Shown here piece by piece: positions 1-64,000 of a stretch of DNA of 64,000 nt. The stretch's first letter is position 1, and every line of letters begins with the position of its first letter. The notes below the pieces were generated by a model. That model was not told the DNA's origin, did not search any database, and saw only the letters and a program-made list of their open reading frames with translations. The DNA comes from Exiguobacterium sp. (GTDB lineage: Bacteria; Bacillota; Bacilli; Exiguobacteriales; Exiguobacteriaceae). Position numbers and translations under genes: made by a program. The stretch is from positions 62,001 through 126,000 of the forward strand of contig NZ_JAFIFD010000013.1 in NCBI RefSeq assembly GCF_020832205.1, written 5' to 3'.

Positions 1-232
1 TCGAATGGTCCGGTACGAACGCGACGCGATTCAAATCGAGCGGCTTGCCATCAATCAGTACCGTGCCGCGATCGAACGGGGTCAGTCCCATGATGCCTTT
101 TAAAATCGTCGATTTCCCGGTCCCGTTCAAGCCGATCAGGCACGTGATCTCACCTTTATTTGCCGTGAACGACACGTCTTCGATGACTTGTTTTTTGCGG
201 TAACGTTTTTTAACTCCCAGTACTTCGATCAT
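1..232 (-). CDS. ABC transporter ATP-binding protein, N-terminal part (cut by window edge)
   Basis: The first 77 codons of an ABC ATPase are visible; the rest lies beyond the left edge. The protein starts MIEVLGVKKRY and has a Walker A (GLNGTGKST, residues 34-42). The ATG at 232 follows a strong GGGGAGGGG site and overlaps the end of the GntR gene by 23 bp, so the two are translationally coupled. A 130-residue GntR gene followed by an ABC ATPase is the layout of the ytr operon of Bacillus, which exports or senses cell-wall-active compounds. The substrate cannot be told from this fragment. Confidence 0.9.
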   Translation of the reverse strand, partial: MIEVLGVKKRYRKKQVIEDVSFTANKGEITCLIGLNGTGKSTILKGIMGLTPFDRGTVLIDGKPLDLNRVAFVPDHS

Positions 233-602
233 CGAGATTCCCCTCCCCGTATTGTTGTTTAATTTTATCGACGAGTTCATCCATCGTGACGTCGAGTTCT
301 TGAATCGATTCGACGAAAACGGCGATCGCCTCATCGACGAGCTCGGTGCGGATCCGTGTCAATACGTGTTCATCCGTCGTCACGCGGCTCGGACGGTTCC
401 GTTCGGTCGTAATCAATTGTTGTTCCTCCATCTCTTTGAACGCCTTTTGGACGGTGTTCGGATTGATTTTCAGTTCGGTCGCGAGTTCTCGCCGCGACGG
501 CATCTCTTCGCCCGCCTGTAGTTCTCCTAACGCCATCTTCTTTTTGAAGTAATCGACGACTTGGATATAGACGGGGGCTCTCGTGTTGAATTGAATGATC
601 AT
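210..602 (-). CDS. GntR-family transcriptional regulator, YtrA subfamily
   Basis: This is a 130-residue protein with an N-terminal winged helix (residues about 10-75, with SRRELATELKINPNTVQKAF as the recognition part) and only a short helical tail. That small size without an effector-binding domain is typical of the YtrA subfamily, usually local repressors of the ABC transporter they precede. Here an ABC ATPase overlaps its 3' end. Two inverted repeats just upstream (617-640 and 646-669) fit the expected operators and overlap the promoter, so it probably represses its own operon. The inducing signal is unknown. Confidence 0.9.
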   Translation of the reverse strand: MIIQFNTRAPVYIQVVDYFKKKMALGELQAGEEMPSRRELATELKINPNTVQKAFKEMEEQQLITTERNRPSRVTTDEHVLTRIRTELVDEAIAVFVESIQELDVTMDELVDKIKQQYGEGNLDDRSTGS

Positions 603-616
603 AGGCCACCTCTCTA

Positions 617-669
617 AGTGTATGATGCGACTAATACACTATCTGACTGTATTATTACCGTAATACACT
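617..669 (-). promoter_or_regulatory. Two tandem YtrA-type operators
   Basis: Two sites share one design: AGTGTATGA-N6-TAATACACT at 617-640 and ACTGTATTA-N6-TAATACACT at 646-669. Each is an imperfect palindrome of AGTGTATTA and TAATACACT half-sites, and their centres are 29 bp apart. The upstream site covers the promoter spacer and -10 and the downstream site the transcript start of the GntR-ABC operon. Autorepression is inferred from position. Confidence 0.75.
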
Positions 670-679
670 TGGGTGTCAA
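651..679 (-). promoter_or_regulatory. Promoter of the GntR-ABC operon
   Basis: The minus strand carries TTGACA at 679-674 and an AT-rich -10 (AATAAT at 656-651, 17 bp spacing; TAATAA with 16 bp is equally possible). It lies inside the operator block. Confidence 0.6.
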
Positions 680-701
680 TAACTATTTGTCAAAACCATC
701 C

Positions 702-736
702 AAAACAAAAACGCATCCACCTGTAAATGGATGCGT
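702..736 (-). terminator. Intrinsic terminator of the P-loop kinase gene
   Basis: The 9-bp stem ACGCATCCA/TGGATGCGT is followed on the minus strand by a T-rich tail, and it begins within the stop codon. Confidence 0.8.
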
Positions 737-1341
737 CACTCAAATCGAACGACGTGATCGGCCTTAGCTTTCGGGTTGACCGCTTTCAAGTAATGGGCTT
801 CTCCCGGCCAATAGCGACGCTCGTATTTGGCAAGCCGCTCCGACATGTCCCCGATATACGTATCGCGATTCAATACCCGCTTATATCGGACCTCTCGAGG
901 ACAGTCGAGATAGACGACGTAATCAAAATGTGGACGCCACTCGTCTCGCAATAAAAAGATTCCTTCGATAAGGACGAGCGCGTCTTCAGCAACCTCGATT
1001 GTTCTCGTGACAATCTGATCTTCGTCACGATCGTAGTACGGCAGCGTGAGACGACTTTCGCCACGTGACAACGGTTCGAACAACATCTTCACGAGCAGAT
1101 CGACGTCCCATTGGAGCGCATAATACTCCACCGCCTCAGGCTCACCGGTCTCGTAGCGCCGTGTCCGCTCGACGATGAAGTCGTCGATATGTAACACCAA
1201 CTCATTTGGTGCAATGGCTTGTAACTGCTCGACGAGTGTCGTCTTCCCGGCACCGCTCAATCCGTCGATCGCCACGACATACGGTCGGTCCGGCGGGCGC
1301 TTGGCGTACGCGTCCCGAAGAGTCTCTTTCAGTGTCTCCAT
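736..1341 (-). CDS. Uridine kinase-like P-loop kinase
   Basis: This roughly 200-residue protein has a Walker A (GLSGAGKTT) near its N terminus and the core of the uridine kinase/phosphoribulokinase superfamily, including VLIEGIFLL and a DCPREVRYKRVLNRD segment. Such proteins phosphorylate a nucleoside or a related small molecule, but the substrate is not determined here. The frame opens at a TTG at 1362; the ATG at 1341 is preferred because GGGAG lies about 9 bases before it. It has its own terminator and sits downstream of the oxidase terminator, so it is probably transcribed alone. Confidence 0.8.
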   Translation of the reverse strand: METLKETLRDAYAKRPPDRPYVVAIDGLSGAGKTTLVEQLQAIAPNELVLHIDDFIVERTRRYETGEPEAVEYYALQWDVDLLVKMLFEPLSRGESRLTLPYYDRDEDQIVTRTIEVAEDALVLIEGIFLLRDEWRPHFDYVVYLDCPREVRYKRVLNRDTYIGDMSERLAKYERRYWPGEAHYLKAVNPKAKADHVVRFE

Positions 1342-1360
1342 CCTTTCATCTCTCCCTAAC

Positions 1361-1388
1361 AAAAAAAGTCAGCCGCAAGGGCTGACTT
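1361..1388 (-). terminator. Terminator of the ba3 oxidase operon
   Basis: The stem AAGTCAGCC/GGCTGACTT with a 5-base loop is followed by seven T on the minus strand, directly after the subunit I stop codon. Confidence 0.9.
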
Positions 1389-1392
1389 CAGT

Positions 1393-3078
1393 TTACCAGA
1401 GCACCCAGCCGCGCGCTCCCGGCGGCGCACTTTCAATCAAGTGCCAAATCGGGACCGTATACGCGAACGCGATCAAGACGAACGTCACGGTGATCCATAA
1501 CTTCCAGTTCTCGAAGAAACGCGGTGTCTCCATCGCAGCTTCTTCTGTCTCGGCGAGCGGGAACTCTTCTTCCCCTTTCGGCGCGAGGAACGACAGGTTG
1601 AACATCGAGTAAACGAAGATGAGCACCGAGATCAAGAGGATCGTCCCTCCGATTGCCATTGCCATATGGTACGGGATCCATTCGCGTGTGAGCGCGTCCG
1701 AGAAGTACGTCGCCGGACCGGTCCGACGCGGGTTCCCTTGGAGCCCGGAGATGTGCATCGCGTACGACATGATCGACATTCCGAACGCCCATGTACCTGC
1801 TTGGATCAAACCGAGACGGTTCATCGCTTTCGTGAGCACACGGCCACGCAACACCGGCACGAGCCAGTATGCTGTCCCGAAGAACGTCAAGGCGACGGCC
1901 GTACCGACCGTGATGTGGAAGTGACCGGTGACCCAAAGCGTGTTATGGACCATCGCATTCAATTGGTGCGACGCATTGATGATTCCGCCGGCACCGGCCG
2001 GGATGAAGAACAACATGCCGACGAAAGGTGCGAGGAAACGAACATCGCCGTAAGGCATCTTTTTCACCCAACCGAACAGTCCACGGGCACCGAGCGCCCG
2101 ACCTCGCAGTTCAAACGTCGCGAACAGCGAGAACGCCGTCATGAACGACGGGATGACGACGAGGAACGTCAAGATGACTTGGACGAACTTCCAAAACGGG
2201 TCGATGCCAGGTTCCGTCAACTGGTGGTGGAAACCGACCGGGAACGAGAACAACAAGAACAACAGGAACGCCATCCGAGCGAGCGCGTCCGAGAAAATCT
2301 TACCGCCGATGACTTTCGGCACGACCGTATACCAGACGATATAGGCTGGCATGAGCCAAAAATAGACGAGCGGGTGGCCGAAGTACCAGAAGAGCGTCCG
2401 TGACAACTCGATCCCGACCGTATCTTTCCACCCGAGTGAGAGCGGGAGAAGTTGGAAAAGAATCGTCCCGGCGACACCGAGTGTGGCGATGACCCAAAGG
2501 AGCATCGTCATGATGCTCATGTAGGCCGGAAGCGGCGGATGAACCCCTGGATGTTCCCGCTTGTAGTCGGCGTACATCCGGAACATCGCGAACGCTGACA
2601 ACCATGTACCGACGACGAAGAGGACGAGGCCGACATAGAAGATCGGATCGGCCATGAGCGGTGCGTAAAACGTATATAGCACCGTCGCCTTATTGGCGAG
2701 CACCATGATGGTAACGAGCACGGCCCCGGCGATAATCATCCAGAAACCGAGCCAAGCGACGCGTGTCGGGAATGATTCGAACCGACCGAACGACTTGGCA
2801 AGCAACGCATAAAGAAGACCGATGATAAACATCGTCGTGAAGACGAGACCGAGCATGATCCCATGGGCGGTCAATAGTTGATAGTAGCCGAACACTTCCG
2901 GGATGATGCCTGTCCGAATGAGCGTCTGCATGAGTCCTGCCAAAGCACCAATCAAGACGGCGAGCACCGAGATGACGACGTGGGCGTAAGCGAGCCTAGC
3001 CTCTTTCACACCGATACTCGGCACGGGCACGCCCCGTTCCATTTCCCATTGTTTCAACTTTGAAGCGACGTCATTCAT
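1393..3078 (-). CDS. ba3-type cytochrome c oxidase subunit I
   Basis: A 561-residue polytopic membrane protein of the haem-copper oxidase superfamily, B-type (ba3/bo3) branch. It holds the low-spin haem and the haem-CuB site where oxygen is reduced. Visible landmarks are FGHPLVYFWLMPAYIVWY, carrying the CuB histidine helix, and MVHNTLWVTGHFHITVG, with haem and CuB histidines. It starts 3 bp after the subunit II stop. The B-type branch is known for high oxygen affinity, which fits the Fnr-type box before the operon. No assembly factor is encoded beside it. Confidence 0.93.
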   Translation of the reverse strand: MNDVASKLKQWEMERGVPVPSIGVKEARLAYAHVVISVLAVLIGALAGLMQTLIRTGIIPEVFGYYQLLTAHGIMLGLVFTTMFIIGLLYALLAKSFGRFESFPTRVAWLGFWMIIAGAVLVTIMVLANKATVLYTFYAPLMADPIFYVGLVLFVVGTWLSAFAMFRMYADYKREHPGVHPPLPAYMSIMTMLLWVIATLGVAGTILFQLLPLSLGWKDTVGIELSRTLFWYFGHPLVYFWLMPAYIVWYTVVPKVIGGKIFSDALARMAFLLFLLFSFPVGFHHQLTEPGIDPFWKFVQVILTFLVVIPSFMTAFSLFATFELRGRALGARGLFGWVKKMPYGDVRFLAPFVGMLFFIPAGAGGIINASHQLNAMVHNTLWVTGHFHITVGTAVALTFFGTAYWLVPVLRGRVLTKAMNRLGLIQAGTWAFGMSIMSYAMHISGLQGNPRRTGPATYFSDALTREWIPYHMAMAIGGTILLISVLIFVYSMFNLSFLAPKGEEEFPLAETEEAAMETPRFFENWKLWITVTFVLIAFAYTVPIWHLIESAPPGARGWVLW

Positions 3079-3080
3079 GT

Positions 3081-3551
3081 TTACTCCACCACCTTAATTT
3101 TAGTCGCCATCATGTGATGGCCCGTACCGCAGTATTCATTGCAAAGGATCAAGAACTCTCCCGTTTCCTTGAACGTATACGTGAGCGAGTTGATATGTCC
3201 CGGGACGACCATCATGTTGACGGGCGTACCGACGAGCTGAAAGCCGTGAACGACGTCAGGTGACGTGACGAGGAACGTCACTTTTGCGCCTTTCGGAATC
3301 TCGACATTACCTGGCGTGAACGTGAACGCCTGGGCGACCATGACGAGTTCATACTCGTTGTCCCCGATTTTGTGAAGACCAGGGTTATCGAACGGTGCCG
3401 TCTGATGTACTTTCGCCGGGTCGACCAAGTCGGCGTCTGACGCCGGTTGGTTGCCAGCTGCGAACGCGGATACGCCGAGGACGGCCAAAAACACGGCCAA
3501 TAAGATGATGCCAAACACTAACCAATATTTTTCAAGTTTATGAATATGCAA
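3081..3551 (-). CDS. ba3-type cytochrome c oxidase subunit II
   Basis: A 156-residue protein with one N-terminal transmembrane helix and an outward-facing cupredoxin domain carrying the binuclear CuA centre that receives electrons from cytochrome c. All CuA ligands are present: the His of SPDVVHGF and the Cys, Glu, Cys, His and Met of LCNEYCGTGHHMM near the C terminus. The start is a TTG with AGGAG nine bases upstream. It lies between subunit IIa (24 bp upstream) and subunit I (2 bp downstream). Its CuA site needs a copper delivery route, which is relevant to the orphan nos genes at 14.8-18 kb. Confidence 0.93.
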   Translation of the reverse strand: MHIHKLEKYWLVFGIILLAVFLAVLGVSAFAAGNQPASDADLVDPAKVHQTAPFDNPGLHKIGDNEYELVMVAQAFTFTPGNVEIPKGAKVTFLVTSPDVVHGFQLVGTPVNMMVVPGHINSLTYTFKETGEFLILCNEYCGTGHHMMATKIKVVE

Positions 3552-3575
3552 CGTGAGCGACTCCTTTCGTTTTTG

Positions 3576-3695
3576 TTATCGTGTGACGAATAAATAAAAG
3601 ACCGATGACCACATGGCGATGATGACACCCGCGACGATCATGACCGATGTAAATGTTCCTTTCAAATCTGGTTCTTGTCCACCGTTCTTATCCAC
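3576..3695 (-). CDS. Cytochrome c oxidase subunit IIa (small membrane subunit)
   Basis: A 39-residue protein starting VDKNGGQEPDLKGTF, followed by a single hydrophobic helix (VMIVAGVIIAMWSSVFYLFV) and ending TR. Length, single helix and position directly before subunit II match the IIa subunit of ba3-type oxidases in Thermus and bacilli, which supplies the missing second helix of subunit II. The start is GTG with AAAGGGG eight bases upstream. It is the first gene of the oxidase operon. Confidence 0.85.
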   Translation of the reverse strand: MDKNGGQEPDLKGTFTSVMIVAGVIIAMWSSVFYLFVTR

Positions 3696-3729
3696 GTGAA
3701 AGACCCCTTTCGCTGTAATTTCCATCTTC

Positions 3730-3773
3730 ATTGTATGAGATTGAGCCAACATTAATATGTGACTTTTATCACT
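3730..3773 (-). promoter_or_regulatory. Fnr/Crp-type box and promoter of the oxidase operon
   Basis: TGTGA-N6-TCACT occupies 3758-3773. On the minus strand a -10 (TACAAT, 3735-3730) lies downstream and no good -35 is present. The box centre falls about 42 bp upstream of the expected transcript start, the position of a class II activator site. Activation by the Fnr encoded at 3883-4596 is inferred. Confidence 0.65.
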
Positions 3774-3845
3774 TCAAAAGTGACAATCACATCATTTTTG
3801 CGTAGTTTACACACATAAAGTTCACAAATCATAAAGGAAGCCATA

Positions 3846-3874
3846 CAAAAAACCGCCTCCCGAAGAGACGGTTT
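3846..3874 (-). terminator. Terminator of fnr
   Basis: The imperfect stem AAACCGCCTC/GAGACGGTTT with a short loop is followed by a run of T on the minus strand, 9 bp after the fnr stop. Confidence 0.8.
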
Positions 3875-3882
3875 AGCTCCAG

Positions 3883-4596
3883 TTATAATCGGCAAATCCC
3901 AGCCGGGCAACCTTCACAGTGGCATAGTTCTTTTAGAAACTCGAGGTCATGGATTGCGATCGTGTTTGAAGACGTCGTCAAGACGCCATCTTTGCGCCAT
4001 TGACTCATCAAGCGATTGACCGTCTCCCGCGGGGCCCCGATCAGTTGACCGAGCTCACCATCGGACGGATGTCTCGGAATGACGATTGCCCCGTCTTCTT
4101 CGACACCGTGCATCGCAGCCATCCGGAGCAACGTCGAGGCGAGCGCGCCAGGTTTCCCGTAAAGGAGAAGGTCACGCACTTTCATCTCCGAATGTTTCCG
4201 CATCATCGACGTCCAACGGATAATCTCACCCGCGAACCGGATATCCTGCTGCATGAGCGTTTCAAGTTCTTGTTTTGAAAGGGTCCCGATAACACTCTCC
4301 TCGGTCGTCTCAATGCTATAGGAGCTCGGATAGGATTCGACGATGTCGAACTCTCCGAAGAAGTCATCCGACCCGAATAAGAACATGACGAGCGGATTGC
4401 CTTTTTTCGTGATCTTTGTAAATTTGACCGAACCACTCTTTATATAAAAGAACTTGTCACATTTCTCGCCTTCCCAACAGACGATGCTCGCTTTCGGATA
4501 AACTTGCGTCGTCATCATCCCGAGCAACAGCTGTTTCGTCTCATCTGAGAAGATAAAACTGTTCGGTTGCGTCGTGCCACATTTCGTCGACATCAT
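3883..4596 (-). CDS. fnr: Fnr-type oxygen-responsive transcription regulator
   Basis: A 237-residue Crp/Fnr protein with an N-terminal cyclic-nucleotide-binding-like beta barrel (about 30-115), a dimer helix, and a winged helix with recognition segment GAPRETVNRLMSQW (about 187-200). The C terminus holds Cys 225, 227, 230 and 235. The spacing C-x2-C-x4-C at 227/230/235 is that of B. subtilis Fnr, where these Cys plus an Asp bind a [4Fe-4S] cluster; Asp142 here is the matching candidate. It should therefore act as an oxygen sensor rather than a cAMP receptor. The ATG at 4596 is chosen for its GGAGG site. A TATAAT box lies at 4661-4656. Confidence 0.88.
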   Translation of the reverse strand: MMSTKCGTTQPNSFIFSDETKQLLLGMMTTQVYPKASIVCWEGEKCDKFFYIKSGSVKFTKITKKGNPLVMFLFGSDDFFGEFDIVESYPSSYSIETTEESVIGTLSKQELETLMQQDIRFAGEIIRWTSMMRKHSEMKVRDLLLYGKPGALASTLLRMAAMHGVEEDGAIVIPRHPSDGELGQLIGAPRETVNRLMSQWRKDGVLTTSSNTIAIHDLEFLKELCHCEGCPAGICRL

Positions 4597-4725
4597 TTCC
4601 TGCTCCCTCCATCGTTCATTCACTTGAATGTCTCGTACGTTCATTGTATGGGTTTATTATACAGGAGAAGAGGACGTTTCATCACAAAAGTATGTGACAT
4701 TTCAAACAATCTTCTATTTTTCCAG

Positions 4726-4753
4726 AAAAAAAGACTGCAGCTAAGCTACAGTC
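4726..4753 (-). terminator. Terminator of the aldehyde dehydrogenase gene
   Basis: The stem GACTGTAGC/GCTGCAGTC (one G-U pair) is followed by seven T on the minus strand. Confidence 0.8.
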
Positions 4754-4760
4754 TCAACAA

Positions 4761-6146
4761 TTATCGATAAACGAGACGAATTAACGTCTCGGCTGCTTTG
4801 AAGTTCGGATAACGAATCGGCAAATCATACTTCGTCGTATTTCGTAAAATCGATTTGGCATGGCTGAACGTCTCGAAACTGTAGCGTCCGTGATAAGCAC
4901 CCATCCCACTGTCGCCGACTCCGCCAAACGGCAAGTTCGGGTTCGTCAAATGCATGAGGACGTCATTGACACATCCGCCTCCGAACGAGAGATGTTTAAA
5001 CGTCTTTTGTTCGACCGCCTTAGACTCGGTGAACAGATACAGGGCGAGCGGATGCGGACGCGCCGATACGAATTCGATCGCCTCGTCCAAATCTCGATAC
5101 GTCAAGACAGGAAGGATCGGGCCGAAGATCTCGTCTTTCATGACGTTCGCCGATTCATCAACATCCGTCATCACGGTCGGCGCGATCTTCAAGTTGTCAC
5201 GATCGGTCTCACCGCCAAAGAAAATGTCCCCTTCCGCTAAATAACCGGCTAGGCGGTCGAAGTGGGTCGTGTTGACAATGCGCGTGAACCGTTTCGTGCC
5301 GACACCGTTGCCGAACATCGTGAACGCCTCTCGTTTGACCGCCTCGAGAAACTCGTCCCGGCGCGATTCGTGAACGAGGACATAGTCCGGTGCGACACAT
5401 GTCTGCCCGGCGTTCATCCATTTGCCCCAGGCGATCCGTTTCGCTGCCACATCGATGGCGGCATCTTCATGGACGATGGCCGGGGATTTCCCTCCGAGTT
5501 CGAGTGTGACCGGCGTCAACTGCTTCGCTGCCGCTTCCATGACGACTTTTCCGACCCCGGTCGAGCCGGTGAAGAAAATATGCCCCCATTTTTCGGCGAG
5601 CAGTGCCGTCGCCACGTCTTTATCGCCTTCGATACTGACGACGTAACGGTCTGTGAACGCCCGTTCGAGAACGGTCGTGATCATACGCGCCACGTTCGGC
5701 GTGAGTTCCGATGGCTTCACGACGGCCGTGTTGCCGGCTGCAATCGCTCCGATGAGCGGAGCCATCGCGAGTTGGAACGGATAATTCCATGGGGCGATAA
5801 TCAACACCGTGCCGTACGGTTCATACGTGATCTCGCTCTTCGTCCCTAAGTGGATGGCCGCGCCTCTCACTCGTTTCGGGCGCATCCACCGTTTCAACTC
5901 TCGGCTCGTCCGCGTGATCTCATCATATACGAAGCCGATCTCGGTCGTGAAGGCGTCGAGTTCCGATTTGTTCAAATCCGTTTGCAACGCCTCGATGATT
6001 TCCGCCTCGTAATGTTTAATCGACTCTTTCAAAAACGTCAGCATGCTAAGACGGAAAGCTAACGACTTCGTCGCTTGTGTCTTGAAGAAACGACGTTGCT
6101 TCTGAACTAATTCCTCGATCGTCAATTGTTCGATTGGTGCGAGCAT
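4761..6146 (-). CDS. NAD(P)-dependent aldehyde dehydrogenase, class 3-like
   Basis: A 461-residue aldehyde dehydrogenase that oxidises aldehydes to acids with NAD(P). It shows the APWNYPFQLAM cofactor segment, FTGSTGVGK, the general-base Glu in LELGGKSP and the nucleophile Cys in NAGQTCVAPDY. The length and the C terminus, where a short KYDLPIRYP stretch replaces the usual class 1 end, fit the ALDH3-like group acting on medium- and long-chain or aromatic aldehydes. The ATG at 6146 follows AAGGGGGGAA. The MFS gene upstream has no clear terminator, so co-transcription is possible. Confidence 0.9.
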   Translation of the reverse strand: MLAPIEQLTIEELVQKQRRFFKTQATKSLAFRLSMLTFLKESIKHYEAEIIEALQTDLNKSELDAFTTEIGFVYDEITRTSRELKRWMRPKRVRGAAIHLGTKSEITYEPYGTVLIIAPWNYPFQLAMAPLIGAIAAGNTAVVKPSELTPNVARMITTVLERAFTDRYVVSIEGDKDVATALLAEKWGHIFFTGSTGVGKVVMEAAAKQLTPVTLELGGKSPAIVHEDAAIDVAAKRIAWGKWMNAGQTCVAPDYVLVHESRRDEFLEAVKREAFTMFGNGVGTKRFTRIVNTTHFDRLAGYLAEGDIFFGGETDRDNLKIAPTVMTDVDESANVMKDEIFGPILPVLTYRDLDEAIEFVSARPHPLALYLFTESKAVEQKTFKHLSFGGGCVNDVLMHLTNPNLPFGGVGDSGMGAYHGRYSFETFSHAKSILRNTTKYDLPIRYPNFKAAETLIRLVYR

Positions 6147-6249
6147 GAAGGTTCCCCCCTTGATTGATAACGCTGTCTCCATCTTATCACTCTCGGCTCA
6201 CCCTCGACCATTTTGAACCTTCTCAGAACAGGTGAACAACCGCCTCATA

Positions 6250-7416
6250 TCACTCTGACTTTGGTGATAACAACCGCTTTCTCATCTGCGCGAAAGCGAA
6301 AAACGCAACTCCTGACCCGAGCAAGACAATCCCTGTCACAGTGAACTTATTCGTTAACGGAATCGTGAGCCAGCCGAGAAAAGCCGACCCGACGACCGTC
6401 CCTAGAGAGAAGAAAGCATAGAAGTAACCGTATGACTTACCGCGATTGGCGCGGTTTGTCGCTTTGATCAATAGCGTATTGATGGCCGGGAACAAGATGG
6501 CGAATCCGACGCCATAAAACGCGAGGACACTGTAAAGCGCGCCGGCACTGTCAGAAGTGCCGATGAGCAACTGACTCACGCCGAGAATCGTGATTCCGAG
6601 CGCGGCTAGTTTCGTCGGTTCGATACGATCGAATACCCGGTTCGTCGGTAACACAAAGACGAGGACGGCGACAATCCCGAACGTGCTCAACAGTGTGCCG
6701 CTCAACCGAGAATCATAACCGAGCGCTTGAACGTACAGAGGCAATAAATAAGCGAGCGCACCTTGCGAGAACATGAGCAAAAATGCACCGATGTACGCTT
6801 TCAACACGTCGCGTTGCAACGCATCGGAAACCGGGTGTTCCTCTGTGTCGATCCGTTTTTCGGTCAGACGCAGCTGCCGTAAAACGACTAAAGCGAGCAG
6901 TGCAACGGCCAACCCATAAAACGCGACGAACGAAAACACGACCGGGACCGACGTCCGGCTCGCCATGATTCCGCTAAACGCCGGACCGAGGATAGCAGCG
7001 AGTCCAACAAAACTCCCCGTGAGGGCGACTTTCTTCCCTTGCCGATTGGCGGCGGTCAAATTGGCCGATAGCGTGAATGCGGCCGGAACGATGAGGCCGG
7101 CGACGAATCCGTGGACGACCCGTACAACGAGTAATGTCGTCGGCGTTTCGACGACGTGATACGTCAAGAGACTCAGACTCGACAAGACGAGACCGGCGAG
7201 TAAAATATGAAACGGGCCCGCCTTATCGGTCCACACCCCAGACAAAATGTTACCGAACGTGTTCGATAACGAGTAGATGGCGATAACCACACCGGCAAGG
7301 AAAGGCGTCGCACCGACCGAAGTGGCGAACGTGCTCATGACGGGCAGTTGGGCGAACAAATCAAAAAAAGCAAAAAAGACGATACTATAGATGACGAATG
7401 CAGACGTCTTGTTCAA
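6250..7416 (-). CDS. MFS transporter (drug or sugar efflux type)
   Basis: A 388-residue membrane protein with about 12 hydrophobic helices and the MFS loop motif between helices 2 and 3 (GVWTDKAGP). The two halves are separated by a charged loop (LRLTEKRIDTEEHPVSD). Such proteins are proton-driven exporters of drugs or metabolites; the substrate cannot be assigned. The start is taken as the TTG at 7416, nine bases after GAGGAG; the TTG at 7425 touches the ribosome site. Confidence 0.8.
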   Translation of the reverse strand: MNKTSAFVIYSIVFFAFFDLFAQLPVMSTFATSVGATPFLAGVVIAIYSLSNTFGNILSGVWTDKAGPFHILLAGLVLSSLSLLTYHVVETPTTLLVVRVVHGFVAGLIVPAAFTLSANLTAANRQGKKVALTGSFVGLAAILGPAFSGIMASRTSVPVVFSFVAFYGLAVALLALVVLRQLRLTEKRIDTEEHPVSDALQRDVLKAYIGAFLLMFSQGALAYLLPLYVQALGYDSRLSGTLLSTFGIVAVLVFVLPTNRVFDRIEPTKLAALGITILGVSQLLIGTSDSAGALYSVLAFYGVGFAILFPAINTLLIKATNRANRGKSYGYFYAFFSLGTVVGSAFLGWLTIPLTNKFTVTGIVLLGSGVAFFAFAQMRKRLLSPKSE

Positions 7417-7514
7417 GCGGTTCAACTCCTCGGCTCAGTCACGATGGACTAAGTTTTCAGCTTCAGTCTAGCTTGACGTCTCGATTTTGTATAGACGACA
7501 CGGCACACCGACAC

Positions 7515-7552
7515 AAAAACTCCCTACAAACGGAACTGTTCGCAGGGAGTTT
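7515..7552 (-). terminator. Terminator of deoD
   Basis: The stem AAACTCCCT/AGGGAGTTT with a long loop is followed by TTTT on the minus strand, just after the deoD stop. Confidence 0.75.
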
Positions 7553-7558
7553 ACATGT

Positions 7559-8272
7559 TTAGTTCGTGACTTCGACCGCTGTGTCGAGAGCGACACGGAT
7601 CATCTCGTCGAACGTCGATTGACGCTCTTCTGATGTCGTCTCTTCGCCTGTCAACAAGTGGTCCGAGATCGTGAGAATCGTCAACGCGTTGACTTTATGT
7701 TTTGCTGCAAGCGTGTAAAGCCCTGCCGCTTCCATTTCGATCGCGAGGCAACCGAAGTCCGCCCATTTCTTGAAGTGGTGGAAGTCGTCTTGATAGAATT
7801 GGTCGGCTGTGAAGATTTGTCCGACTTTCACCGGGATCCCCGCTTTTTCTGCGTTCATATAGGCGCGATGTAGGAGGTCGAACGTCGCAGTCGGTGCGTA
7901 ATCCATGCCGTCAAAACGGACACGGTTTTGTCCCATCTCACTCGACGCGCTCATTGCGATGACGACGTCGCGAACTTTGACGTCTTCTTGAATTCCGCCG
8001 GCCGTCCCGACACGGATCAAGTTTTTCGCGCCGTATGACATGATCAACTCGTTCACGTAAATCGACATCGATGGGACACCCATTCCTGTCCCTTGAACAG
8101 AGATGCGCTTTCCTTTATATGTGCCCGTGAAACCGTACATGCCGCGGACTTCGTTGTACAGTTCAACGTCTTCTAGAAACGTCTCGGCGATGTATTTCGC
8201 GCGAAGCGGATCTCCTGGAAGTAATACCGTTTCTGCAATTTGTCCTTCTTGTGCCCCAATGTGTACACTCAT
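7559..8272 (-). CDS. deoD: Purine nucleoside phosphorylase DeoD
   Basis: A 237-residue protein of the hexameric NP-I family. It cleaves purine (deoxy)nucleosides with phosphate to free base and (deoxy)ribose 1-phosphate for salvage. Family landmarks are [17 protein letters not shown], the phosphate-loop region RVGTAGGIQ, and [14 protein letters not shown], which binds the ribose, followed by ISDHL with the base-contacting Asp. The ATG follows GGAGG nine bases upstream. The response-regulator gene ends 16 bp upstream with no terminator between, so it may be read as the third gene of that operon. Confidence 0.95.
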
Positions 8273-8287
8273 GATTCATTTCCTCCT

Positions 8288-8995
8288 TTAAGGTTGTCGT
8301 TGGTATTGTTCCCGATATTCATTCGGGGTAACACCAATTTGTTTTTTGAAGACTTTCCGGAAGTACTTGTCATCCGAAAAGCCAACCGCTTGGGCGACTT
8401 CGTAAATACGTTGTCTACTCGTCTCAAGGAGACGTTTGGCCTCGAGCATGCGAATCGAGAGCAAGTACTCTGATAAGTTGACGCCATACTGCTGCTTGAA
8501 GCGCCGCGATATGTATTCGCGACTCAAATAAAAGCGCTCACTCATTCCTTGCAGGCTCAGTTCTTCCGCATAGTGACGTTCGATATAGGCGCCGATTTGT
8601 AAAATCGGGTCGTCCTCTGTCGGACGCACATCGATGAGGGCGCGTTCGAGCGTATCGTTCAAAACGTCCGGATCGATCGGCTTCAGCAAGTAATCGAAAC
8701 TTCCGAGCTGAATCGCCCGCCGCATGTATGAATATTCGTCATACCCGGTCAAGACGATCAGTTTCGTCGATTCTGCTTCTTGATGCACCCATTCCATCAA
8801 CTCAATCCCGTTGCAACGCGGCATTTGAATATCTGATAAGACGAGTGCCGGACGTTCTTTGACGATGATTGCTTTCGCTTCCTCTCCGTCGCTCGCTTCC
8901 ATCACGTTCGTGACGCCGAGCCGCTCCCATTCCCCGAGCAACTTGACCGCTTCCCGTACCGGTGACTCATCGTCGACAATCAATACTTTTGTCAT
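8288..8995 (-). CDS. AraC-type response regulator (YesN-like)
   Basis: A 235-residue protein with a receiver domain (1-115; MTKVLIVDDE, phosphoacceptor Asp in LVLSDIQMP, Lys in YLLKPID) and a C-terminal AraC DNA-binding domain (about 135-233) with two helix-turn-helix units, the second in VAQAVGFSDDKYFRKVFKK. The linker is unusually short for the YesN group, which is often 350 residues or more. It overlaps the histidine kinase gene by 4 bp (ATGA). YesMN-like pairs usually control carbohydrate uptake; the sugar importer at 18-23 kb is a candidate target but is not adjacent. Confidence 0.9.
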   Translation of the reverse strand: MTKVLIVDDESPVREAVKLLGEWERLGVTNVMEASDGEEAKAIIVKERPALVLSDIQMPRCNGIELMEWVHQEAESTKLIVLTGYDEYSYMRRAIQLGSFDYLLKPIDPDVLNDTLERALIDVRPTEDDPILQIGAYIERHYAEELSLQGMSERFYLSREYISRRFKQQYGVNLSEYLLSIRMLEAKRLLETSRQRIYEVAQAVGFSDDKYFRKVFKKQIGVTPNEYREQYQRQP

Positions 8996-10743
8996 GACGC
9001 ATCTGCCTCCTTAACGGCCGGAAAGCGCATGACGATGCGGAATCCGCCTGTCTCTGGTGTAGCCAACATAAATTCAGCCTCCCGATTATAGTTTAACATG
9101 AGTCGATCCCGAATGTTCTTTAAACCGGTGCCTTCCGCCCCATTTAACGGACCCGACGACTGTTCAATCCGTTCCTGTAACGCCTCCAACTCATTCTGCG
9201 GGATGAGCCGGCCGCTGTTCTCACAACGGATGACGAGTTGGTCCCCATGTTGACGGATGCGAAGCGTGAAGCGATTGGACGTCGACGCCCCGTCGCGTTC
9301 AAAGCCGTGCTTGAAAAAATTCTCCGCGAGCGGCTGCAAAATCATTTTCGGAACGATCAAGTTCGTTAGTGATTCTGGGACATCCACTTCGACAACGAAC
9401 TGGTCAGGGAAGCGCACGTGTTGCAACCGAACGTAAGAGTTCAAATGATCGACTTCTTTTTTCAGCATCACCATCGATTCATCCGGATGCATCGTATAGC
9501 GCATCATCGAGGAGAGCTGGGTGATCAAGCGATACACCGTCTTGCCGTCCCCTTTCAATGCGAGCGTGCCGATCGACTGTAAGGCGTTGAACAAGAAATG
9601 AGGGTTCGTCTGCGCCTGGAGTGCCCGCAGCTCGTTCGTGCGGTTTTCAAGCGCGAGACGATATTCCCGTTGAATCAAGTCATCAATTCGCTCGATCATT
9701 CGTTTGAATTGACGGCCGAGCACCCCGAACTCGTCATTTCCGAGGGAATCAAACGAGACCGTCATATCCCCTTGCTCGATCCGCCAAATGTTTGATGTGA
9801 GCGTCTTGATCGGCGTCGTCAGACGGATCGATGCGTACGTAGCACCGATGAGCGCCAAGATGAGCGAAACGACCCCGACGACAAAAATGATAAATGACGT
9901 CCGTGAGGCCGGTTCGGTCAATAAGCGGTCCGGAATCGATTTCCCGACGTAAAAGTGTTGATTCTCGAACTCGAACGACTTGATGATCCGATGGTGCTTT
10001 CCGTCACTCGACACCGACGTCGGCGCCAACGTGTCCGGTATCGCCTCCTCACCGAGGTGGGCGAACACTTGGTCACCCGCCCCGACAAACCATAGACTCT
10101 CGTCCGGGTTGTTTTGAAGTGACGCCAGCTGACCGATAAAAATGTCTTCCGGAATATCAATCGACAGGATGGCGAGCGGCTTGTCCGTCTCGATTTTATC
10201 AAGACGGAAGTGGAGCGTGACGACGTCTTCTTCTGAGACGAGCGGACCGAAGTCATGATACGGGACGAGCGGATGTGATGCCTCTAGCAAGACGCGGCTC
10301 TCCTCATTTTTCAATAATTGCTGTTGAATGACACTCGGCTCTTTTTTCGAACGCGGGGACACTTTCATTTTGTACGCCGCGAACGAGTCCATGTCCTCGA
10401 GAATGAGCAATTGAATTTGCGCGACATCCTCACGGGATAAATACATCCCGAGAAGTGCCCGACGGACTTCAAGTTCGGTCTGTTCGAGCGACAACCCGGG
10501 ACCGTACTCTAAAATGTCGAGCACGTCCCGATTGGCATACAAGCTCGTCGGGAGACGACTCAAATCAGATATGTATCGTTCAAACTGCAACGTCCCCCGC
10601 TCGAGCGACCACTCGGTCAGTTGGAGACCGCGTTCACGCTCGCGGTCTTTCACGTACCAGTAGGAAACGATCGTCGCTAAAATGACTGGGACAATGATCG
10701 TCAACGCGATCATCCCTGTCAGTTTCGTTCGAATGCTATTCAC
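8992..10743 (-). CDS. Sensor histidine kinase (YesM/LytS type)
   Basis: A 583-residue membrane sensor. An N-terminal helix (about 12-30) and a second near 275-300 flank an extracellular dCACHE-like domain. A HAMP linker follows (ATYASIRLTTPIKTL), then a His kinase domain with ALQAQTNPHFLFNALQSIG holding the phosphoacceptor His, and an ATPase domain with MILQPLAENFFKHGF and GTGLKNIRDRL. The start is taken as GTG at 10743 (GGAGG seven bases before) rather than the ATG at 10749. A TATAAT box and a cre-like palindrome lie upstream. Confidence 0.9.
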   Translation of the reverse strand: MNSIRTKLTGMIALTIIVPVILATIVSYWYVKDRERERGLQLTEWSLERGTLQFERYISDLSRLPTSLYANRDVLDILEYGPGLSLEQTELEVRRALLGMYLSREDVAQIQLLILEDMDSFAAYKMKVSPRSKKEPSVIQQQLLKNEESRVLLEASHPLVPYHDFGPLVSEEDVVTLHFRLDKIETDKPLAILSIDIPEDIFIGQLASLQNNPDESLWFVGAGDQVFAHLGEEAIPDTLAPTSVSSDGKHHRIIKSFEFENQHFYVGKSIPDRLLTEPASRTSFIIFVVGVVSLILALIGATYASIRLTTPIKTLTSNIWRIEQGDMTVSFDSLGNDEFGVLGRQFKRMIERIDDLIQREYRLALENRTNELRALQAQTNPHFLFNALQSIGTLALKGDGKTVYRLITQLSSMMRYTMHPDESMVMLKKEVDHLNSYVRLQHVRFPDQFVVEVDVPESLTNLIVPKMILQPLAENFFKHGFERDGASTSNRFTLRIRQHGDQLVIRCENSGRLIPQNELEALQERIEQSSGPLNGAEGTGLKNIRDRLMLNYNREAEFMLATPETGGFRIVMRFPAVKEADAS

Positions 10744-10777
10744 CGTCATCCCTCCCGACTTGATTATATCACGGTCT

Positions 10778-10793
10778 ATGCAAACGCTTGCAA
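10778..10793 (-). promoter_or_regulatory. cre-like box before the histidine kinase operon
   Basis: ATGCAAACGCTTGCAA is palindromic and fits the relaxed cre consensus WTGNAANCGNWNNCAW. It overlaps the presumed -35 region upstream of TATAAT, which would allow repression by CcpA. Confidence 0.6.
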
Positions 10794-10801
10794 TAACACA
10801 T

Positions 10802-10836
10802 AAAAAAACTTAGCCCTTTGCTTTCAAAGGCTAAGT
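10802..10836 (-). terminator. Terminator of the M48 protease gene
   Basis: A perfect 13-bp stem with a 4-base loop is followed by T7 on the minus strand. Confidence 0.9.
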
Positions 10837-10843
10837 CAATCGT

Positions 10844-12052
10844 TCATTCATACGAGCGAAGGAGTTGGACGATGCCAAACTCATGGCTCCAATCTTTCGC
10901 CACATCGATTGGTGTCATCCCGTCGTCGTTCTCGATGGTGACATCGGCTCCGCTTTCGAGCAACAGCACCAACGATTCATAATCCATTCCATCGTTGTAT
11001 AACAAGTTATGAAGCGGTGTGTCGCCATAACTGTCTTGCATGTTGACGTCTGCCCCGTTCGCCAACTCTTTGCGGATCGCGTCCGCACCCGCGTTGTCAT
11101 ACGTCAACTGTTGGAGCGGCTCTTCCGACATCGTACCGGCGAATCCTCCGCCAAACGACGGCGAGGCGAGGCTAGTGAACCCGTCGCTCATGACGAGCCA
11201 CGCGATGAGGGCCCCGTTCAACACGACCGTCATGGCAATTGTTCCGATGATCGAAGCTTTGACGTATCCGGCCGTCTTGAATACCGGCACATTCACTTCG
11301 CCGGCTGCCGTAGCGATGGCGGCGATCCGTTTCGGTAACGTCGGGTGTGTCGAAATGAGCTCGCTGTACTTGGCGATAAAGCCGTTCTCGCGGCTCGCTT
11401 CTTGTAAATAATCGAACTCGTTCACTTCCTTGGCGAGCGTGCCGCCGACAGCGAGGACGGTAAGCGCCTGTTTCGCTGCCGTTTCGTCTTGAATATAGTG
11501 AGCCGCCATTCGGTCGCACGTATATTCGCAAGCCCGTGAGTATGCCGCCCCGAGAAACGGGACGACATTGCCGAGCAAGACGAGCCATTGCTTTTGAACA
11601 TGGTTGCGACGGATATGTGCCAGTTCATGGGCGATAATGAACTCGACTTCTTTCACTTGACCGTTCCGTGACAATTCGACGATGTCTGAATACAAAATGA
11701 TCATATTCTTTTGGAAGAACCGTGTCGCAAACGCGTTCAAGATGCCCCCGGCTTGCAAGATGTAGACGTCCGGCAATAGGCGGATGCCCATGCCTTGCCC
11801 GACGCGTTGATACGTCTCATACAAATCAGTGAATTGATGTTCCGTCACTTTGACCCCGTTCGTCCGGATATAGCCGATTTGAATCCAGTGGGCGAACATC
11901 GAAAACGACACGATGAAGCCGATGATCACTAAAAAGAAGCCGAGCGGTGCGATCGTCAAGACGATGGCTAAAAGAATTGTCATCACGCTCGAGGCGACGA
12001 GCAAGCCGAAATACAAGTTTTCGTGCTTATGGATAAGTTTTGTTTGATTCAC
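10844..12052 (-). CDS. M48-family metalloprotease fused to ankyrin repeats
   Basis: About 402 residues. Two N-terminal hydrophobic segments are followed by an M48 (HtpX/Ste24-like) catalytic domain with the zinc motif HELAH (His142, Glu143, His146) and a third-ligand Glu in RACEYTCDR. Another membrane segment (SIIGTIAMTVVLNGALIAWLV) comes next, then a C-terminal block with two ankyrin-type repeats (GADVNMQDSYGDTPLHNLL and GADVTIENDDGMTPIDVA). M48 enzymes cleave misfolded or specific membrane proteins; the ankyrin part could recruit substrates. The GTG at 12052 follows AAGGGG and is preferred to the ATG at 12076. Confidence 0.85.
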   Translation of the reverse strand: MNQTKLIHKHENLYFGLLVASSVMTILLAIVLTIAPLGFFLVIIGFIVSFSMFAHWIQIGYIRTNGVKVTEHQFTDLYETYQRVGQGMGIRLLPDVYILQAGGILNAFATRFFQKNMIILYSDIVELSRNGQVKEVEFIIAHELAHIRRNHVQKQWLVLLGNVVPFLGAAYSRACEYTCDRMAAHYIQDETAAKQALTVLAVGGTLAKEVNEFDYLQEASRENGFIAKYSELISTHPTLPKRIAAIATAAGEVNVPVFKTAGYVKASIIGTIAMTVVLNGALIAWLVMSDGFTSLASPSFGGGFAGTMSEEPLQQLTYDNAGADAIRKELANGADVNMQDSYGDTPLHNLLYNDGMDYESLVLLLESGADVTIENDDGMTPIDVAKDWSHEFGIVQLLRSYE

Positions 12053-12114
12053 GTAATATTCCCCTTCATTTTCCAATTAACAACATAATTATAGCGTCCA
12101 CTTTCTAAAAAGCA

Positions 12115-12151
12115 ACAAAAAAATAGAAACTGATACATCGTCAGTTTCTAT
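12115..12151 (-). terminator. Terminator of the sugar dehydrogenase-like gene
   Basis: The 11-bp perfect stem ATAGAAACTGA/TCAGTTTCTAT is followed by a T-rich tail on the minus strand. Confidence 0.85.
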
Positions 12152-13248
12152 CGAATGGTCACGCTATACAATTGATCGTCTTCAGAGCCGGGATTGCCTC
12201 GCCCATCCGTATTGTTCGTAATGTAATACAGACGGTCTCCTTCGAGCCAGACGTCACGGATTCGGCCTTTGTCTTCGACGACCGGGGTCACGTCTCTCGT
12301 CTCCCGGTCAAGGGCGACGAGTCGATTACCGCGTAACGTCGCCATATAGACGTAGCGCTCATCCGAGATGATACCGGACGGGGCCCACGACGTCGGTCCG
12401 ACTTCGAACCAAGGTGTCTCTAATCCGTCGCCGGTCTCGTCTGCCTCGATGAGTGGCCATCCGTAGTTTTTGCCTCGTTCGATGATATTCACTTCATCGT
12501 GACCGGACGCACCGTGTTCACTCGCATAGAGGACGCCGTCGGTAAGCGATAGCCCTTGTGGGTTGCGGTGACCTGAAGAGTAAATCCAGTCGACCGGGTT
12601 GCCTTCTCCCGACAATGGAATTCGCAAAATTTTCCCAGCAAGTGACGTCTCATCTTGGGCGAGATCCGGCACGAGTGCATCGCCGGTCGTGACCCAGAGT
12701 CTGTCATCATCGAGGAGCAAACGTCCGCCGTTATGGAACTGGGCGCCGGGGATGTCCTCGAGTACGATGTTCGTCTCTTCAAACCGTTCGCCGTCCCACG
12801 TCAGCTCGACGACACGATTTTTAACGTCTCCGGGCGTCCCGTACGTATGGTAGGCATATAGTTGGCGGGACGTATCGAAGTCATCTGTCAGCGCCAACCC
12901 AAGGAGCCCGCCTTCCCCGATCTCGAGCACTTCCTCGGTCAACTCGACCGGTTGCCGGTCCACGTTCCCGTCTGCGTCAATGACCGCGATCGTGCCACCT
13001 CGTTCTGAGACGAGCCAGCCGTCTTCTGTTCTCGCAATCGACCACGGTACATCCAGTTGTCTGGCGACCGCTTCGCTCGTCCCGATCGACAAACGTTCTT
13101 CCGTCGATTCCTCTGTCTGTCCGCCTTCTTCATCCGTCTGATCAGGCGCCTCTTCGACCGGTGTTTCTTCTTGTATGGCGTCTTCTGTCGGTTCGGACGC
13201 ACATCCGGCGACGAAGACGAGAGACAAGAGTAGGATCCATCGTTTCAA
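12148..13248 (-). CDS. PQQ-dependent glucose/sorbosone dehydrogenase-like lipoprotein
   Basis: A 366-residue exported lipoprotein with signal peptide MKRWILLLSLVFVAGC, whose lipobox is VAGC, then a Glu/Thr-rich linker and a six-bladed propeller of the GSDH/YliI family. Typical segments are VPWSIARTEDGWLVSERGG, LLGLALTDDF, QFHNGGRLLLDDDRLWVTTGD, GHRNPQGLSL and SEHGASGHDEVNII. Members oxidise aldose sugars at the cell surface, usually with PQQ. No PQQ biosynthesis gene is visible, so enzymatic activity is uncertain. The start is the TTG at 13248, eight bases after GGAGG. Confidence 0.87.
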   Translation of the reverse strand: MKRWILLLSLVFVAGCASEPTEDAIQEETPVEEAPDQTDEEGGQTEESTEERLSIGTSEAVARQLDVPWSIARTEDGWLVSERGGTIAVIDADGNVDRQPVELTEEVLEIGEGGLLGLALTDDFDTSRQLYAYHTYGTPGDVKNRVVELTWDGERFEETNIVLEDIPGAQFHNGGRLLLDDDRLWVTTGDALVPDLAQDETSLAGKILRIPLSGEGNPVDWIYSSGHRNPQGLSLTDGVLYASEHGASGHDEVNIIERGKNYGWPLIEADETGDGLETPWFEVGPTSWAPSGIISDERYVYMATLRGNRLVALDRETRDVTPVVEDKGRIRDVWLEGDRLYYITNNTDGRGNPGSEDDQLYSVTIR

Positions 13249-13284
13249 TTTGACCGCCTCCCTTTCCCCCATCATACCGCGACT

Positions 13285-14745
13285 TCAGTTGTCACGTGAA
13301 GGTTCTGGTGGGCGAGCGGGCAAGCGCAGTGCGATCAAGAGGGCGATAAACGCTGCGAGTGCCGCTCCAACGAAGACAGTGTTCAGTCCGTTCGCAATCA
13401 ATTGTTCTCCTTGCAAGCGGACGTTCTCGTCAAGCGCCGCACTCGCGGCCCGGTTGAAGAACGATTCGAGTGAGGCACCACTCAACACTTCGTCGTTTCG
13501 GAATCCGCTCAAGACGATAAAGTTGAATACCGCACCGAAAATGGCGACCCCGAGCGTCTGGCCGACCGTGCTTAAAAATGAATTCGCCGCTGTGGCCGTG
13601 CCTCGTTGACGATACGAGACGACCGTCTGCAACACGACGATGAACATCGGTTGGGACAGTCCGAATCCGACGCCGATGATAGCGACGGCGAGATAGACGA
13701 ATACGTCCGGACTCGACTGCGTGAGAAGCGTCAAGACGATCGTCCCGATCAGCAAGAGGCTCATTCCCGTAACAGCACGCCGCCGCGGTGACGCCGCCCC
13801 GAGCGTCCGGCCTCCGATGATCGACGTAAACGTCCACGCCACCGAGAGCGGCATGAGCATGAATCCTGCCTCTGTCGCTGACTTTCCGAGGACGGCTTGC
13901 GCCCAAATCGGAATGTACGCCGACATGGACACGAGCACCCACGCCGCGAAGAAGACGGCCCCATTGATCGAGGCGATGATCGGTTGTTTCAGCAAATCCA
14001 GCGGCAATAGCGGCGTCGTGGCCCGACGTTCCGACATGAAGAAACTTGTCAGTAGACCGAGACTGACGATTCCGCTGACGATGACCGGCACCGTCCACAC
14101 GTTCGTCTCACTGAACGTGATGAGGGCGTACAAGAAAGCTGACGTTCCACCGGCAAACAAGAAGGCACCTTTGACATCGATCCGTTCTGTCGTCTCTGTC
14201 ACTTTTTCTTTGTAGAAGACGACAATCATTAAAAATGATAAGAGCGCGAACGGTACGTTCAATAGAAACACGTAGCGCCACGATAACGTTTCGACCAAGA
14301 AACCGCCGATGACCGGTCCGAGCACACCGGACACGCCCCAGACGGCACTCAAGATCCCCTGGATTTTCCCGCGTTCTTCATATTTATATAAATCGCCGAT
14401 AATCGTCATCGAGATCGGCAAGACCGCCCCGGCCCCAAGACCTTGGAGCGCCCTGAAAATGATGAGTTGTTCCATCGACCCGGCGAGTCCACACAGAAGC
14501 GACGCGATCGTGAACAAACCGATTCCAAACAATAAGACGCGCTTACGTCCGAACAAGTCAGCGACTTTCCCGTAAATGGGTGTCGATACGGCGGTGAATA
14601 GTAAATATGACGCAAACACCCAACTGACGAGTGCCGCTCCGTTCAAATCGCTCGCGATGACCGGTGTTGCGACGGAAACGACCGTCCCTTCAATCGCCGC
14701 TAAAAACGTCGCCAACAGTAAGGCGATCGTGACATTCTTTCTCAT
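13285..14745 (-). CDS. MFS multidrug exporter, DHA2 (EmrB/QacA) family
   Basis: A 486-residue membrane protein with about 14 hydrophobic helices. It shows the early motif ATFLAAIEGTVVSVATPVIASDL and the loop motif GKVADLFGRKRV, plus motif C in GVSGVLGPVIGGFLVE, which marks proton-coupled exporters. It most likely exports cationic drugs or toxic compounds. The start is ATG 14745 with GGGGAG nine bases before. The nosF gene ends 63 bp upstream on the same strand, separated by a weak hairpin. Confidence 0.87.
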   Translation of the reverse strand: MRKNVTIALLLATFLAAIEGTVVSVATPVIASDLNGAALVSWVFASYLLFTAVSTPIYGKVADLFGRKRVLLFGIGLFTIASLLCGLAGSMEQLIIFRALQGLGAGAVLPISMTIIGDLYKYEERGKIQGILSAVWGVSGVLGPVIGGFLVETLSWRYVFLLNVPFALLSFLMIVVFYKEKVTETTERIDVKGAFLFAGGTSAFLYALITFSETNVWTVPVIVSGIVSLGLLTSFFMSERRATTPLLPLDLLKQPIIASINGAVFFAAWVLVSMSAYIPIWAQAVLGKSATEAGFMLMPLSVAWTFTSIIGGRTLGAASPRRRAVTGMSLLLIGTIVLTLLTQSSPDVFVYLAVAIIGVGFGLSQPMFIVVLQTVVSYRQRGTATAANSFLSTVGQTLGVAIFGAVFNFIVLSGFRNDEVLSGASLESFFNRAASAALDENVRLQGEQLIANGLNTVFVGAALAAFIALLIALRLPARPPEPSRDN

Positions 14746-14760
14746 TCGATTCATCTCCCC

Positions 14761-14797
14761 AACAAAATAGTGGCGCCGGTAGGTTCCGTACGCCACT
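14761..14797 (-). terminator. Weak terminator-like hairpin after nosF
   Basis: The stem AGTGGCG/CGCCACT with a 15-base loop that can pair further is followed by ATTTTGTT on the minus strand. The tail is short, so read-through into the MFS gene is possible. Confidence 0.5.
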
Positions 14798-14808
14798 TCA
14801 ACTGTCTA

Positions 14809-15525
14809 TTATTTTGTGCGAGAGACGCCCGTTTGACAAGCATCAACTTCTATCCCAAAAAAGAATCGACGAATTTCGTCGTACGCGGTTTCATCATGAA
14901 CGACGACTCGGCCGACGAGGTGACCGGTTTCGAGCACCCATACTTCATCGGCTAACATCGCGGCGACGTCCAGCTGATGCGTCGACAAGACAATCGTCGC
15001 CCCCCGGTCCGCCTCCTCGCGCAACAGCTGACTCAAGGAACGCATCCATAGCGGGTCGAGTCCATTCGTCGGCTCGTCGAGCAACAAAATATCGGGTGTC
15101 GTGACGAGTGCTTGAGCCAACAACAGCCGTTGCCGCATTCCTTTCGACAGTTCCCCGACCCGTTGCCCCATCTTATCTTCGAGTCCGACGCGCCGTAACA
15201 ACGACACGTCCGGCTTCACTCGTTGGAGCAGAGCGTAATAGACATACGTCTCTTTGACCGTCCAAGACGGGTCGAACGCGAAATCGTCTGGCATGTAGCC
15301 AAACGTTTGATTGAACCCGCTGCGACGGCGTGTCGTCTTTCCGTTTAAAGAGATGTGGCCGACACTCGGGGTAATCGTGCCGTTCATCAAATTGAGAAGG
15401 GTCGACTTCCCGGCACCGTTGCTGCCACATAAGGCAACGACATGTCCGGCCTCAATCGTCCCATCGAGCGGATGGAGCGACCAAGTCGATCCATAACGTT
15501 TCCCGACTTGTTTCAATTCAATCAT
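14809..15525 (-). CDS. nosF: NosF-like ABC transporter ATP-binding protein
   Basis: A 238-residue ABC ATPase with Walker A (CGSNGAGKST), Q-loop region, signature (ELSKGMRQRLLLAQAL), Walker B (DILLLDEPTNGLDP) and switch His (STHQ). It overlaps the 3' end of the permease gene by 8 bp and is the last gene of a nosD-nosL-nosY-nosF operon, so it should power the NosDFY complex, which supplies material for assembling copper sites outside the cell. The ATG at 15525 has GGAGG six bases before. Confidence 0.85.
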   Translation of the reverse strand: MIELKQVGKRYGSTWSLHPLDGTIEAGHVVALCGSNGAGKSTLLNLMNGTITPSVGHISLNGKTTRRRSGFNQTFGYMPDDFAFDPSWTVKETYVYYALLQRVKPDVSLLRRVGLEDKMGQRVGELSKGMRQRLLLAQALVTTPDILLLDEPTNGLDPLWMRSLSQLLREEADRGATIVLSTHQLDVAAMLADEVWVLETGHLVGRVVVHDETAYDEIRRFFFGIEVDACQTGVSRTK

Positions 15526-16315
15526 AGCGTCCCTCCTGACGTAACGTGAACGTCGCCCCAATCAGCATGAACAGGATGACGCTGCCAATCGCAATCACGA
15601 CGGAGACGGCACCGAGCGGTTGACTGAGCCAACCGATAAACGTCTCATAGATTGCCCCGAACAAGTCTGGCGCGGACGAGACGGCGCTCACCCAGACACG
15701 CAACAGTTCGAATCCATTCAAATAGAGAAGCCCTACCATCGCATTCGCTTGAGTACCGTACGGTAACCACGTCAGCGTCGCCACAAGAAGCGTTGGCCAA
15801 AGTAAAATCATGACGACCCAAAACATGAAAGAAAAGAGCACCGCGCGAAGCCGAGTGCGTCCCACCACTCCAATCAACGTGCCAATCCCTGCCGCATAAG
15901 CGGTGAGCCCGATGGCATACCCCCATAACGTGAGCCACCCCTCAAACGACAAGTCGACGAGAAACGAGGCAAGCGAGAAAGCGAGCGTGATGACGATTGC
16001 TTGCGCAGCCAGGAAGGCGCTATATCGCACGAAGACGATCCGGCCCATCGCAATCGGATATGTCGAAAGAAGGCGCAGGCGCTTCGATTCACGTTCATTC
16101 GCCCACTTGAGCGACGTCGTCAACAAGACGAAGAGCGGCAACACGAGACCGATCACCGTCACGAGCGTCGCATTGATGTTCGTATACACCGTCGCCACCG
16201 GCAGCGCCTGTCCGAGTCCCCCGAGCAAGACGAGTGTGAACAGCCAGGCGATGAGGAAGGCGTAACTCTCCTTTTGGCGCAGCGCTCGCGACCATTCCAT
16301 TCGCCAAAACATCAC
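15518..16315 (-). CDS. nosY: NosY-like ABC transporter permease
   Basis: A 265-residue protein with about six hydrophobic helices and the ABC-2 permease pattern, including a conserved cytoplasmic segment (SLKWANERESKRLRLLSTYP) and a C-terminal helix before TLRQEGRYD. It is placed between nosL and nosF and fits NosY, the membrane part of NosDFY. The GTG at 16315 starts directly after the nosL stop, and an ATG follows at 16312. No clear ribosome site is seen, so translation is probably coupled to nosL. Confidence 0.83.
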   Translation of the reverse strand: MMFWRMEWSRALRQKESYAFLIAWLFTLVLLGGLGQALPVATVYTNINATLVTVIGLVLPLFVLLTTSLKWANERESKRLRLLSTYPIAMGRIVFVRYSAFLAAQAIVITLAFSLASFLVDLSFEGWLTLWGYAIGLTAYAAGIGTLIGVVGRTRLRAVLFSFMFWVVMILLWPTLLVATLTWLPYGTQANAMVGLLYLNGFELLRVWVSAVSSAPDLFGAIYETFIGWLSQPLGAVSVVIAIGSVILFMLIGATFTLRQEGRYD

Positions 16316-16879
16316 TTAGTGCCCATGACCGTCAGAAGATGATTCCGAGTGGGCGTCGCTCATCTCGTCCGCTTCTGCCTCATCATCGGAGTGCATCTTC
16401 TTATGCTCCTTCATTTCTCCGCGTTCCCACGTGTGCTCTTTTAAATCAGCGAACTCCATCACCGTGCCGCCGTTCTCGTCCACGTAAGCTTCCGCATCAG
16501 CCGCTTCGGCGAATGACAAAATGTTATAAGCCATCGGTGTCTTCGACGCTTTGTCATAGACGAACGTCCCGTCTTCAAGTTCGATCCAATCTTTCGTCTG
16601 ATAGTCTTTCACGTACAGCGCCGCGATGTCGGCTTCTTTCTGTTCAGGGTACCAGTCGCGCATTAAGCAACCGATGTCATCGAAGGCGTACCCTTTCCCG
16701 TTCGTCATGATCGCTTCAGCGGCGAACTGTTCGTCCATGACTTTCATGTTGCACACTTCACACTCGGTCTCGCCCCATGTCACGTCAAACGGCTCGGCCG
16801 AGGCGTTCGAACAAGCACCTAGTGCAAGTGTTAAGCCCGTGACGGCAAGTAATCCTGTCATCTTTTTATACGTCTTCAT
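16316..16879 (-). CDS. nosL: NosL-like copper chaperone lipoprotein
   Basis: A 187-residue lipoprotein (signal MKTYKKMTGLLAVTGLTL, lipobox LGAC at Cys23). The NosL core has Cys40, Cys43 and Met45 (CEVCNMKV), where known NosL proteins bind Cu(I), and a further Cys71 (DIGCLMRDW). The C terminus extends into a His/Asp/Glu-rich tail with KKMHSDDEAEADEM and ends DGHGH, a likely extra metal-binding tail. The ATG overlaps the nosD stop (ATGA) and has GGAGG eight bases before. NosL normally loads the CuZ site of nitrous oxide reductase, which is absent from this window. Confidence 0.88.
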   Translation of the reverse strand: MKTYKKMTGLLAVTGLTLALGACSNASAEPFDVTWGETECEVCNMKVMDEQFAAEAIMTNGKGYAFDDIGCLMRDWYPEQKEADIAALYVKDYQTKDWIELEDGTFVYDKASKTPMAYNILSFAEAADAEAYVDENGGTVMEFADLKEHTWERGEMKEHKKMHSDDEAEADEMSDAHSESSSDGHGH

Positions 16880-18051
16880 AATCGTTTCCTCCCAAATCCC
16901 CATAATAAAATCATTAAACTGCTCATCACGACCGCTCCGACCGACCCGTTCCATGTGGCGTGTTTCGTCTCGACACGAGGGCCGACATCTGTGAGGACGA
17001 CGTCATCGGGACTGCGAAGCACATGTTCGAGTACGGTCAGTCCCGGTGAACCGTACAACAGTTCGAGCGCTTCGTATGTATCTGCCAATAAGTACAGATA
17101 AGGGTCGGACCGGAACGGAAGATCACTTAAGCCGTCGCCGGTCACGTCAAGCGTCTGTCCGCCCCAATCATTTCCTTTGACGTCGTTATGTGCCGACTCG
17201 AACGAGAGGACCGGATAGCGGTTTCCCGTCAAATCGTTTCCTTCCATCGTCATTTCGTTTGCCCGCTTGAAGCGCAAACCGATGTCGTTCCCGTTGATGC
17301 CGTTGTCATAGATGAGCGTCCAATCCGACTTTTCAGCGTAGAGACCGACCCGGTTTCCAAAAATCGCGTTCGCACGGACGGTCGTCTCGAGTGCTTCAAA
17401 CAACATGATCCCAGTCGCCGTCGCGCCAGTTTGATCGTGAATTTGACCGTTCTCGATACGGACGCGTTCTGTTCCCATGATCATCGCCCCCGCTCCATTG
17501 CCGTGAAGGTTTGGAGAACTGATGACGACGTCTTTTGGGAACATGAGATGAATCCCATATCGTGAGTCCGTCACGAGCGGACGCGTCATCTGATGCATCG
17601 AACCGTTTTCCACGTAAATCCCGTCTCGCGCGTGACGGATGATCGCTCCAATCACGACACACGCCTCACTGTCGAACAGCGAGATGCCTTCGGCTCTTCC
17701 ATTCCCGACGATCAGCGGACGAACAAGACGGACGCCGTAACTGTTCGCGACTTTTATCCCGGCACCTTGAACGGATACGTCAATCAATTGATGTCCTAAC
17801 CCCGTCACCTCAATGGCGGGGACTTCTGCTTGCCCGCACTGCTCAATCGTCACGTTTTCAAGCAACGCCCCTGTCCCTTCCATTTGAAACGCAGCTTGGT
17901 CGCAACTGACGAAACGTTTTCCAGAACCGTCGAACGTCTCATTCGATTTGATGACGATCGGCGCTTCAAGCTGAACGGTTTCCATGTCTTCCTCTGCCCC
18001 GACAGGCGTCGCCAACATGAGCAACGCGACAATCCATACGTATCGTTTCAT
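16876..18051 (-). CDS. nosD: NosD-like extracytoplasmic beta-helix protein
   Basis: A 391-residue protein with signal peptide (MKRYVWIVALLMLATPVGA), a parallel beta-helix of right-handed repeats (about 25-310; many NxxxxNxxG turns such as NAIFGNRVGLY and NGINGNDIGLR), and a C-terminal membrane anchor (GAVVMSSLMILLWGFG) before RKRL. The family partners NosF and NosY. It is the first gene of the orphan nos operon. A TACAAT -10 and a CsoR-like palindrome lie upstream. Confidence 0.87.
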   Translation of the reverse strand: MKRYVWIVALLMLATPVGAEEDMETVQLEAPIVIKSNETFDGSGKRFVSCDQAAFQMEGTGALLENVTIEQCGQAEVPAIEVTGLGHQLIDVSVQGAGIKVANSYGVRLVRPLIVGNGRAEGISLFDSEACVVIGAIIRHARDGIYVENGSMHQMTRPLVTDSRYGIHLMFPKDVVISSPNLHGNGAGAMIMGTERVRIENGQIHDQTGATATGIMLFEALETTVRANAIFGNRVGLYAEKSDWTLIYDNGINGNDIGLRFKRANEMTMEGNDLTGNRYPVLSFESAHNDVKGNDWGGQTLDVTGDGLSDLPFRSDPYLYLLADTYEALELLYGSPGLTVLEHVLRSPDDVVLTDVGPRVETKHATWNGSVGAVVMSSLMILLWGFGRKRL

Positions 18052-18083
18052 AACCCCTCCTTGTTGAACCGCTTACAGAACAT

Positions 18084-18108
18084 ATTGTACGAAAACCCAA
18101 GGGGGTAT
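18084..18108 (-). promoter_or_regulatory. Promoter region of the nos operon with a CsoR-like palindrome
   Basis: On the minus strand ATACCC-N4-GGGTTT (18108-18093) lies immediately upstream of TACAAT (18089-18084). It resembles the GC-rich operators of copper-sensing CsoR proteins (ATACCC...GGGTAT). The resemblance is by eye, and the regulator gene is not in the window. Confidence 0.4.
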
Positions 18109-18146
18109 GTGTGTTGTTTATATGGGATTCCTGTGACAATTTCTTC

Positions 18147-18190
18147 ATAAAAAAAACACAAACGGCAAAGGGGTCATTTTGCCGTTCGTG
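18147..18190 (-). terminator. Terminator of the sugar-binding protein gene
   Basis: The stem CACGAACGGCAAA/TTTGCCGTTTGTG is followed by eight T on the minus strand. Confidence 0.9.
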
Positions 18191-18197
18191 CTAAGGT

Positions 18198-19493
18198 TTA
18201 TTTCGCTTTGTCCATCCATACTTTTGTGAAGTCTTGAAGCATCTCATCCCCAGTCTTTTGACCGCCGACATATGCTTGCATCAATGCCCCATATTCATTG
18301 ACCGCACCGTCCGGATACTTGAACCAGTTCCATGAGATCGTCTTGCCTTCATTCGAATAGGCGAGAATATCGTCGGCAAGCGGTCCAAGGTCGTTCGCTT
18401 CAATCGATTTGAACGCCGGGATGAACTTGAACTTATTGACCATGTAGTCTTGGCCTGTTTCAGATGTCGCCATCCACTCGAGGAAATCTTTCGCTTCTTC
18501 TTTATACTGCGAGTTCTTGTTGACGACCCAGTTGTTCGGGACGCCGACCGGCAAGCGGTCCATCTTCTCTTTGTCATCATTGATCGGAATCGGAACGAAG
18601 CCCATCTCGATGTCCGGGTTCACGTCAAGAATCATCTGCTGCGCCCAGTTGCCTTGTTGCAGCATCGCCGTCTCACCTTGGGCGAACTGTGTGACTTGTG
18701 TGTTGTAGTCTGTCGTGAGCGAGTTTTTGTTTCCGTATTTGATCGTGAGGTCGAATAATTTTAAGAACTGTTGGAACTGTTCATTGTCCTCAAATTTTGC
18801 TTGATTGTCGTTAAGCGCTTGGATGAATGCGTCCGGATCATCTTGTTGTGCCATCGGAATGTTGAGCAAGTGGATACCTAGAATCCAAAATTCTGCATAA
18901 CCGATTGAGAACGGGGTGATGCCCGCCTGATCCAGTTTCTCTGCCGCCTCGGTTAATTCCGAGAGCGTCTTCGGCAACTCGCTAATACCGGCTTTCTCAA
19001 ACAACGCTTTATTGTAGATGAATCCATATCCTTCGAGGTTCATCGGCATTCCATACAATTTTCCGTCCATCGTCATCGGTTCTTTCGCGACATCACTCAA
19101 ATCGCCGACCCACTTCTCACTCGACAGGTCTTCGAGCTTGTCTTTCCAAGTCTGCGCTTCCGTGAAACCACCGTTATTGAAGATATCCGGTTCGTTACCT
19201 GACGCGAACTGAGATTTTAACGCTGCCCCGTAGTCGGCACCGCCCCCAACCGTTTGGACAGTCACTTTGACGCCTGTCTCTTCTTCGTATTCTTTGGCCA
19301 TTGCTTCGAGGTCTTTGGCAATCTCCGCTTTGAACTGGAAGACGTTCAACGTCACTTCTTTTTTGTCACCGCTGTCTGCGTTCGCATCTTTCGATCCTTC
19401 TTCTTCCGTTAGCGAACCGCCTCCGCACGCCGCAAGCGTCAACACCATCCCTGCTGTCATGACGGCTGTCGACAATCTCCATTTACGCTTCAT
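18198..19493 (-). CDS. Carbohydrate ABC transporter substrate-binding lipoprotein
   Basis: A 431-residue family 1 solute-binding protein (signal MKRKWRLSTAVMTAGMVLTL, lipobox LAAC). It should capture a sugar or oligosaccharide and deliver it to MalF/MalG-type permeases. The permeases at 21081-22888 are the natural partners, but a T-box-controlled asnA lies between. The ATG at 19493 follows AAGGGAGG. A cre-like box lies 67 bp upstream. No ATPase gene is present, so a shared MsmX-type ATPase elsewhere is expected. Confidence 0.92.
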   Translation of the reverse strand: MKRKWRLSTAVMTAGMVLTLAACGGGSLTEEEGSKDANADSGDKKEVTLNVFQFKAEIAKDLEAMAKEYEEETGVKVTVQTVGGGADYGAALKSQFASGNEPDIFNNGGFTEAQTWKDKLEDLSSEKWVGDLSDVAKEPMTMDGKLYGMPMNLEGYGFIYNKALFEKAGISELPKTLSELTEAAEKLDQAGITPFSIGYAEFWILGIHLLNIPMAQQDDPDAFIQALNDNQAKFEDNEQFQQFLKLFDLTIKYGNKNSLTTDYNTQVTQFAQGETAMLQQGNWAQQMILDVNPDIEMGFVPIPINDDKEKMDRLPVGVPNNWVVNKNSQYKEEAKDFLEWMATSETGQDYMVNKFKFIPAFKSIEANDLGPLADDILAYSNEGKTISWNWFKYPDGAVNEYGALMQAYVGGQKTGDEMLQDFTKVWMDKAK

Positions 19494-19559
19494 TCTAATT
19501 CCTCCCTTGATGTCGGATTGTTTTTGCCATCCATCCAATAAGTACACTATTACTGTAAA

Positions 19560-19573
19560 TGAAAACGCTTCCA
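19560..19573 (-). promoter_or_regulatory. cre-like box before the sugar-binding protein
   Basis: TGAAAACGCTTCCA matches the cre consensus TGWAANCGNTNWCA with one mismatch. Control by CcpA is inferred. Confidence 0.65.
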
Positions 19574-19684
19574 ATATGTAGGTGTCAAAATTGACGTGTA
19601 GGGTGGAAAATGTTGCACAGAAAACCAGGACTTCCATAAATGAAAGTCCTGGTGACGAGTTTCTTCTATATAGTATGAATTACA

Positions 19685-20665
19685 TTACAACAAGCTGATG
19701 CCGGCTTCTTCACACGCCGTGACCATTTCAGCCGGCCAAACCGACGACTGGACTTCACCGATGTGACGGGCCCGGAGCAAGTACATCGCGACACGGGACT
19801 GTCCGATTCCACCGCCGATTGTAAGCGGCAAGCGCCCTTCAAGAACGGCTTGATGGAACGGATACTTCCGTTTTTCTTCTGCATCGGCAATCTCGAGTTG
19901 GGCAGCGAGTGCCGCTTCGTCGACACGAATACCCATCGATGACAACTCGAACGCTGACTCGAGCTCCGGATGCCAAACGAGAATATCGCCGTTGAGTGAC
20001 CAGTCATCGTAGTCAGCCGCACGTCCGTCATGTTTCTCACCAGAAGCGAGCGCACCGCCAATTTGTGAGATGAACACTGCACCATACTCTTTACAAATCG
20101 CGCTTTCACGATCTTTTGAAGAAAGCGTCGGGTACGTGTCTTCGAGCTCTTGACTCGTGATGAAATGAATCGCTTCCGGAAGAATCGCTTCGATGCCGTA
20201 TGTCGCCTCGACCGTCTTCTCCGTTTCGAGAAGAGCCGCATAAATCGATTCAACGGTCGCTTTCAAATACTCGGTCGTGCGCTCTTCACGGGCGATGACG
20301 CGCTCCCAGTCCCACTGATCGACGTGAAGCGAGTGCGTCGCATCGAGCTCTTCATCACGACGGATGGCGCGCATTTGTGTGTAAAGACCTTCACCGACCT
20401 CAAATCCATAACGACCGAGCGCTTCCCGCTTCCATTTCGCGAGCGACTGGACGATTTCGAGCTCGTGGCCCGGATATTGAGTATCGAACTGAATGATGCG
20501 TTCCACCCCGTTCAAATGATCGTTCACCCCGCTCGCTGACGTGACGAACAATGGAGCTTGGACTTGCGTGAGGCCGAGCGCCGTGCTGAACTTCTCTTCG
20601 AACGTTGCCTTTACCGTCGTGATCGCCTGTTGTCTTTCCTTCATCATGCTTGTTGCTGTTGTCAT
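19685..20665 (-). CDS. asnA: Aspartate--ammonia ligase (asparagine synthetase A)
   Basis: A 326-residue enzyme making asparagine from aspartate, ammonia and ATP, with the class II tRNA-synthetase-like fold. Recognisable segments are [61 protein letters not shown] and the C-terminal [16 protein letters not shown]. The ATG at 20665 has GGAGG eight bases before. It is controlled by a T-box leader upstream, so expression should rise when tRNA-Asn is uncharged. It lies between the sugar permeases and their binding protein. Confidence 0.95.
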
Positions 20666-20708
20666 TTTGTCTTCCTCCAATTGTGGGATATTTGGGACGG
20701 AGCAATAG

Positions 20709-20985
20709 AAAAAAGCCCTCCAATCCCATGGACTATGGGACGGAAGGCTTCAAGCTCCGCGGTGCCACCCAAATTAGTAGACGAATCTACTCACTTTTTC
20801 GAGACGAACATCTCGTAGTTCCGATAACGGGGAACGGTCCGGCTACGTCTACTTGCAAAGCTTTCGGGTAGCGACTCCAGGAGGTTCTTCGACAGAGATT
20901 TCAGACCGGGCTCTCACCGCCCCCGGCTCGCTTTGCTTACGTCTTCTGTGTACTCGTCCTTTCAATGTCGTTCACAATTGAATTG
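20709..20985 (-). ncRNA. T-box riboswitch leader of asnA (tRNA-Asn responsive)
   Basis: The minus strand carries the T-box core TGGGTGGCACCGCG (20771-20758) and a terminator hairpin (20749-20714) followed by T6. A long Stem I region lies at about 20985-20870. An asparagine codon AAC at 20886-20884, in the 3' side of the presumed specifier loop (CGAAGAACC), matches the downstream asnA. Uncharged tRNA-Asn should stabilise the antiterminator. Confidence 0.9.
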
Positions 20986-20991
20986 ACCCAA

Positions 20992-21019
20992 TTATTATAA
21001 ATATTCAGACGAATGTCAA
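20992..21019 (-). promoter_or_regulatory. Promoter of the asnA T-box transcript
   Basis: TTGACA at 21019-21014 and TAATAA at 20997-20992 on the minus strand, 16 bp apart. A TATAAT at closer spacing overlaps. It lies directly downstream of the permease terminator. Confidence 0.65.
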
Positions 21020-21030
21020 CACCTTTCTCA

Positions 21031-21066
21031 AAAAAAAATTCTCCCCCGTGTAGCGGACGGGGGAGA
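21031..21066 (-). terminator. Terminator of the sugar permease genes
   Basis: The perfect stem TCTCCCCCGT/ACGGGGGAGA with a 7-base loop is followed by a T9 run on the minus strand. Confidence 0.92.
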
Positions 21067-21080
21067 TCCCTTGGGAAGGG

Positions 21081-21986
21081 TTATTTGATCGAACCGCTCG
21101 TGATCCCTTTGATGATATGCTTTTGCATACCGAAAAAGAAGAGGAGGAGCGGGACGATCCCAAGGACTAAACCAGCGAGTGCCAAATCCCATTGTTTCGT
21201 ATATTGCCCGAAGAAATAGAACGTCGCGAGCGGGATCGTTCGCAGTTCGATGTCTCGGAGGACAAGTGAAGGTAACAGAAAATCGTTCCAAATCCATAGA
21301 CTGTTCAAAATGACAATCGTCACTGTAATCGGCTTCAACAACGGGAAGACGATGCGCCAAAACACACCCCATGTCGAGCAACCGTCGATGATGGCCGCTT
21401 CTTCGATCTCTTCCGGAATGGACTTCATAAAACCGTGATACAAGAACACCGAGATGCCCGAACCGAAGCCGAGATACATGATCATCAGTCCCCAATGACT
21501 GTTCAGCAGCCCGAGTATGCTCGATACTTTGACGAGCGGAATCATGATGGATTGAAACGGGATGACCATCGCCGCGACGAACAAGAAGAAGATGACGGTC
21601 GATATCCAATGTTTCGTCCGGACGAGTTTCCATGCCGCCATCGATGTGAAGATGACGATGAGTACGTTCGCCCCGGCCGTGATGAGGAGCGAGTTGAAGA
21701 AGACCCGTCCATAGTTCATCGCTTCCCACGCCTCGGTATAATTCGATGAGAGCCAGACGCTCGGAAGCGCCGACGTGTTCGTATAAATTTCCGTGATCGA
21801 CTTGAACGAGTTGACGATGACGTAATAGAACGGGACGAGATACAGCAATCCAAGCAAAATCGCGATCAACTCAATGAGTCCGAGCCCGGCCGTATATCCG
21901 CCCGTCTTCAATTTTCGTTGAGGCAATAACTGTCTTGGCGCTTGATCAAGTTTTGATTCAACGTGTGTCACTTTTTCTGTCGTCAT
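21081..21986 (-). CDS. Carbohydrate ABC transporter permease, MalG type
   Basis: A 301-residue inner-membrane permease with about six helices and the cytoplasmic EAA loop (EEAAIIDGCSTWGVFWRIVFPLLKP) that docks the ATPase. Its N terminus overlaps the MalF-type gene by 4 bp. Together they form the channel of a CUT1-type sugar importer. The operon ends here at a strong terminator, before asnA and the binding protein. Confidence 0.92.
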   Translation of the reverse strand: MTTEKVTHVESKLDQAPRQLLPQRKLKTGGYTAGLGLIELIAILLGLLYLVPFYYVIVNSFKSITEIYTNTSALPSVWLSSNYTEAWEAMNYGRVFFNSLLITAGANVLIVIFTSMAAWKLVRTKHWISTVIFFLFVAAMVIPFQSIMIPLVKVSSILGLLNSHWGLMIMYLGFGSGISVFLYHGFMKSIPEEIEEAAIIDGCSTWGVFWRIVFPLLKPITVTIVILNSLWIWNDFLLPSLVLRDIELRTIPLATFYFFGQYTKQWDLALAGLVLGIVPLLLFFFGMQKHIIKGITSGSIK

Positions 21987-22888
21987 GCCTCCACCTCCCG
22001 TTTTTTCGTCAAGTACACTTGTGTGACGGTGATGGCCGCGACGACGAGGAAGAAGATGACCGCTTTCGCCGAACCGAGGCCGTAATTGTTATTCACGAAC
22101 GACTCCGTGTAGATGTTCAAAGCGAGCATTTCGGTCGATTTGAACGGTCCCCCGTTCGTGAGCGACAAGTTCGTGTCGAACACTTTGAACGACCACGAAA
22201 TCGTCAGAAACAGACAAATCGTAATCGATGGCATGATCATCGGGAGCGTGATGTGACGAAGCATTTTCAACCGATTCGCCCCATCGATTCTCGCCGCCTC
22301 AAGCAAATCGGTCGGGACGTTCTGCAGCGCCGCGATATAGATGACCATGACGTAGCCGCCTCCTTGCCAAATCGCGACGATGACGATGCCCCAAAACGCT
22401 GTCTGGGCATCTCCGAGCCACGGGAGCTCGAACAGGCTCCACCCGGTCAACGCCCCGATCGATTCAAACCCTTTCACGTAGATGAACTGCCAAATGAAGC
22501 CGAGGATCAGCCCACCAATCAAGTTCGGCATGAAAAATACGGTCCGCAAGAGATTCCGTGTCTTAATGTTCATCGTCAAAAGCAAAGCGAGCGAAAATCC
22601 GACGATGTTCGTGAGCAGTACAGCTACGAGCGTGTATTTTGTCGTAATCCAAAACGACGAGCGGAACTGAGCGTCTTCAAACAACAATCGATGGTAGTTG
22701 TCGAGGCCGACAAAATTCAATTGTCCGGTCACTCCGTTCCAATCGGTGAAACTGTAATAAATCCCGTTAAAAAATGGAATGAGCACGATAGCCACGAACG
22801 CTAAAAAAGCCGGTCCGACAAATGCGACAAAACTCGCTGGCTTCTTCCAATTCCGTCTACGTTTCATTCGTTTCGTTGTTTCTGTCAT
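21983..22888 (-). CDS. Carbohydrate ABC transporter permease, MalF type
   Basis: A 301-residue permease with six predicted helices and an EAA loop (DLLEAARIDGANRLKMLRHITLPMI). The first helix follows a basic N terminus (KRMKRRRNWKKPA). It pairs with the downstream MalG-type protein. The ATG at 22888 has GGAGG eight bases before. A cre-like site lies about 45 bp upstream of the start. Sugar specificity cannot be read from sequence alone. Confidence 0.92.
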   Translation of the reverse strand: MTETTKRMKRRRNWKKPASFVAFVGPAFLAFVAIVLIPFFNGIYYSFTDWNGVTGQLNFVGLDNYHRLLFEDAQFRSSFWITTKYTLVAVLLTNIVGFSLALLLTMNIKTRNLLRTVFFMPNLIGGLILGFIWQFIYVKGFESIGALTGWSLFELPWLGDAQTAFWGIVIVAIWQGGGYVMVIYIAALQNVPTDLLEAARIDGANRLKMLRHITLPMIMPSITICLFLTISWSFKVFDTNLSLTNGGPFKSTEMLALNIYTESFVNNNYGLGSAKAVIFFLVVAAITVTQVYLTKKREVEA

Positions 22889-22930
22889 GTTGATCGCCTC
22901 CACTATCAACTTACATCTCATACCGCTTTA

Positions 22931-22944
22931 TGAAAACGGATACA
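22931..22944 (-). promoter_or_regulatory. cre-like box before the sugar permeases
   Basis: TGAAAACGGATACA matches TGWAANCGNTNWCA with one mismatch, mirroring the box before the separated binding-protein gene. Confidence 0.6.
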
Positions 22945-23131
22945 TTTGACGGAATGGGTGGAATATATTGAACTTCTTTGATGAATTCTACATAGCGATA
23001 CGTTATGATAAACTCAATGACAATACGAACGAGCCGATAAAGATTAGAGAATTGATGACCATTCAGGCTCGATTCACGAATGAAGAAGATGTTTTTTTAA
23101 TAAAACGTTCGAAAGTGGAGGGATTTTGTAC

Positions 23132-24817
23132 ATGACGACGATTAAGCCGTTAACTGACCTGACGATTGCCCAACAAGCTGAGATGCTCCCGATCAAACAA
23201 GTGGCCGAAAAACTTGGCCTGCACGAGGACGACCTCGACCTCTACGGCAAATATAAAGCAAAATTATCATTTGACCTGCTAGACAACGTGAAGACCCGGA
23301 CAGACGGGAAACTCGTCCTCGTCACCGCGATCAACCCAACGCCAGCGGGCGAAGGAAAATCGACGGTGACGGTCGGCCTCGGCCAAGCATTGAATCGCCT
23401 CGACAAACAAGCGATCGTCTGTCTTCGCGAACCGTCTCTCGGTCCGACGATGGGGTTAAAAGGTGGAGCTGCCGGGGGTGGTTTCAGCCAAGTGCTGCCG
23501 ATGGAAGATATCAATCTTCATTTCACAGGCGACATGCACGCCATCACGTCAGCCCATAACACGATCAGCGCCATGCTCGACAATCATCTCCATCAAGGGA
23601 ACGACCTCGGTATCGACGTCCGAAAGATTGTCTGGAAACGCGTCCTCGACTTGAACGACCGTGCCCTCCGTCACGTCACGATCGGCCTCGGTGGCCCGGT
23701 TCACGGAGTACCGCGTGAAGACGGATTCGATATTACCGTTGCCTCGGAAATTATGGCGATCCTCTGCCTCGCTGACTCGCTCGCCGACTTAGAAGCACGA
23801 ATCAAACGAATCGTCGTCGCCTATGACCGCAACAACGAGCCTGTCACGGCCGAGCAAATCGGCGCGGCCGGGGCGGCCACGCTCCTGTTGAAAGAAGCGT
23901 TCAAACCGAACTTGGTACAAACGCTCGAGCAGACGCCGGCGCTCGTTCATGGCGGCCCGTTCGCGAACATCGCCCACGGGTGCAACTCGCTCATCGCGAC
24001 AAAAACGGCTTTAAAACTCGGTGAATACGTCGTCACAGAAGCTGGATTCGGGGCGGATCTCGGTGCCGAGAAATTCTGTCACATCAAATCACGGATCGGC
24101 AGTTTAAATCCGGACGCCGTCGTCCTCGTCGCAACGGTCCGGGCACTCAAAATGCATGGCGGTGTCGCCAAAGACGCTCTCCATGTCGAGAACGTCGAGG
24201 CGGTCAAAACGGGACTTCGACTTCTCGCCAAACATGTCGATACGATGGCGAAGCTAGGGTTGCCCGCTGTCGTCGCACTCAATCGGTTCAATTCAGACAC
24301 AGATGAAGAACTCGCCGCCGTCCTCGATTGGTGTGAGGCACAACACATCCGCGTCGCTTTGAGCGAGGTTTGGGCGAGCGGCGGTCGAGGCGGGGAAGCG
24401 CTTGCCGAAGCCGTCATTGAAGTGGTCGAATCGAACGAAGCCGCGCTCACACCACTCTATGAACTGACCGACTCGATCGAAGCAAAGATCACGACGATTG
24501 CTCGCGAAGTATACGGTGCGGGCGAAGTCACGTTTACGGCGATGGCCAAAAAACAAATGGCTCAAATCGTCGCGAACGGGTGGGCTGACCTGCCGATTTG
24601 TATGGCGAAGACGCCGTTCTCACTGTCGGACGACCCGACGAAACTCGGATATCAAGAAGGGTTCAACGTGACGGTCCGCGAATTGAAACCGTCTGTCGGC
24701 GCAGGTTTCCTCGTCGCTTTGACGGGCAACGTGTTGACGATGCCCGGGTTGCCGAAGCAGCCGGCCGCACTCAACATGGGCATCGATGAGACAGGTAACG
24801 CGATCGGTCTATTTTAA
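23132..24817 (+). CDS. fhs: Formate--tetrahydrofolate ligase
   Basis: A 561-residue enzyme that joins formate to tetrahydrofolate using ATP, feeding one-carbon metabolism. It has the P-loop-like segment [36 protein letters not shown] and [13 protein letters not shown], all diagnostic. The ATG at 23132 is chosen over a TTG at 23126, since GGAGG is ten bases from the ATG and only four from the TTG. The hydrolase gene follows after 17 bp and shares its terminator. Confidence 0.96.
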
Positions 24818-24834
24818 ATTTGGGAGGGATGAGC

Positions 24835-25764
24835 TTGAACGTCACAGAATATACGTATGCGGACGGTTATCGCACTCACGTGCTGACCGTTCCCGCGGCT
24901 AATGCGATCGCCGATTGTTTCTTGTTCCACGGGATGCTTGAACATCATGAACGCTACTTCGAGTTTGCACAGTTTTTAGCAGAAAATGGATTCAATGTAT
25001 ATGTTTGTGATATGCGTGGTGCGGGAGCGCTCGCTCGGACGCAGGAGACGTACGCTCATTTACTTCCAAAAGAAGGATTTAATCAAATGGTCGATGATGC
25101 GATGACGCTTATTGAACATCATGGGGGGACGTTGCCGACATTCGTTCTCGGTCATAGCTTCGGTTCACTACTCTCACGGCGGCTCGGCCAAGTCATGGGC
25201 CACCGGTTAGCTGGCGTCGTCGCCATCTCCCCGCCCCCTGGATCGGGCGTCGTAGGCCGAATCGGCCGCTTCGCCATCGATGCCGCAATGCGACGGAAAG
25301 GAAGTGACTATCCGTCATGTTTCTTCGAGCGCTTGTTGTTCGGTCGTTATAATTTGAAATTTTTGCCCGCCAAGACGGAGAGCGATTGGATTTCGAGCGA
25401 TCCAGAAGAAGTCGCTTCTTATCTCAATGATGAGAACTGCGGCGGATTGCCGACGCTTGGTTACCTGTACGAAGTGACGAGCGCTTCCCTCGACGTCACC
25501 TCTCTCCCTCGGATTCACGAGCATCCAAAATCGCTCCCGCTGCTCTTCGTCGTTGGAGCTGACGATCCGGTTGTCAGCGATGGAGAAGGCTTATCCGGGA
25601 TCGTCCGGAATTATCGTTCAGCCGATGTCGAGCTGACCGTTTTATCATACGACGGGGCCCGCCATGAAGTGCTAAGGGAAAAACAACGAGAAGAAGTGTG
25701 GAACGACATCACGGCCTGGATGCTACAATTGACATCAACACCTCATGGAAAAACCTCCTACTAA
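24835..25764 (+). CDS. Alpha/beta hydrolase, monoacylglycerol lipase-like
   Basis: A 309-residue alpha/beta hydrolase with the nucleophile elbow GHSFGS, the oxyanion segment LFHGMLEHHERYFEFAQFLAEN that typifies the lysophospholipase/monoacylglycerol lipase group, the acid region VVGADDPVVSDG and the catalytic His in YDGARHEVLRE. The start is a TTG at 24835, seven bases after GGAGG; the longer frame begins inside the ribosome site. It is the second gene after fhs; a functional link to folate metabolism is not evident. Confidence 0.85.
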   Translation: MNVTEYTYADGYRTHVLTVPAANAIADCFLFHGMLEHHERYFEFAQFLAENGFNVYVCDMRGAGALARTQETYAHLLPKEGFNQMVDDAMTLIEHHGGTLPTFVLGHSFGSLLSRRLGQVMGHRLAGVVAISPPPGSGVVGRIGRFAIDAAMRRKGSDYPSCFFERLLFGRYNLKFLPAKTESDWISSDPEEVASYLNDENCGGLPTLGYLYEVTSASLDVTSLPRIHEHPKSLPLLFVVGADDPVVSDGEGLSGIVRNYRSADVELTVLSYDGARHEVLREKQREEVWNDITAWMLQLTSTPHGKTSY

Positions 25765-25778
25765 CTGGAGGTTTTTTC
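25749..25778 (+). terminator. Terminator of the fhs-hydrolase operon
   Basis: The stem AAAACCTCC/GGAGGTTTT is followed by T on the plus strand, overlapping the hydrolase stop. Confidence 0.9.
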
Positions 25779-25932
25779 TTTTTACCATATTCATACATAC
25801 CTATTCTAAATCATTTACCTTTTTTGAAAGTTTTCATCTTCTTTCCATTTTTTCTGTACGCTATACTTAGACCGCACACTATAAATAACACTAATTCTGT
25901 ATAGATTCACATGGATCGAAAGGGGTAACACA

Positions 25933-28491
25933 TTGAAACCAACGATGACAAGACTCAGCGTGGCCGTTCTCGTCTCGAGCACTGTGCTCAGCACGATCGT
26001 CCCGACTCAGTCATACGCAGCAACATACGAAGGAACCGTAAATACCTCTATTTTGAACGTACGTTCCTCTACTTCGACATCTTCATCAATCGTCGGCAAG
26101 TTGACACAAGGAACAAAAGTACAAGTTTATTCCACAAGCAACAACTGGTCCGAAATAAATTTTAATGGGCAAAGACGATATGTTTCTTCGAGTTATCTGA
26201 CACTCAAAAAACAAGCAATATCGACTTCAACTAGTAAAGAAAGCTACATTACCACAGACAACCTTCATCTGAGAGTTAATTATGCAAGAACAGCTAATAT
26301 TATCACTACAATCCCCAAAAATAGTAAAGTAGAATACATATCTACTCATGGTGCAAATGGAACATGGTATCGAATTAAATTTGGGACTCATACAGGCTAT
26401 GTGGCTGCCTCATATCTTACAAAAACAGGATTAACTACAAACTCAACAACAAACAATGCTAGTTTAGATTCCGAACAAATTGTTTTACGAAATACTAACA
26501 TGCATACCAATTTTTCTAGAACAGCGCCAATAATTTATAATGTTAAGAAAAATGAACCAGTTAAAGTGGTTTCTACTCATGGAGCGAATAATACCTGGTA
26601 TAGAATAGAATATCGCGGTCAGTTAGGTTATGTTGCAAAAGCAGATATTACTAAAAACGAATTATTTGTTATCAAACAAGCACCATTTCATTCTCAACCT
26701 TTTTCTTCTTCAAAAATTCTAAGTGAACTATCTCCAGGGACAAAAGTGAGTTATGTTAAACCCCATGGTCAAAACGGTACTTGGTATGAAGTGAAATTTG
26801 GTAATACTACTGGTTATATGGCTAAATGGAATCTTTCAGTAGATTCGACGGATGTCCAACCTACAAAATCACTTTTCACAAACAAAGAGACTAATCTTCA
26901 TGTTTCTACGATTTCATCCTCTGCAATCGCCGCAAAAATCCCTAAAGGGGCCGAGGTGAACTATTACTCGAAACATGGAGCAAATGGAACTTGGTTTAAA
27001 ATCTCTTATAAAGGTATTGTTGGTTACTCCGCTGCTTGGGATCTTTCAGAAACTCCTCCTCCAGTTGAAGAGTATGAAATTGAACAGCAAGTCCGCGTAA
27101 ACGTCCCAAATAACGCCACATTGAATGTTCGCGAAAGAGCTACAACAGATAGTAAAGAACTTGGAAAATTAACAACTGGAACCGTTGTGTCAGTAAAACC
27201 AGTGTCCAATACGACTTGGGGGCTGTTGACAAGCGGTAATCTAGCTGGGGGTTACATTCACCTGAGTTATACGACACCAGTCACGACAACGCCTCCAGTT
27301 ACAGGAATCCAACGGGTCGTATCTCATACATCTTATCCAATCTCTTTGCGTACCATGGCTGAACGACAAGTCGCTCAGTTTGGTCAAACAGATGCATACC
27401 GTAACGCCCCAGCCTATTTACCACGCGCTTGGGTGAGCGTAAACGGAAACACAGGGACCATCGTGAACAATCAACTTCGAGTCATTTCTGGAATTGGAAC
27501 TGCACTTAAAATGTCTGCTTCTTCAACTTCAACCACGCTCGCAACAATACCTAACGGGACGAACATCGAGTATGTAGATCGACAAGTTGTTGGGACCGCT
27601 GTTTGGTATCGGGTCAAATATGGCTCTATGACTGGTTTTGTCACACCGAGCTCGGTTGTGGGTGCCGCGAATATCCTTAGTCAACCGAGTTTGACATCGC
27701 ACGCATATGGTCAAATCAATCCTGGGGAGACTGTCACAATCACTGGCCAGACAGGTACTTACTATACGGTTTCATATCGCCGCCCTGCAGGTCATAATAT
27801 CCGGATATTTGATAATGTGTGGCGTCGAGCTTCTGTTACGGATCTCGAACCGTTTGTAAACCCGAATAATTTCGATCAAAATTCTCAGGCGTTCTATCAG
27901 TTTCTTGATTTATCAAAGAGTGCTGGAACGACTGCGTCTACGTTGAATAAAGTACTTGTGAATACTGGCACTCTAACGAATCAAGGACAAGCATTCATTA
28001 ACGCTGCAAACCAATACAGCATTAACGAGATTTACTTGCTCTCTCACGCTGTTCACGAAACAGGCCATGGAAAATCTGTTCTTGCCCAAGGGGTTCCTGT
28101 CGATAAAGACGGAAATGCACTCATCAACTCGAGTGGTACTCGGATTCATCCGGAACGACCGGTTGCCGCTACCGTCTACAACATGTACGGCATTCAAGCA
28201 GTAGATAGCAGCCCGCTCGCGACCGGTGCAAAGTTTGCTTTTGAACAAAAATGGTTCAGTCCTGAAGCAGCCATTGTTGGAGGCGCATATTGGATTGGTG
28301 CAAGCTATATCAACCATCCGACCTACAAACAAAACACGCTTTATAAGATGCGTTTCAATCCGGCTAACCCAGGCGTACATCAGTACGCGACAGACATCGG
28401 ATGGGCAACGAAACAAACGGCACGGATTTATCAGACGTACCAAACACTTGACTCTTACACGCTTCACTTCGACGTACCAAAGTTCCAATAA
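25933..28491 (+). CDS. Secreted SH3-repeat N-acetylglucosaminidase (autolysin)
   Basis: An 852-residue exported cell-wall hydrolase. After a signal peptide (about 1-30) come at least six SH3b-type repeats (about 30-440); repeats 2-5 share the signature STHGANGTWYRIKFG...GYVA. Two further SH3-like units follow, then a C-terminal glucosaminidase domain (about 640-850; HAVHETGHGKSVLA with the likely catalytic Glu, VYNMYGIQA, GGAYWIGASYI) like that of B. subtilis LytD. It should cleave the glycan of peptidoglycan in cell separation or turnover. The start is TTG with AAAGGGG upstream. The repeat section is clearly more AT-rich than both ends. Confidence 0.9.
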   Translation: MKPTMTRLSVAVLVSSTVLSTIVPTQSYAATYEGTVNTSILNVRSSTSTSSSIVGKLTQGTKVQVYSTSNNWSEINFNGQRRYVSSSYLTLKKQAISTSTSKESYITTDNLHLRVNYARTANIITTIPKNSKVEYISTHGANGTWYRIKFGTHTGYVAASYLTKTGLTTNSTTNNASLDSEQIVLRNTNMHTNFSRTAPIIYNVKKNEPVKVVSTHGANNTWYRIEYRGQLGYVAKADITKNELFVIKQAPFHSQPFSSSKILSELSPGTKVSYVKPHGQNGTWYEVKFGNTTGYMAKWNLSVDSTDVQPTKSLFTNKETNLHVSTISSSAIAAKIPKGAEVNYYSKHGANGTWFKISYKGIVGYSAAWDLSETPPPVEEYEIEQQVRVNVPNNATLNVRERATTDSKELGKLTTGTVVSVKPVSNTTWGLLTSGNLAGGYIHLSYTTPVTTTPPVTGIQRVVSHTSYPISLRTMAERQVAQFGQTDAYRNAPAYLPRAWVSVNGNTGTIVNNQLRVISGIGTALKMSASSTSTTLATIPNGTNIEYVDRQVVGTAVWYRVKYGSMTGFVTPSSVVGAANILSQPSLTSHAYGQINPGETVTITGQTGTYYTVSYRRPAGHNIRIFDNVWRRASVTDLEPFVNPNNFDQNSQAFYQFLDLSKSAGTTASTLNKVLVNTGTLTNQGQAFINAANQYSINEIYLLSHAVHETGHGKSVLAQGVPVDKDGNALINSSGTRIHPERPVAATVYNMYGIQAVDSSPLATGAKFAFEQKWFSPEAAIVGGAYWIGASYINHPTYKQNTLYKMRFNPANPGVHQYATDIGWATKQTARIYQTYQTLDSYTLHFDVPKFQ
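26260..27045 (+). repeat. Array of four SH3b-like coding repeats
   Basis: Four units of about 65 codons sit within the autolysin gene, each with a Thr-His-Gly-(Ala/Gln)-Asn-X-Thr-Trp core and a following G-Y-(V/M/S)-A. They are diverged at DNA level, so this is an old domain array. Base composition is AT-rich against the flanks. Confidence 0.8.
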
Positions 28492-28497
28492 CAAACA

Positions 28498-28531
28498 AGA
28501 GACACGAGCCATCCGGCTTCGTGTCTCTTTT
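28498..28531. terminator. Shared terminator between the autolysin and the 28.5-29.9 kb cassette
   Basis: The stem AGAGACACGA/TCGTGTCTCT is followed by TTTT on the plus strand. The two operons converge here. Confidence 0.8.
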
Positions 28532-28944
28532 CATGTCCACTCGATCGAATCGACGATCGCTTCAACTTCTAACTTTTCATCGGTCATCTTGTCCGCGACG
28601 TACGTCAAGAACAAGAGACGTTTCCCGTCCGTGAGTGACCAGACGTCCAAATGCATGCCGTCTTCAATCCCGCTCGCATAAGCCGTCGTCATCCCAGCCG
28701 ACTGATCGGTCACACTCGGTGCGACTTTGACTTCAATCGGAAATTCGCCTAAAAACGTGTTCAATTCTTGTAGCGCCGCATCCTCGGGCGCCTGCTCTGT
28801 CTCTGCTTCATAGATGGACATTTGTAGCGTCCCTTGGGCGTCTAATTCGACCGAGTAGAAGCTGACGTGATCTTCTTCCTCGTTGTATTCAAAGTGTTCT
28901 GGATACGTCAAACGAATCCATCCATCGATTTCGTATTCTTTCAT
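28531..28944 (-). CDS. Hypothetical DcrB/DUF1795-like protein
   Basis: A 137-residue acidic soluble protein with no signal peptide. The pattern IRLTYPEHFEYNEEEDHVSFYSVELD...LQMSIYEAE followed by an alternating beta/alpha C terminus (LLFLTYVADKM, then a final helix VEAIVDSIEW) recalls the small DcrB/DUF1795 fold, but that is a weak match by eye. It overlaps the stop of the Imm11-like gene (ATGA) and has GGAG eight bases before, so it belongs to that three-gene cassette. Confidence 0.7.
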   Translation of the reverse strand: MKEYEIDGWIRLTYPEHFEYNEEEDHVSFYSVELDAQGTLQMSIYEAETEQAPEDAALQELNTFLGEFPIEVKVAPSVTDQSAGMTTAYASGIEDGMHLDVWSLTDGKRLLFLTYVADKMTDEKLEVEAIVDSIEWT

Positions 28945-29495
28945 GCCGTCTGCTCCTTCGTCTTCTTAAAAGCTAAGCCGGTCACCATTCTTGCTTGGAG
29001 CGCATACTTCAGTCGCTCGGTCACATAAAGGCGCTGGCTGTTTACATCTTGGGCGATCATATGCCCGAATAAATTCATGCGCACCGTTTGGTTCGAGAGA
29101 AAATATAGTCGGTCTGGGCTGAGCGGCCGATACTCTCCCGAGTCTTCCATCTGTTCGATTTCAAACCGTCTCAACACGTTTAGCGCGGAGTATTCGTCTG
29201 TTTTACCAGTCGTCGTATGCAATTCGACCCGGACGAGTTGGATATCATAAGGACAAAGGTTCATCAAAATGGGACCGATTCGATCATGGATCAACAATAC
29301 GCCCATGTCCGTTTCGATCAAATCAGGTAGCACCCCTGCGTCTTGCGAGATGCTCAAAACGACGTACGGGCGTTCAGTCGGTGCGAGCAATTCCCCTTTA
29401 AAGAAGCGGAATCGTTGTATGCCGGTCAATACGCGGGCTTTCCAGGCGATGCCTCGGGCTTCCGCTTCAATCCGATACAGCCTTTCTCCACTCAC
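28941..29495 (-). CDS. Imm11/DUF1629-like protein (possible toxin immunity protein)
   Basis: A 184-residue cytoplasmic protein. Its layout follows DUF1629/Imm11-type immunity proteins: a central MGVLLIHDRIGPILMNL segment, then DEYSALNVLRRFEIEQM, and a C-terminal FGHMIAQDVNSQRLYVTERL followed by MVTGLAFKK, like the 'vSe.lk..le...ltGl.F' ending of that family. The GTG at 29495 starts 3 bases after the upstream stop, with AAGGGGGAG inside the upstream gene. No toxin gene is visible, so an immunity role is inference. Confidence 0.6.
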   Translation of the reverse strand: MSGERLYRIEAEARGIAWKARVLTGIQRFRFFKGELLAPTERPYVVLSISQDAGVLPDLIETDMGVLLIHDRIGPILMNLCPYDIQLVRVELHTTTGKTDEYSALNVLRRFEIEQMEDSGEYRPLSPDRLYFLSNQTVRMNLFGHMIAQDVNSQRLYVTERLKYALQARMVTGLAFKKTKEQTA

Positions 29496-29497
29496 GA

Positions 29498-29863
29498 CTA
29501 CTCCCCCTTCAATTGTTTGAGCGTCTCGACGAATCGACCCCACTCGTCCTCGTCACAGACGACCTTACTTTCAATTCCCCATTCTTCCTCGATCTTCAAA
29601 CGTACCTCGTTTGACTCGACATGCCGGTGCAAGGACAAGTCACCTAGCTGCACTTGAGCCGGCTCGATGCTGAACTGTTCTGCAGGCCGTCCGACCCACT
29701 TGAGGCGATCGGTACGTAAAATGACCGTCCAGCCCTTGTCATACCGAAACGAAAATGTCCATTGTCGCAAAGTGACCGTCTGCTCGACTTCTTTCGCTTG
29801 TTTCATCATTCGAAACCCTTCGCTCATCATCTGCAAATACGATTTTCGTTCGCTCACGCCCAT
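29498..29863 (-). CDS. Hypothetical protein, first gene of a three-gene cassette
   Basis: A 121-residue protein I do not recognise. It has a basic N-terminal helix (RKSYLQMMSEGFRMMKQAKEV) then mostly beta-strand sequence (TLRQWTFSFRYDKGWTVILRTDRLKW) and an acidic, Trp-containing C terminus. No signal peptide or membrane segment is seen. It is tightly linked to the Imm11-like and DcrB-like genes downstream. A GTG two codons into the frame is an equally good start. Confidence 0.65.
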   Translation of the reverse strand: MGVSERKSYLQMMSEGFRMMKQAKEVEQTVTLRQWTFSFRYDKGWTVILRTDRLKWVGRPAEQFSIEPAQVQLGDLSLHRHVESNEVRLKIEEEWGIESKVVCDEDEWGRFVETLKQLKGE

Positions 29864-29934
29864 CCACTCCCCTCTTCTATTATCTTAGCAAGATAACCTC
29901 TTCCGTAACAACCAATGTTTTTGCAAAAAAGGGT

Positions 29935-29962
29935 TTGCAAACACAAATTCCTATGCTATTAT
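29935..29962 (+). promoter_or_regulatory. Promoter of the tRNA-Gly pair
   Basis: TTGCAA at 29935-29940 and TATTAT at 29957-29962 with 16 bp spacing, about 25 bp before the first tRNA. Confidence 0.5.
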
Positions 29963-29986
29963 ATTTATCGTAACGTTAAGCGTTTC

Positions 29987-30060
29987 GCGGGTGTAGTTTA
30001 ATGGTAAAACCTCAGCCTTCCAAGCTGATGACGAGGGTTCGATTCCCTTCACCCGCTCCA
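29987..30060 (+). tRNA. tRNA-Gly (anticodon TCC), copy 1
   Basis: A 74-base cloverleaf with acceptor GCGGGTG/CACCCGC, D-loop TTTAATGGTAAAA, anticodon loop CTTCCAA (TCC) and T-arm GAGGGTTCGATTCCCTTC. CCA is encoded. Confidence 0.97.
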
Positions 30061-30076
30061 TTTTAATATTCACACT

Positions 30077-30150
30077 GCGGGTGTAGTTTAATGGTAAAAC
30101 CTCAGCCTTCCAAGCTGATGACGAGAGTTCGATTCTCTTCACCCGCTCCA
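30077..30150 (+). tRNA. tRNA-Gly (anticodon TCC), copy 2
   Basis: Identical to the first copy except for two bases in the T stem (GAGAG...CTCTT in place of GAGGG...CCCTT), which change a G-C pair to A-U and keep pairing. CCA is encoded. The two genes are 16 bp apart. Confidence 0.97.
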
Positions 30151-30164
30151 AATTTCAACATATA

Positions 30165-30245
30165 CGCGAGAGTTTTTCTCGCACACATAACCGCATGATG
30201 CACATCATGCTAAAAGCAGAAAGTCTCTCGACTTTCTGCTTTTTT
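30165..30245 (+). terminator. Terminator region after the tRNA-Gly pair
   Basis: Three hairpins in series: GCGAGA/TCTCGC (about 30165-30181), GCATGATG/CATCATGC (30193-30210) and a strong AGCAGAAAGT/ACTTTCTGCT (30215-30240) followed by T tracts. The last is the likely terminator. Confidence 0.85.
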
Positions 30246-30315
30246 GTTTTCCGCAATAACGCATATGCGGTGCAAATTCGGGAAAAGACAGATAGACAAT
30301 GAGGAGGGATGATCC

Positions 30316-31116
30316 GTGATCCAAGTTCGCCTACAACCGTTTACCGTTTATGAGAGTGCCCTCATGCGCACGACATCGACATTGATTTTTACCGAGGAGA
30401 GCCTTATTCTGGTCGACCCGAACTGGTTGCCCGAAGAAGTCGCGATGATTCGGCGCGACATCGAGCTAGCCCGGGACGGAAAGAAGTTATACGTCATCTA
30501 CACCCATCATCACTACGACCACATCATCGGAGCCTACGCGTTTCCTGACGCGACCGTGATCGCCTCGAAGGCGTTCGTCGAGGCAAACTCGGATGACCAA
30601 TTGCGGGAGATTCAGTCGTTTTACGAACAGAACTATATCAATCGGCCGATTCATAAGCCAGCCGTCGATCTGATCATCGCTGAAGATGGCACGCTCGAGC
30701 TCGGTTCTACCCCAATCACGTTCTATTTGACACCTGGTCACGAGTTGACCCATATGTCTCTCGTCGTCGAACCACTGAAGCTGCTCTTGTGCGGAGACTA
30801 TGGTTCAAATATCGAACCGCCTTTTATCGAGCATGACGCAGAAGACTACGTCGAATCACTCCAAAAATTGCAGACGGCCGTCTATGAGCATGAAATCCGC
30901 TGGCTCGTCCCAGGTCACGGTGACGTCTGCGATGATCGCAGTAAAATGATCGAACGGCTCAGTGCGGCCGAAGAATACATTCTCGCCTTGCCGGAGGAGC
31001 GCATCTGGTCCAAGTTATGGCCGGAGCATGCCTTCTTCGACCGCGTCCATGAGCGTAATCGAGAACACGTCGAACAAAAAATGCGGGAACGCGAAGCGCG
31101 CCGCCAAGATTATTAA
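30316..31116 (+). CDS. Metallo-beta-lactamase-fold hydrolase
   Basis: A 266-residue cytoplasmic MBL-fold protein with the metal motif HxHxDH (HHHYDH, residues 64-69), a GHELTH segment carrying the next His, CGDYGSN with the bridging Asp, and LVPGHGD with the last His. These enzymes hydrolyse thioesters, lactones or other small esters; the substrate is unknown. The start is GTG with GAGGAGGG upstream. It appears to be a single-gene unit. Confidence 0.85.
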   Translation: MIQVRLQPFTVYESALMRTTSTLIFTEESLILVDPNWLPEEVAMIRRDIELARDGKKLYVIYTHHHYDHIIGAYAFPDATVIASKAFVEANSDDQLREIQSFYEQNYINRPIHKPAVDLIIAEDGTLELGSTPITFYLTPGHELTHMSLVVEPLKLLLCGDYGSNIEPPFIEHDAEDYVESLQKLQTAVYEHEIRWLVPGHGDVCDDRSKMIERLSAAEEYILALPEERIWSKLWPEHAFFDRVHERNREHVEQKMREREARRQDY

Positions 31117-31153
31117 TAAAAAAAATCGCAACGTCTCCCCAAGACGTTGCGAT
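31117..31153 (-). terminator. Terminator of the 34-residue membrane protein gene
   Basis: The 12-bp perfect stem ATCGCAACGTCT/AGACGTTGCGAT is followed by T8 on the minus strand. It also lies just after the MBL gene on the plus strand. Confidence 0.85.
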
Positions 31154-31168
31154 CCCCCCTATGTAAAA

Positions 31169-31273
31169 CTATTTCTTTGTGACGCGTTCTGAGCGGACCG
31201 TGAACATACGGTCAATCCCAAAAATCGTCACGCCTGTCAGCGCGAGCAATCCTATCATGGCTGTTGAAAACAT
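31169..31273 (-). CDS. Small membrane protein, 34 residues
   Basis: A short frame starting MFSTAMIGLLALTGVTIFG, then a basic tail (IDRMFTVRSERVTKK). It has one hydrophobic helix, a GGGGGT ribosome site eight bases before the ATG, a TATAAT box on the minus strand at about 31325-31320 and a strong terminator directly after it. Those three signals make it a likely gene despite its size. No family is recognised; a role as a partner of a larger membrane protein is only a guess. Confidence 0.65.
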   Translation of the reverse strand: MFSTAMIGLLALTGVTIFGIDRMFTVRSERVTKK

Positions 31274-31347
31274 TGACCGTACCCCCATTGTTCACAAATT
31301 CGTCATAATCACCCCGTGTTTTTATTATAGTAGAAACCGTTCTGAAA

Positions 31348-31361
31348 AGAAAGCGTTTTCT
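31348..31361 (-). promoter_or_regulatory. cre-like palindrome before the 34-residue gene
   Basis: AGAAAGCGTTTTCT is nearly palindromic and resembles a cre box with mismatches at both end positions. It lies just upstream of the TATAAT of the small gene. Confidence 0.35.
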
Positions 31362-31507
31362 TCAAACTTTCTTCACATTTATAGCTTGCTTTCGCTTCAC
31401 CTCTTTCTGTGTAGCCCTCGTTAAATATGTGTAGGTTTTGTGGAATGTGGGAATACACTCTATAAGAATAAAAGAGACAGAAAGCTGTTCGTTGAGGAGG
31501 AAGAGGT

Positions 31508-31714
31508 ATGATTAAGTATGGCACGTTGGTGCGGGTCGAAGGGAAATATGCCGTGCTACGTTGGAACAACGGCTCAAGTTTTATCCCGAGACGATTCTTG
31601 CCATCAGAAGCACGTGTTGGCGATACGATCATTCGAGATAATCACCACTATTACCTCGAAGAAGACATGACACCGAATTTCGATGCGCTGATTAAACAAC
31701 ATTATAAAAAATAA
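31508..31714 (+). CDS. Small DUF3006-like protein
   Basis: A 68-residue soluble protein (MIKYGTLVRVEGKYAVLRW...FIPRRFLPSEARVGDTII). The order 'VRVEGKYAVL ... IPRRFLP ... VGDTI' is like the small beta-barrel DUF3006 proteins, whose role is unknown. It has a strong GAGGAGGAAGAGG ribosome site and its own terminator. Confidence 0.7.
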   Translation: MIKYGTLVRVEGKYAVLRWNNGSSFIPRRFLPSEARVGDTIIRDNHHYYLEEDMTPNFDALIKQHYKK

Positions 31715-31751
31715 ACAAAGACAGACCGGTTCATTTCCAGTCTGTCTTTGT
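31715..31751. terminator. Bidirectional terminator
   Basis: The 12-bp stem ACAAAGACAGAC/GTCTGTCTTTGT lies between two convergent genes, with A/T-rich flank on the DUF3006-like side. Confidence 0.75.
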
Positions 31752-31755
31752 ACGT

Positions 31756-32307
31756 TCAGTCCGTCTCTTCATGCAGCCACTGAAAGTCAACCGGTCCGAT
31801 TTGTTTAGCCGTGATCCGGCCGTCCGTCGCGATTACGTACGTCGTCGGCAACGCCACGACCCGGTACGTCTTCTCGACCACTCCGGCTTCGTCTAGCAGT
31901 ACAGGAAAGCTGACCGGTACTTCAGTCAAAAACGCTTCGACGTCTGCTTTGCCCCGGCGTTCATTTTTTGTGACGTTCACACCGAGCACCGGGATTCCGG
32001 TTTCCTCGCCGAACGCGATCAATTCGGGCAGTTCCTCCCGGCACGGCGGGCACCAAGACGCCCAAAAGTTTAACACGACTTGTTCTCCCGCATAATCGGA
32101 CAAGGCGACGGTTTCGCCTTCAATCGTCTCAAGCTCGAAGGCCGGCGCTCGTTGACCAACTTCGAGACCGCCAAGCACGGAAGCGTCCCCAGCGATGCTG
32201 ACCGGCTCTGTTTCTCGGCTCGCCTTATATTCTTCATAGCCTTTGTAAGCCAATCCGGCGACGAGCGCCATCATGACCAATCCAACGAATAGTTTATGAA
32301 CTCTCAT
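31756..32307 (-). CDS. Membrane-anchored thioredoxin-like protein (ResA/TlpA type)
   Basis: About 183 residues with an N-terminal signal anchor (VHKLFVGLVMMALVAGLAY) and an extracytoplasmic AhpC/TSA-type thioredoxin fold carrying WASWCPPCREE and the cis-Pro region VVALPTTYVI. TlpA/ResA proteins keep haem-binding or copper-binding cysteines reduced outside the membrane, in cytochrome c or CuA maturation. Either function would suit the oxidase and nos genes of this window, but it is not adjacent to them. The second ATG is preferred from the AAGGGG spacing. Confidence 0.87.
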   Translation of the reverse strand: MRVHKLFVGLVMMALVAGLAYKGYEEYKASRETEPVSIAGDASVLGGLEVGQRAPAFELETIEGETVALSDYAGEQVVLNFWASWCPPCREELPELIAFGEETGIPVLGVNVTKNERRGKADVEAFLTEVPVSFPVLLDEAGVVEKTYRVVALPTTYVIATDGRITAKQIGPVDFQWLHEETD

Positions 32308-32380
32308 CATTTACCCCTTGTCGTCTGTACGATACATTTCTAAACTTAACTTATCATATTCGTTCAAAGGAGAGTAATAT

Positions 32381-33238
32381 ATGATTCATCTTCATAATGA
32401 AAACGTGAACGTAACTTTAAAAGCACAAGGGGCGGAACTGACAAGCTGGGAAGTTTTCGGGACCGAGTTGCTCTGGCAAGGCGACCCGACGTATTGGGGA
32501 CGCCAGGCACCGATCTTGTTCCCGTTCGTCGGCCGACTCCTCGACGACCGTTACCTTTACGACGGATCGACGTATACGATGAGTCAGCACGGTTTCGCCC
32601 GCGATGAGCTGTTCGAGCTCGTTGCATCATCCGACACACATGCTCGCTTCAAACTTCAGGCTACGACTGAGACACGTACCCATTACCCGTTTCAGTTCGA
32701 ACTGTTTGTGGAGTACCGATTGATCGGAGAAGAATTGACGATCACCTATCACGTTCATAACCGGGATGACGTGCCACTTCCATTTAGCATCGGCGGCCAT
32801 CCTGCCTTTAACATCCCGTTTGCGGGCGGTGCGTTCGAGGACTACACGATTGATTTTGGTGAGACGCGTCCGCTCGACAGACTGTTGCTCGAAGGACCTT
32901 ATTTGACGGGAGCGTATCAACCACTCGGGGAACGTCGCTACATCCCCCTCACTCACTCGCTCTTTGATCAAGACGCGCTCATCTTCGAGAATGTCGAGTA
33001 CGCCGCGCTGCGACATGAGCCGACAGGTCGCGCCATCGTCATGGAATGCCCGTCCTTCACGCACTTCGGGATTTGGTCGCCACCAAAATCAGACGCGCCG
33101 TTCGTCTGTCTCGAACCGTGGTTCGGACATGCCGACTATACCGGCCATCGCAAAGATATTCGTCAGAAAGAAGATATGCAGTTGCTGGCACCGAACGAGA
33201 CGTTCGAAGCCACGTACACGCTTTATCTCGAAACGTGA
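32381..33238 (+). CDS. Aldose 1-epimerase-family protein (LacX-like)
   Basis: A 285-residue galactose-mutarotase-fold protein. Key segments are LTSWEVFGTELLWQGDP, SQHGFARDELFELV with a conserved His, FSIGGHPAFNIPFAGG with the catalytic-type His, and LEPWFGHAD with a Glu in the catalytic position. It should interconvert anomers of a sugar or sugar phosphate. It forms a single-gene unit with AAGGAG eight bases before the ATG. Confidence 0.88.
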   Translation: MIHLHNENVNVTLKAQGAELTSWEVFGTELLWQGDPTYWGRQAPILFPFVGRLLDDRYLYDGSTYTMSQHGFARDELFELVASSDTHARFKLQATTETRTHYPFQFELFVEYRLIGEELTITYHVHNRDDVPLPFSIGGHPAFNIPFAGGAFEDYTIDFGETRPLDRLLLEGPYLTGAYQPLGERRYIPLTHSLFDQDALIFENVEYAALRHEPTGRAIVMECPSFTHFGIWSPPKSDAPFVCLEPWFGHADYTGHRKDIRQKEDMQLLAPNETFEATYTLYLET

Positions 33239-33267
33239 AAAAGGGCTGACCTATGTGCGGTCAGCCC
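33236..33267 (-). terminator. Terminator of the NmrA-like/PspC operon
   Basis: The stem GGGCTGACC/GGTCAGCCC with a 7-base loop is followed by TTTTT on the minus strand. Confidence 0.85.
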
Positions 33268-33273
33268 AACGTG

Positions 33274-33495
33274 TTAAAAACGACTTTCTTGTTCCGCCTC
33301 ATATTCTGAAGGCGGTTTTTTCATGACGATGGCCAAAACGATATAGATGAGGATACCTGGGCCTCCGAACAAGGCGAGGACGACGAAAATAATACGCATG
33401 AGCGTCACATCGACTCCAAGGTATTTCCCGAGCCCGGAACAGACACCGGCAATCATTTGATCAGACGGATCTTTATACAGTTTTCGTTCCATCAA
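33274..33495 (-). CDS. PspC-domain membrane protein
   Basis: A 73-residue protein with the PspC domain: LYKDPSDQMIAGVCSGLGKYLGVDVTLMRIIFV followed by a hydrophobic helix (LIYIVLAIVM) and a charged tail. PspC proteins take part in envelope stress responses. The start is TTG, with GGAGG eight bases before. It lies 15 bp after the NmrA-like gene, so the two form an operon. Confidence 0.88.
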   Translation of the reverse strand: MMERKLYKDPSDQMIAGVCSGLGKYLGVDVTLMRIIFVVLALFGGPGILIYIVLAIVMKKPPSEYEAEQESRF

Positions 33496-33510
33496 AGCTA
33501 GTCCCTCCCT

Positions 33511-34215
33511 TTATCGTTGTGGTCGTCGGAGCGTCGTCCGGCCAGCCGTCGCGGCTTCGCCCCGGCTATCGAAGTCGAGCGCCTCATTGATTGGTGTGCT
33601 GCCGGACATAATCTCAATTCGCCGGCCGTATAAACCGCGGTTGTCGAGCGCGGCAGCGATGACCGTGGCGACGTCCGTCTCCGAGATGGTCGCGCCTTTG
33701 GCATCACTTAAATCTTCTGACGCTTCAATCGAACCTTTCCCTGCTCCTTCGACAATGGTCACTGGGCAAATGATTGTATAGTTTAAACCGCTATGTTCGA
33801 TATACTCATCGGCTGCGTTGTTTGCTGACAAAAAGTTGAACAACTCTTTCGGAGCGGCGTTTGGTTGGTCGGCCCCGTAAGCACTCAGTAGGACGACGTG
33901 GCGCACACGTTCTTTCTTCGCGGCGTCAATCGCCTTCATCGCGACATTTCGGTCAAGTAGCTCGATTTCCTTGCTCGCCCCTTCAGCACCGGCCGTTGCG
34001 GCAACGATGACCGCATCTTGTCCAGCTGTCGCTTCGTGGATTTTTTTCTCCAACTCTTTCTCGACGTCAACCGTCAACACACGCGCACCCATCTTCTCAT
34101 ACTCTGCTTGCAGTTCAGGATAACGAATTAAAGCGGTCACTTGGTGAGTTTTCGCCAAACTTTTCAAGACGCGTTTCCCAATCTTTCCGGTTGCTCCAAT
34201 GACTAAGACTTTCAT
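33511..34215 (-). CDS. NAD(P)-binding protein, NmrA-like/atypical SDR
   Basis: A 234-residue Rossmann protein with the nucleotide-binding loop GATGKIGKRV at residues 7-16 and a YxxxK-poor active site, as in atypical SDR/NmrA-type proteins. IICPVTIVEG and DLSDAKGATISETDVATVIAAAL match the YhfK/YwnB-type group. The C-terminal 20 residues are Arg- and Thr-rich and do not look like the family. Substrate unknown. The ATG follows GAGGAGGG. Confidence 0.82.
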   Translation of the reverse strand: MKVLVIGATGKIGKRVLKSLAKTHQVTALIRYPELQAEYEKMGARVLTVDVEKELEKKIHEATAGQDAVIVAATAGAEGASKEIELLDRNVAMKAIDAAKKERVRHVVLLSAYGADQPNAAPKELFNFLSANNAADEYIEHSGLNYTIICPVTIVEGAGKGSIEASEDLSDAKGATISETDVATVIAAALDNRGLYGRRIEIMSGSTPINEALDFDSRGEAATAGRTTLRRPQR

Positions 34216-34250
34216 TCAAATTTCCCTCCTCAAAAGAGTAGTTCATTTGA

Positions 34251-34276
34251 TTAAAATTCCTCTTTCCGAAAGGAAT
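34251..34276 (-). terminator. Possible terminator of the LCP gene
   Basis: An imperfect hairpin ATTCC...GGAAT with inner TTT/AAA pairing is followed by TTTT on the minus strand. Confidence 0.45.
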
Positions 34277-34294
34277 CAAACCCGTTTCCGGAAA

Positions 34295-35533
34295 TTATCT
34301 CACCGTTCCCCACATCGTCAAATCAAGGGCGTCACGAATCGCTTGAACACTCGCTTCAGTCGGTTGATAGTAATAGACGTTATTGATATATGCATCTTGA
34401 CCTTCTACTTGCATTTTATTCACGTCCGGCTTCAGCAACATCGTCAAACCGACTGACGCCATCTGGAGCGGGTTCATCTCGAGTCCCATTTCATTTTTCA
34501 TGAAACGATAGGTGGCCGGGATTTTCGCCCAGCCCGAAGGACTCGCCAATTTATCCGCGACCGCTGCCATGACTTCCGTCTGGCGATTCGAGCGGGCCCC
34601 GTCCGTATCAGACTTTCGGTGTCTTGCGTAAGCGAGGGCCATATCGCCGTCCATGGAATATGAGACGCCTTCCGTGTACTCATACGTTTGGTTGAACCCT
34701 TTCTCGCTAAAAGAGTGTGTCGCCGTCACGTTGACGCCGCCGACCGTGTCGATCAATTCCATAAACGTTTCGAACGTGATCACGACTTGTCCGTCGACCG
34801 ACGCCTCGGTCAGTCCTTCGACTGCTCCGACCGTGCAAGTAGCGCCTCCATACGCGAACGCATGGGTAATCTTGTCCCCTTCGCGATCCGGCTCACACGG
34901 GATGGCCGTATACGTGTCCCGAGGAATCGATACGTTTTGGACCGTGCGTGAGCGCGGAACAAACTCGATCAACTGCAACGAGTCCGTTCGTGACCCGGAC
35001 ACCGATTCACCGACACGGGCGTCACTGCCCATAACTAAAAACGTAAACGGGTTCGATGCCAAATAACCGGCGACGACAAAGAATAGTAACAGGAGAAGGA
35101 GGAACTTTCCTTTCCACCCGCGTCGCTTCCGTTTTTCTTTCACTGGTTTTTCGCGCGGAGGGGCTGCTTCCCGTCTCGATTCCCGATTGATCGATTCTTT
35201 AGGGCGCGGTTCAGAGGGACTGTCCTCGCGCTTACGCCGCCGCTTCTTACCGATTGGCAATGCCCATTTCGGTTTCGGGGCACGGACCGTCTGCTTTTGC
35301 TTCTGGTTTTGTTTTTGCCGGTCCGTCGACTTTGCCTGTTGCCCCGAACGTGATTGATCTAAAAACGGGTGGTCAGACGAATCGTCTTCATCTCGTGACG
35401 AAGGAGATGTCGCTTCCCCCGTACTCCCTTCATCAATTCGGTCATCTATTTGTTCATCGTGTGTTCTCTCTTCAGCTCGTTCGAGCTCACGCTTCCGCCG
35501 TTCGACACGCGACAACCGTTGTTCTTCATTCAT
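34295..35533 (-). CDS. LytR-CpsA-Psr family protein (cell-wall glycopolymer ligase)
   Basis: A 412-residue protein. It has an unusually long, highly charged cytoplasmic N terminus (about 145 residues of Arg/Glu/Ser/Gln-rich sequence), one membrane helix (GKFLLLLLLFFVVAGYLA), then the LCP domain with DSLQLIEFVPRSR, VSIPRDTYTAIPC, VDGQVVITFETFMELIDTVGGV and LAYARHRKSDTDGARSNRQ, which holds the conserved Arg/Asp residues for lipid-phosphate binding. LCP enzymes attach teichoic acids or capsule to peptidoglycan. The ATG at 35533 has AGAGG eight bases before. Confidence 0.9.
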   Translation of the reverse strand: MNEEQRLSRVERRKRELERAEERTHDEQIDDRIDEGSTGEATSPSSRDEDDSSDHPFLDQSRSGQQAKSTDRQKQNQKQKQTVRAPKPKWALPIGKKRRRKREDSPSEPRPKESINRESRREAAPPREKPVKEKRKRRGWKGKFLLLLLLFFVVAGYLASNPFTFLVMGSDARVGESVSGSRTDSLQLIEFVPRSRTVQNVSIPRDTYTAIPCEPDREGDKITHAFAYGGATCTVGAVEGLTEASVDGQVVITFETFMELIDTVGGVNVTATHSFSEKGFNQTYEYTEGVSYSMDGDMALAYARHRKSDTDGARSNRQTEVMAAVADKLASPSGWAKIPATYRFMKNEMGLEMNPLQMASVGLTMLLKPDVNKMQVEGQDAYINNVYYYQPTEASVQAIRDALDLTMWGTVR

Positions 35534-35670
35534 ATGGATTACCTCTACCTTTAGATTTTCTTCTATTATCACGGACTGATCCCATTCTGACAATGAATCA
35601 GGCAAAAATCCGTCTTAAGCATGAGTCGCCAGGATTGTTTCAAATGAAAACCGGGAAAGGAATAATAATT

Positions 35671-35699
35671 GGTGTCTGCCTATCACCGTGAAGGCAGAC
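35671..35699 (+). other. Leader hairpin before the 304-residue unknown gene
   Basis: The near-perfect stem TGTCTGCCT/AGGCAGACA lies 34 bp before the start codon. There is no T tail on either strand, so it is not a simple terminator; a leader structure is possible. Confidence 0.4.
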
Positions 35700-35732
35700 A
35701 GTTCACCGTCCTCTCGAAAGGAGGGAGAGCAA

Positions 35733-36647
35733 ATGCGCATTGGGAAGTTACGCATGTTGTTGGAGCAATATGGCGAATCAACGTTACGTGACATCATCGT
35801 GGAGATGTATCGACATATCCCGAAAAACGTGATCGAAGAAAAAGAAATTGATTTTATGCTCGGTCAGTTCACGCGTTATAAAGAGCAAAAGTCGTCAGAC
35901 GAGCGGCATTCGCTCTCGCAGACGATCGTCCTTGCAGAGCGTTTCGTCGAACTCGCATACGACCAACTGTATCTGCTGCCAAATCAAGTCATGAGCGAAC
36001 GAGATCAAAAAAATTGGTATATCCACGCCAAGAAAATCATTCGCGATTTGACATACTATGCCGAGAACGATGCCGAGGCACGCACGATGTACGAAGAGAT
36101 GTTTTTATTACTTTCTTCTTCAGCCGGGGAAGAACCGCTCTTTACGACGAGCGATCCGTTTCGTTTACTGAAACTCTCCCAAAAGGTCATGCTCACGCAA
36201 CTCATCCACTACTATCGTCTCGACGCACCGACGTCTGATGTTTGGATCGATCGCTCCCTCTACACCGCGCTTCACATCCCAAAAGACGTCGACTCGACCC
36301 GAATCGATCTGCTCTCGACTTTATTGGCCCAGCCGTTCACCCCGTCCGAATGGTCCCTCTTCCACCGACGTGTCATCTCGCTTTGCGACCGGACGTTAGC
36401 GAAATCGTACGGCGACGACCAAGCGCTTGAAGACTACCAAGCATTAAAAATGCTTGAGCTTGAACTGCTCGTTGAGCGGGGACGTTTATCCGAGGCTGAA
36501 CAGAAACTGTTCGCCGAATATATCCCTTTCTTCTCTCATCGGTCTGAACCGTTTCAAGTCTATATCGATTTACTTGAAAGCCGCGGTCATATTGACGAGA
36601 CGAAGCGTCTGCGCCGCCTTGCCAAAGAAAAACGAATCCCATTTTAA
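35733..36647 (+). CDS. Hypothetical helical protein, 304 residues
   Basis: I do not recognise this protein. It is soluble and looks almost wholly alpha-helical, with many Leu/Arg/Glu heptad-like stretches (LRMLLEQYGESTLRDIIVEMYRHIP at the N terminus, LESRGHIDETKRLRRLAKEKR at the C terminus), as in TPR-like or adaptor proteins. The ATG follows AAAGGAGG. It has its own terminator, and a 29-bp hairpin lies in the leader. It is divergent from the LCP gene, about 200 bp away. Confidence 0.75.
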   Translation: MRIGKLRMLLEQYGESTLRDIIVEMYRHIPKNVIEEKEIDFMLGQFTRYKEQKSSDERHSLSQTIVLAERFVELAYDQLYLLPNQVMSERDQKNWYIHAKKIIRDLTYYAENDAEARTMYEEMFLLLSSSAGEEPLFTTSDPFRLLKLSQKVMLTQLIHYYRLDAPTSDVWIDRSLYTALHIPKDVDSTRIDLLSTLLAQPFTPSEWSLFHRRVISLCDRTLAKSYGDDQALEDYQALKMLELELLVERGRLSEAEQKLFAEYIPFFSHRSEPFQVYIDLLESRGHIDETKRLRRLAKEKRIPF

Positions 36648-36652
36648 TACGC

Positions 36653-36711
36653 TCCCCAATAGGTAGACGGATGAAAGAAAACATCTGTTTTCCCTATCGG
36701 GGATTTTTTTA
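36653..36711 (+). terminator. Terminator of the 304-residue unknown gene
   Basis: The stem TCCCCAATAGG/CCTATCGGGGA (one mismatch) with an internal hairpin loop is followed by seven T. Confidence 0.75.
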
Positions 36712-36715
36712 TGAC

Positions 36716-36753
36716 ATAAAAAAGGGAGCCCGCGATTGCAATCGCCAGACTCC
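36716..36753 (-). terminator. Terminator on the minus strand
   Basis: GGAG...CTCC around GCGATTGCAATCGC is followed by TTTTTT on the minus strand. It would end the transcript of the 73-residue protein gene 140 bp upstream, or a short RNA from this interval. Confidence 0.6.
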
Positions 36754-36892
36754 AAAACATGATATGAACGAGGGGTGTTCATCTGAAAAGAGGATTGAAG
36801 TTGGTGCAGAACTTCGTTCCTACTCCTTTAGTATAAAAGAAATTTGTAACCGCTTCCGTCTTACATATTGCATTTTTGTGAACGTTTTCACG

Positions 36893-37114
36893 TTATTCGA
36901 TTGCGTTAATGACGCCTAGCCCGATGACAGACAAAAGGACGATGAAAATAAAGATGAACACCATCTCGTTCGGGGAGCGAAAACCGTCATACAATTCGAC
37001 TTCTTTATCGACGAGTACATTTTCATGCACGACGACCGGATCCGTTTCGGCATACGTGATCATCGGAGCGCCCGAGAGCAAAACGGTCAACATAACAGCT
37101 AATACGTATTTCAT
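36893..37114 (-). CDS. Small exported membrane protein, 73 residues
   Basis: A protein with a signal peptide (MKYVLAVMLTVLLSGAPMITYA), a short polar stretch (ETDPVVVHENVLVDKEVELYDGFRSP) and a C-terminal membrane helix (EMVFIFIFIVLLSVIGLGV). I do not recognise a family. The ATG at 37114 has GAGG six bases before; an extended -10 (TGCTATACT) lies about 30 bp upstream. It would be a bitopic protein with an acidic extracytoplasmic segment. Confidence 0.65.
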   Translation of the reverse strand: MKYVLAVMLTVLLSGAPMITYAETDPVVVHENVLVDKEVELYDGFRSPNEMVFIFIFIVLLSVIGLGVINAIE

Positions 37115-37444
37115 GACACACCTCTTATTTGAATTCATTGGTACTAGTATAGCATGCCTAACCATACACATTCCGTCGGTGATCCTGTTCTTTTCACCGA
37201 TGTGGATAAATATCACATGTACACGTGCCGACCACTCTTTTCATGATTCTTCATCCGGAATTTAGGGAATTCAACTTCCTAACATGACTTTAGACCTACA
37301 ATTTTTAATCTTAAGCGGTGCTATAAGACTTAAATAATACCTGTAAATCCCAATAATTGTTCATTATTTTAACATTATCTTTATCTTATGGTAGCGCTTA
37401 CAATTTAAGGGTACCATACATAAAAAAAGAAAGAAGGAATCCCT
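37115..37444. other. 330-bp AT-rich intergenic region between divergent genes
   Basis: It holds an extended -10 for the 73-residue gene (TGCTATACT near 37155-37147 on the minus strand) and, on the plus side, a weak cre-like sequence (TGGTAGCGCTTACA, 37389-37402). No further gene or repeat is seen. Its AT content is far higher than that of the flanking genes. Confidence 0.5.
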
Positions 37445-38320
37445 TTGAAACGCACCATCACTTTTTTAGAGGCCCGGCAATTGAACATGAAACACCGTTT
37501 GGCAGTCAGAAAGTTATACGATCTAACGGATGACCCGATCATCCTTAGCATCCCGGCCTCTCATCATCTTTACACAGCGTTCGAAGGAGAAAACCCAGTC
37601 GCAGCCATCACGGCTGAACGCATGGACTATGAAGGCAAACGATCGATTCTTCTCCGTCACGAGGCGTATCGCGATCGCCATGTCTTCCAAGGTTTGGTCG
37701 ATCGACTTTTCAATCAGTTAAGCCGCGAGACGATCCACGAAACGGCCGTTTTGTTGCAAGTCAAACAACATCAGGACCAAGACAAATTGCAATTATTCCA
37801 ATCGCTTGGTTTTACAGCTTACCATGAGTCGGTAAACTATGTGTTGCCGTTGATGCCTTATGAAAAAGACGGATACGACAACTGGTCACTCACCCTCGTC
37901 GAAGCGAACAACTACTCCACGTGGTTAGGTCACCGTAACCTTTACGCCCACGTCTTATCAGACATTTTACCGATGTCGAAAGAGCGGTTACACCGCCACA
38001 TCGAACGCGGCCACGTATGTTACACGCTCCATCACGACGGAAAACCTGTCGGGGTTTTACGCGCACGAATCGGTGAACAAGATGTCAACGTTCATGAAAT
38101 CCATATATTTGGCGGAGACGACGTCATGCAAGATGCGATTTCATTTTTACAACGTACGTTCCATAAATATTTAAAACCATCGCGGCAACTGCGGTTGACC
38201 GTCACTTCTCTTCAGCCAGAACTACAGTTTGCCATCATCAAACAAGGCGCGGCTTCTAAACAATCCACCTTCTATACGATGACGACTGAAATCATCCCCG
38301 CCGTCTCTTACTCCATTTAA
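37445..38320 (+). CDS. Tandem GNAT-like acetyltransferase
   Basis: A 291-residue protein that seems to hold two GNAT-fold halves. The first (about 20-140) ends in LQLFQSLGFTAYHESVNYVLPL. The second (about 155-285) shows KPVGVLRARIGEQDVNVHEIHIFGG, then a helix and LRLTVTSLQPELQFAIIKQGA. The acetyl-CoA loop of the first half is poor. The function and substrate are unknown. The start is TTG with AAGGA upstream. Confidence 0.7.
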   Translation: MKRTITFLEARQLNMKHRLAVRKLYDLTDDPIILSIPASHHLYTAFEGENPVAAITAERMDYEGKRSILLRHEAYRDRHVFQGLVDRLFNQLSRETIHETAVLLQVKQHQDQDKLQLFQSLGFTAYHESVNYVLPLMPYEKDGYDNWSLTLVEANNYSTWLGHRNLYAHVLSDILPMSKERLHRHIERGHVCYTLHHDGKPVGVLRARIGEQDVNVHEIHIFGGDDVMQDAISFLQRTFHKYLKPSRQLRLTVTSLQPELQFAIIKQGAASKQSTFYTMTTEIIPAVSYSI

Positions 38321-38379
38321 AAAAAGCGCCCGTCGATTCGTTCTTTTCGATTGAAAAGATACGTCCGATGGGTGCTTTT
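38321..38379. terminator. Bidirectional terminator
   Basis: A long stem AAAAGCGCCCGTCG/CGATGGGTGCTTTT with two G-T pairs lies between convergent genes, with A and T runs at the two ends. Confidence 0.75.
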
Positions 38380-38381
38380 CT

Positions 38382-38753
38382 TCATTCAGCGGCAGTTGTC
38401 GATTCCATGGCCAGTGGAGGCATCTCTTCGAACAAGGCGGTCCGTAGCCCGACGTCACGCGGGTCGAGTGAGGCGATCCGCTCGAATTGAATCTTCCGGT
38501 CGTCCACACTGAACCAATACGTGATGTGCGGTTCATCTGCGAAGCGAAGGGCATAATTCGATCCGTTCAAATGGAAATCCACCTCGGTCGAAAGGATTTC
38601 TGTTGGTCCAATCTTTTTATGAGTCGTCAGTCGTTCAAGCACGACTTGTTCTTCATTGATTCGATAATCGACAAACGTCGCAAGTGAGAGTCCAAACACA
38701 AATGACACCAGCGCGAATGCGCTGATCAATCCAAGAGTGATCTTTCCGTTCAT
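38382..38753 (-). CDS. Hypothetical single-pass membrane protein
   Basis: A 123-residue protein with one N-terminal helix (ITLGLISAFALVSFVFGLSLATF) and a small soluble domain (INEEQVVLERLTTHKKIGPTEILSTEVDFHLNGSNYALRF...HITYWFSVDDRKIQFE). The layout recalls small DUF3139-type proteins, but I cannot confirm this. The ATG at 38753 has GGGAGG nine bases before. Confidence 0.65.
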   Translation of the reverse strand: MNGKITLGLISAFALVSFVFGLSLATFVDYRINEEQVVLERLTTHKKIGPTEILSTEVDFHLNGSNYALRFADEPHITYWFSVDDRKIQFERIASLDPRDVGLRTALFEEMPPLAMESTTAAE

Positions 38754-38855
38754 TCCGCCGTCCCTCCCTCTCTTAGTATATCGGATAACGCTAAATCGTT
38801 GTGAAGTGACATTTTGTTCAAGTTTAGGCAAACTAGAGCGAGAGGAGGGATTGAT

Positions 38856-39269
38856 ATGCATATTGACCATACCGGAATCGCCGTCCGCGATTTAGACGAG
38901 GCGATTTCGTTTTACACGACTGTCTTACAAGGAAAGCTCGTTGACCGATATACGAATACGGCGGTCGGCGTAGAGACAGAGATTGCCGTCATCCATGTCG
39001 GAGAGGACGTGATCGAGCTGTTGTTACCGACCAGTCCAACAAGCCCCATCGCCCGCTTCATGAAAGCACGCGGCAAAGGTGTCCATCATATCGCTTACCG
39101 GGTCGACGATCTAGAGCAATCGATGGACGCGCTCAAACAAGACGGCATCACCTTTTTGGAAGATACATTCAGAACGACAGCAAAAGGCCGGCGTCTCATT
39201 TACATGGACCCGCGTCATTCAGGCGGCGTCATCGTCGAACTCTGTGACTATCCACAAACAAAGCAGTGA
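38856..39269 (+). CDS. mce: Methylmalonyl-CoA epimerase-like VOC protein
   Basis: A 137-residue VOC-fold protein. MHIDHTGIAVRDLDEAISFYTTVL, then VIELLLPTSPTSPIARFMKARGKGVHHIAYRVDDLE, with a C-terminal Glu (GVIVELCDYP), match methylmalonyl-CoA epimerases, which bind metal through two His and two Glu. No methylmalonyl-CoA mutase is in the window, so the exact substrate is uncertain. The ATG at 38856 follows GAGGAGGG. Confidence 0.8.
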   Translation: MHIDHTGIAVRDLDEAISFYTTVLQGKLVDRYTNTAVGVETEIAVIHVGEDVIELLLPTSPTSPIARFMKARGKGVHHIAYRVDDLEQSMDALKQDGITFLEDTFRTTAKGRRLIYMDPRHSGGVIVELCDYPQTKQ

Positions 39270-39290
39270 GGGGCTTCCTCACTGCTTTGT
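39258..39290. terminator. Bidirectional terminator
   Basis: The 13-bp stem ACAAAGCAGTGAG/CTCACTGCTTTGT lies at the convergent ends of the epimerase and reductase genes. Confidence 0.8.
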
Positions 39291-40328
39291 CATTGTCTGT
39301 TCAATGATGGCTCGGTTCTTCGCTTTTAGCCGTTCGTTATGTGAAGACACCATCGCTGTTTTTGTCGCTTCTGGATCGATGAACGTCTTAGCGCTGTTCA
39401 CCGCATTGGCCGCGTCTTGGAATGCTCCGGCAATCAGATGGACTTTTCCTTCATGCGTCAAAATATCTCCGGCTGCGTATAGACCCGGTACGGACGATTC
39501 ACTTTTTACGTTCCCCGACACATAAAATCCGTCGACCATCTCAACTTGAAGTTCACTGTCGCCGAGAAGCGACGTGTCTTGTTCGTAGCCGTGGTTGATG
39601 ACGACTTCGTCGACTTCAATGATGTCACTCGCTCCCGTGACGCAGTCGACAAGTTCGACGGCATGGATGGTCCGACCATCCCGTGAGACTAAATCGTTGA
39701 TGCGAGTCGAGAGACGGCAATCGACGCGGCCGCATAACAACTTGTCCACTTGCGACTCGTGTCCTTTGAGCTCTTCTTTTCGATACGTCAAAATGACGCG
39801 TTCGGCGATCGGTTCGAGTTCGTTTGCCCAGTCGATGGCGCTGTTGCCTCCCCCGGAAATGAGCACGGTCTTGCCTTTGAAGCGCATGAGCGACTTGACC
39901 GTATAATGCAGATTCGAAACTTCAAACCGCTCGGCGCCGCTGATCTCGATTTTTTGCGGTTGTAAAATCCCGCTGCCAGTCGCGACGATGACCGTCTTTG
40001 AGACGTGACGACCGTTCGTGCCATCTAAAATGAAATGACCGTCATCGTCTTTTACCATCGACTCGATTTTTTCTCCGAGTACGACAGTCGGATCGAACGT
40101 GAGGCCTTGCTCTACCAATTGTTCGATGAGCCTTGCCCCTGTCGTCGGTGTGACGCCGCCGACGTCCCAAATCATCTTCTCTGGATAGACATGGATCTTG
40201 CCGCCGAGATGGGGTTGAAATTCGATCAACTTCGTCTTCATGCCGCGTAACCCGCTGTAAAATGCCGCGTACAATCCGGCTGGACCTCCGCCGATGATCG
40301 TTACGTCATATATGTCTTGTTTATTCAA
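39279..40328 (-). CDS. Ferredoxin/flavodoxin--NADP reductase, YumC type
   Basis: A 349-residue FAD/NADPH protein of the thioredoxin-reductase-like group. FAD-binding GGGPAGLYAAFYSGLRG at the N terminus, NADP-binding GGGNSAIDWA in the middle, and VPGLYAAGDI near the C terminus match YumC/TrxR-like FNR, which lacks the CxxC of thioredoxin reductase. It supplies or takes electrons from ferredoxin or flavodoxin. The start is the TTG at 40328, nine bases after GGAGG. A Fur-like box upstream suggests iron control. Confidence 0.9.
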   Translation of the reverse strand: MNKQDIYDVTIIGGGPAGLYAAFYSGLRGMKTKLIEFQPHLGGKIHVYPEKMIWDVGGVTPTTGARLIEQLVEQGLTFDPTVVLGEKIESMVKDDDGHFILDGTNGRHVSKTVIVATGSGILQPQKIEISGAERFEVSNLHYTVKSLMRFKGKTVLISGGGNSAIDWANELEPIAERVILTYRKEELKGHESQVDKLLCGRVDCRLSTRINDLVSRDGRTIHAVELVDCVTGASDIIEVDEVVINHGYEQDTSLLGDSELQVEMVDGFYVSGNVKSESSVPGLYAAGDILTHEGKVHLIAGAFQDAANAVNSAKTFIDPEATKTAMVSSHNERLKAKNRAIIEQTMTKQ

Positions 40329-40360
40329 TGCCCTCATCCTCCGTTTCAACCGACCGCCAT

Positions 40361-40375
40361 TGATTATCATTCTCA
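40361..40375 (-). promoter_or_regulatory. Fur box before the YumC-type reductase
   Basis: TGATTATCATTCTCA matches the 7-1-7 Fur consensus TGATAATNATTATCA at 13 of 15 positions, 32 bp before the reductase start. Confidence 0.65.
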
Positions 40376-40470
40376 TCCACTATACCTCGAATTCTTCCGA
40401 ATCACAATCCGTTTTCTCTCTAACTAAAGATTGACAGAAAGTGAAGCGCTTGCTATAGTGAGTACGACAT

Positions 40471-40485
40471 TGAGAATCATTATCA
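40471..40485 (+). promoter_or_regulatory. Fur box before the iron-siderophore ATPase
   Basis: TGAGAATCATTATCA matches the 7-1-7 Fur consensus at all but one position, 29 bp before the ATPase start. Confidence 0.8.
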
Positions 40486-40514
40486 CATTCGGCACTTGAG
40501 AGAGGAGAATCCAC

Positions 40515-41354
40515 ATGTCACGCATACATACAACAGACATCGAGGTCGGTTACGGCGACAAGACGATTGTGAAACAGCTTAGCTTGTCGATTCCCGACAA
40601 CCAGATCACGACCATCATCGGCCCGAACGGTTGTGGCAAATCGACGCTGCTCAAAGCGATGACACGGATTCTCTCCCCTTCGAACGGGTCCGTTCATTTG
40701 GACGGAGCCGACATCGCCAAATGTAAGACGAAAGACATCGCGAAAAAAATGGCGATTCTCCCTCAGACACCTGAAGGCGCCGGCGGTTTGACCGTCGGGG
40801 AGCTCGTCGCTTACGGTCGCTTCCCTTACCAATCCGGATTTGGACGCTTATCCAAGCACGACCATGAGGTCATTGACTGGGCACTGCATGTGACCGGTAC
40901 TCTCGCTTATAAAGACCGAAGCGTCGACGCCCTTTCCGGCGGACAACGGCAACGGGTATGGATCGCGATGGCACTTGCACAAGAAACCGACTTGATTTTC
41001 TTGGATGAGCCGACAACGTATCTCGATTTGGCACATCAACTCGAAGTGCTCGAGCTTCTCGAGACACTTAACCGGGAGCAGGGCCGGACGATTGTAATGG
41101 TGTTGCATGACTTGAACCAAGCGGCCCGGTTCGCCGATCATATCGTGGCGATGAAAGACGGTGAAGTGTTGGCGACCGGTTCGGCCGAAGAAGTCATCTG
41201 TCCGCTCGTTCTCCGCCAAGTGTTTCACATCGATGCGATCATTGGACGCGACCCGCGTACCGAGAAGCCGATGTGCCTCACGTACCATTTGATAAAAGAC
41301 GATGCAGCCGACACAAACGAGACGGTTCGCTCTGACGTTTTCCTCCATGCCTGA
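40515..41354 (+). CDS. Iron-siderophore ABC transporter ATP-binding protein (YusV/FhuC-like)
   Basis: A 279-residue ABC ATPase of the FecE/FhuC group with Walker A (GPNGCGKST), signature (LSGGQRQRVWIAMALAQ), Walker B (LIFLDEPTTYLD) and switch His (VLHDLNQA). It lies alone with a Fur box and its own terminator, with no permease or binding protein nearby. This is like the orphan YusV of B. subtilis, which energises several siderophore importers, and the C-terminal 30 residues carry a Cys and acidic tail. Confidence 0.9.
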   Translation: MSRIHTTDIEVGYGDKTIVKQLSLSIPDNQITTIIGPNGCGKSTLLKAMTRILSPSNGSVHLDGADIAKCKTKDIAKKMAILPQTPEGAGGLTVGELVAYGRFPYQSGFGRLSKHDHEVIDWALHVTGTLAYKDRSVDALSGGQRQRVWIAMALAQETDLIFLDEPTTYLDLAHQLEVLELLETLNREQGRTIVMVLHDLNQAARFADHIVAMKDGEVLATGSAEEVICPLVLRQVFHIDAIIGRDPRTEKPMCLTYHLIKDDAADTNETVRSDVFLHA

Positions 41355-41359
41355 TGTAA

Positions 41360-41393
41360 ACCCTGTCTGACAGTTGCTCAGGCAGGGTCTTTT
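41360..41393 (+). terminator. Terminator of the siderophore ATPase gene
   Basis: The stem ACCCTGTCTG/CAGGCAGGGT is followed by CTTTTC. Confidence 0.75.
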
Positions 41394-41502
41394 CGATCGT
41401 TCGTAGAACAAGTTGAAGAGGAAGACACATCCGTTGTCCGACCCGCGTTTTTCAGCAGCGAGACAAGGGTATGAAATGAAAAGTATGGGAAGGGGAGTTG
41501 TT

Positions 41503-42057
41503 ATGGATTGGCTCGATGGATTATTCGTCCTCACTTCGATTGCCTGGCTCTATGAGATGTGGCGCTATCGCAATCGGGAGGACACAAACGGGGGCCGAAG
41601 TGAGCACGTGAGCTTCTATGTCGTCTCGTTCGTCATGGTGACCGTATTCGCGAGTTCACTTGGTCTTTCCGTCTTGACCGAGCACCGTCAAGACATGCTT
41701 TTACGATTCGCCGGGCTCGGTAGTTACATAGCCGGCGTCGCCCTCCGCTATTGGGGCATCGCCCACTTGCGTCATCAGTTCACCCGTCACGTTGTCGTGC
41801 GTCCTACCGATGAGATTGTCAGCACGGGGCCGTATCGTTTTTTGAGACATCCTCTTTATACTGGCCTACTGTTCATCACGTTCGGCTTCGCTCTTTTTTT
41901 CAGTACGATCTACTTGGCGGCCATCGGAACGATCGCGATGGCGGCGGCACTGTTGTGGCGCATCCGGATCGAGGAGCATATGTTGACCGCGCACTTCGGC
42001 AACGCCTATACGATATGGGCCAAGGCGCGGAAACGTTTGATTCCCTTCATCTACTAG
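41503..42057 (+). CDS. Isoprenylcysteine carboxyl methyltransferase-like membrane protein
   Basis: A 184-residue protein with about five hydrophobic segments and the ICMT/PEMT signature near the C terminus (STGPYRFLRHPLYTGLLFITFGFALF, then RIRIEEHMLTAHFGNAYTIWAKARKRLIPF). Bacterial members methylate lipids or unknown acceptors at the membrane using S-adenosylmethionine. The ATG at 41503 follows AAGGGGAG. The longer open frame upstream has no ribosome site. Confidence 0.83.
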   Translation: MDWLDGLFVLTSIAWLYEMWRYRNREDTNGGRSEHVSFYVVSFVMVTVFASSLGLSVLTEHRQDMLLRFAGLGSYIAGVALRYWGIAHLRHQFTRHVVVRPTDEIVSTGPYRFLRHPLYTGLLFITFGFALFFSTIYLAAIGTIAMAAALLWRIRIEEHMLTAHFGNAYTIWAKARKRLIPFIY

Positions 42058-42060
42058 CGA

Positions 42061-42105
42061 AAAAGACGCGATTCCCGTCCATGTGACGAGAATCGCGTCT
42101 TTATT
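42061..42105. terminator. Bidirectional terminator
   Basis: The 13-bp stem AAAGACGCGATTC/GAATCGCGTCTTT lies between convergent genes, with A and T runs on either side. Confidence 0.9.
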
Positions 42106-42915
42106 TTACGCAGAGAAACGACCGAGCAATCGAACGATGACGAAGCCGGCCAAGAATGACAACGTACTGAGCACCCACATCACCGTCGACTCCGGCAATC
42201 CCGGGAAGACAACGGCAAGCGAGCCGATGACGAGACCGAGAATGACCGAGAACGTCATACCTGGGTAGTTTGCGAGCAAGTGACGAATCACTTTACTGCT
42301 GACGATAAAGCCGACGGCGACACCGAGACCGACGAGTCCGATGATGAGCAGGTTCAAGTTCGATAACGCGCTGATGACCGTCGGGTAGACACCAATCAAC
42401 AACAAGACGAACGAACCGCTAATACCGGGCAACAACATCGCCATACTGCCAAGCCACCCTGAGAAGAACAAGAGGACCGCCGTCCCCGCCGTCACATCGG
42501 TGATCACCGCCGTGTCCGCCGGTTTGATAATGGCCATGCTCGCGACGAGAATCGTACCAATGATCATCGCGACAATGTGGACCGGTCGCATCGTTGCCCG
42601 TGACTTGAATTCAAACAACAAGAGCGGGATGATCCCTAAAATCAAGCCGATAAAGAAAAACTGTGTCGGGGCATGGTAGTTCAGCAATAAAAATTCGATT
42701 ACTCGGCTAAGGCCTAAAATCGCCCCGCCCATTCCGATGGCGAGCGGGATAAGAAATGCGATATGTTTCTTCCAATGCCGGCTGAACACGCCGCTGACCG
42801 CCTCGATCAACCGGTCATAAATCCCTAAAATGACTGCAATCGTACCGCCGCTGACGCCAGGAATCAAATCACTCGTCCCCATCGCCATGCCGCGCAATAT
42901 ATTTTTCCATTCCAT
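42106..42915 (-). CDS. popT: DUF368 membrane protein (PopT-type polyprenyl-phosphate transporter)
   Basis: A 269-residue protein with about eight helices and the DUF368 start (GMAMGTSDLIPGVSGGTIAVILGIYDRLI) repeated in inverted form later (LLPGISGSFVLLLIGVY). The two PGxSG motifs are diagnostic. DUF368 proteins have been described as translocases that recycle undecaprenyl phosphate across the membrane for cell-wall synthesis. The gene is monocistronic between a bidirectional terminator and an upstream GNAT gene. Confidence 0.88.
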   Translation of the reverse strand: MEWKNILRGMAMGTSDLIPGVSGGTIAVILGIYDRLIEAVSGVFSRHWKKHIAFLIPLAIGMGGAILGLSRVIEFLLLNYHAPTQFFFIGLILGIIPLLLFEFKSRATMRPVHIVAMIIGTILVASMAIIKPADTAVITDVTAGTAVLLFFSGWLGSMAMLLPGISGSFVLLLIGVYPTVISALSNLNLLIIGLVGLGVAVGFIVSSKVIRHLLANYPGMTFSVILGLVIGSLAVVFPGLPESTVMWVLSTLSFLAGFVIVRLLGRFSA

Positions 42916-43000
42916 AAATGCGTAAGCTCCTTTGTTCGCTAGTTCAGTTCAAGCATTTAGTATAGCCGAGAACGTCAATCCTTGCATCGGATTCAAGACC

Positions 43001-43023
43001 GAAAAAACGGACTTTCGTCCGTT
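43001..43023 (-). terminator. Terminator of the GNAT gene at 43.0-43.6 kb
   Basis: The stem AACGGAC/GTCCGTT with a GAAA loop is followed by TTTTTT on the minus strand. Confidence 0.85.
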
Positions 43024-43024
43024 C

Positions 43025-43579
43025 TCATACTTCGAGCGCCATGTAGTCGAATCGACCGCCCGAAATAACTATTTCTTTCTTTTTTCGAAAACCGAGTCGT
43101 TCGTACAGTCGAGCCGCGGCCGGATTGGACTGGTCGACGTTCAGTGTGACGGCCGGAATGCCGGATGCGCGGGCATGACCGATCACGTGTTGAATCAAGT
43201 TCGTCCCGATGCCGCGCCCGCCAAATCGGGTGTCGACCGCGACCGAGTCGATGTACAATACGTCTCCTTCTGTCTCGGTATCGAGTTGTCCGGTTTGTCC
43301 GGCTTGTTGCAACCAACGTTGAATCGGTTCATCTAAGGCAGTAGCCGCTTTGCCCGGATAGGCGATAATGATGCCCGCGATCGTATCGTCGACGTCCGCG
43401 ACCCAAATGTTTTCATAACTCAATCGATTGGCCGGACGGCCGACCCACATCGCGAGCCGCTCCAAGACGTCTGCTTGTTCGGTCGCGCCCGTGAGCGAAT
43501 AGGCAATGTCATGAATCGCCGCATAGACGAGAGGGGCTACCGTGTGACGGTCGGTCGGTTTTGCTTGTCGAATATTCAT
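43025..43579 (-). CDS. GNAT-family N-acetyltransferase
   Basis: A 184-residue GNAT protein, with the acetyl-CoA loop in VDTRFGGRGIGTNLIQHVIGHA and the following ASGIPAVTLNVDQSNPAAARLYERLGF segment. The N-terminal half (about 1-80) covers the substrate side. The acceptor is unknown. The ATG follows GTGGAGGAG. It is a single-gene unit. Confidence 0.88.
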   Translation of the reverse strand: MNIRQAKPTDRHTVAPLVYAAIHDIAYSLTGATEQADVLERLAMWVGRPANRLSYENIWVADVDDTIAGIIIAYPGKAATALDEPIQRWLQQAGQTGQLDTETEGDVLYIDSVAVDTRFGGRGIGTNLIQHVIGHARASGIPAVTLNVDQSNPAAARLYERLGFRKKKEIVISGGRFDYMALEV

Positions 43580-43677
43580 ATGATCTCCTCCACTTCCCAG
43601 TTTAGCACAATCTAGAAAAGAGTTGGTTTGTCTACTCGCGAAGTGTGGGATGATACAAACAAAAGGGAGGAAGATAT

Positions 43678-44427
43678 ATGAAAGCTATTTTGACAGGCAT
43701 GAACGGAACCGTCGCCCCCGTCGTCGCGGCCGCGTTACAGCGCCACGGGATCGAACCCGTCGCATGGGACCGGACAAAAGTATCCACGTCGAACGAAAAC
43801 GAGATGCGCGATTTCATTGAATCGACCCGTCCTGATTACTTTCTTCATATCGGGATGGGCCCCGTCGAGTGGGCCGGGACACTGGCACGACTATGCGGCG
43901 AGTATGGCATCCCTTTCCTCTTTACGAGCACCGTCTCTGTCTTTTCGGATCATGTGACCGGTCCCATCACACCGGACACCCCGCCTGACGCCGAAGACGA
44001 TTACGGGTCGTACAAGCGGACGTGCGAGCAAGTGATCGCCCGGAACAATCCTGGTGCCCAAATCGTTCGCCTTGGCTGGCAGATCGGGGACGCCGCCGGT
44101 TCCAACAATATGATGGACTATTTCGAGACCGAGATGGCGCAAAAAGGCGTCATCGTGGCGAGCACCCATTGGTATCCTTCGTGCTCGTTCTTAGAAGACA
44201 CGGCCGAGGCACTGTTCAACATTTTGACGAAACGAGGCCCTGGCCTGTATCAATTAAATGGGAATACGAGCCACTCACTTTACGACATCGCCTCAGCCCT
44301 CGCCGAACATCACGATCGTCCGTGGCGCATCGAACGAGCCGACGAACCGAAACGGGACAACCGCATGGTCGATACGAATATCACCATTCAACCGATCACA
44401 AAACGATTAGCGCTTCATAGAAAATGA
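43678..44427 (+). CDS. Short-chain sugar-nucleotide-dehydratase/reductase-like protein (RmlD-like)
   Basis: A 249-residue Rossmann protein resembling RmlD-type NAD(P)-dependent sugar reductases: a divergent nucleotide loop at the N terminus (TGMNGTVAPVVAAALQRHG), FTSTVSVFSD with the active Ser/Thr, and YGSYKRTCEQVIA with the Tyr and Lys of the YxxxK active site. TDP-rhamnose genes are not nearby, so the substrate is unknown. The ATG follows GGGAGGAAG. Confidence 0.8.
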   Translation: MKAILTGMNGTVAPVVAAALQRHGIEPVAWDRTKVSTSNENEMRDFIESTRPDYFLHIGMGPVEWAGTLARLCGEYGIPFLFTSTVSVFSDHVTGPITPDTPPDAEDDYGSYKRTCEQVIARNNPGAQIVRLGWQIGDAAGSNNMMDYFETEMAQKGVIVASTHWYPSCSFLEDTAEALFNILTKRGPGLYQLNGNTSHSLYDIASALAEHHDRPWRIERADEPKRDNRMVDTNITIQPITKRLALHRK

Positions 44428-44452
44428 ACCACCCGTGCGGGTGGTTCATTTT
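44421..44452. terminator. Bidirectional terminator
   Basis: The 15-bp perfect stem AAAATGAACCACCCG/CGGGTGGTTCATTTT with a 2-base loop lies between convergent genes. Confidence 0.9.
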
Positions 44453-44453
44453 C

Positions 44454-45695
44454 TTACCGACGTTCAATCTCTTCCAACACGAGTTTACTCTTCGGCAGAC
44501 TCGGCAAATCGACAAAACTATAGCTCAAATCTTGAGGCGGCACGGCAAAACGATAGCGGTTCAAGAAGACGTCGATCGTCTCTTTCATGATGGCGATCGT
44601 CACATGCTCACCGGCACAGCGATGCCCGAAGTCTGTATCGCCCCCGCCTTGAGGAATGAACGTGAACGGACTTTCTTTCCAATCTTTGAACCGTTCCGGC
44701 CAGAACTGCTCGGGCTCGTCCCAATGTGCAGGGTCGTGATTCGTCCCATACAAGTCGAGCAAAACGAGCGTCCCGCGTTCGAACGAGTAACCTTCCCATT
44801 CAAAATCGTCTTTCACTCGGGCTGCAGTCACCGGGAAAAATGGATAGAAGCGACGGACCTCTTGCACGAACCACGTTGGATCGACCGTACCGTCAGCAAG
44901 CTTCGCGCGCGCTTCCGGGAATTGATGGAGCGCGAGCACGGTAAAGAGGACATAAATCGAAACCGCCACGGTCGGCCGCAAAATATTGATCACTTCTACG
45001 GCAACGACATCAGCCGGCAACAACTCCCCGGTTTCGTCGCGATGCCATGAAAACTCATATAACGCCGTGTTCTCGTTCGGCAACAATCGGTTCGTCCGTA
45101 CTTCTTCGACCATCTCCCGCACCCACGCTTCGGCCGAGGAACGGGCCTGACGTCCCCGGAAGTGTTTCGGTCCTAGCGCCGTTCCCGATTCGAACAACAA
45201 ACGCATCTCATCCGTGCGCTTCTCGACTTCTTCTTCGGCGAGCGGGACACCTGCCCACTCACAGACGGCGCGCATGAGCACTTGCTGGGACGTGCCGTAT
45301 AAGACGGTCTCTCCAGTGGCGCGGTCGAGGGCGCGTTCCCATTCACGACCGACGAGCCGCGTCAACCGGTCGATGTTTTCCGGGAACATGAGCGACATGA
45401 ACATCCGTTTGCGGTGCGTGTGGGCTGGTCCATCAAGCGTCTGGACCCCGTCCTCACCGAATAACGTCTTAAGGAGCCGCTTCGGCGCCGCATCCTCGCG
45501 CACAAAGCGTTCGGCATCATAGAACAGTTCAGCCCCGTCTTCTCCTCCTAAACAGATGGCCCGCTCCCCGAGCAACCTCGTTTCAAATATGTTCGATTGA
45601 AACCCTTTACGGCGGTTCGGGACGAAATGATAGCCCTCCCGTAAGAAATCGAGGCTGTGATCGAGCCCTTGTTCTTTAGGTATCGGTTTTGCCAT
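44454..45695 (-). CDS. cypC: Cytochrome P450 CypC-like fatty acid peroxygenase (CYP152)
   Basis: A 413-residue soluble P450 with the haem Cys at residue 360 (GHRCAGEH) and a CYP152-type N terminus (LDHSLDFLREGYHFVPNRR) and VQEVRRFYPFFPVTAARVKDDFEW, LLDLYGTNHDP, IPQGGGDTDFGHRC. CypC-type P450s use hydrogen peroxide to hydroxylate fatty acids at the alpha or beta position and need no reductase. The ATG at 45695 is preferred to a GTG 9 bases earlier. Confidence 0.92.
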   Translation of the reverse strand: MAKPIPKEQGLDHSLDFLREGYHFVPNRRKGFQSNIFETRLLGERAICLGGEDGAELFYDAERFVREDAAPKRLLKTLFGEDGVQTLDGPAHTHRKRMFMSLMFPENIDRLTRLVGREWERALDRATGETVLYGTSQQVLMRAVCEWAGVPLAEEEVEKRTDEMRLLFESGTALGPKHFRGRQARSSAEAWVREMVEEVRTNRLLPNENTALYEFSWHRDETGELLPADVVAVEVINILRPTVAVSIYVLFTVLALHQFPEARAKLADGTVDPTWFVQEVRRFYPFFPVTAARVKDDFEWEGYSFERGTLVLLDLYGTNHDPAHWDEPEQFWPERFKDWKESPFTFIPQGGGDTDFGHRCAGEHVTIAIMKETIDVFLNRYRFAVPPQDLSYSFVDLPSLPKSKLVLEEIERR

Positions 45696-45778
45696 TTCCT
45701 TCACCCTTTCTTTGATAGACTATAAAGGATGTTCCCTCCTCCTTCACGAACAAACCTATATGAGAAAGGAGTGGTCTA

Positions 45779-46138
45779 ATGCTCTCATTCATTTTGACGT
45801 TCCGGCGCATGTTTCGCGGCATCTGGCGCGGCTTAAAAGAACCGGAGTTTCAAGTGCTGTTCAGCCTCGCTGCCCTTACGGTCATTTCCGGTACGTTGTT
45901 TTATTCTCGATTCGAAGAGATGCGCTGGCTCGACGCGCTCTATTTCAGCGTCATCACGCTCACGACGATCGGCTACGGTGATTTCGTGCCGTCGACAGAC
46001 CTCGGGAAAGTGTTTACGATCGGCTACGTCATCACAGGCGTCGGCATCATGGTCGGCTTTGTCACCCAAGTGTTCAATCACTTGCAACAGGCCCGCCTCG
46101 AAGAAGTGAGAAAGAAAAAAACGCCACCGTCCGAATAG
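45779..46138 (+). CDS. Two-helix potassium channel
   Basis: A 119-residue protein with two hydrophobic helices flanking a pore loop and the selectivity filter TIGYGD (TLTTIGYGDFVPSTD). The N terminus carries a short basic region and the C terminus a helical tail (FNHLQQARLEEVRKKK). It lacks a regulatory RCK domain. It should form a small tetrameric K+ channel. The ATG follows AAGGAG. Confidence 0.88.
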   Translation: MLSFILTFRRMFRGIWRGLKEPEFQVLFSLAALTVISGTLFYSRFEEMRWLDALYFSVITLTTIGYGDFVPSTDLGKVFTIGYVITGVGIMVGFVTQVFNHLQQARLEEVRKKKTPPSE

Positions 46139-46150
46139 GAAGGTGGCGTT
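46112..46150 (-). terminator. Terminator of the sodium/amino acid symporter gene
   Basis: The stem AACGCCACC/GGTGGCGTT is followed by seven T on the minus strand. It overlaps the end of the channel gene. Confidence 0.8.
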
Positions 46151-46156
46151 CGTGCG

Positions 46157-47515
46157 TCATGACGCCTTTCGATTGCGGTTTTCGAGAGCGAGCTGCTGAT
46201 TGAACCGTTTCGTCTCGGCGATGACGACACCCGACAAGAACAACAGACCGATCAAGTTCGGGATGGCCATCAAGCCGTTGAACACGTCCGAGAGCGCCCA
46301 CACCAAGTTGAGGTTCGTTGTCATGGCGCCAAGACCCGCGACGAGGACGAACGCGATCCGATACGGAATGATCGACTTCTGTCCAAACAAGTAGTGAATC
46401 GACCGTTCTCCGTAATACGACCAGCCGAGCACGGTCGAATACGCGAACATGACGAGGCCGATGGTGACAACATACCGGCCGAACGGTCCGAGGAACTGCT
46501 CGAACGTAGCCGCCGTCAAATCGACGCCTTCAAGCCCGGAACCGATTTGTCCGCCCATGACGAGGGTGATCCCCGTGATCGAACAGACGATCAATGTATC
46601 GAGGAACACTTGCGTCATCGAAACGAGCGCTTGCCGTCCCGGCATATCCGTTTTCGCGGCCGCTGCCGCAATCGGTGCTGAGCCAAGACCCGCCTCGTTC
46701 GAGAAGACACCACGTGCGACACCGTAACGGATGGCCGCACCGATGGCTCCGCCGCCGATCGCTTCCGCGCTGAACGTGCTGCTGAAGATGAGCGCGATCG
46801 CATCCGGGATGAGCGTGTAGTTCATGACCATGATCACGAGACCGCTGCCTAAATAGAAGATGATCATAAGCGGGACGAAGAAACTGACGACGCGCCCGAT
46901 TGATTTGACCCCTCCGAGAATGACGGCGCCCGTGAACACCATCACTAAAATTCCCGACACGTACAGCGGCACATCAAACGTCGACTTGAGCGCCAAGGCG
47001 ACCGAGTTTGTCTGTACCCCGTTCCCGATCCCAAACGCCGCGAGCGAGGCGAAAGCGGCGAACAACACGGCGAGCCAGCGTTGTTTCAGCCCGCGTTCCA
47101 AATAGTACATCGGGCCTCCGGCCATCTGTCCCCGTTCATCGGTCACCCGGTATTTGACGGCGAGCACGGCCTCGGCATATTTCGTCGCCATCCCAAAGAA
47201 GCCGGATAGCCACATCCAAACGATCGCGCCCGGTCCCCCGAGCACGACAGCCGTAGCGACACCGACGATATTCCCCGTACCGACGGTCGCCGCGAGAGCG
47301 GTCATCAGTGCCTGAAAGTGACTGATGTCCCCCCGAGACGTCTTGTCTTGATTTTTTGAGAAGGCGAGCTTTAATGCGTAAGGCAATTTTGTGATTTGAA
47401 GTCCACCAAGACGAACTGTCAAATATACGCCTGTCCCCACAAGCAATATTAACAGCGGCGGTCCCCACACAAAGTCTGAAATCGTACCGATAAGTTCACT
47501 GAACGATTGACTCAT
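46157..47515 (-). CDS. Sodium:alanine/amino acid symporter (AGCS family)
   Basis: A 452-residue transporter with about 11 helices and AGCS landmarks: ALAATVGTGNIVGVATAV, the MAGGPMYYLERG segment and FSNEAGLGSAPIAAAAAKT. It takes up alanine, glycine or glutamine with sodium. It is transcribed alone, toward a strong terminator. Confidence 0.92.
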   Translation of the reverse strand: MSQSFSELIGTISDFVWGPPLLILLVGTGVYLTVRLGGLQITKLPYALKLAFSKNQDKTSRGDISHFQALMTALAATVGTGNIVGVATAVVLGGPGAIVWMWLSGFFGMATKYAEAVLAVKYRVTDERGQMAGGPMYYLERGLKQRWLAVLFAAFASLAAFGIGNGVQTNSVALALKSTFDVPLYVSGILVMVFTGAVILGGVKSIGRVVSFFVPLMIIFYLGSGLVIMVMNYTLIPDAIALIFSSTFSAEAIGGGAIGAAIRYGVARGVFSNEAGLGSAPIAAAAAKTDMPGRQALVSMTQVFLDTLIVCSITGITLVMGGQIGSGLEGVDLTAATFEQFLGPFGRYVVTIGLVMFAYSTVLGWSYYGERSIHYLFGQKSIIPYRIAFVLVAGLGAMTTNLNLVWALSDVFNGLMAIPNLIGLLFLSGVVIAETKRFNQQLALENRNRKAS

Positions 47516-47625
47516 GCTGAAATCCCCTTTCCCCGTATGTAGTTGTACATCTCTATTTTTTCAGAATACTTGGAACATTGTCAAAAGTATTGTACTAAAA
47601 CAAAGCGCTTCTGCTTCTTCTGTAT

Positions 47626-47661
47626 ATAAAACAGCGAGCCGCCGATTAGACGTCTCGCTGT
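47626..47661 (-). terminator. Terminator of yidD
   Basis: The stem ACAGCGAG/CTCGCTGT is followed by TTTTA on the minus strand, overlapping the last codons of yidD. Confidence 0.7.
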
Positions 47662-47915
47662 GATGGGGGCTTTTCTCGTTGCAGTGGCGCTTTCCAGTCA
47701 AACTCGTCCGGCACATAGTCTAAGCCGCCCGGGTGAAACGGTTGGCACCGCATGAGACGACGAGTCGTCAAATATCCGCCTTTGACCGCCCCGTGTTTCT
47801 CGATTGCTTCAATCCCGTAATGGGAACAGGTCGGATAAAATCGACACGTCGGGGGCTTTAATGGTGAAATGAAGCGCTGATAGCCTTGGATTCCGCGCAC
47901 TAAGATTCGTTTCAA
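47646..47915 (-). CDS. yidD: Membrane protein insertion efficiency factor YidD
   Basis: An 89-residue protein with the DUF37 signature: [40 protein letters not shown], including the two cysteines of the CRFYPTCS motif. It supports YidC-dependent membrane protein insertion. The start is TTG with GAGGCG upstream. Here it is far from yidC, rpmH or rnpA. Confidence 0.95.
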
Positions 47916-48124
47916 ATTATTCGCCTCGCTCGCTTATTTTACTGCCATCATAGCTCGTCAACACCAATCTGTCACTTCCGTCGCTCCCGTCTTTTCGTCG
48001 CATGCTCATCCTTTTAAGTATTTCCTTTCTTTTACAATTTGAGCACGATAGGCGATATTCAGCGAAACATTTGTTATGATAGGCACCATGTACTAGACCG
48101 AATCTATATGAAGAGGTGACGAAA

Positions 48125-48922
48125 ATGAATCTATTAATGGTAGGAGCAGGATCAATGAGCGAGGCCCTCGTCCGAGGTTGGATCGACTCCGGTCTCTCTC
48201 CTGAATCCATCACGATGACGAACCGGAGCGATAAAGTCCGGTTGGAACAGTTACGCGACGAACTCGGTGTGCAAATTGTCGACACAGAAGATGTCAACGC
48301 CTATGACGTCGTCGTCCTCGCGATGCAGCCGGACGGCGTACTCCCGTATGTGCGCTCGCAAACTTGGAAAAGCCCGCTTCTCGTCTCGGTCGCGGCCCAT
48401 ATCGAGCCGGCGGAACTCGAGGCCGCTTCAGGGCTTCCAGCCGTGTGCGCGATGCCGAACACACCCGTCGCATTCCGCGACGGGATGACAGGACTTTGGT
48501 TCGGACCAGAGACGGACGAGTCTGTGCGCACGACCGCGATCGCTCTATTTGAACGTGTCGGCCGAACAGCCGTGACGGACGCGAAGACGATGTCTGCTTT
48601 CATGGCAGCCGCCGGTTGCAGCCCCGCGTTCTTCTATGAGATTGTCGGGTCGATGACACCAGTCTTGACCGAAGCCGGCTTTGACGAGGCGACGGCCCGA
48701 CAAATCGTCGCTCAAGCGATGAAAGGTTCGGCCGAACTTTTACTTCACGAATCGCGTCAAACCGAAGAATTGATTGCGGACGTAGCCGCTCCAGGAGGAC
48801 CGACCGATCGCGGTGTCGGTGTACTGCGTGCTCGCGACTTGTCCGGCGTTATGTCCTCGGCGTTGCGTGAAAGCGCGAAAGAAGACCACGAACCGGTCGA
48901 CACATCAATCGAAAGAGTGTAA
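48125..48922 (+). CDS. proC: Pyrroline-5-carboxylate reductase-like protein (ProC family)
   Basis: A 265-residue enzyme with an N-terminal NAD(P) Rossmann domain (MNLLMVGAGSMSEALVRGWI) and a C-terminal ProC helical domain (CSPAFFYEIVGSMTPVLTEAGF, AQAMKGSAELLLH, VAAPGGPTDRGVGVLR, which corresponds to the SPGGTT signature). It would reduce pyrroline-5-carboxylate to proline. Variation in the signature (PTDRG) leaves open a ComER-like role. The ATG at 48125 has GAGG eight bases before. Confidence 0.82.
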   Translation: MNLLMVGAGSMSEALVRGWIDSGLSPESITMTNRSDKVRLEQLRDELGVQIVDTEDVNAYDVVVLAMQPDGVLPYVRSQTWKSPLLVSVAAHIEPAELEAASGLPAVCAMPNTPVAFRDGMTGLWFGPETDESVRTTAIALFERVGRTAVTDAKTMSAFMAAAGCSPAFFYEIVGSMTPVLTEAGFDEATARQIVAQAMKGSAELLLHESRQTEELIADVAAPGGPTDRGVGVLRARDLSGVMSSALRESAKEDHEPVDTSIERV

Positions 48923-48943
48923 GCGATGCTTACGCTCTTTTTT
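48914..48943 (+). terminator. Terminator of the ProC-like gene
   Basis: The stem AGAGTGTAAGC/GCTTACGCTCT overlaps the stop codon and is followed by T7. Confidence 0.85.
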
Positions 48944-49004
48944 TATTAAAATTAGGCGCGAACACTTCCACTTCTAAACGACGCGGGCGAAGGAAATGAC
49001 AAGC

Positions 49005-49043
49005 AAAAACGGACGGGCTCGCAAATGCGGCTCGTCCGTTTTT
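49005..49043. terminator. Terminator between the ProC-like and DUF554 genes
   Basis: The stem AACGGACGGGC/GCTCGTCCGTT (one mismatch) has A and T runs at both ends, so it can work in either direction. Confidence 0.8.
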
Positions 49044-49746
49044 AAGAAAGCAGATGTAACACGGTCACGACGAGCGCCACCATCAAAATGCCAGGCAACA
49101 AGTTCGCCACTCGTATTCTCGTGATCCCGACCAAATTCAAGCCGATGGCGACGATCATGACACCGCCGGTCGCCGTCATCTCCAAAATGAAGCTATCCAT
49201 GAGCGTCTCTGGGATAAACTTCATGATCTGGATGGCGAGAAGCGCGATCGCCCCTTGGTAGAGTAAGACCGGCACGGCAGAGAACATGACGCCGATGCCG
49301 AGCGAAGAGCTAAGGACGAGTGCGGTGAACCCGTCGATCATTCCTTTCGTGTAAAGGACATCATGATCGCCGCGCAGTCCGCTGTCGAGCGCTCCGATGA
49401 CCGCCATCGCCCCGATGACAAAAATGAGCGTCGCTGTGACGAACCCTTCCGCGATGCTCGACTTCCGGTTGCCGCCGATTTTCCGCTCCAATTGATAGCC
49501 AATTTCGTTCAGCTTCTCATCAAGCTTCCACCATTCCCCGAGCGCAGCGCCCGCGACGAGACTCCCGATCACAATTAAAAAGTTTTCACTCTTCAGTCCC
49601 ATTTGAACGCCGAGCAGCACGACGGCTAGTCCGATCGCGGCCGTGACCGTCTCTTTCATCCGCTCCGGAATCCGGTGGAACAGAAGACCGAACAACGTCC
49701 CGACGACAATCAATGCCGCGTTGACGACCGTCCCTAACAACACCAT
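49042..49746 (-). CDS. DUF554 family membrane protein
   Basis: A 234-residue protein with about seven helices and the DUF554 core (GTLFGLLFHRIPERMKETVTAAIGLAVVLLGVQMGL, GAALGEWWKLDEKLNEIGYQLERK, IGAMAVIGALDSGLRGD). It is YqgA/YdfK-like; the function is unknown. The ATG follows GGGG. It is a single gene ending in the terminator shared with proC. Confidence 0.88.
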   Translation of the reverse strand: MVLLGTVVNAALIVVGTLFGLLFHRIPERMKETVTAAIGLAVVLLGVQMGLKSENFLIVIGSLVAGAALGEWWKLDEKLNEIGYQLERKIGGNRKSSIAEGFVTATLIFVIGAMAVIGALDSGLRGDHDVLYTKGMIDGFTALVLSSSLGIGVMFSAVPVLLYQGAIALLAIQIMKFIPETLMDSFILEMTATGGVMIVAIGLNLVGITRIRVANLLPGILMVALVVTVLHLLS

Positions 49747-49821
49747 CCTGCATTCCCCGTTTCATTATGTATTGAAAGCAATATACCAATCTGTTCCATC
49801 GTATGTCAATTGAAAAAAGAA

Positions 49822-49855
49822 CAAAAAAAAGAGCCACTTCTCGCAAGAAGTGGCT
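49822..49855 (-). terminator. Terminator of tRNA-Val
   Basis: The stem AGCCACTTC/GAAGTGGCT is followed by eight T on the minus strand. A second hairpin AAACCCA/TGGGTTT (about 49862-49883) sits between it and the tRNA. Confidence 0.85.
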
Positions 49856-49905
49856 TCGCGGAAACCCACGTTCCTATGGGTTTCGCATCGGGTTTGGCAC
49901 CCAAG

Positions 49906-49978
49906 TGATTCTGACTGGGCTCGAACCAGCGACCTCTACCCTGTCAAGGTAGCGCTCTCCCAGCTGAGCTACAGAATC
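49906..49978 (-). tRNA. tRNA-Val (anticodon GAC)
   Basis: A 73-base cloverleaf on the minus strand: acceptor GATTCTG/CAGAATC, D-arm GCTCAGCTGGGAGAGC, anticodon arm CTACC-TTGACAG-GGTAG (anticodon GAC) and T-arm CTGGTTCGAGCCCAG. CCA is not encoded, unlike the tRNA-Gly genes. Confidence 0.95.
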
Positions 49979-50007
49979 AGGTCGTGTCCTCTCTTAAGGA
50001 CACTATT

Positions 50008-50036
50008 AATATATCAAGAAACTAATGCCTTGGCAA
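50008..50036 (-). promoter_or_regulatory. Promoter of tRNA-Val
   Basis: TTGCCA at 50036-50031 and TATATT at 50013-50008 on the minus strand, with a 17-bp spacer. A hairpin (GTGTCCT/AGGACAC, 49986-50005) lies between promoter and tRNA. Confidence 0.65.
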
Positions 50037-50064
50037 CTGTTTTTTAAAAGTTTTTTTATTTTTT

Positions 50065-50625
50065 TTAACGCGACATTTCCTGGCGTTGAATATGTCGGCA
50101 AAGACGCTCTAAGTCACCGGCATATACCGATACGATCATCCCCTCGTATTCCGTATCCCTGTCCCAATGGAGTCCGTTCGCTTTGGCCACACGTTGCGAT
50201 GGCACGTTGTCCGGGTGGATGAGCGAGATAATTTCTTTCTCCCCTTCCTCGAACGCATGTTGCATGAGCCGGGCCGCCGCTTCCCGGCCGTAACCCATGT
50301 GCCAATGCTTCGGCGCCAACCAGTAGCCGACCTCGAGTTCGATATTTCCGTCGAGCTCGTGTAACAGCGTGCCGGCATGGCCAATCGGATTGTCACTTTC
50401 ATGCCTCATCAATTTGAGTAACCCCGTCTGACGCCCCGTCTTATACCGCTTCAACTGTCGTTCGAACCATTCGATCGTCTGCTCATCCGTGAACGGTTTT
50501 CCGTCCGGACTAATAAACCGCATCACCCGTGGATCTTGAAGCAACGATTTGACGAAATAAAAGTCTTCAATCGTATATGGTTCAAGCCGTAGACGCTCAG
50601 ATTGTAATTCGACATGTTTCATCAT
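50065..50625 (-). CDS. GNAT-family N-acetyltransferase (RimJ/RimL-like)
   Basis: A 186-residue GNAT of the ribosomal-protein/aminoglycoside-acetyltransferase-like group. LQSERLRLEPYTIEDFYFVKSLLQDPRVMRFI begins the fold; ELEVGYWLAPKHWHMGYGREAAARLMQHAFEEGEKEIISLIHPDNVPSQRVAKANGLHW carries the acetyl-CoA loop. The substrate is unknown. The start has AAAGGGGCGGGA upstream. Confidence 0.85.
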   Translation of the reverse strand: MMKHVELQSERLRLEPYTIEDFYFVKSLLQDPRVMRFISPDGKPFTDEQTIEWFERQLKRYKTGRQTGLLKLMRHESDNPIGHAGTLLHELDGNIELEVGYWLAPKHWHMGYGREAAARLMQHAFEEGEKEIISLIHPDNVPSQRVAKANGLHWDRDTEYEGMIVSVYAGDLERLCRHIQRQEMSR

Positions 50626-50689
50626 TCCCGCCCCTTTCGTTCACAGTCTTTACTCATTAATTCCCGTTCTAGAAAGAGTTCAATCCTGT

Positions 50690-51004
50690 TCAGGCGATGA
50701 CTTTTAAGCCGACGACGCTCCCGATGATGAGAATTAAAAAGAAAATCCGCCACCGGTCCGTCGATTCGTTCAAGTAAAGCATGCCGAGGATGACACCGCC
50801 TGCCGCACCGATGCCGACCCAAATCGAGTAGGCCAATCCGAGCGGCAACGTCTCGAGCGAGCGCGACAGTAAATAAAAACTAAGTGAGAACGTCACAATC
50901 GACAACACGGACCATTTAAATATTTGATAGCCTTTTGATTTTCCCATGAAGAAGACAGCGAGCATTTCAGCAAGCCCTGCTCCAATTAAAAACGTCCAAC
51001 TCAT
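50690..51004 (-). CDS. SMR-family multidrug efflux protein, second subunit
   Basis: A 104-residue four-helix SMR protein with the essential Glu in the first helix (GAGLAEMLAVFFMGKS) and AYSIWVGIGAAGGVILGML in the third. It overlaps the first SMR gene by 4 bp (ATGA). Paired SMR genes of the YkkC/YkkD or EbrA/EbrB type form heterodimers that export quaternary cations. It lies downstream of a TetR gene. Confidence 0.9.
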   Translation of the reverse strand: MSWTFLIGAGLAEMLAVFFMGKSKGYQIFKWSVLSIVTFSLSFYLLSRSLETLPLGLAYSIWVGIGAAGGVILGMLYLNESTDRWRIFFLILIIGSVVGLKVIA

Positions 51005-51345
51005 GCCGTCTCACCTCCCGTCACTTGTTTCAATCCGATCACACCAATTAACAGTGTTCCAATAAAGACAAGCTTCATGCCGGTGAGCGCTTCATCAAAT
51101 AATATGTTGCCGACAATGACTGTACCGACAGCGCCAATGCCTGTGAAAACAGCGTAGCCCGTCCCAGCTGGTAACACACGGAACGATAGCGCCAACAAGC
51201 CGAAGCTCAAAATGAGTAAAACGATGGTGATCACCGTCGGTCCGAGGACCGTGAAGCCGTTCGACAGTTTCATCGTCGTCGCCCAGACGATCTCTAACAA
51301 TCCAGCCAAAACGAGCCAGAGCCATGCCAGTTGATCTCGTCTCAT
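51001..51345 (-). CDS. SMR-family multidrug efflux protein, first subunit
   Basis: A 114-residue four-helix SMR protein with the essential Glu in helix 1 (LVLAGLLEIVWATTMKLSNGF) and a G-Y-A-V segment in helix 3 (AGTGYAVFTGIGAVGTVIVG). It is longer at the N terminus than its partner. It overlaps the TetR gene by 4 bp, so all three genes form one operon. The ATG at 51345 is chosen from AAAGGAG upstream. Confidence 0.9.
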   Translation of the reverse strand: MRRDQLAWLWLVLAGLLEIVWATTMKLSNGFTVLGPTVITIVLLILSFGLLALSFRVLPAGTGYAVFTGIGAVGTVIVGNILFDEALTGMKLVFIGTLLIGVIGLKQVTGGETA

Positions 51346-51920
51346 GTCCAACCGACTCCTTTCTTGAAAATTTTAAAGGCAGCGCGTTGCCGGGCGGCCC
51401 GGTTCGTCTCGAACGTGAAAAGCGAGACGAGTGCACCGTCCAAAAAGCAGTAATACGCGTCGTAAATGTCGTCTAGTGACTGTTCGGGCAAATCCCCATG
51501 CTCCATGGCGAGACGAAATTGCTCTTTCTCGAACGCTTGGAGAGCGATCTCGACTGTCCCGAGCGTCTCCTCGATGAACGGTCTTAACTCGGGCGGTGGC
51601 ACGAGCAACATTCGTTTCGTCAGCATCCACGTCTCCTCTTCTTCAAAGAAGCGAATGAGCGCGTTCACGATTGCCTCAATCCGTTCGAGCGGCGGGGCGC
51701 CGGCCGACGCCTCTCGTGCTCCCATCCACACCCGCTCATATCGTCCGGCCATCTCTTGGACAACTTGTTTGAATAGCTGTTCTTTCCCTTCGATATGCGC
51801 ATAAAGCGACGCTTTTTTTATGCCGACATCCTCGGCGAGCGCGGCAAGCGACAGTCCTTCATATCCTTCAAGGGCGAAGCGACGTTTTGCCGCTTGCTCG
51901 ATTCGTTGTTTTGTATTCAT
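51342..51920 (-). CDS. TetR-family transcriptional regulator of the SMR pair
   Basis: A 192-residue TetR protein with an N-terminal helix-turn-helix (TKQRIEQAAKRRFALEGYEGLSLAALAEDVGIKKASLYAHIEGKEQLF) and a helical ligand-binding domain. As the first gene of an operon with two SMR genes it probably senses a substrate of the pump and represses the operon. An inverted repeat 33 bp before the start (51954-51973) is the likely operator. The ATG has GGAGG ten bases before. Confidence 0.9.
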   Translation of the reverse strand: MNTKQRIEQAAKRRFALEGYEGLSLAALAEDVGIKKASLYAHIEGKEQLFKQVVQEMAGRYERVWMGAREASAGAPPLERIEAIVNALIRFFEEEETWMLTKRMLLVPPPELRPFIEETLGTVEIALQAFEKEQFRLAMEHGDLPEQSLDDIYDAYYCFLDGALVSLFTFETNRAARQRAAFKIFKKGVGWT

Positions 51921-51953
51921 CTTGTATCGGCCTCCTACCTATGCCACTCACTT

Positions 51954-51973
51954 TACCTAACGAACGGTAGGTA
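51954..51973 (-). promoter_or_regulatory. Likely TetR operator
   Basis: TACCTAACGAACGGTAGGTA is a near palindrome with outer arms TACCTA/TAGGTA, 8 of 10 pairs matched, just before the TetR gene. Confidence 0.65.
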
Positions 51974-52047
51974 GTCAAGTATGAGGATTGAACTTTTCAT
52001 GGAAGACCGCGACAATATAGGAAGTGTACGAGAAAGGAAGGTTGTCT

Positions 52048-52818
52048 ATGATTGAACAGTTCAGTTTCACGATCCCGACCGATCGCCGCGGTCAAAAACG
52101 TATCGTTTCTATCTATCGTCCTGACTTTGTGCCGACGCACCAGCCGCTCCCCGTCCTTTATATGCATGACGGGCAAAACGTGTTCGACTCGACGACAAAG
52201 TCGAGCTGGGGCATCGACCGCCAGATTGAGGATCTGCACGTGCCGCTCATGGTCGTCGCCATCGCCAGCCCTCCGGATTGGCTCGACCGTTATGATGACT
52301 ATTCTTTTTATGAGGATGACATGCTCTACCGGCGCATCGGACCTGAGCTCGCAAAGACGAGACCGACGCTTGGCGGCCGCGGCCGTCTCTACACGGACTG
52401 GCTCATGCACGAGTTGAAGCCATGGGTCGACAATCATTACGCGACTGACCCAGACGATGTCGGGGTGATGGGCAGTTCGATGGGCGGGGTCATCTCCTTG
52501 TACATGATGGCGACCTATCCATCGATCCGGCGTGTCGGATCGCTATCGACGGCTGCTTGGTCCAACCTCGATCCGCTCGTCCGTGAACTGACACGAGCCG
52601 AGTTGTCAGCTCGCCTGTATATGGATATCGGGACGAACGAGACGAGCGGTCCGATCACACCGGAAGACTATCTGTATACGAACGCCAAACTTGTCGAGGC
52701 GTTGGCCCGGACCGGCGTCTCATTCCGTTACGAAGTCGAACCGGATGCCACCCACCACGAGTCGGCGTGGCGGCGGCGGTTGCCGAACGCGCTCGCTTTC
52801 TTATACGAATTGTCCTGA
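52048..52818 (+). CDS. Alpha/beta hydrolase, esterase family
   Basis: A 256-residue alpha/beta hydrolase of the esterase D/enterochelin esterase-like group. It has LPVLYMHDGQNVFD as the oxyanion side, nucleophile elbow GSSMGG (VGVMGSSMGGVISLYMMATYP), and catalytic His in the C-terminal EPDATHHESAWRRRLPNALAFLY. No signal peptide. Substrate unknown. The ATG at 52048 follows AAGGAAGG. Confidence 0.85.
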   Translation: MIEQFSFTIPTDRRGQKRIVSIYRPDFVPTHQPLPVLYMHDGQNVFDSTTKSSWGIDRQIEDLHVPLMVVAIASPPDWLDRYDDYSFYEDDMLYRRIGPELAKTRPTLGGRGRLYTDWLMHELKPWVDNHYATDPDDVGVMGSSMGGVISLYMMATYPSIRRVGSLSTAAWSNLDPLVRELTRAELSARLYMDIGTNETSGPITPEDYLYTNAKLVEALARTGVSFRYEVEPDATHHESAWRRRLPNALAFLYELS

Positions 52819-52824
52819 AACGTG

Positions 52825-52853
52825 AACGAGACACAGCAGCGCTGTGTCTCGTT
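52825..52853. terminator. Hairpin between convergent genes
   Basis: The 13-bp stem AACGAGACACAGC/GCTGTGTCTCGTT has a 3-base loop but no long T tail on either side; a terminator function is likely from position. Confidence 0.55.
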
Positions 52854-53157
52854 ATCCGCCTCCGTAATGTTCAGCGATATAGAACGGACCGACTTTCCGA
52901 ACGAAGTAGCTTTCAAGTCGCCCTTGCGTCTCGCGTTCGATCGGCGGCTCCGTCAGCGTGTAGATCGTTCCGTCGTTCGAGTCCACGTACCCACGGCTTT
53001 CCTCGTTGCGCGGGTCGTCATCTGTGACCGGCGAAGTGAATGCCGCGACAGGATGTCCCGTTAAACAGACGTACGTTCGCAGTGCCCCGTGCGGCGTGGC
53101 TTGTAGCGCCATCAAGACAATACAAGTCAATCCGGCTGCGATCCATCCTTTCTTCAT
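52852..53157 (-). CDS. Small exported protein
   Basis: A 101-residue protein with an N-terminal signal sequence (KKGWIAAGLTCIVLMALQATPHG), then a small soluble domain with one Cys (TYVCLTGHPVAAFTSPVTDDDPRNEESRGYVDSNDGTIYTLTEP) and a Gly-rich end (AEHYGGG). I do not recognise it. The ATG at 53157 has GGAGG seven bases before. Confidence 0.65.
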   Translation of the reverse strand: MKKGWIAAGLTCIVLMALQATPHGALRTYVCLTGHPVAAFTSPVTDDDPRNEESRGYVDSNDGTIYTLTEPPIERETQGRLESYFVRKVGPFYIAEHYGGG

Positions 53158-53222
53158 TAACACCCCTCCTGCTCAAAATTCTGTTTACCCTATTCTGTTA
53201 TACAGTCCACTTTTCCTGCATA

Positions 53223-53262
53223 CGAAAACAAGACGGATCCCTTTAACGGAATCCGTCTTGTT
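53223..53262 (-). terminator. Terminator of the aminopeptidase gene
   Basis: The 12-bp stem AACAAGACGGAT/ATCCGTCTTGTT is followed by TTTTCG on the minus strand. Confidence 0.75.
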
Positions 53263-53268
53263 CGATTG

Positions 53269-54507
53269 TTAAATGACCCAGTTTCCGGCACGCATGATCG
53301 CTTCGCGTGAGCCGTCTTCAAGTTCGCCATCGATATCCATCTCGGCTGAACCGATCATGAAGTCGACGTGCGTCATTGAGTCATTCGCCCCGTTCTCGGC
53401 GAGCTCTTCGGCCGACATCGACGGACCGCCTTCGAGGCAGGTCGAGTAGGCACGACCGAGCGCCAAGTGGCATGAGGCATTCTCATCAAAGAGCGTGTTG
53501 TAGAAGAGAAGACCCGAGTTCGAGATCGGCGAGTCGTCCGGAACGAGCGCGACTTCCCCGATCCGGCGTGCCCCTTCGTCCAGGTTCAACAGTTCATCGA
53601 GCGCGGCTTGTCCTTGTTTCGCCTCCGCCTTCACGACTTTTCCGCCTTCGAACCAAAGCGTGAACCCATCAATCAAGTTTCCGCTATAACTGAGCGGTTT
53701 CGTGCTCGACACATGTCCTTCGACCGCATCTTTATCGGCGAGTGTGAACACTTCCTCAGTCGGCATGTTGGCGATGAAGTCAACACCGTCCGTGTTCGGA
53801 CCTCCGCCCCCTAGGAAGACGTGCTTTTTCGGAAGACCGATCGTCAGCTCTGTGCCTGGCGCTTTGTAGTGGAGCTTCGTATATTTTTTCTCCGTCAACA
53901 GCTGCGCCCGTGACCGTAGCGCCTGATCATGTTCATCCCATGCGGCGACGACATCGTCTTGATCCATCCGTGTTGCGGCAAAAATGGCCCGCCATAACGC
54001 CGGAACAGCATCTTCACGGTCCGGGAACACTTTTTTCGCCCACGCGTCAGACGCACCGGCAATGATCGACCAGCTGACGTTGTCGCTCATGACGTACTTG
54101 CGCCACTTCGCGAGCGCCACCCCGGCTGCCCGGTTCGAATCAGCGATCCGTGAAGACTCGACACCGTTCAACGCGTCCGGGTCGTCGCTGACGATCGATA
54201 AGAACGCCGTCTTTTCTTCGGCAAGCTGCTCGAAACGCGCCTTCAACCATTCTGGAAACTCTTTAAACGAGTCATGCGGTGCATCGAAATAACGGATTTT
54301 CGTCGACTCCTCGTCACTCCAGTTGACGAAGACTTGTTTCGCGCCGGCCGCATAAGCCGCTTTCACGACTTGACGGACGAGCGGGGCTTGGCTGATGTCC
54401 GCACGGACTTCGAGCTGTTGTCCCGGTTGGATGTTGACACCTTTTTTGACGGCAAGTTCCGCATAGCGGGCAAACTCTGCCTCAGTCGGTAACGTTTGAG
54501 TAGACAT
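53269..54507 (-). CDS. M29-family metallo-aminopeptidase (AmpS/PepS)
   Basis: A 412-residue leucyl-type aminopeptidase. Family landmarks are VEGHVSSTKPLSYSGNLIDG, the metal ligands in the C-terminal half (NSGLLFYNTLFDENASCHLALGRAYSTCLEG) and NDSMTHVDFMIGSAEMDIDG. It removes N-terminal residues from peptides in the cytoplasm. The ATG follows AGGAGG. It is a single-gene unit. Confidence 0.93.
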   Translation of the reverse strand: MSTQTLPTEAEFARYAELAVKKGVNIQPGQQLEVRADISQAPLVRQVVKAAYAAGAKQVFVNWSDEESTKIRYFDAPHDSFKEFPEWLKARFEQLAEEKTAFLSIVSDDPDALNGVESSRIADSNRAAGVALAKWRKYVMSDNVSWSIIAGASDAWAKKVFPDREDAVPALWRAIFAATRMDQDDVVAAWDEHDQALRSRAQLLTEKKYTKLHYKAPGTELTIGLPKKHVFLGGGGPNTDGVDFIANMPTEEVFTLADKDAVEGHVSSTKPLSYSGNLIDGFTLWFEGGKVVKAEAKQGQAALDELLNLDEGARRIGEVALVPDDSPISNSGLLFYNTLFDENASCHLALGRAYSTCLEGGPSMSAEELAENGANDSMTHVDFMIGSAEMDIDGELEDGSREAIMRAGNWVI

Positions 54508-54621
54508 ATGTACAGTTCCTCCTTTGTTCGTTCTTTATCATTTTCTTAAATTTTCGGAAAAGTTGCAACCAAATCGCAAAAACGGGCATATTAGTAGATG
54601 TATAGAGAAGGAGGAATTCAT

Positions 54622-55029
54622 ATGTCAGATTGGAAAACGACGTACACCCATTTTTTAGATACGGCAAAAGGAGAGTATGCCGGCAACGAACAACGCGGTG
54701 ACCTGCTCGTCCAAGGCGAACTCGCCTTGGCTAAAGTGACGGTCGACGTCGCTTCAAAAGAAATCAGCAACATCGAGCGCGAGGAAGAACTTACGCTCTA
54801 CTTCCAAATGAAACAGTTGCTCAACATGTTGCGCGCCATCTATAACGACCAGTTCGAGATGCAACCAGAAAAAGAAGACGCCCTCGTCGCGGCTGTCCTC
54901 TACTTCGTCTCGCCGTTTGACGCCATTCCTGATGATGCGCCGCTCGGATTGTTCGATGACGCCCAAGTGATTGACTACGTACACGAACAACTCGCCAGCG
55001 ATATCGACCGCTTTCATCACACAATGTGA
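54622..55029 (+). CDS. YkvA-like DUF1232 protein
   Basis: A 135-residue protein with the DUF1232 hallmark VAAVLYFVSPFDAIPDDAPLGLFDDAQVIDYV near the C terminus after an N-terminal helical region. YkvA proteins have an unknown function and often one short membrane-associated stretch. The ATG at 54622 follows GGAGG. No terminator is seen before the YitT gene 87 bp later. Confidence 0.87.
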   Translation: MSDWKTTYTHFLDTAKGEYAGNEQRGDLLVQGELALAKVTVDVASKEISNIEREEELTLYFQMKQLLNMLRAIYNDQFEMQPEKEDALVAAVLYFVSPFDAIPDDAPLGLFDDAQVIDYVHEQLASDIDRFHHTM

Positions 55030-55116
55030 ACAATCGCCCTTGAAATTCGCCCCCGGTCGGAGTACGCTTGCTTGAGAACTATGTCAAAGGGGGCGTATGG
55101 CGCCTAGCCAATCTAT

Positions 55117-55983
55117 ATGTACGCAAAATCACGAAAACGAATCGCCGTCGAAACGGTTCTGTTCATCATCGCCGGAACGATTCTTCAATCGATTTTCGTC
55201 AGTTTACTCTTGAAGCCGAACGAAATCGGCTCTGGAGGAATCGTCGGGATCACACTTATTATCAATGAACTGTTCGGGACGCCGATCGGTTTCACCCAGT
55301 TGGTGTTAAACATCCCGCTCTTCATCGTCGGGATCAAATTTTTAGGGAAACGGTTCATCTTGATGACCGGACTCGTCGTCGTCTTGTCTTCCATCTTGAT
55401 CGATACGTTACCGGTTCTCGTACCACCTACGCCGCTCGACGACCCGCTCGTCGCTTCCGTGTTCAGCGGCATCGTGTCCGGCCTCGGCCTCGCGCTTCTA
55501 TTGTTCGCGGGCGCCTCGACAGGCGGACTCGACATTCTCGGGAAAGTCATCTATACGACGAACCGAAATTTATCGCTCCCTAAAATTTTCTTGACCCAAG
55601 ACATCATCGTCTACATTCTCGTGTTCATCACGTTCGACATCAAAGCGGTCATGTACGCACTCGTGCTCAGCTTCGTTCGTTCGCGCACGTTGTTGACGAT
55701 TCACCGCTTTTTCTCGGCTCAAAAGCAGTGTTTTATCATCTGTAAAAAAGCCGACGAGATCAACTTGGTCATCAAGCAGAACTTGAAGCGCGGCGTCACG
55801 ATCATGGACGCGACAGGCGGCTATTCGAACGACTCGAAAAAGATGTTGTACGTCGTCGTCCAAAACAACGAGATTCCAAAACTTCGTCAAATCGTCTCCG
55901 ATATCGATTCGGAAGCGTTCGTCACCGTGTCAGAAATCGATTCGGTCGTCGGGAATTTCAAAGAACATTCTTACACACTTTAA
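55117..55983 (+). CDS. YitT-family membrane protein (DUF161-DUF2179)
   Basis: A 288-residue protein with about five helices (YitT/DUF161; NEIGSGGIVGITLIINELFGTPIG, ASTGGLDILGKVIY) and a C-terminal soluble DUF2179 domain (QKQCFIICKKADEINLVIKQNLKRGVTIMDATGGYSND...VVQNNEIPKLRQIVSDID). The function is unknown. The start is weak, since the only purine-rich stretch is about 29 bases upstream; an in-frame TAG rules out an extension. Confidence 0.85.
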   Translation: MYAKSRKRIAVETVLFIIAGTILQSIFVSLLLKPNEIGSGGIVGITLIINELFGTPIGFTQLVLNIPLFIVGIKFLGKRFILMTGLVVVLSSILIDTLPVLVPPTPLDDPLVASVFSGIVSGLGLALLLFAGASTGGLDILGKVIYTTNRNLSLPKIFLTQDIIVYILVFITFDIKAVMYALVLSFVRSRTLLTIHRFFSAQKQCFIICKKADEINLVIKQNLKRGVTIMDATGGYSNDSKKMLYVVVQNNEIPKLRQIVSDIDSEAFVTVSEIDSVVGNFKEHSYTL

Positions 55984-56010
55984 TCGACAGCGAATTGCTG
56001 TCGATTTTTT
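55982..56010 (+). terminator. Terminator of the YitT gene
   Basis: The stem AATCGACAGC/GCTGTCGATT is followed by TTTTTT and overlaps the stop codon. Confidence 0.9.
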
Positions 56011-56082
56011 GTGTAATAAACGCTTCAACATTCCGATAATACGAATGAGCCTATTAGACATATACAGAAGGAGGTGCATGAG

Positions 56083-58686
56083 TTGTCTAGCCACTCCTTG
56101 CGCCAATCGGTCCCCGCCCTGCTCGTCGGGACATTTTCTCTCGGACTATTATTGATTCTTTTCAGCCCTTATGCGCTACGTGAGACGAGCCTCTTCATTT
56201 ATTTCATGACGATCACGCTCGTCGCGACCGCATTTAGCGGTTACGCCGTTTACCGCCATCAGGGCATGCGACGCTACATTCACTTGTTGATCAGCGCCGG
56301 CAACCTTTGTTTCATCGCTTATTTTGTCGTACATCGCTCTGATGCGACCGTATCCGGTGACATGATGCTGTTCATTCAAAACTTTTTCTATTTGATCATG
56401 GCGCTCATCGTCATCACCCAGTCCATCGAGATCCGTACGCTGAAACTGCGGACGTTCGACGTGTTCGCCGTGCTCAGCTTCCTGCTCATCGGCGCGTTGC
56501 ACATCTTCTTCTATTCTGCCCGCGGCGAACAATACGTCGACAGCTTGAACGGTTTTGAAGAACAAATGGTGCTCGTCAGCTTGTACATGGTGCTCGGTTT
56601 CCTCTATTTGAACCGAATCGTCACTTCGGGCCAAACGTTCCGGGTGATGCTTTTGATCGGCATACTCGGTTTCACGACCGCCTCGATCGTGAATCAGTTG
56701 AACGGGTTCGCTGGCATCGGCCACGACCTCGTCCATTTGCTTCAAGTGAGTAGCGTCTTCCTCATCTCCGTCAGCTTCTTGTTCGATGAAGTGATGGACG
56801 ATGCCCTCGCCCACGACTCCGTGTTCGATTACGTCATCTACAGTTCGGTCGTCATGTTGTTCATGCTCTCATCAGACCGTCTGCTCGGCACGTCCGTCTT
56901 CGACTCGATGATTGCGAACGCCGTTTTGCTATTACTCATCCGTCAGTTCGTCGTCGCCAAACAAAACGCTTTGATCAGTCACCGCCTACATACTGTCAAT
57001 ACGGATCTCGAAGTCGCGGTGACGACGAAAGCGCACGAGCTGGAGATTCGGGAACAACAATACCGGTCCCTGTTCGCTTACCACGCGGAACCGATATTCC
57101 TGTTCGACTTGCACGGAGAAGTTCTATCCGTCAATGAAGCAGGCAGTTCGGTCCTCGGACACGATGCCGAGACGTTGATCGGTTCTAACATTTTGGACAT
57201 CATCGAACAGAAAGATCGCGTTGCCTACGCGACCGTGCTCCACGACTTAACGACCGGCCGTCCCGAGACAATCGAAGTCGATGTCATAACAGACGACGGG
57301 ACGAAACGTGTCTGGCAGTTGATGAACATCCCGATGATTATCGACGGGGAAGTCGAAGGGATTTACGCTATCGTCAAAGACGTCACACAAATGATCGTCC
57401 AACAAGAACAAATCTTATACCAAGCGAACCATGATAGCTTGACGGGTCTACATAACCGCTATGCGCTCCAAGAACAGATTGAACGACTCATCGAAGACGG
57501 CCGACCGTTCACGCTCATGTTTTCCGACCTCGATGGATTCAAGGAAATCAACGACCAGTTCGGCCATCATATGGGCGATCAACTGTTGCAACATATCGGC
57601 AAGCGTCTGCGCAGCGCGTTGTTGCCTAACGAGTACGCCGGTCGCCTCGGCGGGGACGAGTTTATCGTCGTCGCTGAGCACGGCGATGACGAAATTCTCA
57701 TTGAACGGCTCCGCCGTCTCGTCTATCGTCCCCCATACTTTATGGCCGGGACACTCGTCGAAATCCACGCCTCCATCGGCATCGTCCGTTATCCCGAGCA
57801 CGGGTCGACACTCAAACATTTGCTCTCAAACGCCGACCTCGCCATGTACAAGGCGAAAGACAAAGGACGGGATGAGACGGTGCTCTTCTCCCCGGAGCTA
57901 CGCGAAGACAAGGAAGAACGGAAACTGTTGATGGAAGGGCTTGACACCGCTCTCGAAAAAGGCGAGATTTCGTTATATCTTCAACCACAAGTCGACGCCT
58001 CGACGAAAGCGATCATCGGTGCTGAAGCGCTCATGCGCTGGCAACGAGACGGCAAGTTCGTCCCGCCGAGCGAGTTCATCCCGATCGCCGAGGAGACCGG
58101 ACACATCCAAGACCTTGGTCGCTGGATGATTCACGAGACGTTCCAACTCATGTACGCGTTTGAACAAGGGGAGATCGACCTGCCGAAACTATCGGTCAAC
58201 TTATCGGTCCGCCAGTTGTTCGATGAGCACTTGATCGAGTACTTGACGACGTTGTTCGACCGGTTCCCGATTGAACCGAGCCGATTGAACTTCGAGTTGA
58301 CCGAAACGGTCGCGGCCCATCATTCCGAGCGCGTCTTAAACCGCATTCTCGAATTGAAAGCACTCGGTATCAAGCTGTCCATCGATGACTTCGGGACCGG
58401 TTATAGCTCGCTCGCCTACCTCGTCCGGTACCCGATTGACGAGTTGAAGATTCCGCGTGAATTTACGATGCAACTTGAAGAGAACCGAGAGTATCAGACC
58501 GTCACCGCGACAATCGTCGCGATGGCCCGTCAACTCGGGATGGCGCTCGTCGCCGAAGGAGTCGAAACCGAGTATCAAGAGACGTTTTTGCGTCGCATCG
58601 GGTGTGACTCGATGCAAGGCTATCGTTATGCCAAACCGATGCCGCTTGACGAGTTCGTGATCTTTTACATGAAACAACGACAATAG
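56083..58686 (+). CDS. Membrane PAS-GGDEF-EAL cyclic-di-GMP protein
   Basis: An 867-residue protein: about nine membrane helices (residues 5-310), a PAS domain (about 330-440), a GGDEF domain with intact GGDEF at 523-527, and an EAL domain with Glu648 in the EAL motif, Asp768-Asp769 in DDFGTG and Lys789. The Asp normally following Lys-Ile (KID) is Pro791 here. An I-site RxxD upstream of GGDEF is absent, so no product inhibition is expected there. It should make or break c-di-GMP in response to a membrane or PAS signal. The start is the TTG at 56083, eight bases after GGAGG. Confidence 0.9.
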   Translation: MSSHSLRQSVPALLVGTFSLGLLLILFSPYALRETSLFIYFMTITLVATAFSGYAVYRHQGMRRYIHLLISAGNLCFIAYFVVHRSDATVSGDMMLFIQNFFYLIMALIVITQSIEIRTLKLRTFDVFAVLSFLLIGALHIFFYSARGEQYVDSLNGFEEQMVLVSLYMVLGFLYLNRIVTSGQTFRVMLLIGILGFTTASIVNQLNGFAGIGHDLVHLLQVSSVFLISVSFLFDEVMDDALAHDSVFDYVIYSSVVMLFMLSSDRLLGTSVFDSMIANAVLLLLIRQFVVAKQNALISHRLHTVNTDLEVAVTTKAHELEIREQQYRSLFAYHAEPIFLFDLHGEVLSVNEAGSSVLGHDAETLIGSNILDIIEQKDRVAYATVLHDLTTGRPETIEVDVITDDGTKRVWQLMNIPMIIDGEVEGIYAIVKDVTQMIVQQEQILYQANHDSLTGLHNRYALQEQIERLIEDGRPFTLMFSDLDGFKEINDQFGHHMGDQLLQHIGKRLRSALLPNEYAGRLGGDEFIVVAEHGDDEILIERLRRLVYRPPYFMAGTLVEIHASIGIVRYPEHGSTLKHLLSNADLAMYKAKDKGRDETVLFSPELREDKEERKLLMEGLDTALEKGEISLYLQPQVDASTKAIIGAEALMRWQRDGKFVPPSEFIPIAEETGHIQDLGRWMIHETFQLMYAFEQGEIDLPKLSVNLSVRQLFDEHLIEYLTTLFDRFPIEPSRLNFELTETVAAHHSERVLNRILELKALGIKLSIDDFGTGYSSLAYLVRYPIDELKIPREFTMQLEENREYQTVTATIVAMARQLGMALVAEGVETEYQETFLRRIGCDSMQGYRYAKPMPLDEFVIFYMKQRQ

Positions 58687-58723
58687 AAAACGCCTCGGAC
58701 CGAGAACCGGTCCGAGGCGTTTT
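58687..58723. terminator. Bidirectional terminator
   Basis: The 15-bp perfect stem AAAACGCCTCGGACC/GGTCCGAGGCGTTTT lies between the c-di-GMP gene and the GH13 gene. Confidence 0.92.
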
Positions 58724-60797
58724 AACAATACTTCATCTCATACACTTTCACTTCACCTGGTTTCAAATCGATCCACAGGTCCCAGTTTTCATCGAAACGA
58801 TGCTCCGCATACGGCCACGAGTTCGGTGAGTACACCATCTCGGCGAAACGGCTCGCGTTCCAGTTGCGGCGACGAACGCCGTCAAGCGGGACCGTCCCTT
58901 GTAACGAATGATGCATATCCGTATTCGCGACGATGATGAGCGTCTCGTTCGTGTCCGCCCGTAGCCAGGCGAGACCGATGAACGGAGCGTCCATGTACGG
59001 CATCGTCAGCGGCTCGAAATGGCTCGGATTGACGAGCACGTCGAGCCACCGGCGCCGGATCCCGGCCACTTGGTGCATAAGTTCGATCATTTCATTGCGT
59101 TCCGGATGGTCCCAATGGAACTGATAGGCGTCAAAGAACGCAAGTTTTCCGAAGTAAGGGTCCGTCGGGAACAATTGATACGCTTCTTCAGGCCGGCAAT
59201 CAAGTCCGGTGTTCATCGGCTGCGTCTCGTAAAGTTCAAGCCCCGAGTTCGTCATCGGCACCCCGTTCGGCATGAAACCGTTCAAGACAGTGAGCAGACG
59301 ACTCGCTCGGCGTCCCCCGTCACGCGTCGCGAGACGACGTGTATCCGCTGTCTCACCGGCAGCAAATACCGGGAGCGGCAAGAAGCGAGAATCATAGATG
59401 AATTGGTGGGTCTCGTGTGTGTCGAAGCGCGGTTCTTTATAAAATCCGTAACCGATCACCATGTTGTAACCCGCATCGCGTGCCGCCCATGCCCCTGCTT
59501 CAATCAACTCTTCAGCGATGAAGCTGAAGTTAGAGTCGAGCTCACGCGGCTCTGTCAAAATGCGTTGTGCCAAGTCGACCGGCAAGGCGTGGCCCATGTC
59601 GATCCGAGCGCCATCGATCCCGTATTCCCGTTGATAATGCGGGATGATGTCGGCAAGCATCGCCCAGAGCGGTTCGTTGATCTGTTCGCCGCGGAACTGG
59701 TTCGACTTGATCGAATCGAACAAGATGTACGGCGCCAAGTTCGCCTCGTTCACGTACGGCGCGGCCGCTGTCGGATGATCGAGGAACAAGCGGAAATAGG
59801 TGACGTCCGACCATGGAGGTTGCGGGTCGTTGATGCAATCCGAGAACGCCGGGGCCGTCGTCAATCCGAATTCGCGCTCAATGACGGCAAGTAAGTTCTC
59901 TTCCGGGTGCTCGGTCACATACTGCTTCACATCTTCCCATTTCTTCGCATCGACACGGTTCGGTGCCATCGAGAAGCGACGCAAGTGGTGCCACACATCC
60001 TCTGACCCGTAAATCATCGGCAAGAAGGCGTACTCCGGTTTCACATTCTCTCCGATACCTGGGACGTGCGGCGGATGGTAATGATCGAGTTCCGTCACCG
60101 GGATCCAATAAAACCACTCGGGGTTCTCGAGGATCAACCGGTTGTCCCGGGAACACGTCCGTGGGATGACGTCAATGACGACCCTGATCCCGACCATGTG
60201 ACACGCTTCGACGAAAGCGGCGAACTCTTCTTCGACCGTCAACCCGTCTCCCGTGAGCGTCTCTTTTAACTCTTCATCGATGGCAAAGAAATCTTGGACG
60301 GCGTATGGGGAGCCGAACTCTCCTTTTTTGTTCTTGTGGCTATGTTGCGAGATCGGTAACAAGAATAACGTATCGATGCCCATGTACAACAAGTGCGGTA
60401 ACAAAGCGAGCGTCTTCACGAACGTGCCCGTGTCTTTCATCCCTTGTGAGTTTTCCATCTCGACATAGCCGGAGCCATCATGGTCCCAAGACGTCGAAGT
60501 CCGGACTTGCATCGAGTAGACCGAGGCGCGTTTAATCCAATCGCCGCCTGTCTGCAAATGGCCGTCAGCCTTTGCGACAGACTGATGATAGTCCCGTCCG
60601 TCCACTTTGTGCGGGAGGATGCCTTTCTCAATCGTCTCAATTAAAAAGTCGTACGGATTGACCCGTTCAACACCGTCACGGACCGGTTCGGACGAAAACC
60701 GCATCCGATTCCATAAGGTGGGGATTTCGTAATGTAAATCGGTCCGCTTTGTTTTTAAGACCTGATGTAACTTTTTTAACGACGAGTTCTCTGGCAT
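58722..60797 (-). CDS. GH13-family glycoside hydrolase
   Basis: A 691-residue cytoplasmic TIM-barrel enzyme of the alpha-amylase family. Visible parts are a barrel start with LLPHLLYMGIDTLFLLPISQH, VRVVIDVIPRTCSRDNR (region 1), IDGARIDMGHALP with the nucleophile Asp (region 2), and NFSFIAEELIEAG with the acid/base Glu (region 3). No secretion signal is present. Activity is on alpha-glucan or maltodextrin-type substrates, but the exact one is not assigned. The ATG at 60797 has AAGGAG seven bases before. A perfect cre box lies upstream. Confidence 0.85.
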   Translation of the reverse strand: MPENSSLKKLHQVLKTKRTDLHYEIPTLWNRMRFSSEPVRDGVERVNPYDFLIETIEKGILPHKVDGRDYHQSVAKADGHLQTGGDWIKRASVYSMQVRTSTSWDHDGSGYVEMENSQGMKDTGTFVKTLALLPHLLYMGIDTLFLLPISQHSHKNKKGEFGSPYAVQDFFAIDEELKETLTGDGLTVEEEFAAFVEACHMVGIRVVIDVIPRTCSRDNRLILENPEWFYWIPVTELDHYHPPHVPGIGENVKPEYAFLPMIYGSEDVWHHLRRFSMAPNRVDAKKWEDVKQYVTEHPEENLLAVIEREFGLTTAPAFSDCINDPQPPWSDVTYFRLFLDHPTAAAPYVNEANLAPYILFDSIKSNQFRGEQINEPLWAMLADIIPHYQREYGIDGARIDMGHALPVDLAQRILTEPRELDSNFSFIAEELIEAGAWAARDAGYNMVIGYGFYKEPRFDTHETHQFIYDSRFLPLPVFAAGETADTRRLATRDGGRRASRLLTVLNGFMPNGVPMTNSGLELYETQPMNTGLDCRPEEAYQLFPTDPYFGKLAFFDAYQFHWDHPERNEMIELMHQVAGIRRRWLDVLVNPSHFEPLTMPYMDAPFIGLAWLRADTNETLIIVANTDMHHSLQGTVPLDGVRRRNWNASRFAEMVYSPNSWPYAEHRFDENWDLWIDLKPGEVKVYEMKYC

Positions 60798-60837
60798 AGT
60801 TATTCTCCTTATGATTGAAATCGTACCTCTTCCCAAT

Positions 60838-60851
60838 TGTAAACGATAACA
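60838..60851 (-). promoter_or_regulatory. cre box before the GH13 gene
   Basis: TGTAAACGATAACA matches the cre consensus TGWAANCGNTNWCA at every position, 41 bp before the GH13 start and overlapping its likely promoter. Repression by CcpA when preferred sugar is present is expected. Confidence 0.8.
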
Positions 60852-60968
60852 AGGCACGGCTTATTGTCTTTTTATACATTTACCCGTTTTTTTCCTTTTC
60901 CAAAAAAATATTTTGTGCCGAACGAGACAAAATATTGTACGATGGTCATCAGAAGGGAGGGAACGATC

Positions 60969-61589
60969 ATGTCTCAGCGTAAATGGCTCGCACTCTTCGG
61001 CGCATTGGCCGTCTTGCTCGTGCTCGTCATCACCAGTTTCATCATCCAGTTACGGAACACGAACGAACGGATTGAAGTGATTCACGGTGAACGGCTCGAT
61101 TCGTATCAAGCGATCGAAGAGATCATGTACTATAACATCGAGCGGGCCAACGCCATCCGTGGTCTTCTCGCCTACGATGACCGACGCTTCTTAGAAGCCT
61201 ATTACAGCATGTCCCAACGAGCGAAAGAGTTGAAAGCGTCCATCGCCAGCGACCCGAGCACACCAAGCTCGCTTCTCGACTTGTTATATCGGGATGGGAT
61301 TTGGGAGCAAGAAGCCGATCGCGTCCTCGTCATTTACGAAGCTGGTAATATCGACGAAGCGACCGCCGTGGCCGAAACGATGACCGATCAACGTCAGACC
61401 ATTCTCGAAGATTTGCGCTCACTGAAAAAGATGCAATACAATGACATCCGGAAGCAATTGACAGCGACACAACGAGAAATCGACCTCGCGATCCAGGCAC
61501 TGTTATCGCTAGCAATTTTACTCACCGCCACGTTCATCATCCTCGTGTTTTTACTATTCAAAATACGAAAAAAGACCGATCATGACTGA
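60969..61589 (+). CDS. 4HB-type sensor protein without output domain
   Basis: A 206-residue protein: an N-terminal membrane helix (LALFGALAVLLVLVITSFIIQL), an extracytoplasmic helical bundle (about 30-175) resembling the four-helix-bundle sensor of chemoreceptors (NTNERIEVIHGERLDSYQAIEEIMYYNIERANAIRGLLAY), a second helix (LLSLAILLTATFIILVFLLF) and a very short basic tail. There is no HAMP or signalling domain. The start at 60969 has GGGAGG eight bases before. It could sense and pass a signal to a partner protein, or be a decoy receptor. Confidence 0.75.
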   Translation: MSQRKWLALFGALAVLLVLVITSFIIQLRNTNERIEVIHGERLDSYQAIEEIMYYNIERANAIRGLLAYDDRRFLEAYYSMSQRAKELKASIASDPSTPSSLLDLLYRDGIWEQEADRVLVIYEAGNIDEATAVAETMTDQRQTILEDLRSLKKMQYNDIRKQLTATQREIDLAIQALLSLAILLTATFIILVFLLFKIRKKTDHD

Positions 61590-61600
61590 CCGGTCCTTCC

Positions 61601-61627
61601 CCTCAAGCTTGCTTGAGGCTTTTTTTC
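61601..61627 (+). terminator. Terminator of the 4HB gene
   Basis: The stem CCTCAAGC/GCTTGAGG with a 2-base loop is followed by CTTTTTTT. It overlaps the end of the cadA-like gene on the other strand. Confidence 0.85.
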
Positions 61628-63660
61628 GTACCATGGATCAAGCGGGTCGCGTTCGCGATGGCGAGCAAGGCGACGCCAACGTCCGCAAAAACGGCCTCCC
61701 ACATCGAAGCGATACCGAGGACCCCGAGAACGAGGAACAATGCCTTCATCCCAAACGCGAACGCGATATTTTGCCAGACGATGCGCTTCGTCCGTTTTCC
61801 AAGGTCGATGGCGGCGACGATGTCGCTCGGCGCATCGTTCATCAAGACGACGTCTGCAGCTGTGACTGCCGCGTCACTGCCGATGCCTCCCATGACGAGT
61901 CCGACGTCGGCTCGCGCTAGCGCGGCCGCATCATTCAACCCGTCGCCGACGAAAGCGACTTTTCCATGCCGAACCAACCGTTCGACCGCCTCGACTTTTT
62001 GATGCGGCAAAAGCTCGCTTTTCACGTCATCGATGGCGAGCTCTCGCCCGACCTTGTCGGCGACAGCCGCCCGGTCCCCCGTCAACATGACGGTTCGATA
62101 TCCACGGCGCTTCAACGAAGCGACCGCCTCGACAGCGTCCTGCTTCACTGTATCCATTAACTCGATCCGTCCGAGCCAACGGTCGTTCCTCATTACGTGA
62201 ACGTTCGTCCCGACTCTTGCCTCGGTCACTGCATGTCCCAGTTTTTCCATATAGCGGGCACTCCCGACGTAGATTCGGTCCGTCCCGTCAAGCGCCATGA
62301 GACCATACCCCGGCTCTTCTCGCACATCGGCGAATGCTGTCGTCTCTCCTGCTCGCGCCACAATCGCTGCGGCAAGCGGGTGCGTCGAAGCGATTTCAAC
62401 TCGTGCCGCAAGTTTTAATAACGCTTCTTCTGACATTTGTCCGTCTGTCTCGACTGCGGTCACGTCAAAACGTCCGGTCGTAAGCGTCCCGGTCTTATCG
62501 AACACAATCGTGTCGACCTCGGCGAGCGTGTCTAAATACTCGCCGCCTTTCACCAAAATCCCCCGTCTTGAGCCCGCCCCGATGCCGCCGAAATAACCGA
62601 GCGGAATCGAGATAACGAGGGCACAAGGACAGCTGATCACAAGGAAAATCAAGGCCCGGTATACCCATTCCTCTAAATTCCCGACGAAAAGAGGCGGTAC
62701 GAACGCGACGACGGCAGCCAATCCGACAACGATCGGTGTATACACTTTGGCGAGACGCGTGATCATCTGCTCCGTCTTCGCCTTGTTCGCACTCGCCTGT
62801 TCCACGAGCGCAATCATTTTTTGCAGGCTCGACTCTTTCGCGGAACGTTCCACCTCGATTTCAAGGCGCCCGTCTAAGTTCAACATTCCAGCGAGCACGA
62901 TATCCCCGGGACCTGTTTGGCGGGGAAGTGATTCACCTGTAAGGGACGCCGTGTCGAGTGAACTTGCTCCCGTCACGATTCTTCCATCCATCGGCACGTG
63001 CTCCCCGGCCCGGACGATGATGACCGTACCGATCTCGACGTCTTCTGGATGACGCTCGATTTCTTTCCCTTCGATAAAGACCCGTGCCTTCGTCGGCTTC
63101 ATGTTCAACAACGACTGGATCGAACGGCGTGAAGCTCTCACGGCCCGACCTTGGACATATTCACCGAGTTGATAAAATAACATGACCGCTACTGCTTCCG
63201 GATATTCCGCGATTGCGAACGCCCCAAGCGTCGCCACGGTCATAAGAAACTTTTCATCAAACCACTCGCGGTTCCAGATGTTACGGACCGCCGTGTAAAC
63301 CACGTCGTATCCGGCAATCACGTAGGCGAGCACGTACAGGAGGAGCGAGTCGGTAAACAAGCCGAAACCGAGCAAGGCGAGCGCGACCCCAAAACGCCAA
63401 AGCAATCGGTCTGCTTTCGTGTCCGCTTCGTCTTTGCGGACGAAGTGGGCACCCGGTTCAATCCGCTCCATCGTCGCCTCGATGGAACGAAGCATTTCTT
63501 CACGATCGGACGGACCGACCCACTCAATCACCATTTGACTCGTGGCAAAGTCGATCCGGCAAGATGCGACACCGTCCTGCTCTGTGACGCGCCGCTCAAT
63601 CTTCGCCGCACAGTTCGTGCAAGTGATCCCTTCGACCGGCAAGACATCTCGTTTTTCCAT
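61603..63660 (-). CDS. cadA: Cd/Zn/Pb-exporting P1B-type ATPase (CadA/ZntA type)
   Basis: A 685-residue pump. It has an N-terminal metal-binding domain with Cys14 and Cys17 (GITCTNCAAK), the membrane motif SCPCALVIS (CPC), phosphorylation Asp in DKTGTLT, and the hinge GDGLNDAAAL. Short tail LIHGTKKSLKQA. CadA-type pumps export divalent soft metals; the CPC form with an N-terminal HMA domain fits Cd/Zn/Pb. An ArsR/CadC-type gene precedes it. The ATG at 63660 has GAGGAGG upstream, and an operator-like palindrome lies just before it. Confidence 0.9.
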   Translation of the reverse strand: MEKRDVLPVEGITCTNCAAKIERRVTEQDGVASCRIDFATSQMVIEWVGPSDREEMLRSIEATMERIEPGAHFVRKDEADTKADRLLWRFGVALALLGFGLFTDSLLLYVLAYVIAGYDVVYTAVRNIWNREWFDEKFLMTVATLGAFAIAEYPEAVAVMLFYQLGEYVQGRAVRASRRSIQSLLNMKPTKARVFIEGKEIERHPEDVEIGTVIIVRAGEHVPMDGRIVTGASSLDTASLTGESLPRQTGPGDIVLAGMLNLDGRLEIEVERSAKESSLQKMIALVEQASANKAKTEQMITRLAKVYTPIVVGLAAVVAFVPPLFVGNLEEWVYRALIFLVISCPCALVISIPLGYFGGIGAGSRRGILVKGGEYLDTLAEVDTIVFDKTGTLTTGRFDVTAVETDGQMSEEALLKLAARVEIASTHPLAAAIVARAGETTAFADVREEPGYGLMALDGTDRIYVGSARYMEKLGHAVTEARVGTNVHVMRNDRWLGRIELMDTVKQDAVEAVASLKRRGYRTVMLTGDRAAVADKVGRELAIDDVKSELLPHQKVEAVERLVRHGKVAFVGDGLNDAAALARADVGLVMGGIGSDAAVTAADVVLMNDAPSDIVAAIDLGKRTKRIVWQNIAFAFGMKALFLVLGVLGIASMWEAVFADVGVALLAIANATRLIHGTKKSLKQA

Positions 63661-63673
63661 CGTACCCCTCCTC

Positions 63674-63725
63674 ATTCAAACATCCATTTGAATATATGAT
63701 AACGCGTCCGCGCTCATCCCGCAAT
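63674..63725 (-). promoter_or_regulatory. Promoter and CadC-type operator before the metal pump
   Basis: ATTCAAA-N6-TTTGAAT on the minus strand (63693-63674) resembles the S. aureus CadC operator core TCAAATAAATATTTGA. A -35 TTGCGG and -10 TATCAT with 17 bp spacing lie upstream, so the pump has its own promoter in addition to any read-through from cadC. Confidence 0.65.
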
Positions 63726-63727
63726 AC

Positions 63728-63763
63728 AAAAAAAGCGCCTCCCGCTACGCAGCGGCAGACACT
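63728..63763 (-). terminator. Terminator between cadC and cadA
   Basis: An imperfect stem (CCGCT/AGCGG core with flanking pairs) is followed by seven T on the minus strand. It separates the regulator and the pump. Confidence 0.65.
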
Positions 63764-64000
63764 CATGATTCGATCGGTCGTTGTTCGGCACTGTGGGCCA
63801 TCGCAATCTCGACGAGGAGACGGACATGGTCGTCATCGAGCGAATAGTAGACGACTTTCCCCTCTTTCCGATATTTGACGAGCCCTTGTTCAAGCAACGT
63901 CCGGAGATGATGGGACGCCGTCGCATTCGAGTGACCGATGACGGCCGCCACATCACAAACGCATAATTCTGCTTCAAGCGTCAATACGTACAGCACTTTT
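63763..64000 (-). CDS. cadC: ArsR/SmtB-family metalloregulator, CadC-like (N terminus cut by window edge)
   Basis: About 77 codons are present; the N-terminal part lies beyond the right edge. The fragment has an ArsR winged-helix with LCVCD, where CadC binds metal, then VAAVIGHSNATASHHLRTLLEQGLVKYRKEGKVVYYSL and a C-terminal helix (DDDHVRLLVEIAMAHSA) with Asp/His that in family members bind Zn. It represses the adjacent pump gene until Cd/Zn/Pb is present. It ends 102 bp before cadA. Confidence 0.88.
   Translation of the reverse strand, partial: KVLYVLTLEAELCVCDVAAVIGHSNATASHHLRTLLEQGLVKYRKEGKVVYYSLDDDHVRLLVEIAMAHSAEQRPIES

Follow-up and report, generated by a model that had tools for sequence, protein, structure and literature searches.

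An intact nosDLYF operon in a nosZ-free Exiguobacterium genome: a putative copper relay working without nitrous oxide reductase

Annotations treat NosL and NosD as factors of nitrous oxide reductase, with NosL described as specific for the CuZ centre. The best-described system is NosDFY-NosL of Pseudomonas stutzeri, which we take to be the subject of PDB entries 7o0y, 7osf and 7znq. The Exiguobacterium cluster studied here shares with it all four components, a NosD beta-helix with an HxM motif and a following Met, and a NosL with CxxCxM and a distal Met, but it has no nosZ, the gene order is D-L-Y-F, and its NosD is 391 instead of 436 amino acids long, with Met190 at the position of an Ala in P. 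stutzeri. For the oxidase copper supply of Bacillus subtilis by Sco, CtaK (YtkA) and YcnJ no ABC ATPase is known to us. This pathway also serves extracytoplasmic copper sites (excerpts of PMC9145763 and PMC13344008), and homologues of its proteins adjoin some nosDLYF clusters that are not linked to nosZ. Under copper limitation, N2O reductase of Paracoccus requires NosL for its two centres CuZ and CuA (PMC6530538, in part), whereas NosL acts on CuZ and not on CuA when copper is sufficient (PMC6530538 and PMC7558416, both in part). Single nosZ-less clusters are already in print; the nosDFYL genes of Parageobacillus thermoglucosidasius and nosD4L4Y4F4 of Bacillus azotoformans are of the same nosZ-less nosDLYF kind (excerpts of PMC13068155 and PMC3475470). 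A separate class with a Met signature we did not find in the literature.

The window, i.e. the whole stretch of 64,000 nucleotides that was analysed, contains an intact operon nosD-nosL-nosY-nosF at 14809-18051 on the minus strand, with the following features:

16876-18051, minus strand: nosD, a secreted, membrane-anchored right-handed beta-helix protein of 391 amino acids (PF05048/PF13229; AlphaFold beta-helix)
17476-17550, minus strand: NosD codons H168, M170, M190 and M192, a putative Cu(I) site on two neighbouring beta-helix rungs
16316-16879, minus strand: nosL, a lipoprotein (C23) of 187 amino acids with conserved CxxCxM and M116 and an acidic His/Met tail (PF05573)
15518-16315, minus strand: nosY, an ABC-2 type permease (ORF call; NosY profile; weak PF12679)
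14809-15525, minus strand: nosF, an ABC ATPase (PF00005; 8-base overlap with nosY)

The four gene identities, which an earlier note had proposed from the letters, were borne out by Pfam, a NosY profile and locus grouping, so that all components of the NosDFY/NosL maturation system are co-encoded here. NosD matches PF05048 with 87.7 bits, NosF the ABC ATPase family PF00005 with 110 bits and NosL PF05573 with 72.6 bits, which is above the cut-off, and NosL has the lipobox Cys, the CxM Cu(I) motif and the second Met. Against TIGR04247, NosD scores 152.8 bits, under the curated cut-off of 300 bits. The sole Pfam match of NosY, ABC2_membrane_2, stays with 22.3 bits under its cut-off of 27.2 bits; the protein matches a profile made from NosY-position proteins of other genomes' loci and clusters by sequence with the protein at this position in 41 of 42 such loci. 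At the junctions, nosD and nosL overlap by ATGA (16879-16876), nosY and nosF by the eight bases ATGATTGA (15525-15518), and nosL and nosY abut. The likely start of nosL is 16879, giving 187 amino acids, and that of nosF is the ATG at 15525 (238 amino acids) in an ORF that opens at 15561. Neighbours are, as described in the earlier note, a DHA2 MFS gene downstream and a sugar ABC importer upstream. The genes were rightly called intact and are moreover under purifying selection (dN/dS of 0.02-0.18 for the four genes); the oxidase genes, at 0.00-0.03, are under stronger constraint, in a set that holds no value for sbp in two pairs and for dha2 in one, and one pair with dS above 1.

The absence of nosZ from both flanks extends to the whole genome, which is 100% complete: the only TIGR04244 match, and all that was found for the alternative of a nosZ elsewhere, which the earlier note had also named as its refutation, is the CuA domain of the oxidase subunit at 3081-3551 (35 bits, profile positions 535-624). 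Nor was nosZ found in any of the 19 genus genomes, in each of which the single TIGR04244 match covers the C-terminal CuA part only. As a positive control, full-length NosZ was detected with 427-516 bits in 20 of 398 genomes of the class, plus one in pieces, all below the profile's own cut-off of 625 bits; a PF18764 query gave no match anywhere, controls included, and is uninformative on nosZ. Nitrous oxide reductase is hence encoded neither in the cluster nor, as far as found, in the genome, and since the genes are intact and under purifying selection, another recipient is needed. This part of the earlier interpretation holds, whereas a particular connection with the CuA subunit of ba3 is not supported, as we will focus on below.

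Across the class sample of 398 genomes, taken as Bacilli, a near full-length NosL is present in 102, of which 94 have no nosZ; not counted among the 102 are 22 genomes whose NosL matches are weak and mostly C-terminal, and three of these (G046, G051, G150) have nosZ. Thirteen of the 102 belong to the genus, stretches from 40 others formed a first set, one of which (G246) proved nosZ-linked, and stretches from 20 further genomes served as a held-out unlinked set that includes close kin of the first; stretches were picked so as to cover different families or because their matches were among the strongest. The NosD set leaves out L084 (a duplicate of L125), L023 (a deletion remnant) and L085 (without NosD). 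The nosZ-linked nosDYF clusters of the class, from 21 NosZ genomes, encode homologues of NosD, NosY and NosF, but nosL is present in only two of 20 and missing in 18, whereas the unlinked clusters have the order D-L-Y-F. In trees of NosD and of NosY, a single branch has all nosZ-linked proteins on one side, which takes one label change; shuffled labels take about 17.7, and none of 500 shuffles came as low. The Exiguobacterium cluster has the order D-L-Y-F, lies off the nosZ-linked branch and carries Met at NosD 190. The unlinked clusters form a separate, widespread Firmicutes lineage that works without nitrous oxide reductase, and the Exiguobacterium cluster belongs to it. With 94 of the 102 NosL genomes lacking nosZ, a widespread copper pathway may have been hidden, and for the same reason NosL or NosD annotation can mislead denitrification surveys. 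A wide NosL scan of genome contigs gave nine loci, all of Exiguobacterium.

The AlphaFold model of NosD is a beta-helix with NosD of NosDFYL (7osf) as best PDB match (TM 0.51). H168, M170 and M192 are present in all 73 NosD proteins, while M190 occurs in 52 of 53 unlinked but in 0 of 20 nosZ-linked ones, which have Ala or Thr there. In the held-out test M190 was found in 18 of 20 unlinked versus 0 of 8 nosZ-linked proteins, the latter being eight of nine annotated plasmid loci chosen among listed records (95 NosD, 4 NosL). Residue 190 alone predicts the kind of cluster, a signature that we claim for the class only, because NosD of Thermus brockianus (L191) has Ala190 with no nosZ listed within the 10 kb shown. 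Residues 168/190 and 170/192 are each 22 residues apart, on modelled strands 165-170 and 187-192, and Met190 is predicted to lie over His168, one turn further up the beta-helix; H168, M170, M190 and M192 would make up a putative Cu(I) site. We tentatively propose, as something that may well turn out otherwise, that ATP-driven copper loading by NosDLYF with Met190 serves Gram-positive respiration in general and has so far been studied only through its NosZ-dedicated cousin; the NosZ version would then be the specialised machine, and the exchange of Met for Ala at position 190 would record the change of client.

In NosL, C23, CxxCxM and M116 are invariant in all 13 genus sequences; among the unlinked loci CxxCxM and M116 are conserved in 41 of 41 and C23 in 40 of 41, and the CxxCxM motif stands for Cu(I) binding (PMC6530538, in part). 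The His/Asp/Glu-rich tail pointed out in the earlier note is real, with variable length and composition within the genus, and comparable tails are found in NosL of P. stutzeri and in many, though not all, of the unlinked NosL proteins of the class. A NosL structure model (mean pLDDT 45) was left unused.

The reading that we favour is that these proteins form a relay on the extracytoplasmic side of the membrane that acts independently of nitrous oxide reductase. The NosL lipoprotein would hold Cu(I) via CxxCxM and the distal Met and hand it to the His/Met/Met/Met site on the NosD beta-helix, and ATP hydrolysis by NosF, relayed by NosY, would drive its release from NosD into an extracytoplasmic copper protein. 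The likeliest clients would be respiratory haem-copper oxidases (CuA of caa3 and ba3, possibly CuB), for which nosDLYF might be an auxiliary route alongside SCO under copper scarcity. Copper is quite probably the cargo and the order of transfer is probably the one given, whereas oxidases as clients are a guess with somewhat less than even chances; the explanation as a whole we hold to be about as probable as its opposite.

The region upstream of nosD is conserved in the genus:

18052-18151, minus strand: promoter region (alignment of upstream regions)
18151-18132, minus strand: conserved element TTTATGAAGAAAYTGTCACA, function a guess
18106-18095, minus strand: GC dyad ACCC-N4-GGGT, function a guess
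18089-18084, minus strand: -10 element TACAAT, function a guess
18077-18070, minus strand: cre-like TGTAAGCG, function a guess

The alignment comprises 13 upstream regions, one from the deletion genome G012, with G006 taken separately. The long element occurs once in the window and the overlapping neighbour element has one exact occurrence in the genome. Judged by eye, the conserved element has the wrong spacing for a Rex- or Fnr-type site, and that reading was dropped. CsoR-, CopY- and cre-like patterns were each found upstream of 0 of 41 other unlinked clusters, and for this reason no function was deduced from the promoter of the genus.

Among other explanations, a role in guarding against or sensing copper stress, by extraction or export instead of enzyme loading, is unlikely. 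The GC-rich dyad resembles a CsoR-type operator, two-component genes adjoin some unlinked clusters, and the control B. subtilis has a NosL-family match, which we take to be the copper regulator YcnK. However, the dyad is absent outside the genus (0 of 41), the csoR-copA promoter of the same genome has a different right half, csoR, copA, copZ and a CopB-like ATPase are encoded elsewhere (all but csoR named by eye), and the neighbours at other clusters are acquisition and assembly genes. That the cluster remains from a nos operon which recently lost its nosZ could be read from the name of nosD and its patchy presence across the genus, but the dN/dS values, the lineage separate from nosZ-linked clusters, the order D-L-Y-F instead of D-Y-F and the lack of nosZ in 19 of 19 genus genomes make this highly improbable, and it was rejected as far as sequence allows.

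Another extracytoplasmic cuproprotein as client, such as a multicopper oxidase, a SodC-like enzyme or an unrecognised beta-propeller protein, is a smaller but real possibility: the genome encodes a multicopper oxidase (L161:4307-5803), 3 of 42 fetched loci contain a member of a YncE-like beta-propeller family, and a beta-propeller peroxidase was raised as candidate in Parageobacillus (excerpt of PMC13068155). Yet the multicopper oxidase is distributed independently of the cluster (matches in 17 of 19 genomes, 16 strong; absent or weak in G006 and G016 with and G015 without the cluster) and adjoins a Cu-type P-ATPase, named by eye, as in copper resistance, and the propeller gene is missing from most loci. 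The copper nitrite reductase NirK, proposed as client in P. thermoglucosidasius and B. azotoformans (excerpts of PMC13068155 and PMC3475470), has a strong match in 14 of the 102 near full-length-NosL genomes versus 24 of 296 others at an analyst-chosen E < 1e-40, the one client whose co-occurrence was followed across the class. But 82 of the 94 nosZ-lacking NosL genomes have no such match and 0 of 19 genus genomes match at 1e-20, so for the genus NirK was rejected and has hardly any chance of being the client, with the caveat that no class match reached the NirK profile's own cut-off. Finally, a supply of sulfide for CuZ has been put forward as the task of NosDFY (PMC6530538, in part), and NosDFY could move sulfur species or another metal instead of copper; as no NosZ was found, and hence no known CuZ centre, sulfide is not needed here, and NosL together with the His/Met-rich NosD site would favour Cu(I), which renders this quite improbable.

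The relay towards respiratory copper sites is suggested by the neighbours of unlinked clusters elsewhere, as 12 of 41 clusters in the class have SCO, YtkA, TlpA or CopC-CopD genes at a distance of up to 4 kb, with the order SCO-YtkA-D-L-Y-F-TlpA-CopCD at L105. Such assembly genes number 19 inside 4 kb versus 0 beyond, counted with profiles seeded from genes near clusters and therefore biased towards "inside"; SCO and TlpA were counted only as a union, because their profiles cross-match, and 10 of 160 neighbour proteins were omitted from further analysis. CuA is served by Sco, CtaK (YtkA) and, in Bradyrhizobium, TlpA (excerpt of PMC9145763), and the CopC-CopD-YtkA protein YcnJ feeds the oxidases of B. 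subtilis (excerpt of PMC13344008). A nosZ-linked cluster of Deinococcus ficus likewise has FixH-family and TlpA genes next to it, and a YtkA-domain protein takes the place of NosL in a nosZ cluster of Geobacillus (PMC13068155, in part); therefore such neighbours indicate copper-site assembly and not oxidases alone. The neighbourhood comparison called for in the earlier note thus yielded copper-site genes in the class, but no SCO, YtkA, TlpA or CopC-CopD neighbour at 29 of 41 unlinked clusters or at the genus clusters.

The CuA subunit of the ba3 oxidase lies, as had been noted, 11.3 kb from the cluster (3081-3551), and it is retained in all 19 genus genomes with 90-99% identity, as are a caa3-type CuA subunit and two SCO proteins. 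Since the six genomes without an intact nos cluster keep ba3, caa3 and both SCO genes, ba3 does not require the cluster, which weakens its proposed role as client, and no oxidase strictly needs nosDLYF; conditional help to ba3 under copper scarcity would be compatible with this. For oxidase copper supply in general, the 12 neighbour loci and the Paracoccus NosL speak in favour, the lack of a strict need against. No correlation of the cluster with SCO, COX2 or multicopper oxidase was seen in the 19 genomes, and the 4 kb around each of the 41 unlinked clusters yielded neither a COX1 nor a COX2 gene. The genus offers a ready natural experiment in its closely related species, some of which carry the operon and some not. 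At L095 a distant subunit-I homologue with 23% identity lies 4.5 kb from the cluster.

The genes nosD, nosL, nosY and nosF form a tight operon with one ATGA overlap and one 8-base overlap:

18051-16876, minus strand, nosD, Pfam support
16879-16316, minus strand, nosL, Pfam support
16315-15518, minus strand, nosY, weak Pfam score, groups with NosY of other loci
15525-14809, minus strand, nosF, Pfam support as ATPase

The cluster and overlaps described in the earlier note are borne out by these coordinates, by Pfam and by the NosY product, which is weak in Pfam, yet clusters with the NosY proteins from 41 of 42 other loci. NosD reaches 153 bits against the nitrous oxide reductase subfamily model (cut-off 300), and NosL relatives of 67-78% identity lie on nine Exiguobacterium contigs. 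The same note had seen no nosZ here, and this holds for the whole genome (2.78 Mb, 57 contigs, completeness 100), in which NosZ was matched only by the CuA domain of an oxidase subunit (3081-3551), as well as for all 19 Exiguobacterium genomes, where the match spans the CuA part only. The search works, since it recovered a strong NosZ in 21 of 398 genomes of the class, taken as Bacilli (20 full-length, one fragmented).

NosL was matched in 124 of these 398 genomes, which are an even sample of a larger group. In 102 the match is near full-length (the best one begins no later than profile position 8, with E up to 5.1e-9); the remaining 22 have weak, mostly C-terminal matches. NosZ is lacking in 94 of the 102 and present in eight (G029, G031, G110, G133, G171, G246, G260, and G261). 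A D-Y-F set surrounds NosZ in 20 of the 21 NosZ genomes, with NosL in only two. As nosL is absent from 18 of these 20 nosZ-linked clusters (L127-L145), their CuZ copper may be supplied by another route; that only a minority of nosZ clusters in Bacillota include nosL is already published (PMC3475470 and PMC11388526).

The clusters without nosZ in the locus, here called unlinked, comprise 41 loci, 39 from Bacilli NosL genomes and two from Paenibacillus plasmids. The order D, L, Y, F is found in 40 of them; L085 is without D and L120 has an extra gene between D and L. A second NosL-family gene is located beside or near the cluster in L107, L108, L109, L111, L113, L114, L116-L118, L120, and L121. 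In trees of 73 NosD and 74 NosY, the nosZ-linked proteins are split from the rest by a single branch (SH-aLRT 97 and 81, respectively), and the linked and unlinked labels need one change, a count that none of 500 shuffles (about 17.7 changes) matched. The trees are quick ones, and the program flagged some long branches in them, especially for NosY. Five unlinked loci come from genomes owning a nosZ cluster elsewhere, and their NosD still fall outside the nosZ-linked branch. The unlinked set may be paraphyletic, because midpoint rooting, which does not fix the true root, places some unlinked families nearer to that branch.

The two groups also differ in NosD. His168, Met170, and Met192 are invariant in all 73 proteins, whereas Met occupies position 190 in 52 of 53 unlinked NosD (Gln in one) and in none of the 20 nosZ-linked ones (18 Ala, 2 Thr). 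Held-out unlinked NosD of Bacilli, which include close relatives of the first set, have Met190 in 18 of 20 cases and Gln in two; eight held-out nosZ-linked plasmid proteins from other phyla have seven Ala and one Tyr, and the solved NosD 7o0y has Ala at the equivalent position. Since NosD of Thermus brockianus has Ala as well, though nosZ is not listed nearby, the signature is claimed for Bacilli only. AlphaFold (mean pLDDT 77; 83-98 in blocks across residues 21-200) models strands 165-170 and 187-192 as consecutive rungs, and a 22-residue step would stack His168 on residue 190 and Met170 on Met192, all four being putative copper ligands. The best solved match to the model is NosD of the NosDFYL complex (TM 0.51), with other beta-helix proteins close behind. 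In NosL, the two Cys and the Met of the CxxCxM motif, together with Met116, are kept in 13 of 13 Exiguobacterium sequences and in all 41 of the other unlinked ones. Single nosZ-less clusters are already published, with alternative copper clients proposed (PMC13068155 and PMC3475470); neither a separate nosZ-independent class nor the Met signature was found described in the literature searched, which mostly excludes subscription journals.

Synteny between the ba3 oxidase genes and the sugar importer extends to all 19 Exiguobacterium genomes, 13 of which have the cluster intact, five lack it and one (G012) has a deletion remnant. The latter (L023) retains the start of nosD and the end of nosF; nosL and nosY were not found. 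When mapped on a tree built from nine flanking genes, this pattern takes five changes, four forced by well supported branches, and its clustering is no greater than that of shuffled labels (306-314 of 500 shuffles need as few). Purifying selection acts on the four genes in the genomes that have them, in agreement with the earlier statement that they appear intact: dN/dS values from five pairs are 0.09-0.13 for nosD, 0.02-0.11 for nosL, 0.07-0.18 for nosY, and 0.07-0.15 for nosF, a weaker constraint than on the oxidase genes (0.00-0.03) and similar to the neighboring gsdh (0.10-0.15). Between L020 and L022 (G016, G007), dS of nosDLYF is 0.11-0.22 vs. 0.30-0.57 in flanking genes, as if the operon had recently been exchanged at a fixed site.

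Conservation across the genus looks striking in the 100 bases before nosD, which include a GC dyad, a -10 box and the cre-like TGTAAGCG. The long conserved element has one match in the window at up to three mismatches. A 19-base pattern that overlaps it matches the genome exactly at one place and with three mismatches at 13 others; upstream of unlinked clusters in other genera, none of the four patterns tested was seen again. The downstream DHA2 MFS gene probably has a promoter of its own within the 3' end of nosF (putative TTGTCA, 17-base spacer, CAAAAT at 14811-14839), which is also kept in genomes without nos.

Regarding the clients, SCO, TlpA-like, YtkA-like or CopC-CopD genes lie within 4 kb of 12 of the 41 unlinked clusters. 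These 319 kb hold 19 such genes, whereas the outer 327 kb of those loci and the surroundings of the 20 nosZ-linked clusters gave none with the same profiles. This enrichment is supportive rather than proof, because the profiles were seeded from proteins near clusters and those of SCO and TlpA cross-match. The commonest Pfam partners, in a scan of 150 of the 160 nearest neighbors, are NosL (10), response regulators (7), thioredoxin-fold AhpC-TSA (7), and YtkA (3); one unlinked locus reads SCO-YtkA-nosD-L-Y-F-TlpA-CopCD. In B. subtilis, CuA is assembled by Sco and CtaK (YtkA) (PMC9145763), and the CopC-CopD-YtkA protein YcnJ supplies the oxidases under starvation (PMC13344008). Oxidases as the only clients are nevertheless disfavored: no oxidase gene lies within 4 kb of the 41 clusters, one distant homolog being 4.5 kb off in L095, FixH-family and TlpA genes also adjoin a Deinococcus nosZ cluster, and six Exiguobacterium genomes are without an intact cluster. 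Both CuA subunits are kept in these six, which weakens the suggested service to the ba3 CuA subunit.

With or without the cluster, the Exiguobacterium genomes all encode two CuA subunits as well as two strong SCO proteins, and multicopper oxidase matches (17 of 19 genomes) do not track it; therefore, none of the copper enzymes tested in the 19 genomes strictly requires it. A role mattering only under copper scarcity would fit this pattern. A Paracoccus nosL mutant shows a growth phenotype under copper limitation, where its N2O reductase is without CuA as well as CuZ (PMC6530538).

NirK has been proposed as client of nosZ-less clusters (PMC13068155 and PMC3475470), but is rejected for this genus, being found in 0 of 19 genomes. 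A strong NirK-like match occurs in only 12 of the 94 nosZ-lacking NosL genomes, at a threshold chosen here (E < 1e-40), no match reaching the model's own cut-off. A YncE-like beta-propeller family in three of 42 fetched loci, in two beside unlinked nosDLYF (L097:7132-8112, L120:12859-13839), is a possible client or sensor. Elsewhere in the own genome, a multicopper oxidase, a lipoprotein and a His-rich Cu-type P-ATPase, named by eye (L161:3701-7943), are likely a copper-resistance set. The window further contains an M48 metallopeptidase with a C-terminal ankyrin domain (10844-12076) and, assigned by eye, a Crp/Fnr-type regulator with a C-terminal Cys cluster adjoining the ba3 oxidase genes (3883-4644) and an AsnA-like asparagine synthetase gene within the sugar ABC importer set (19685-20680).
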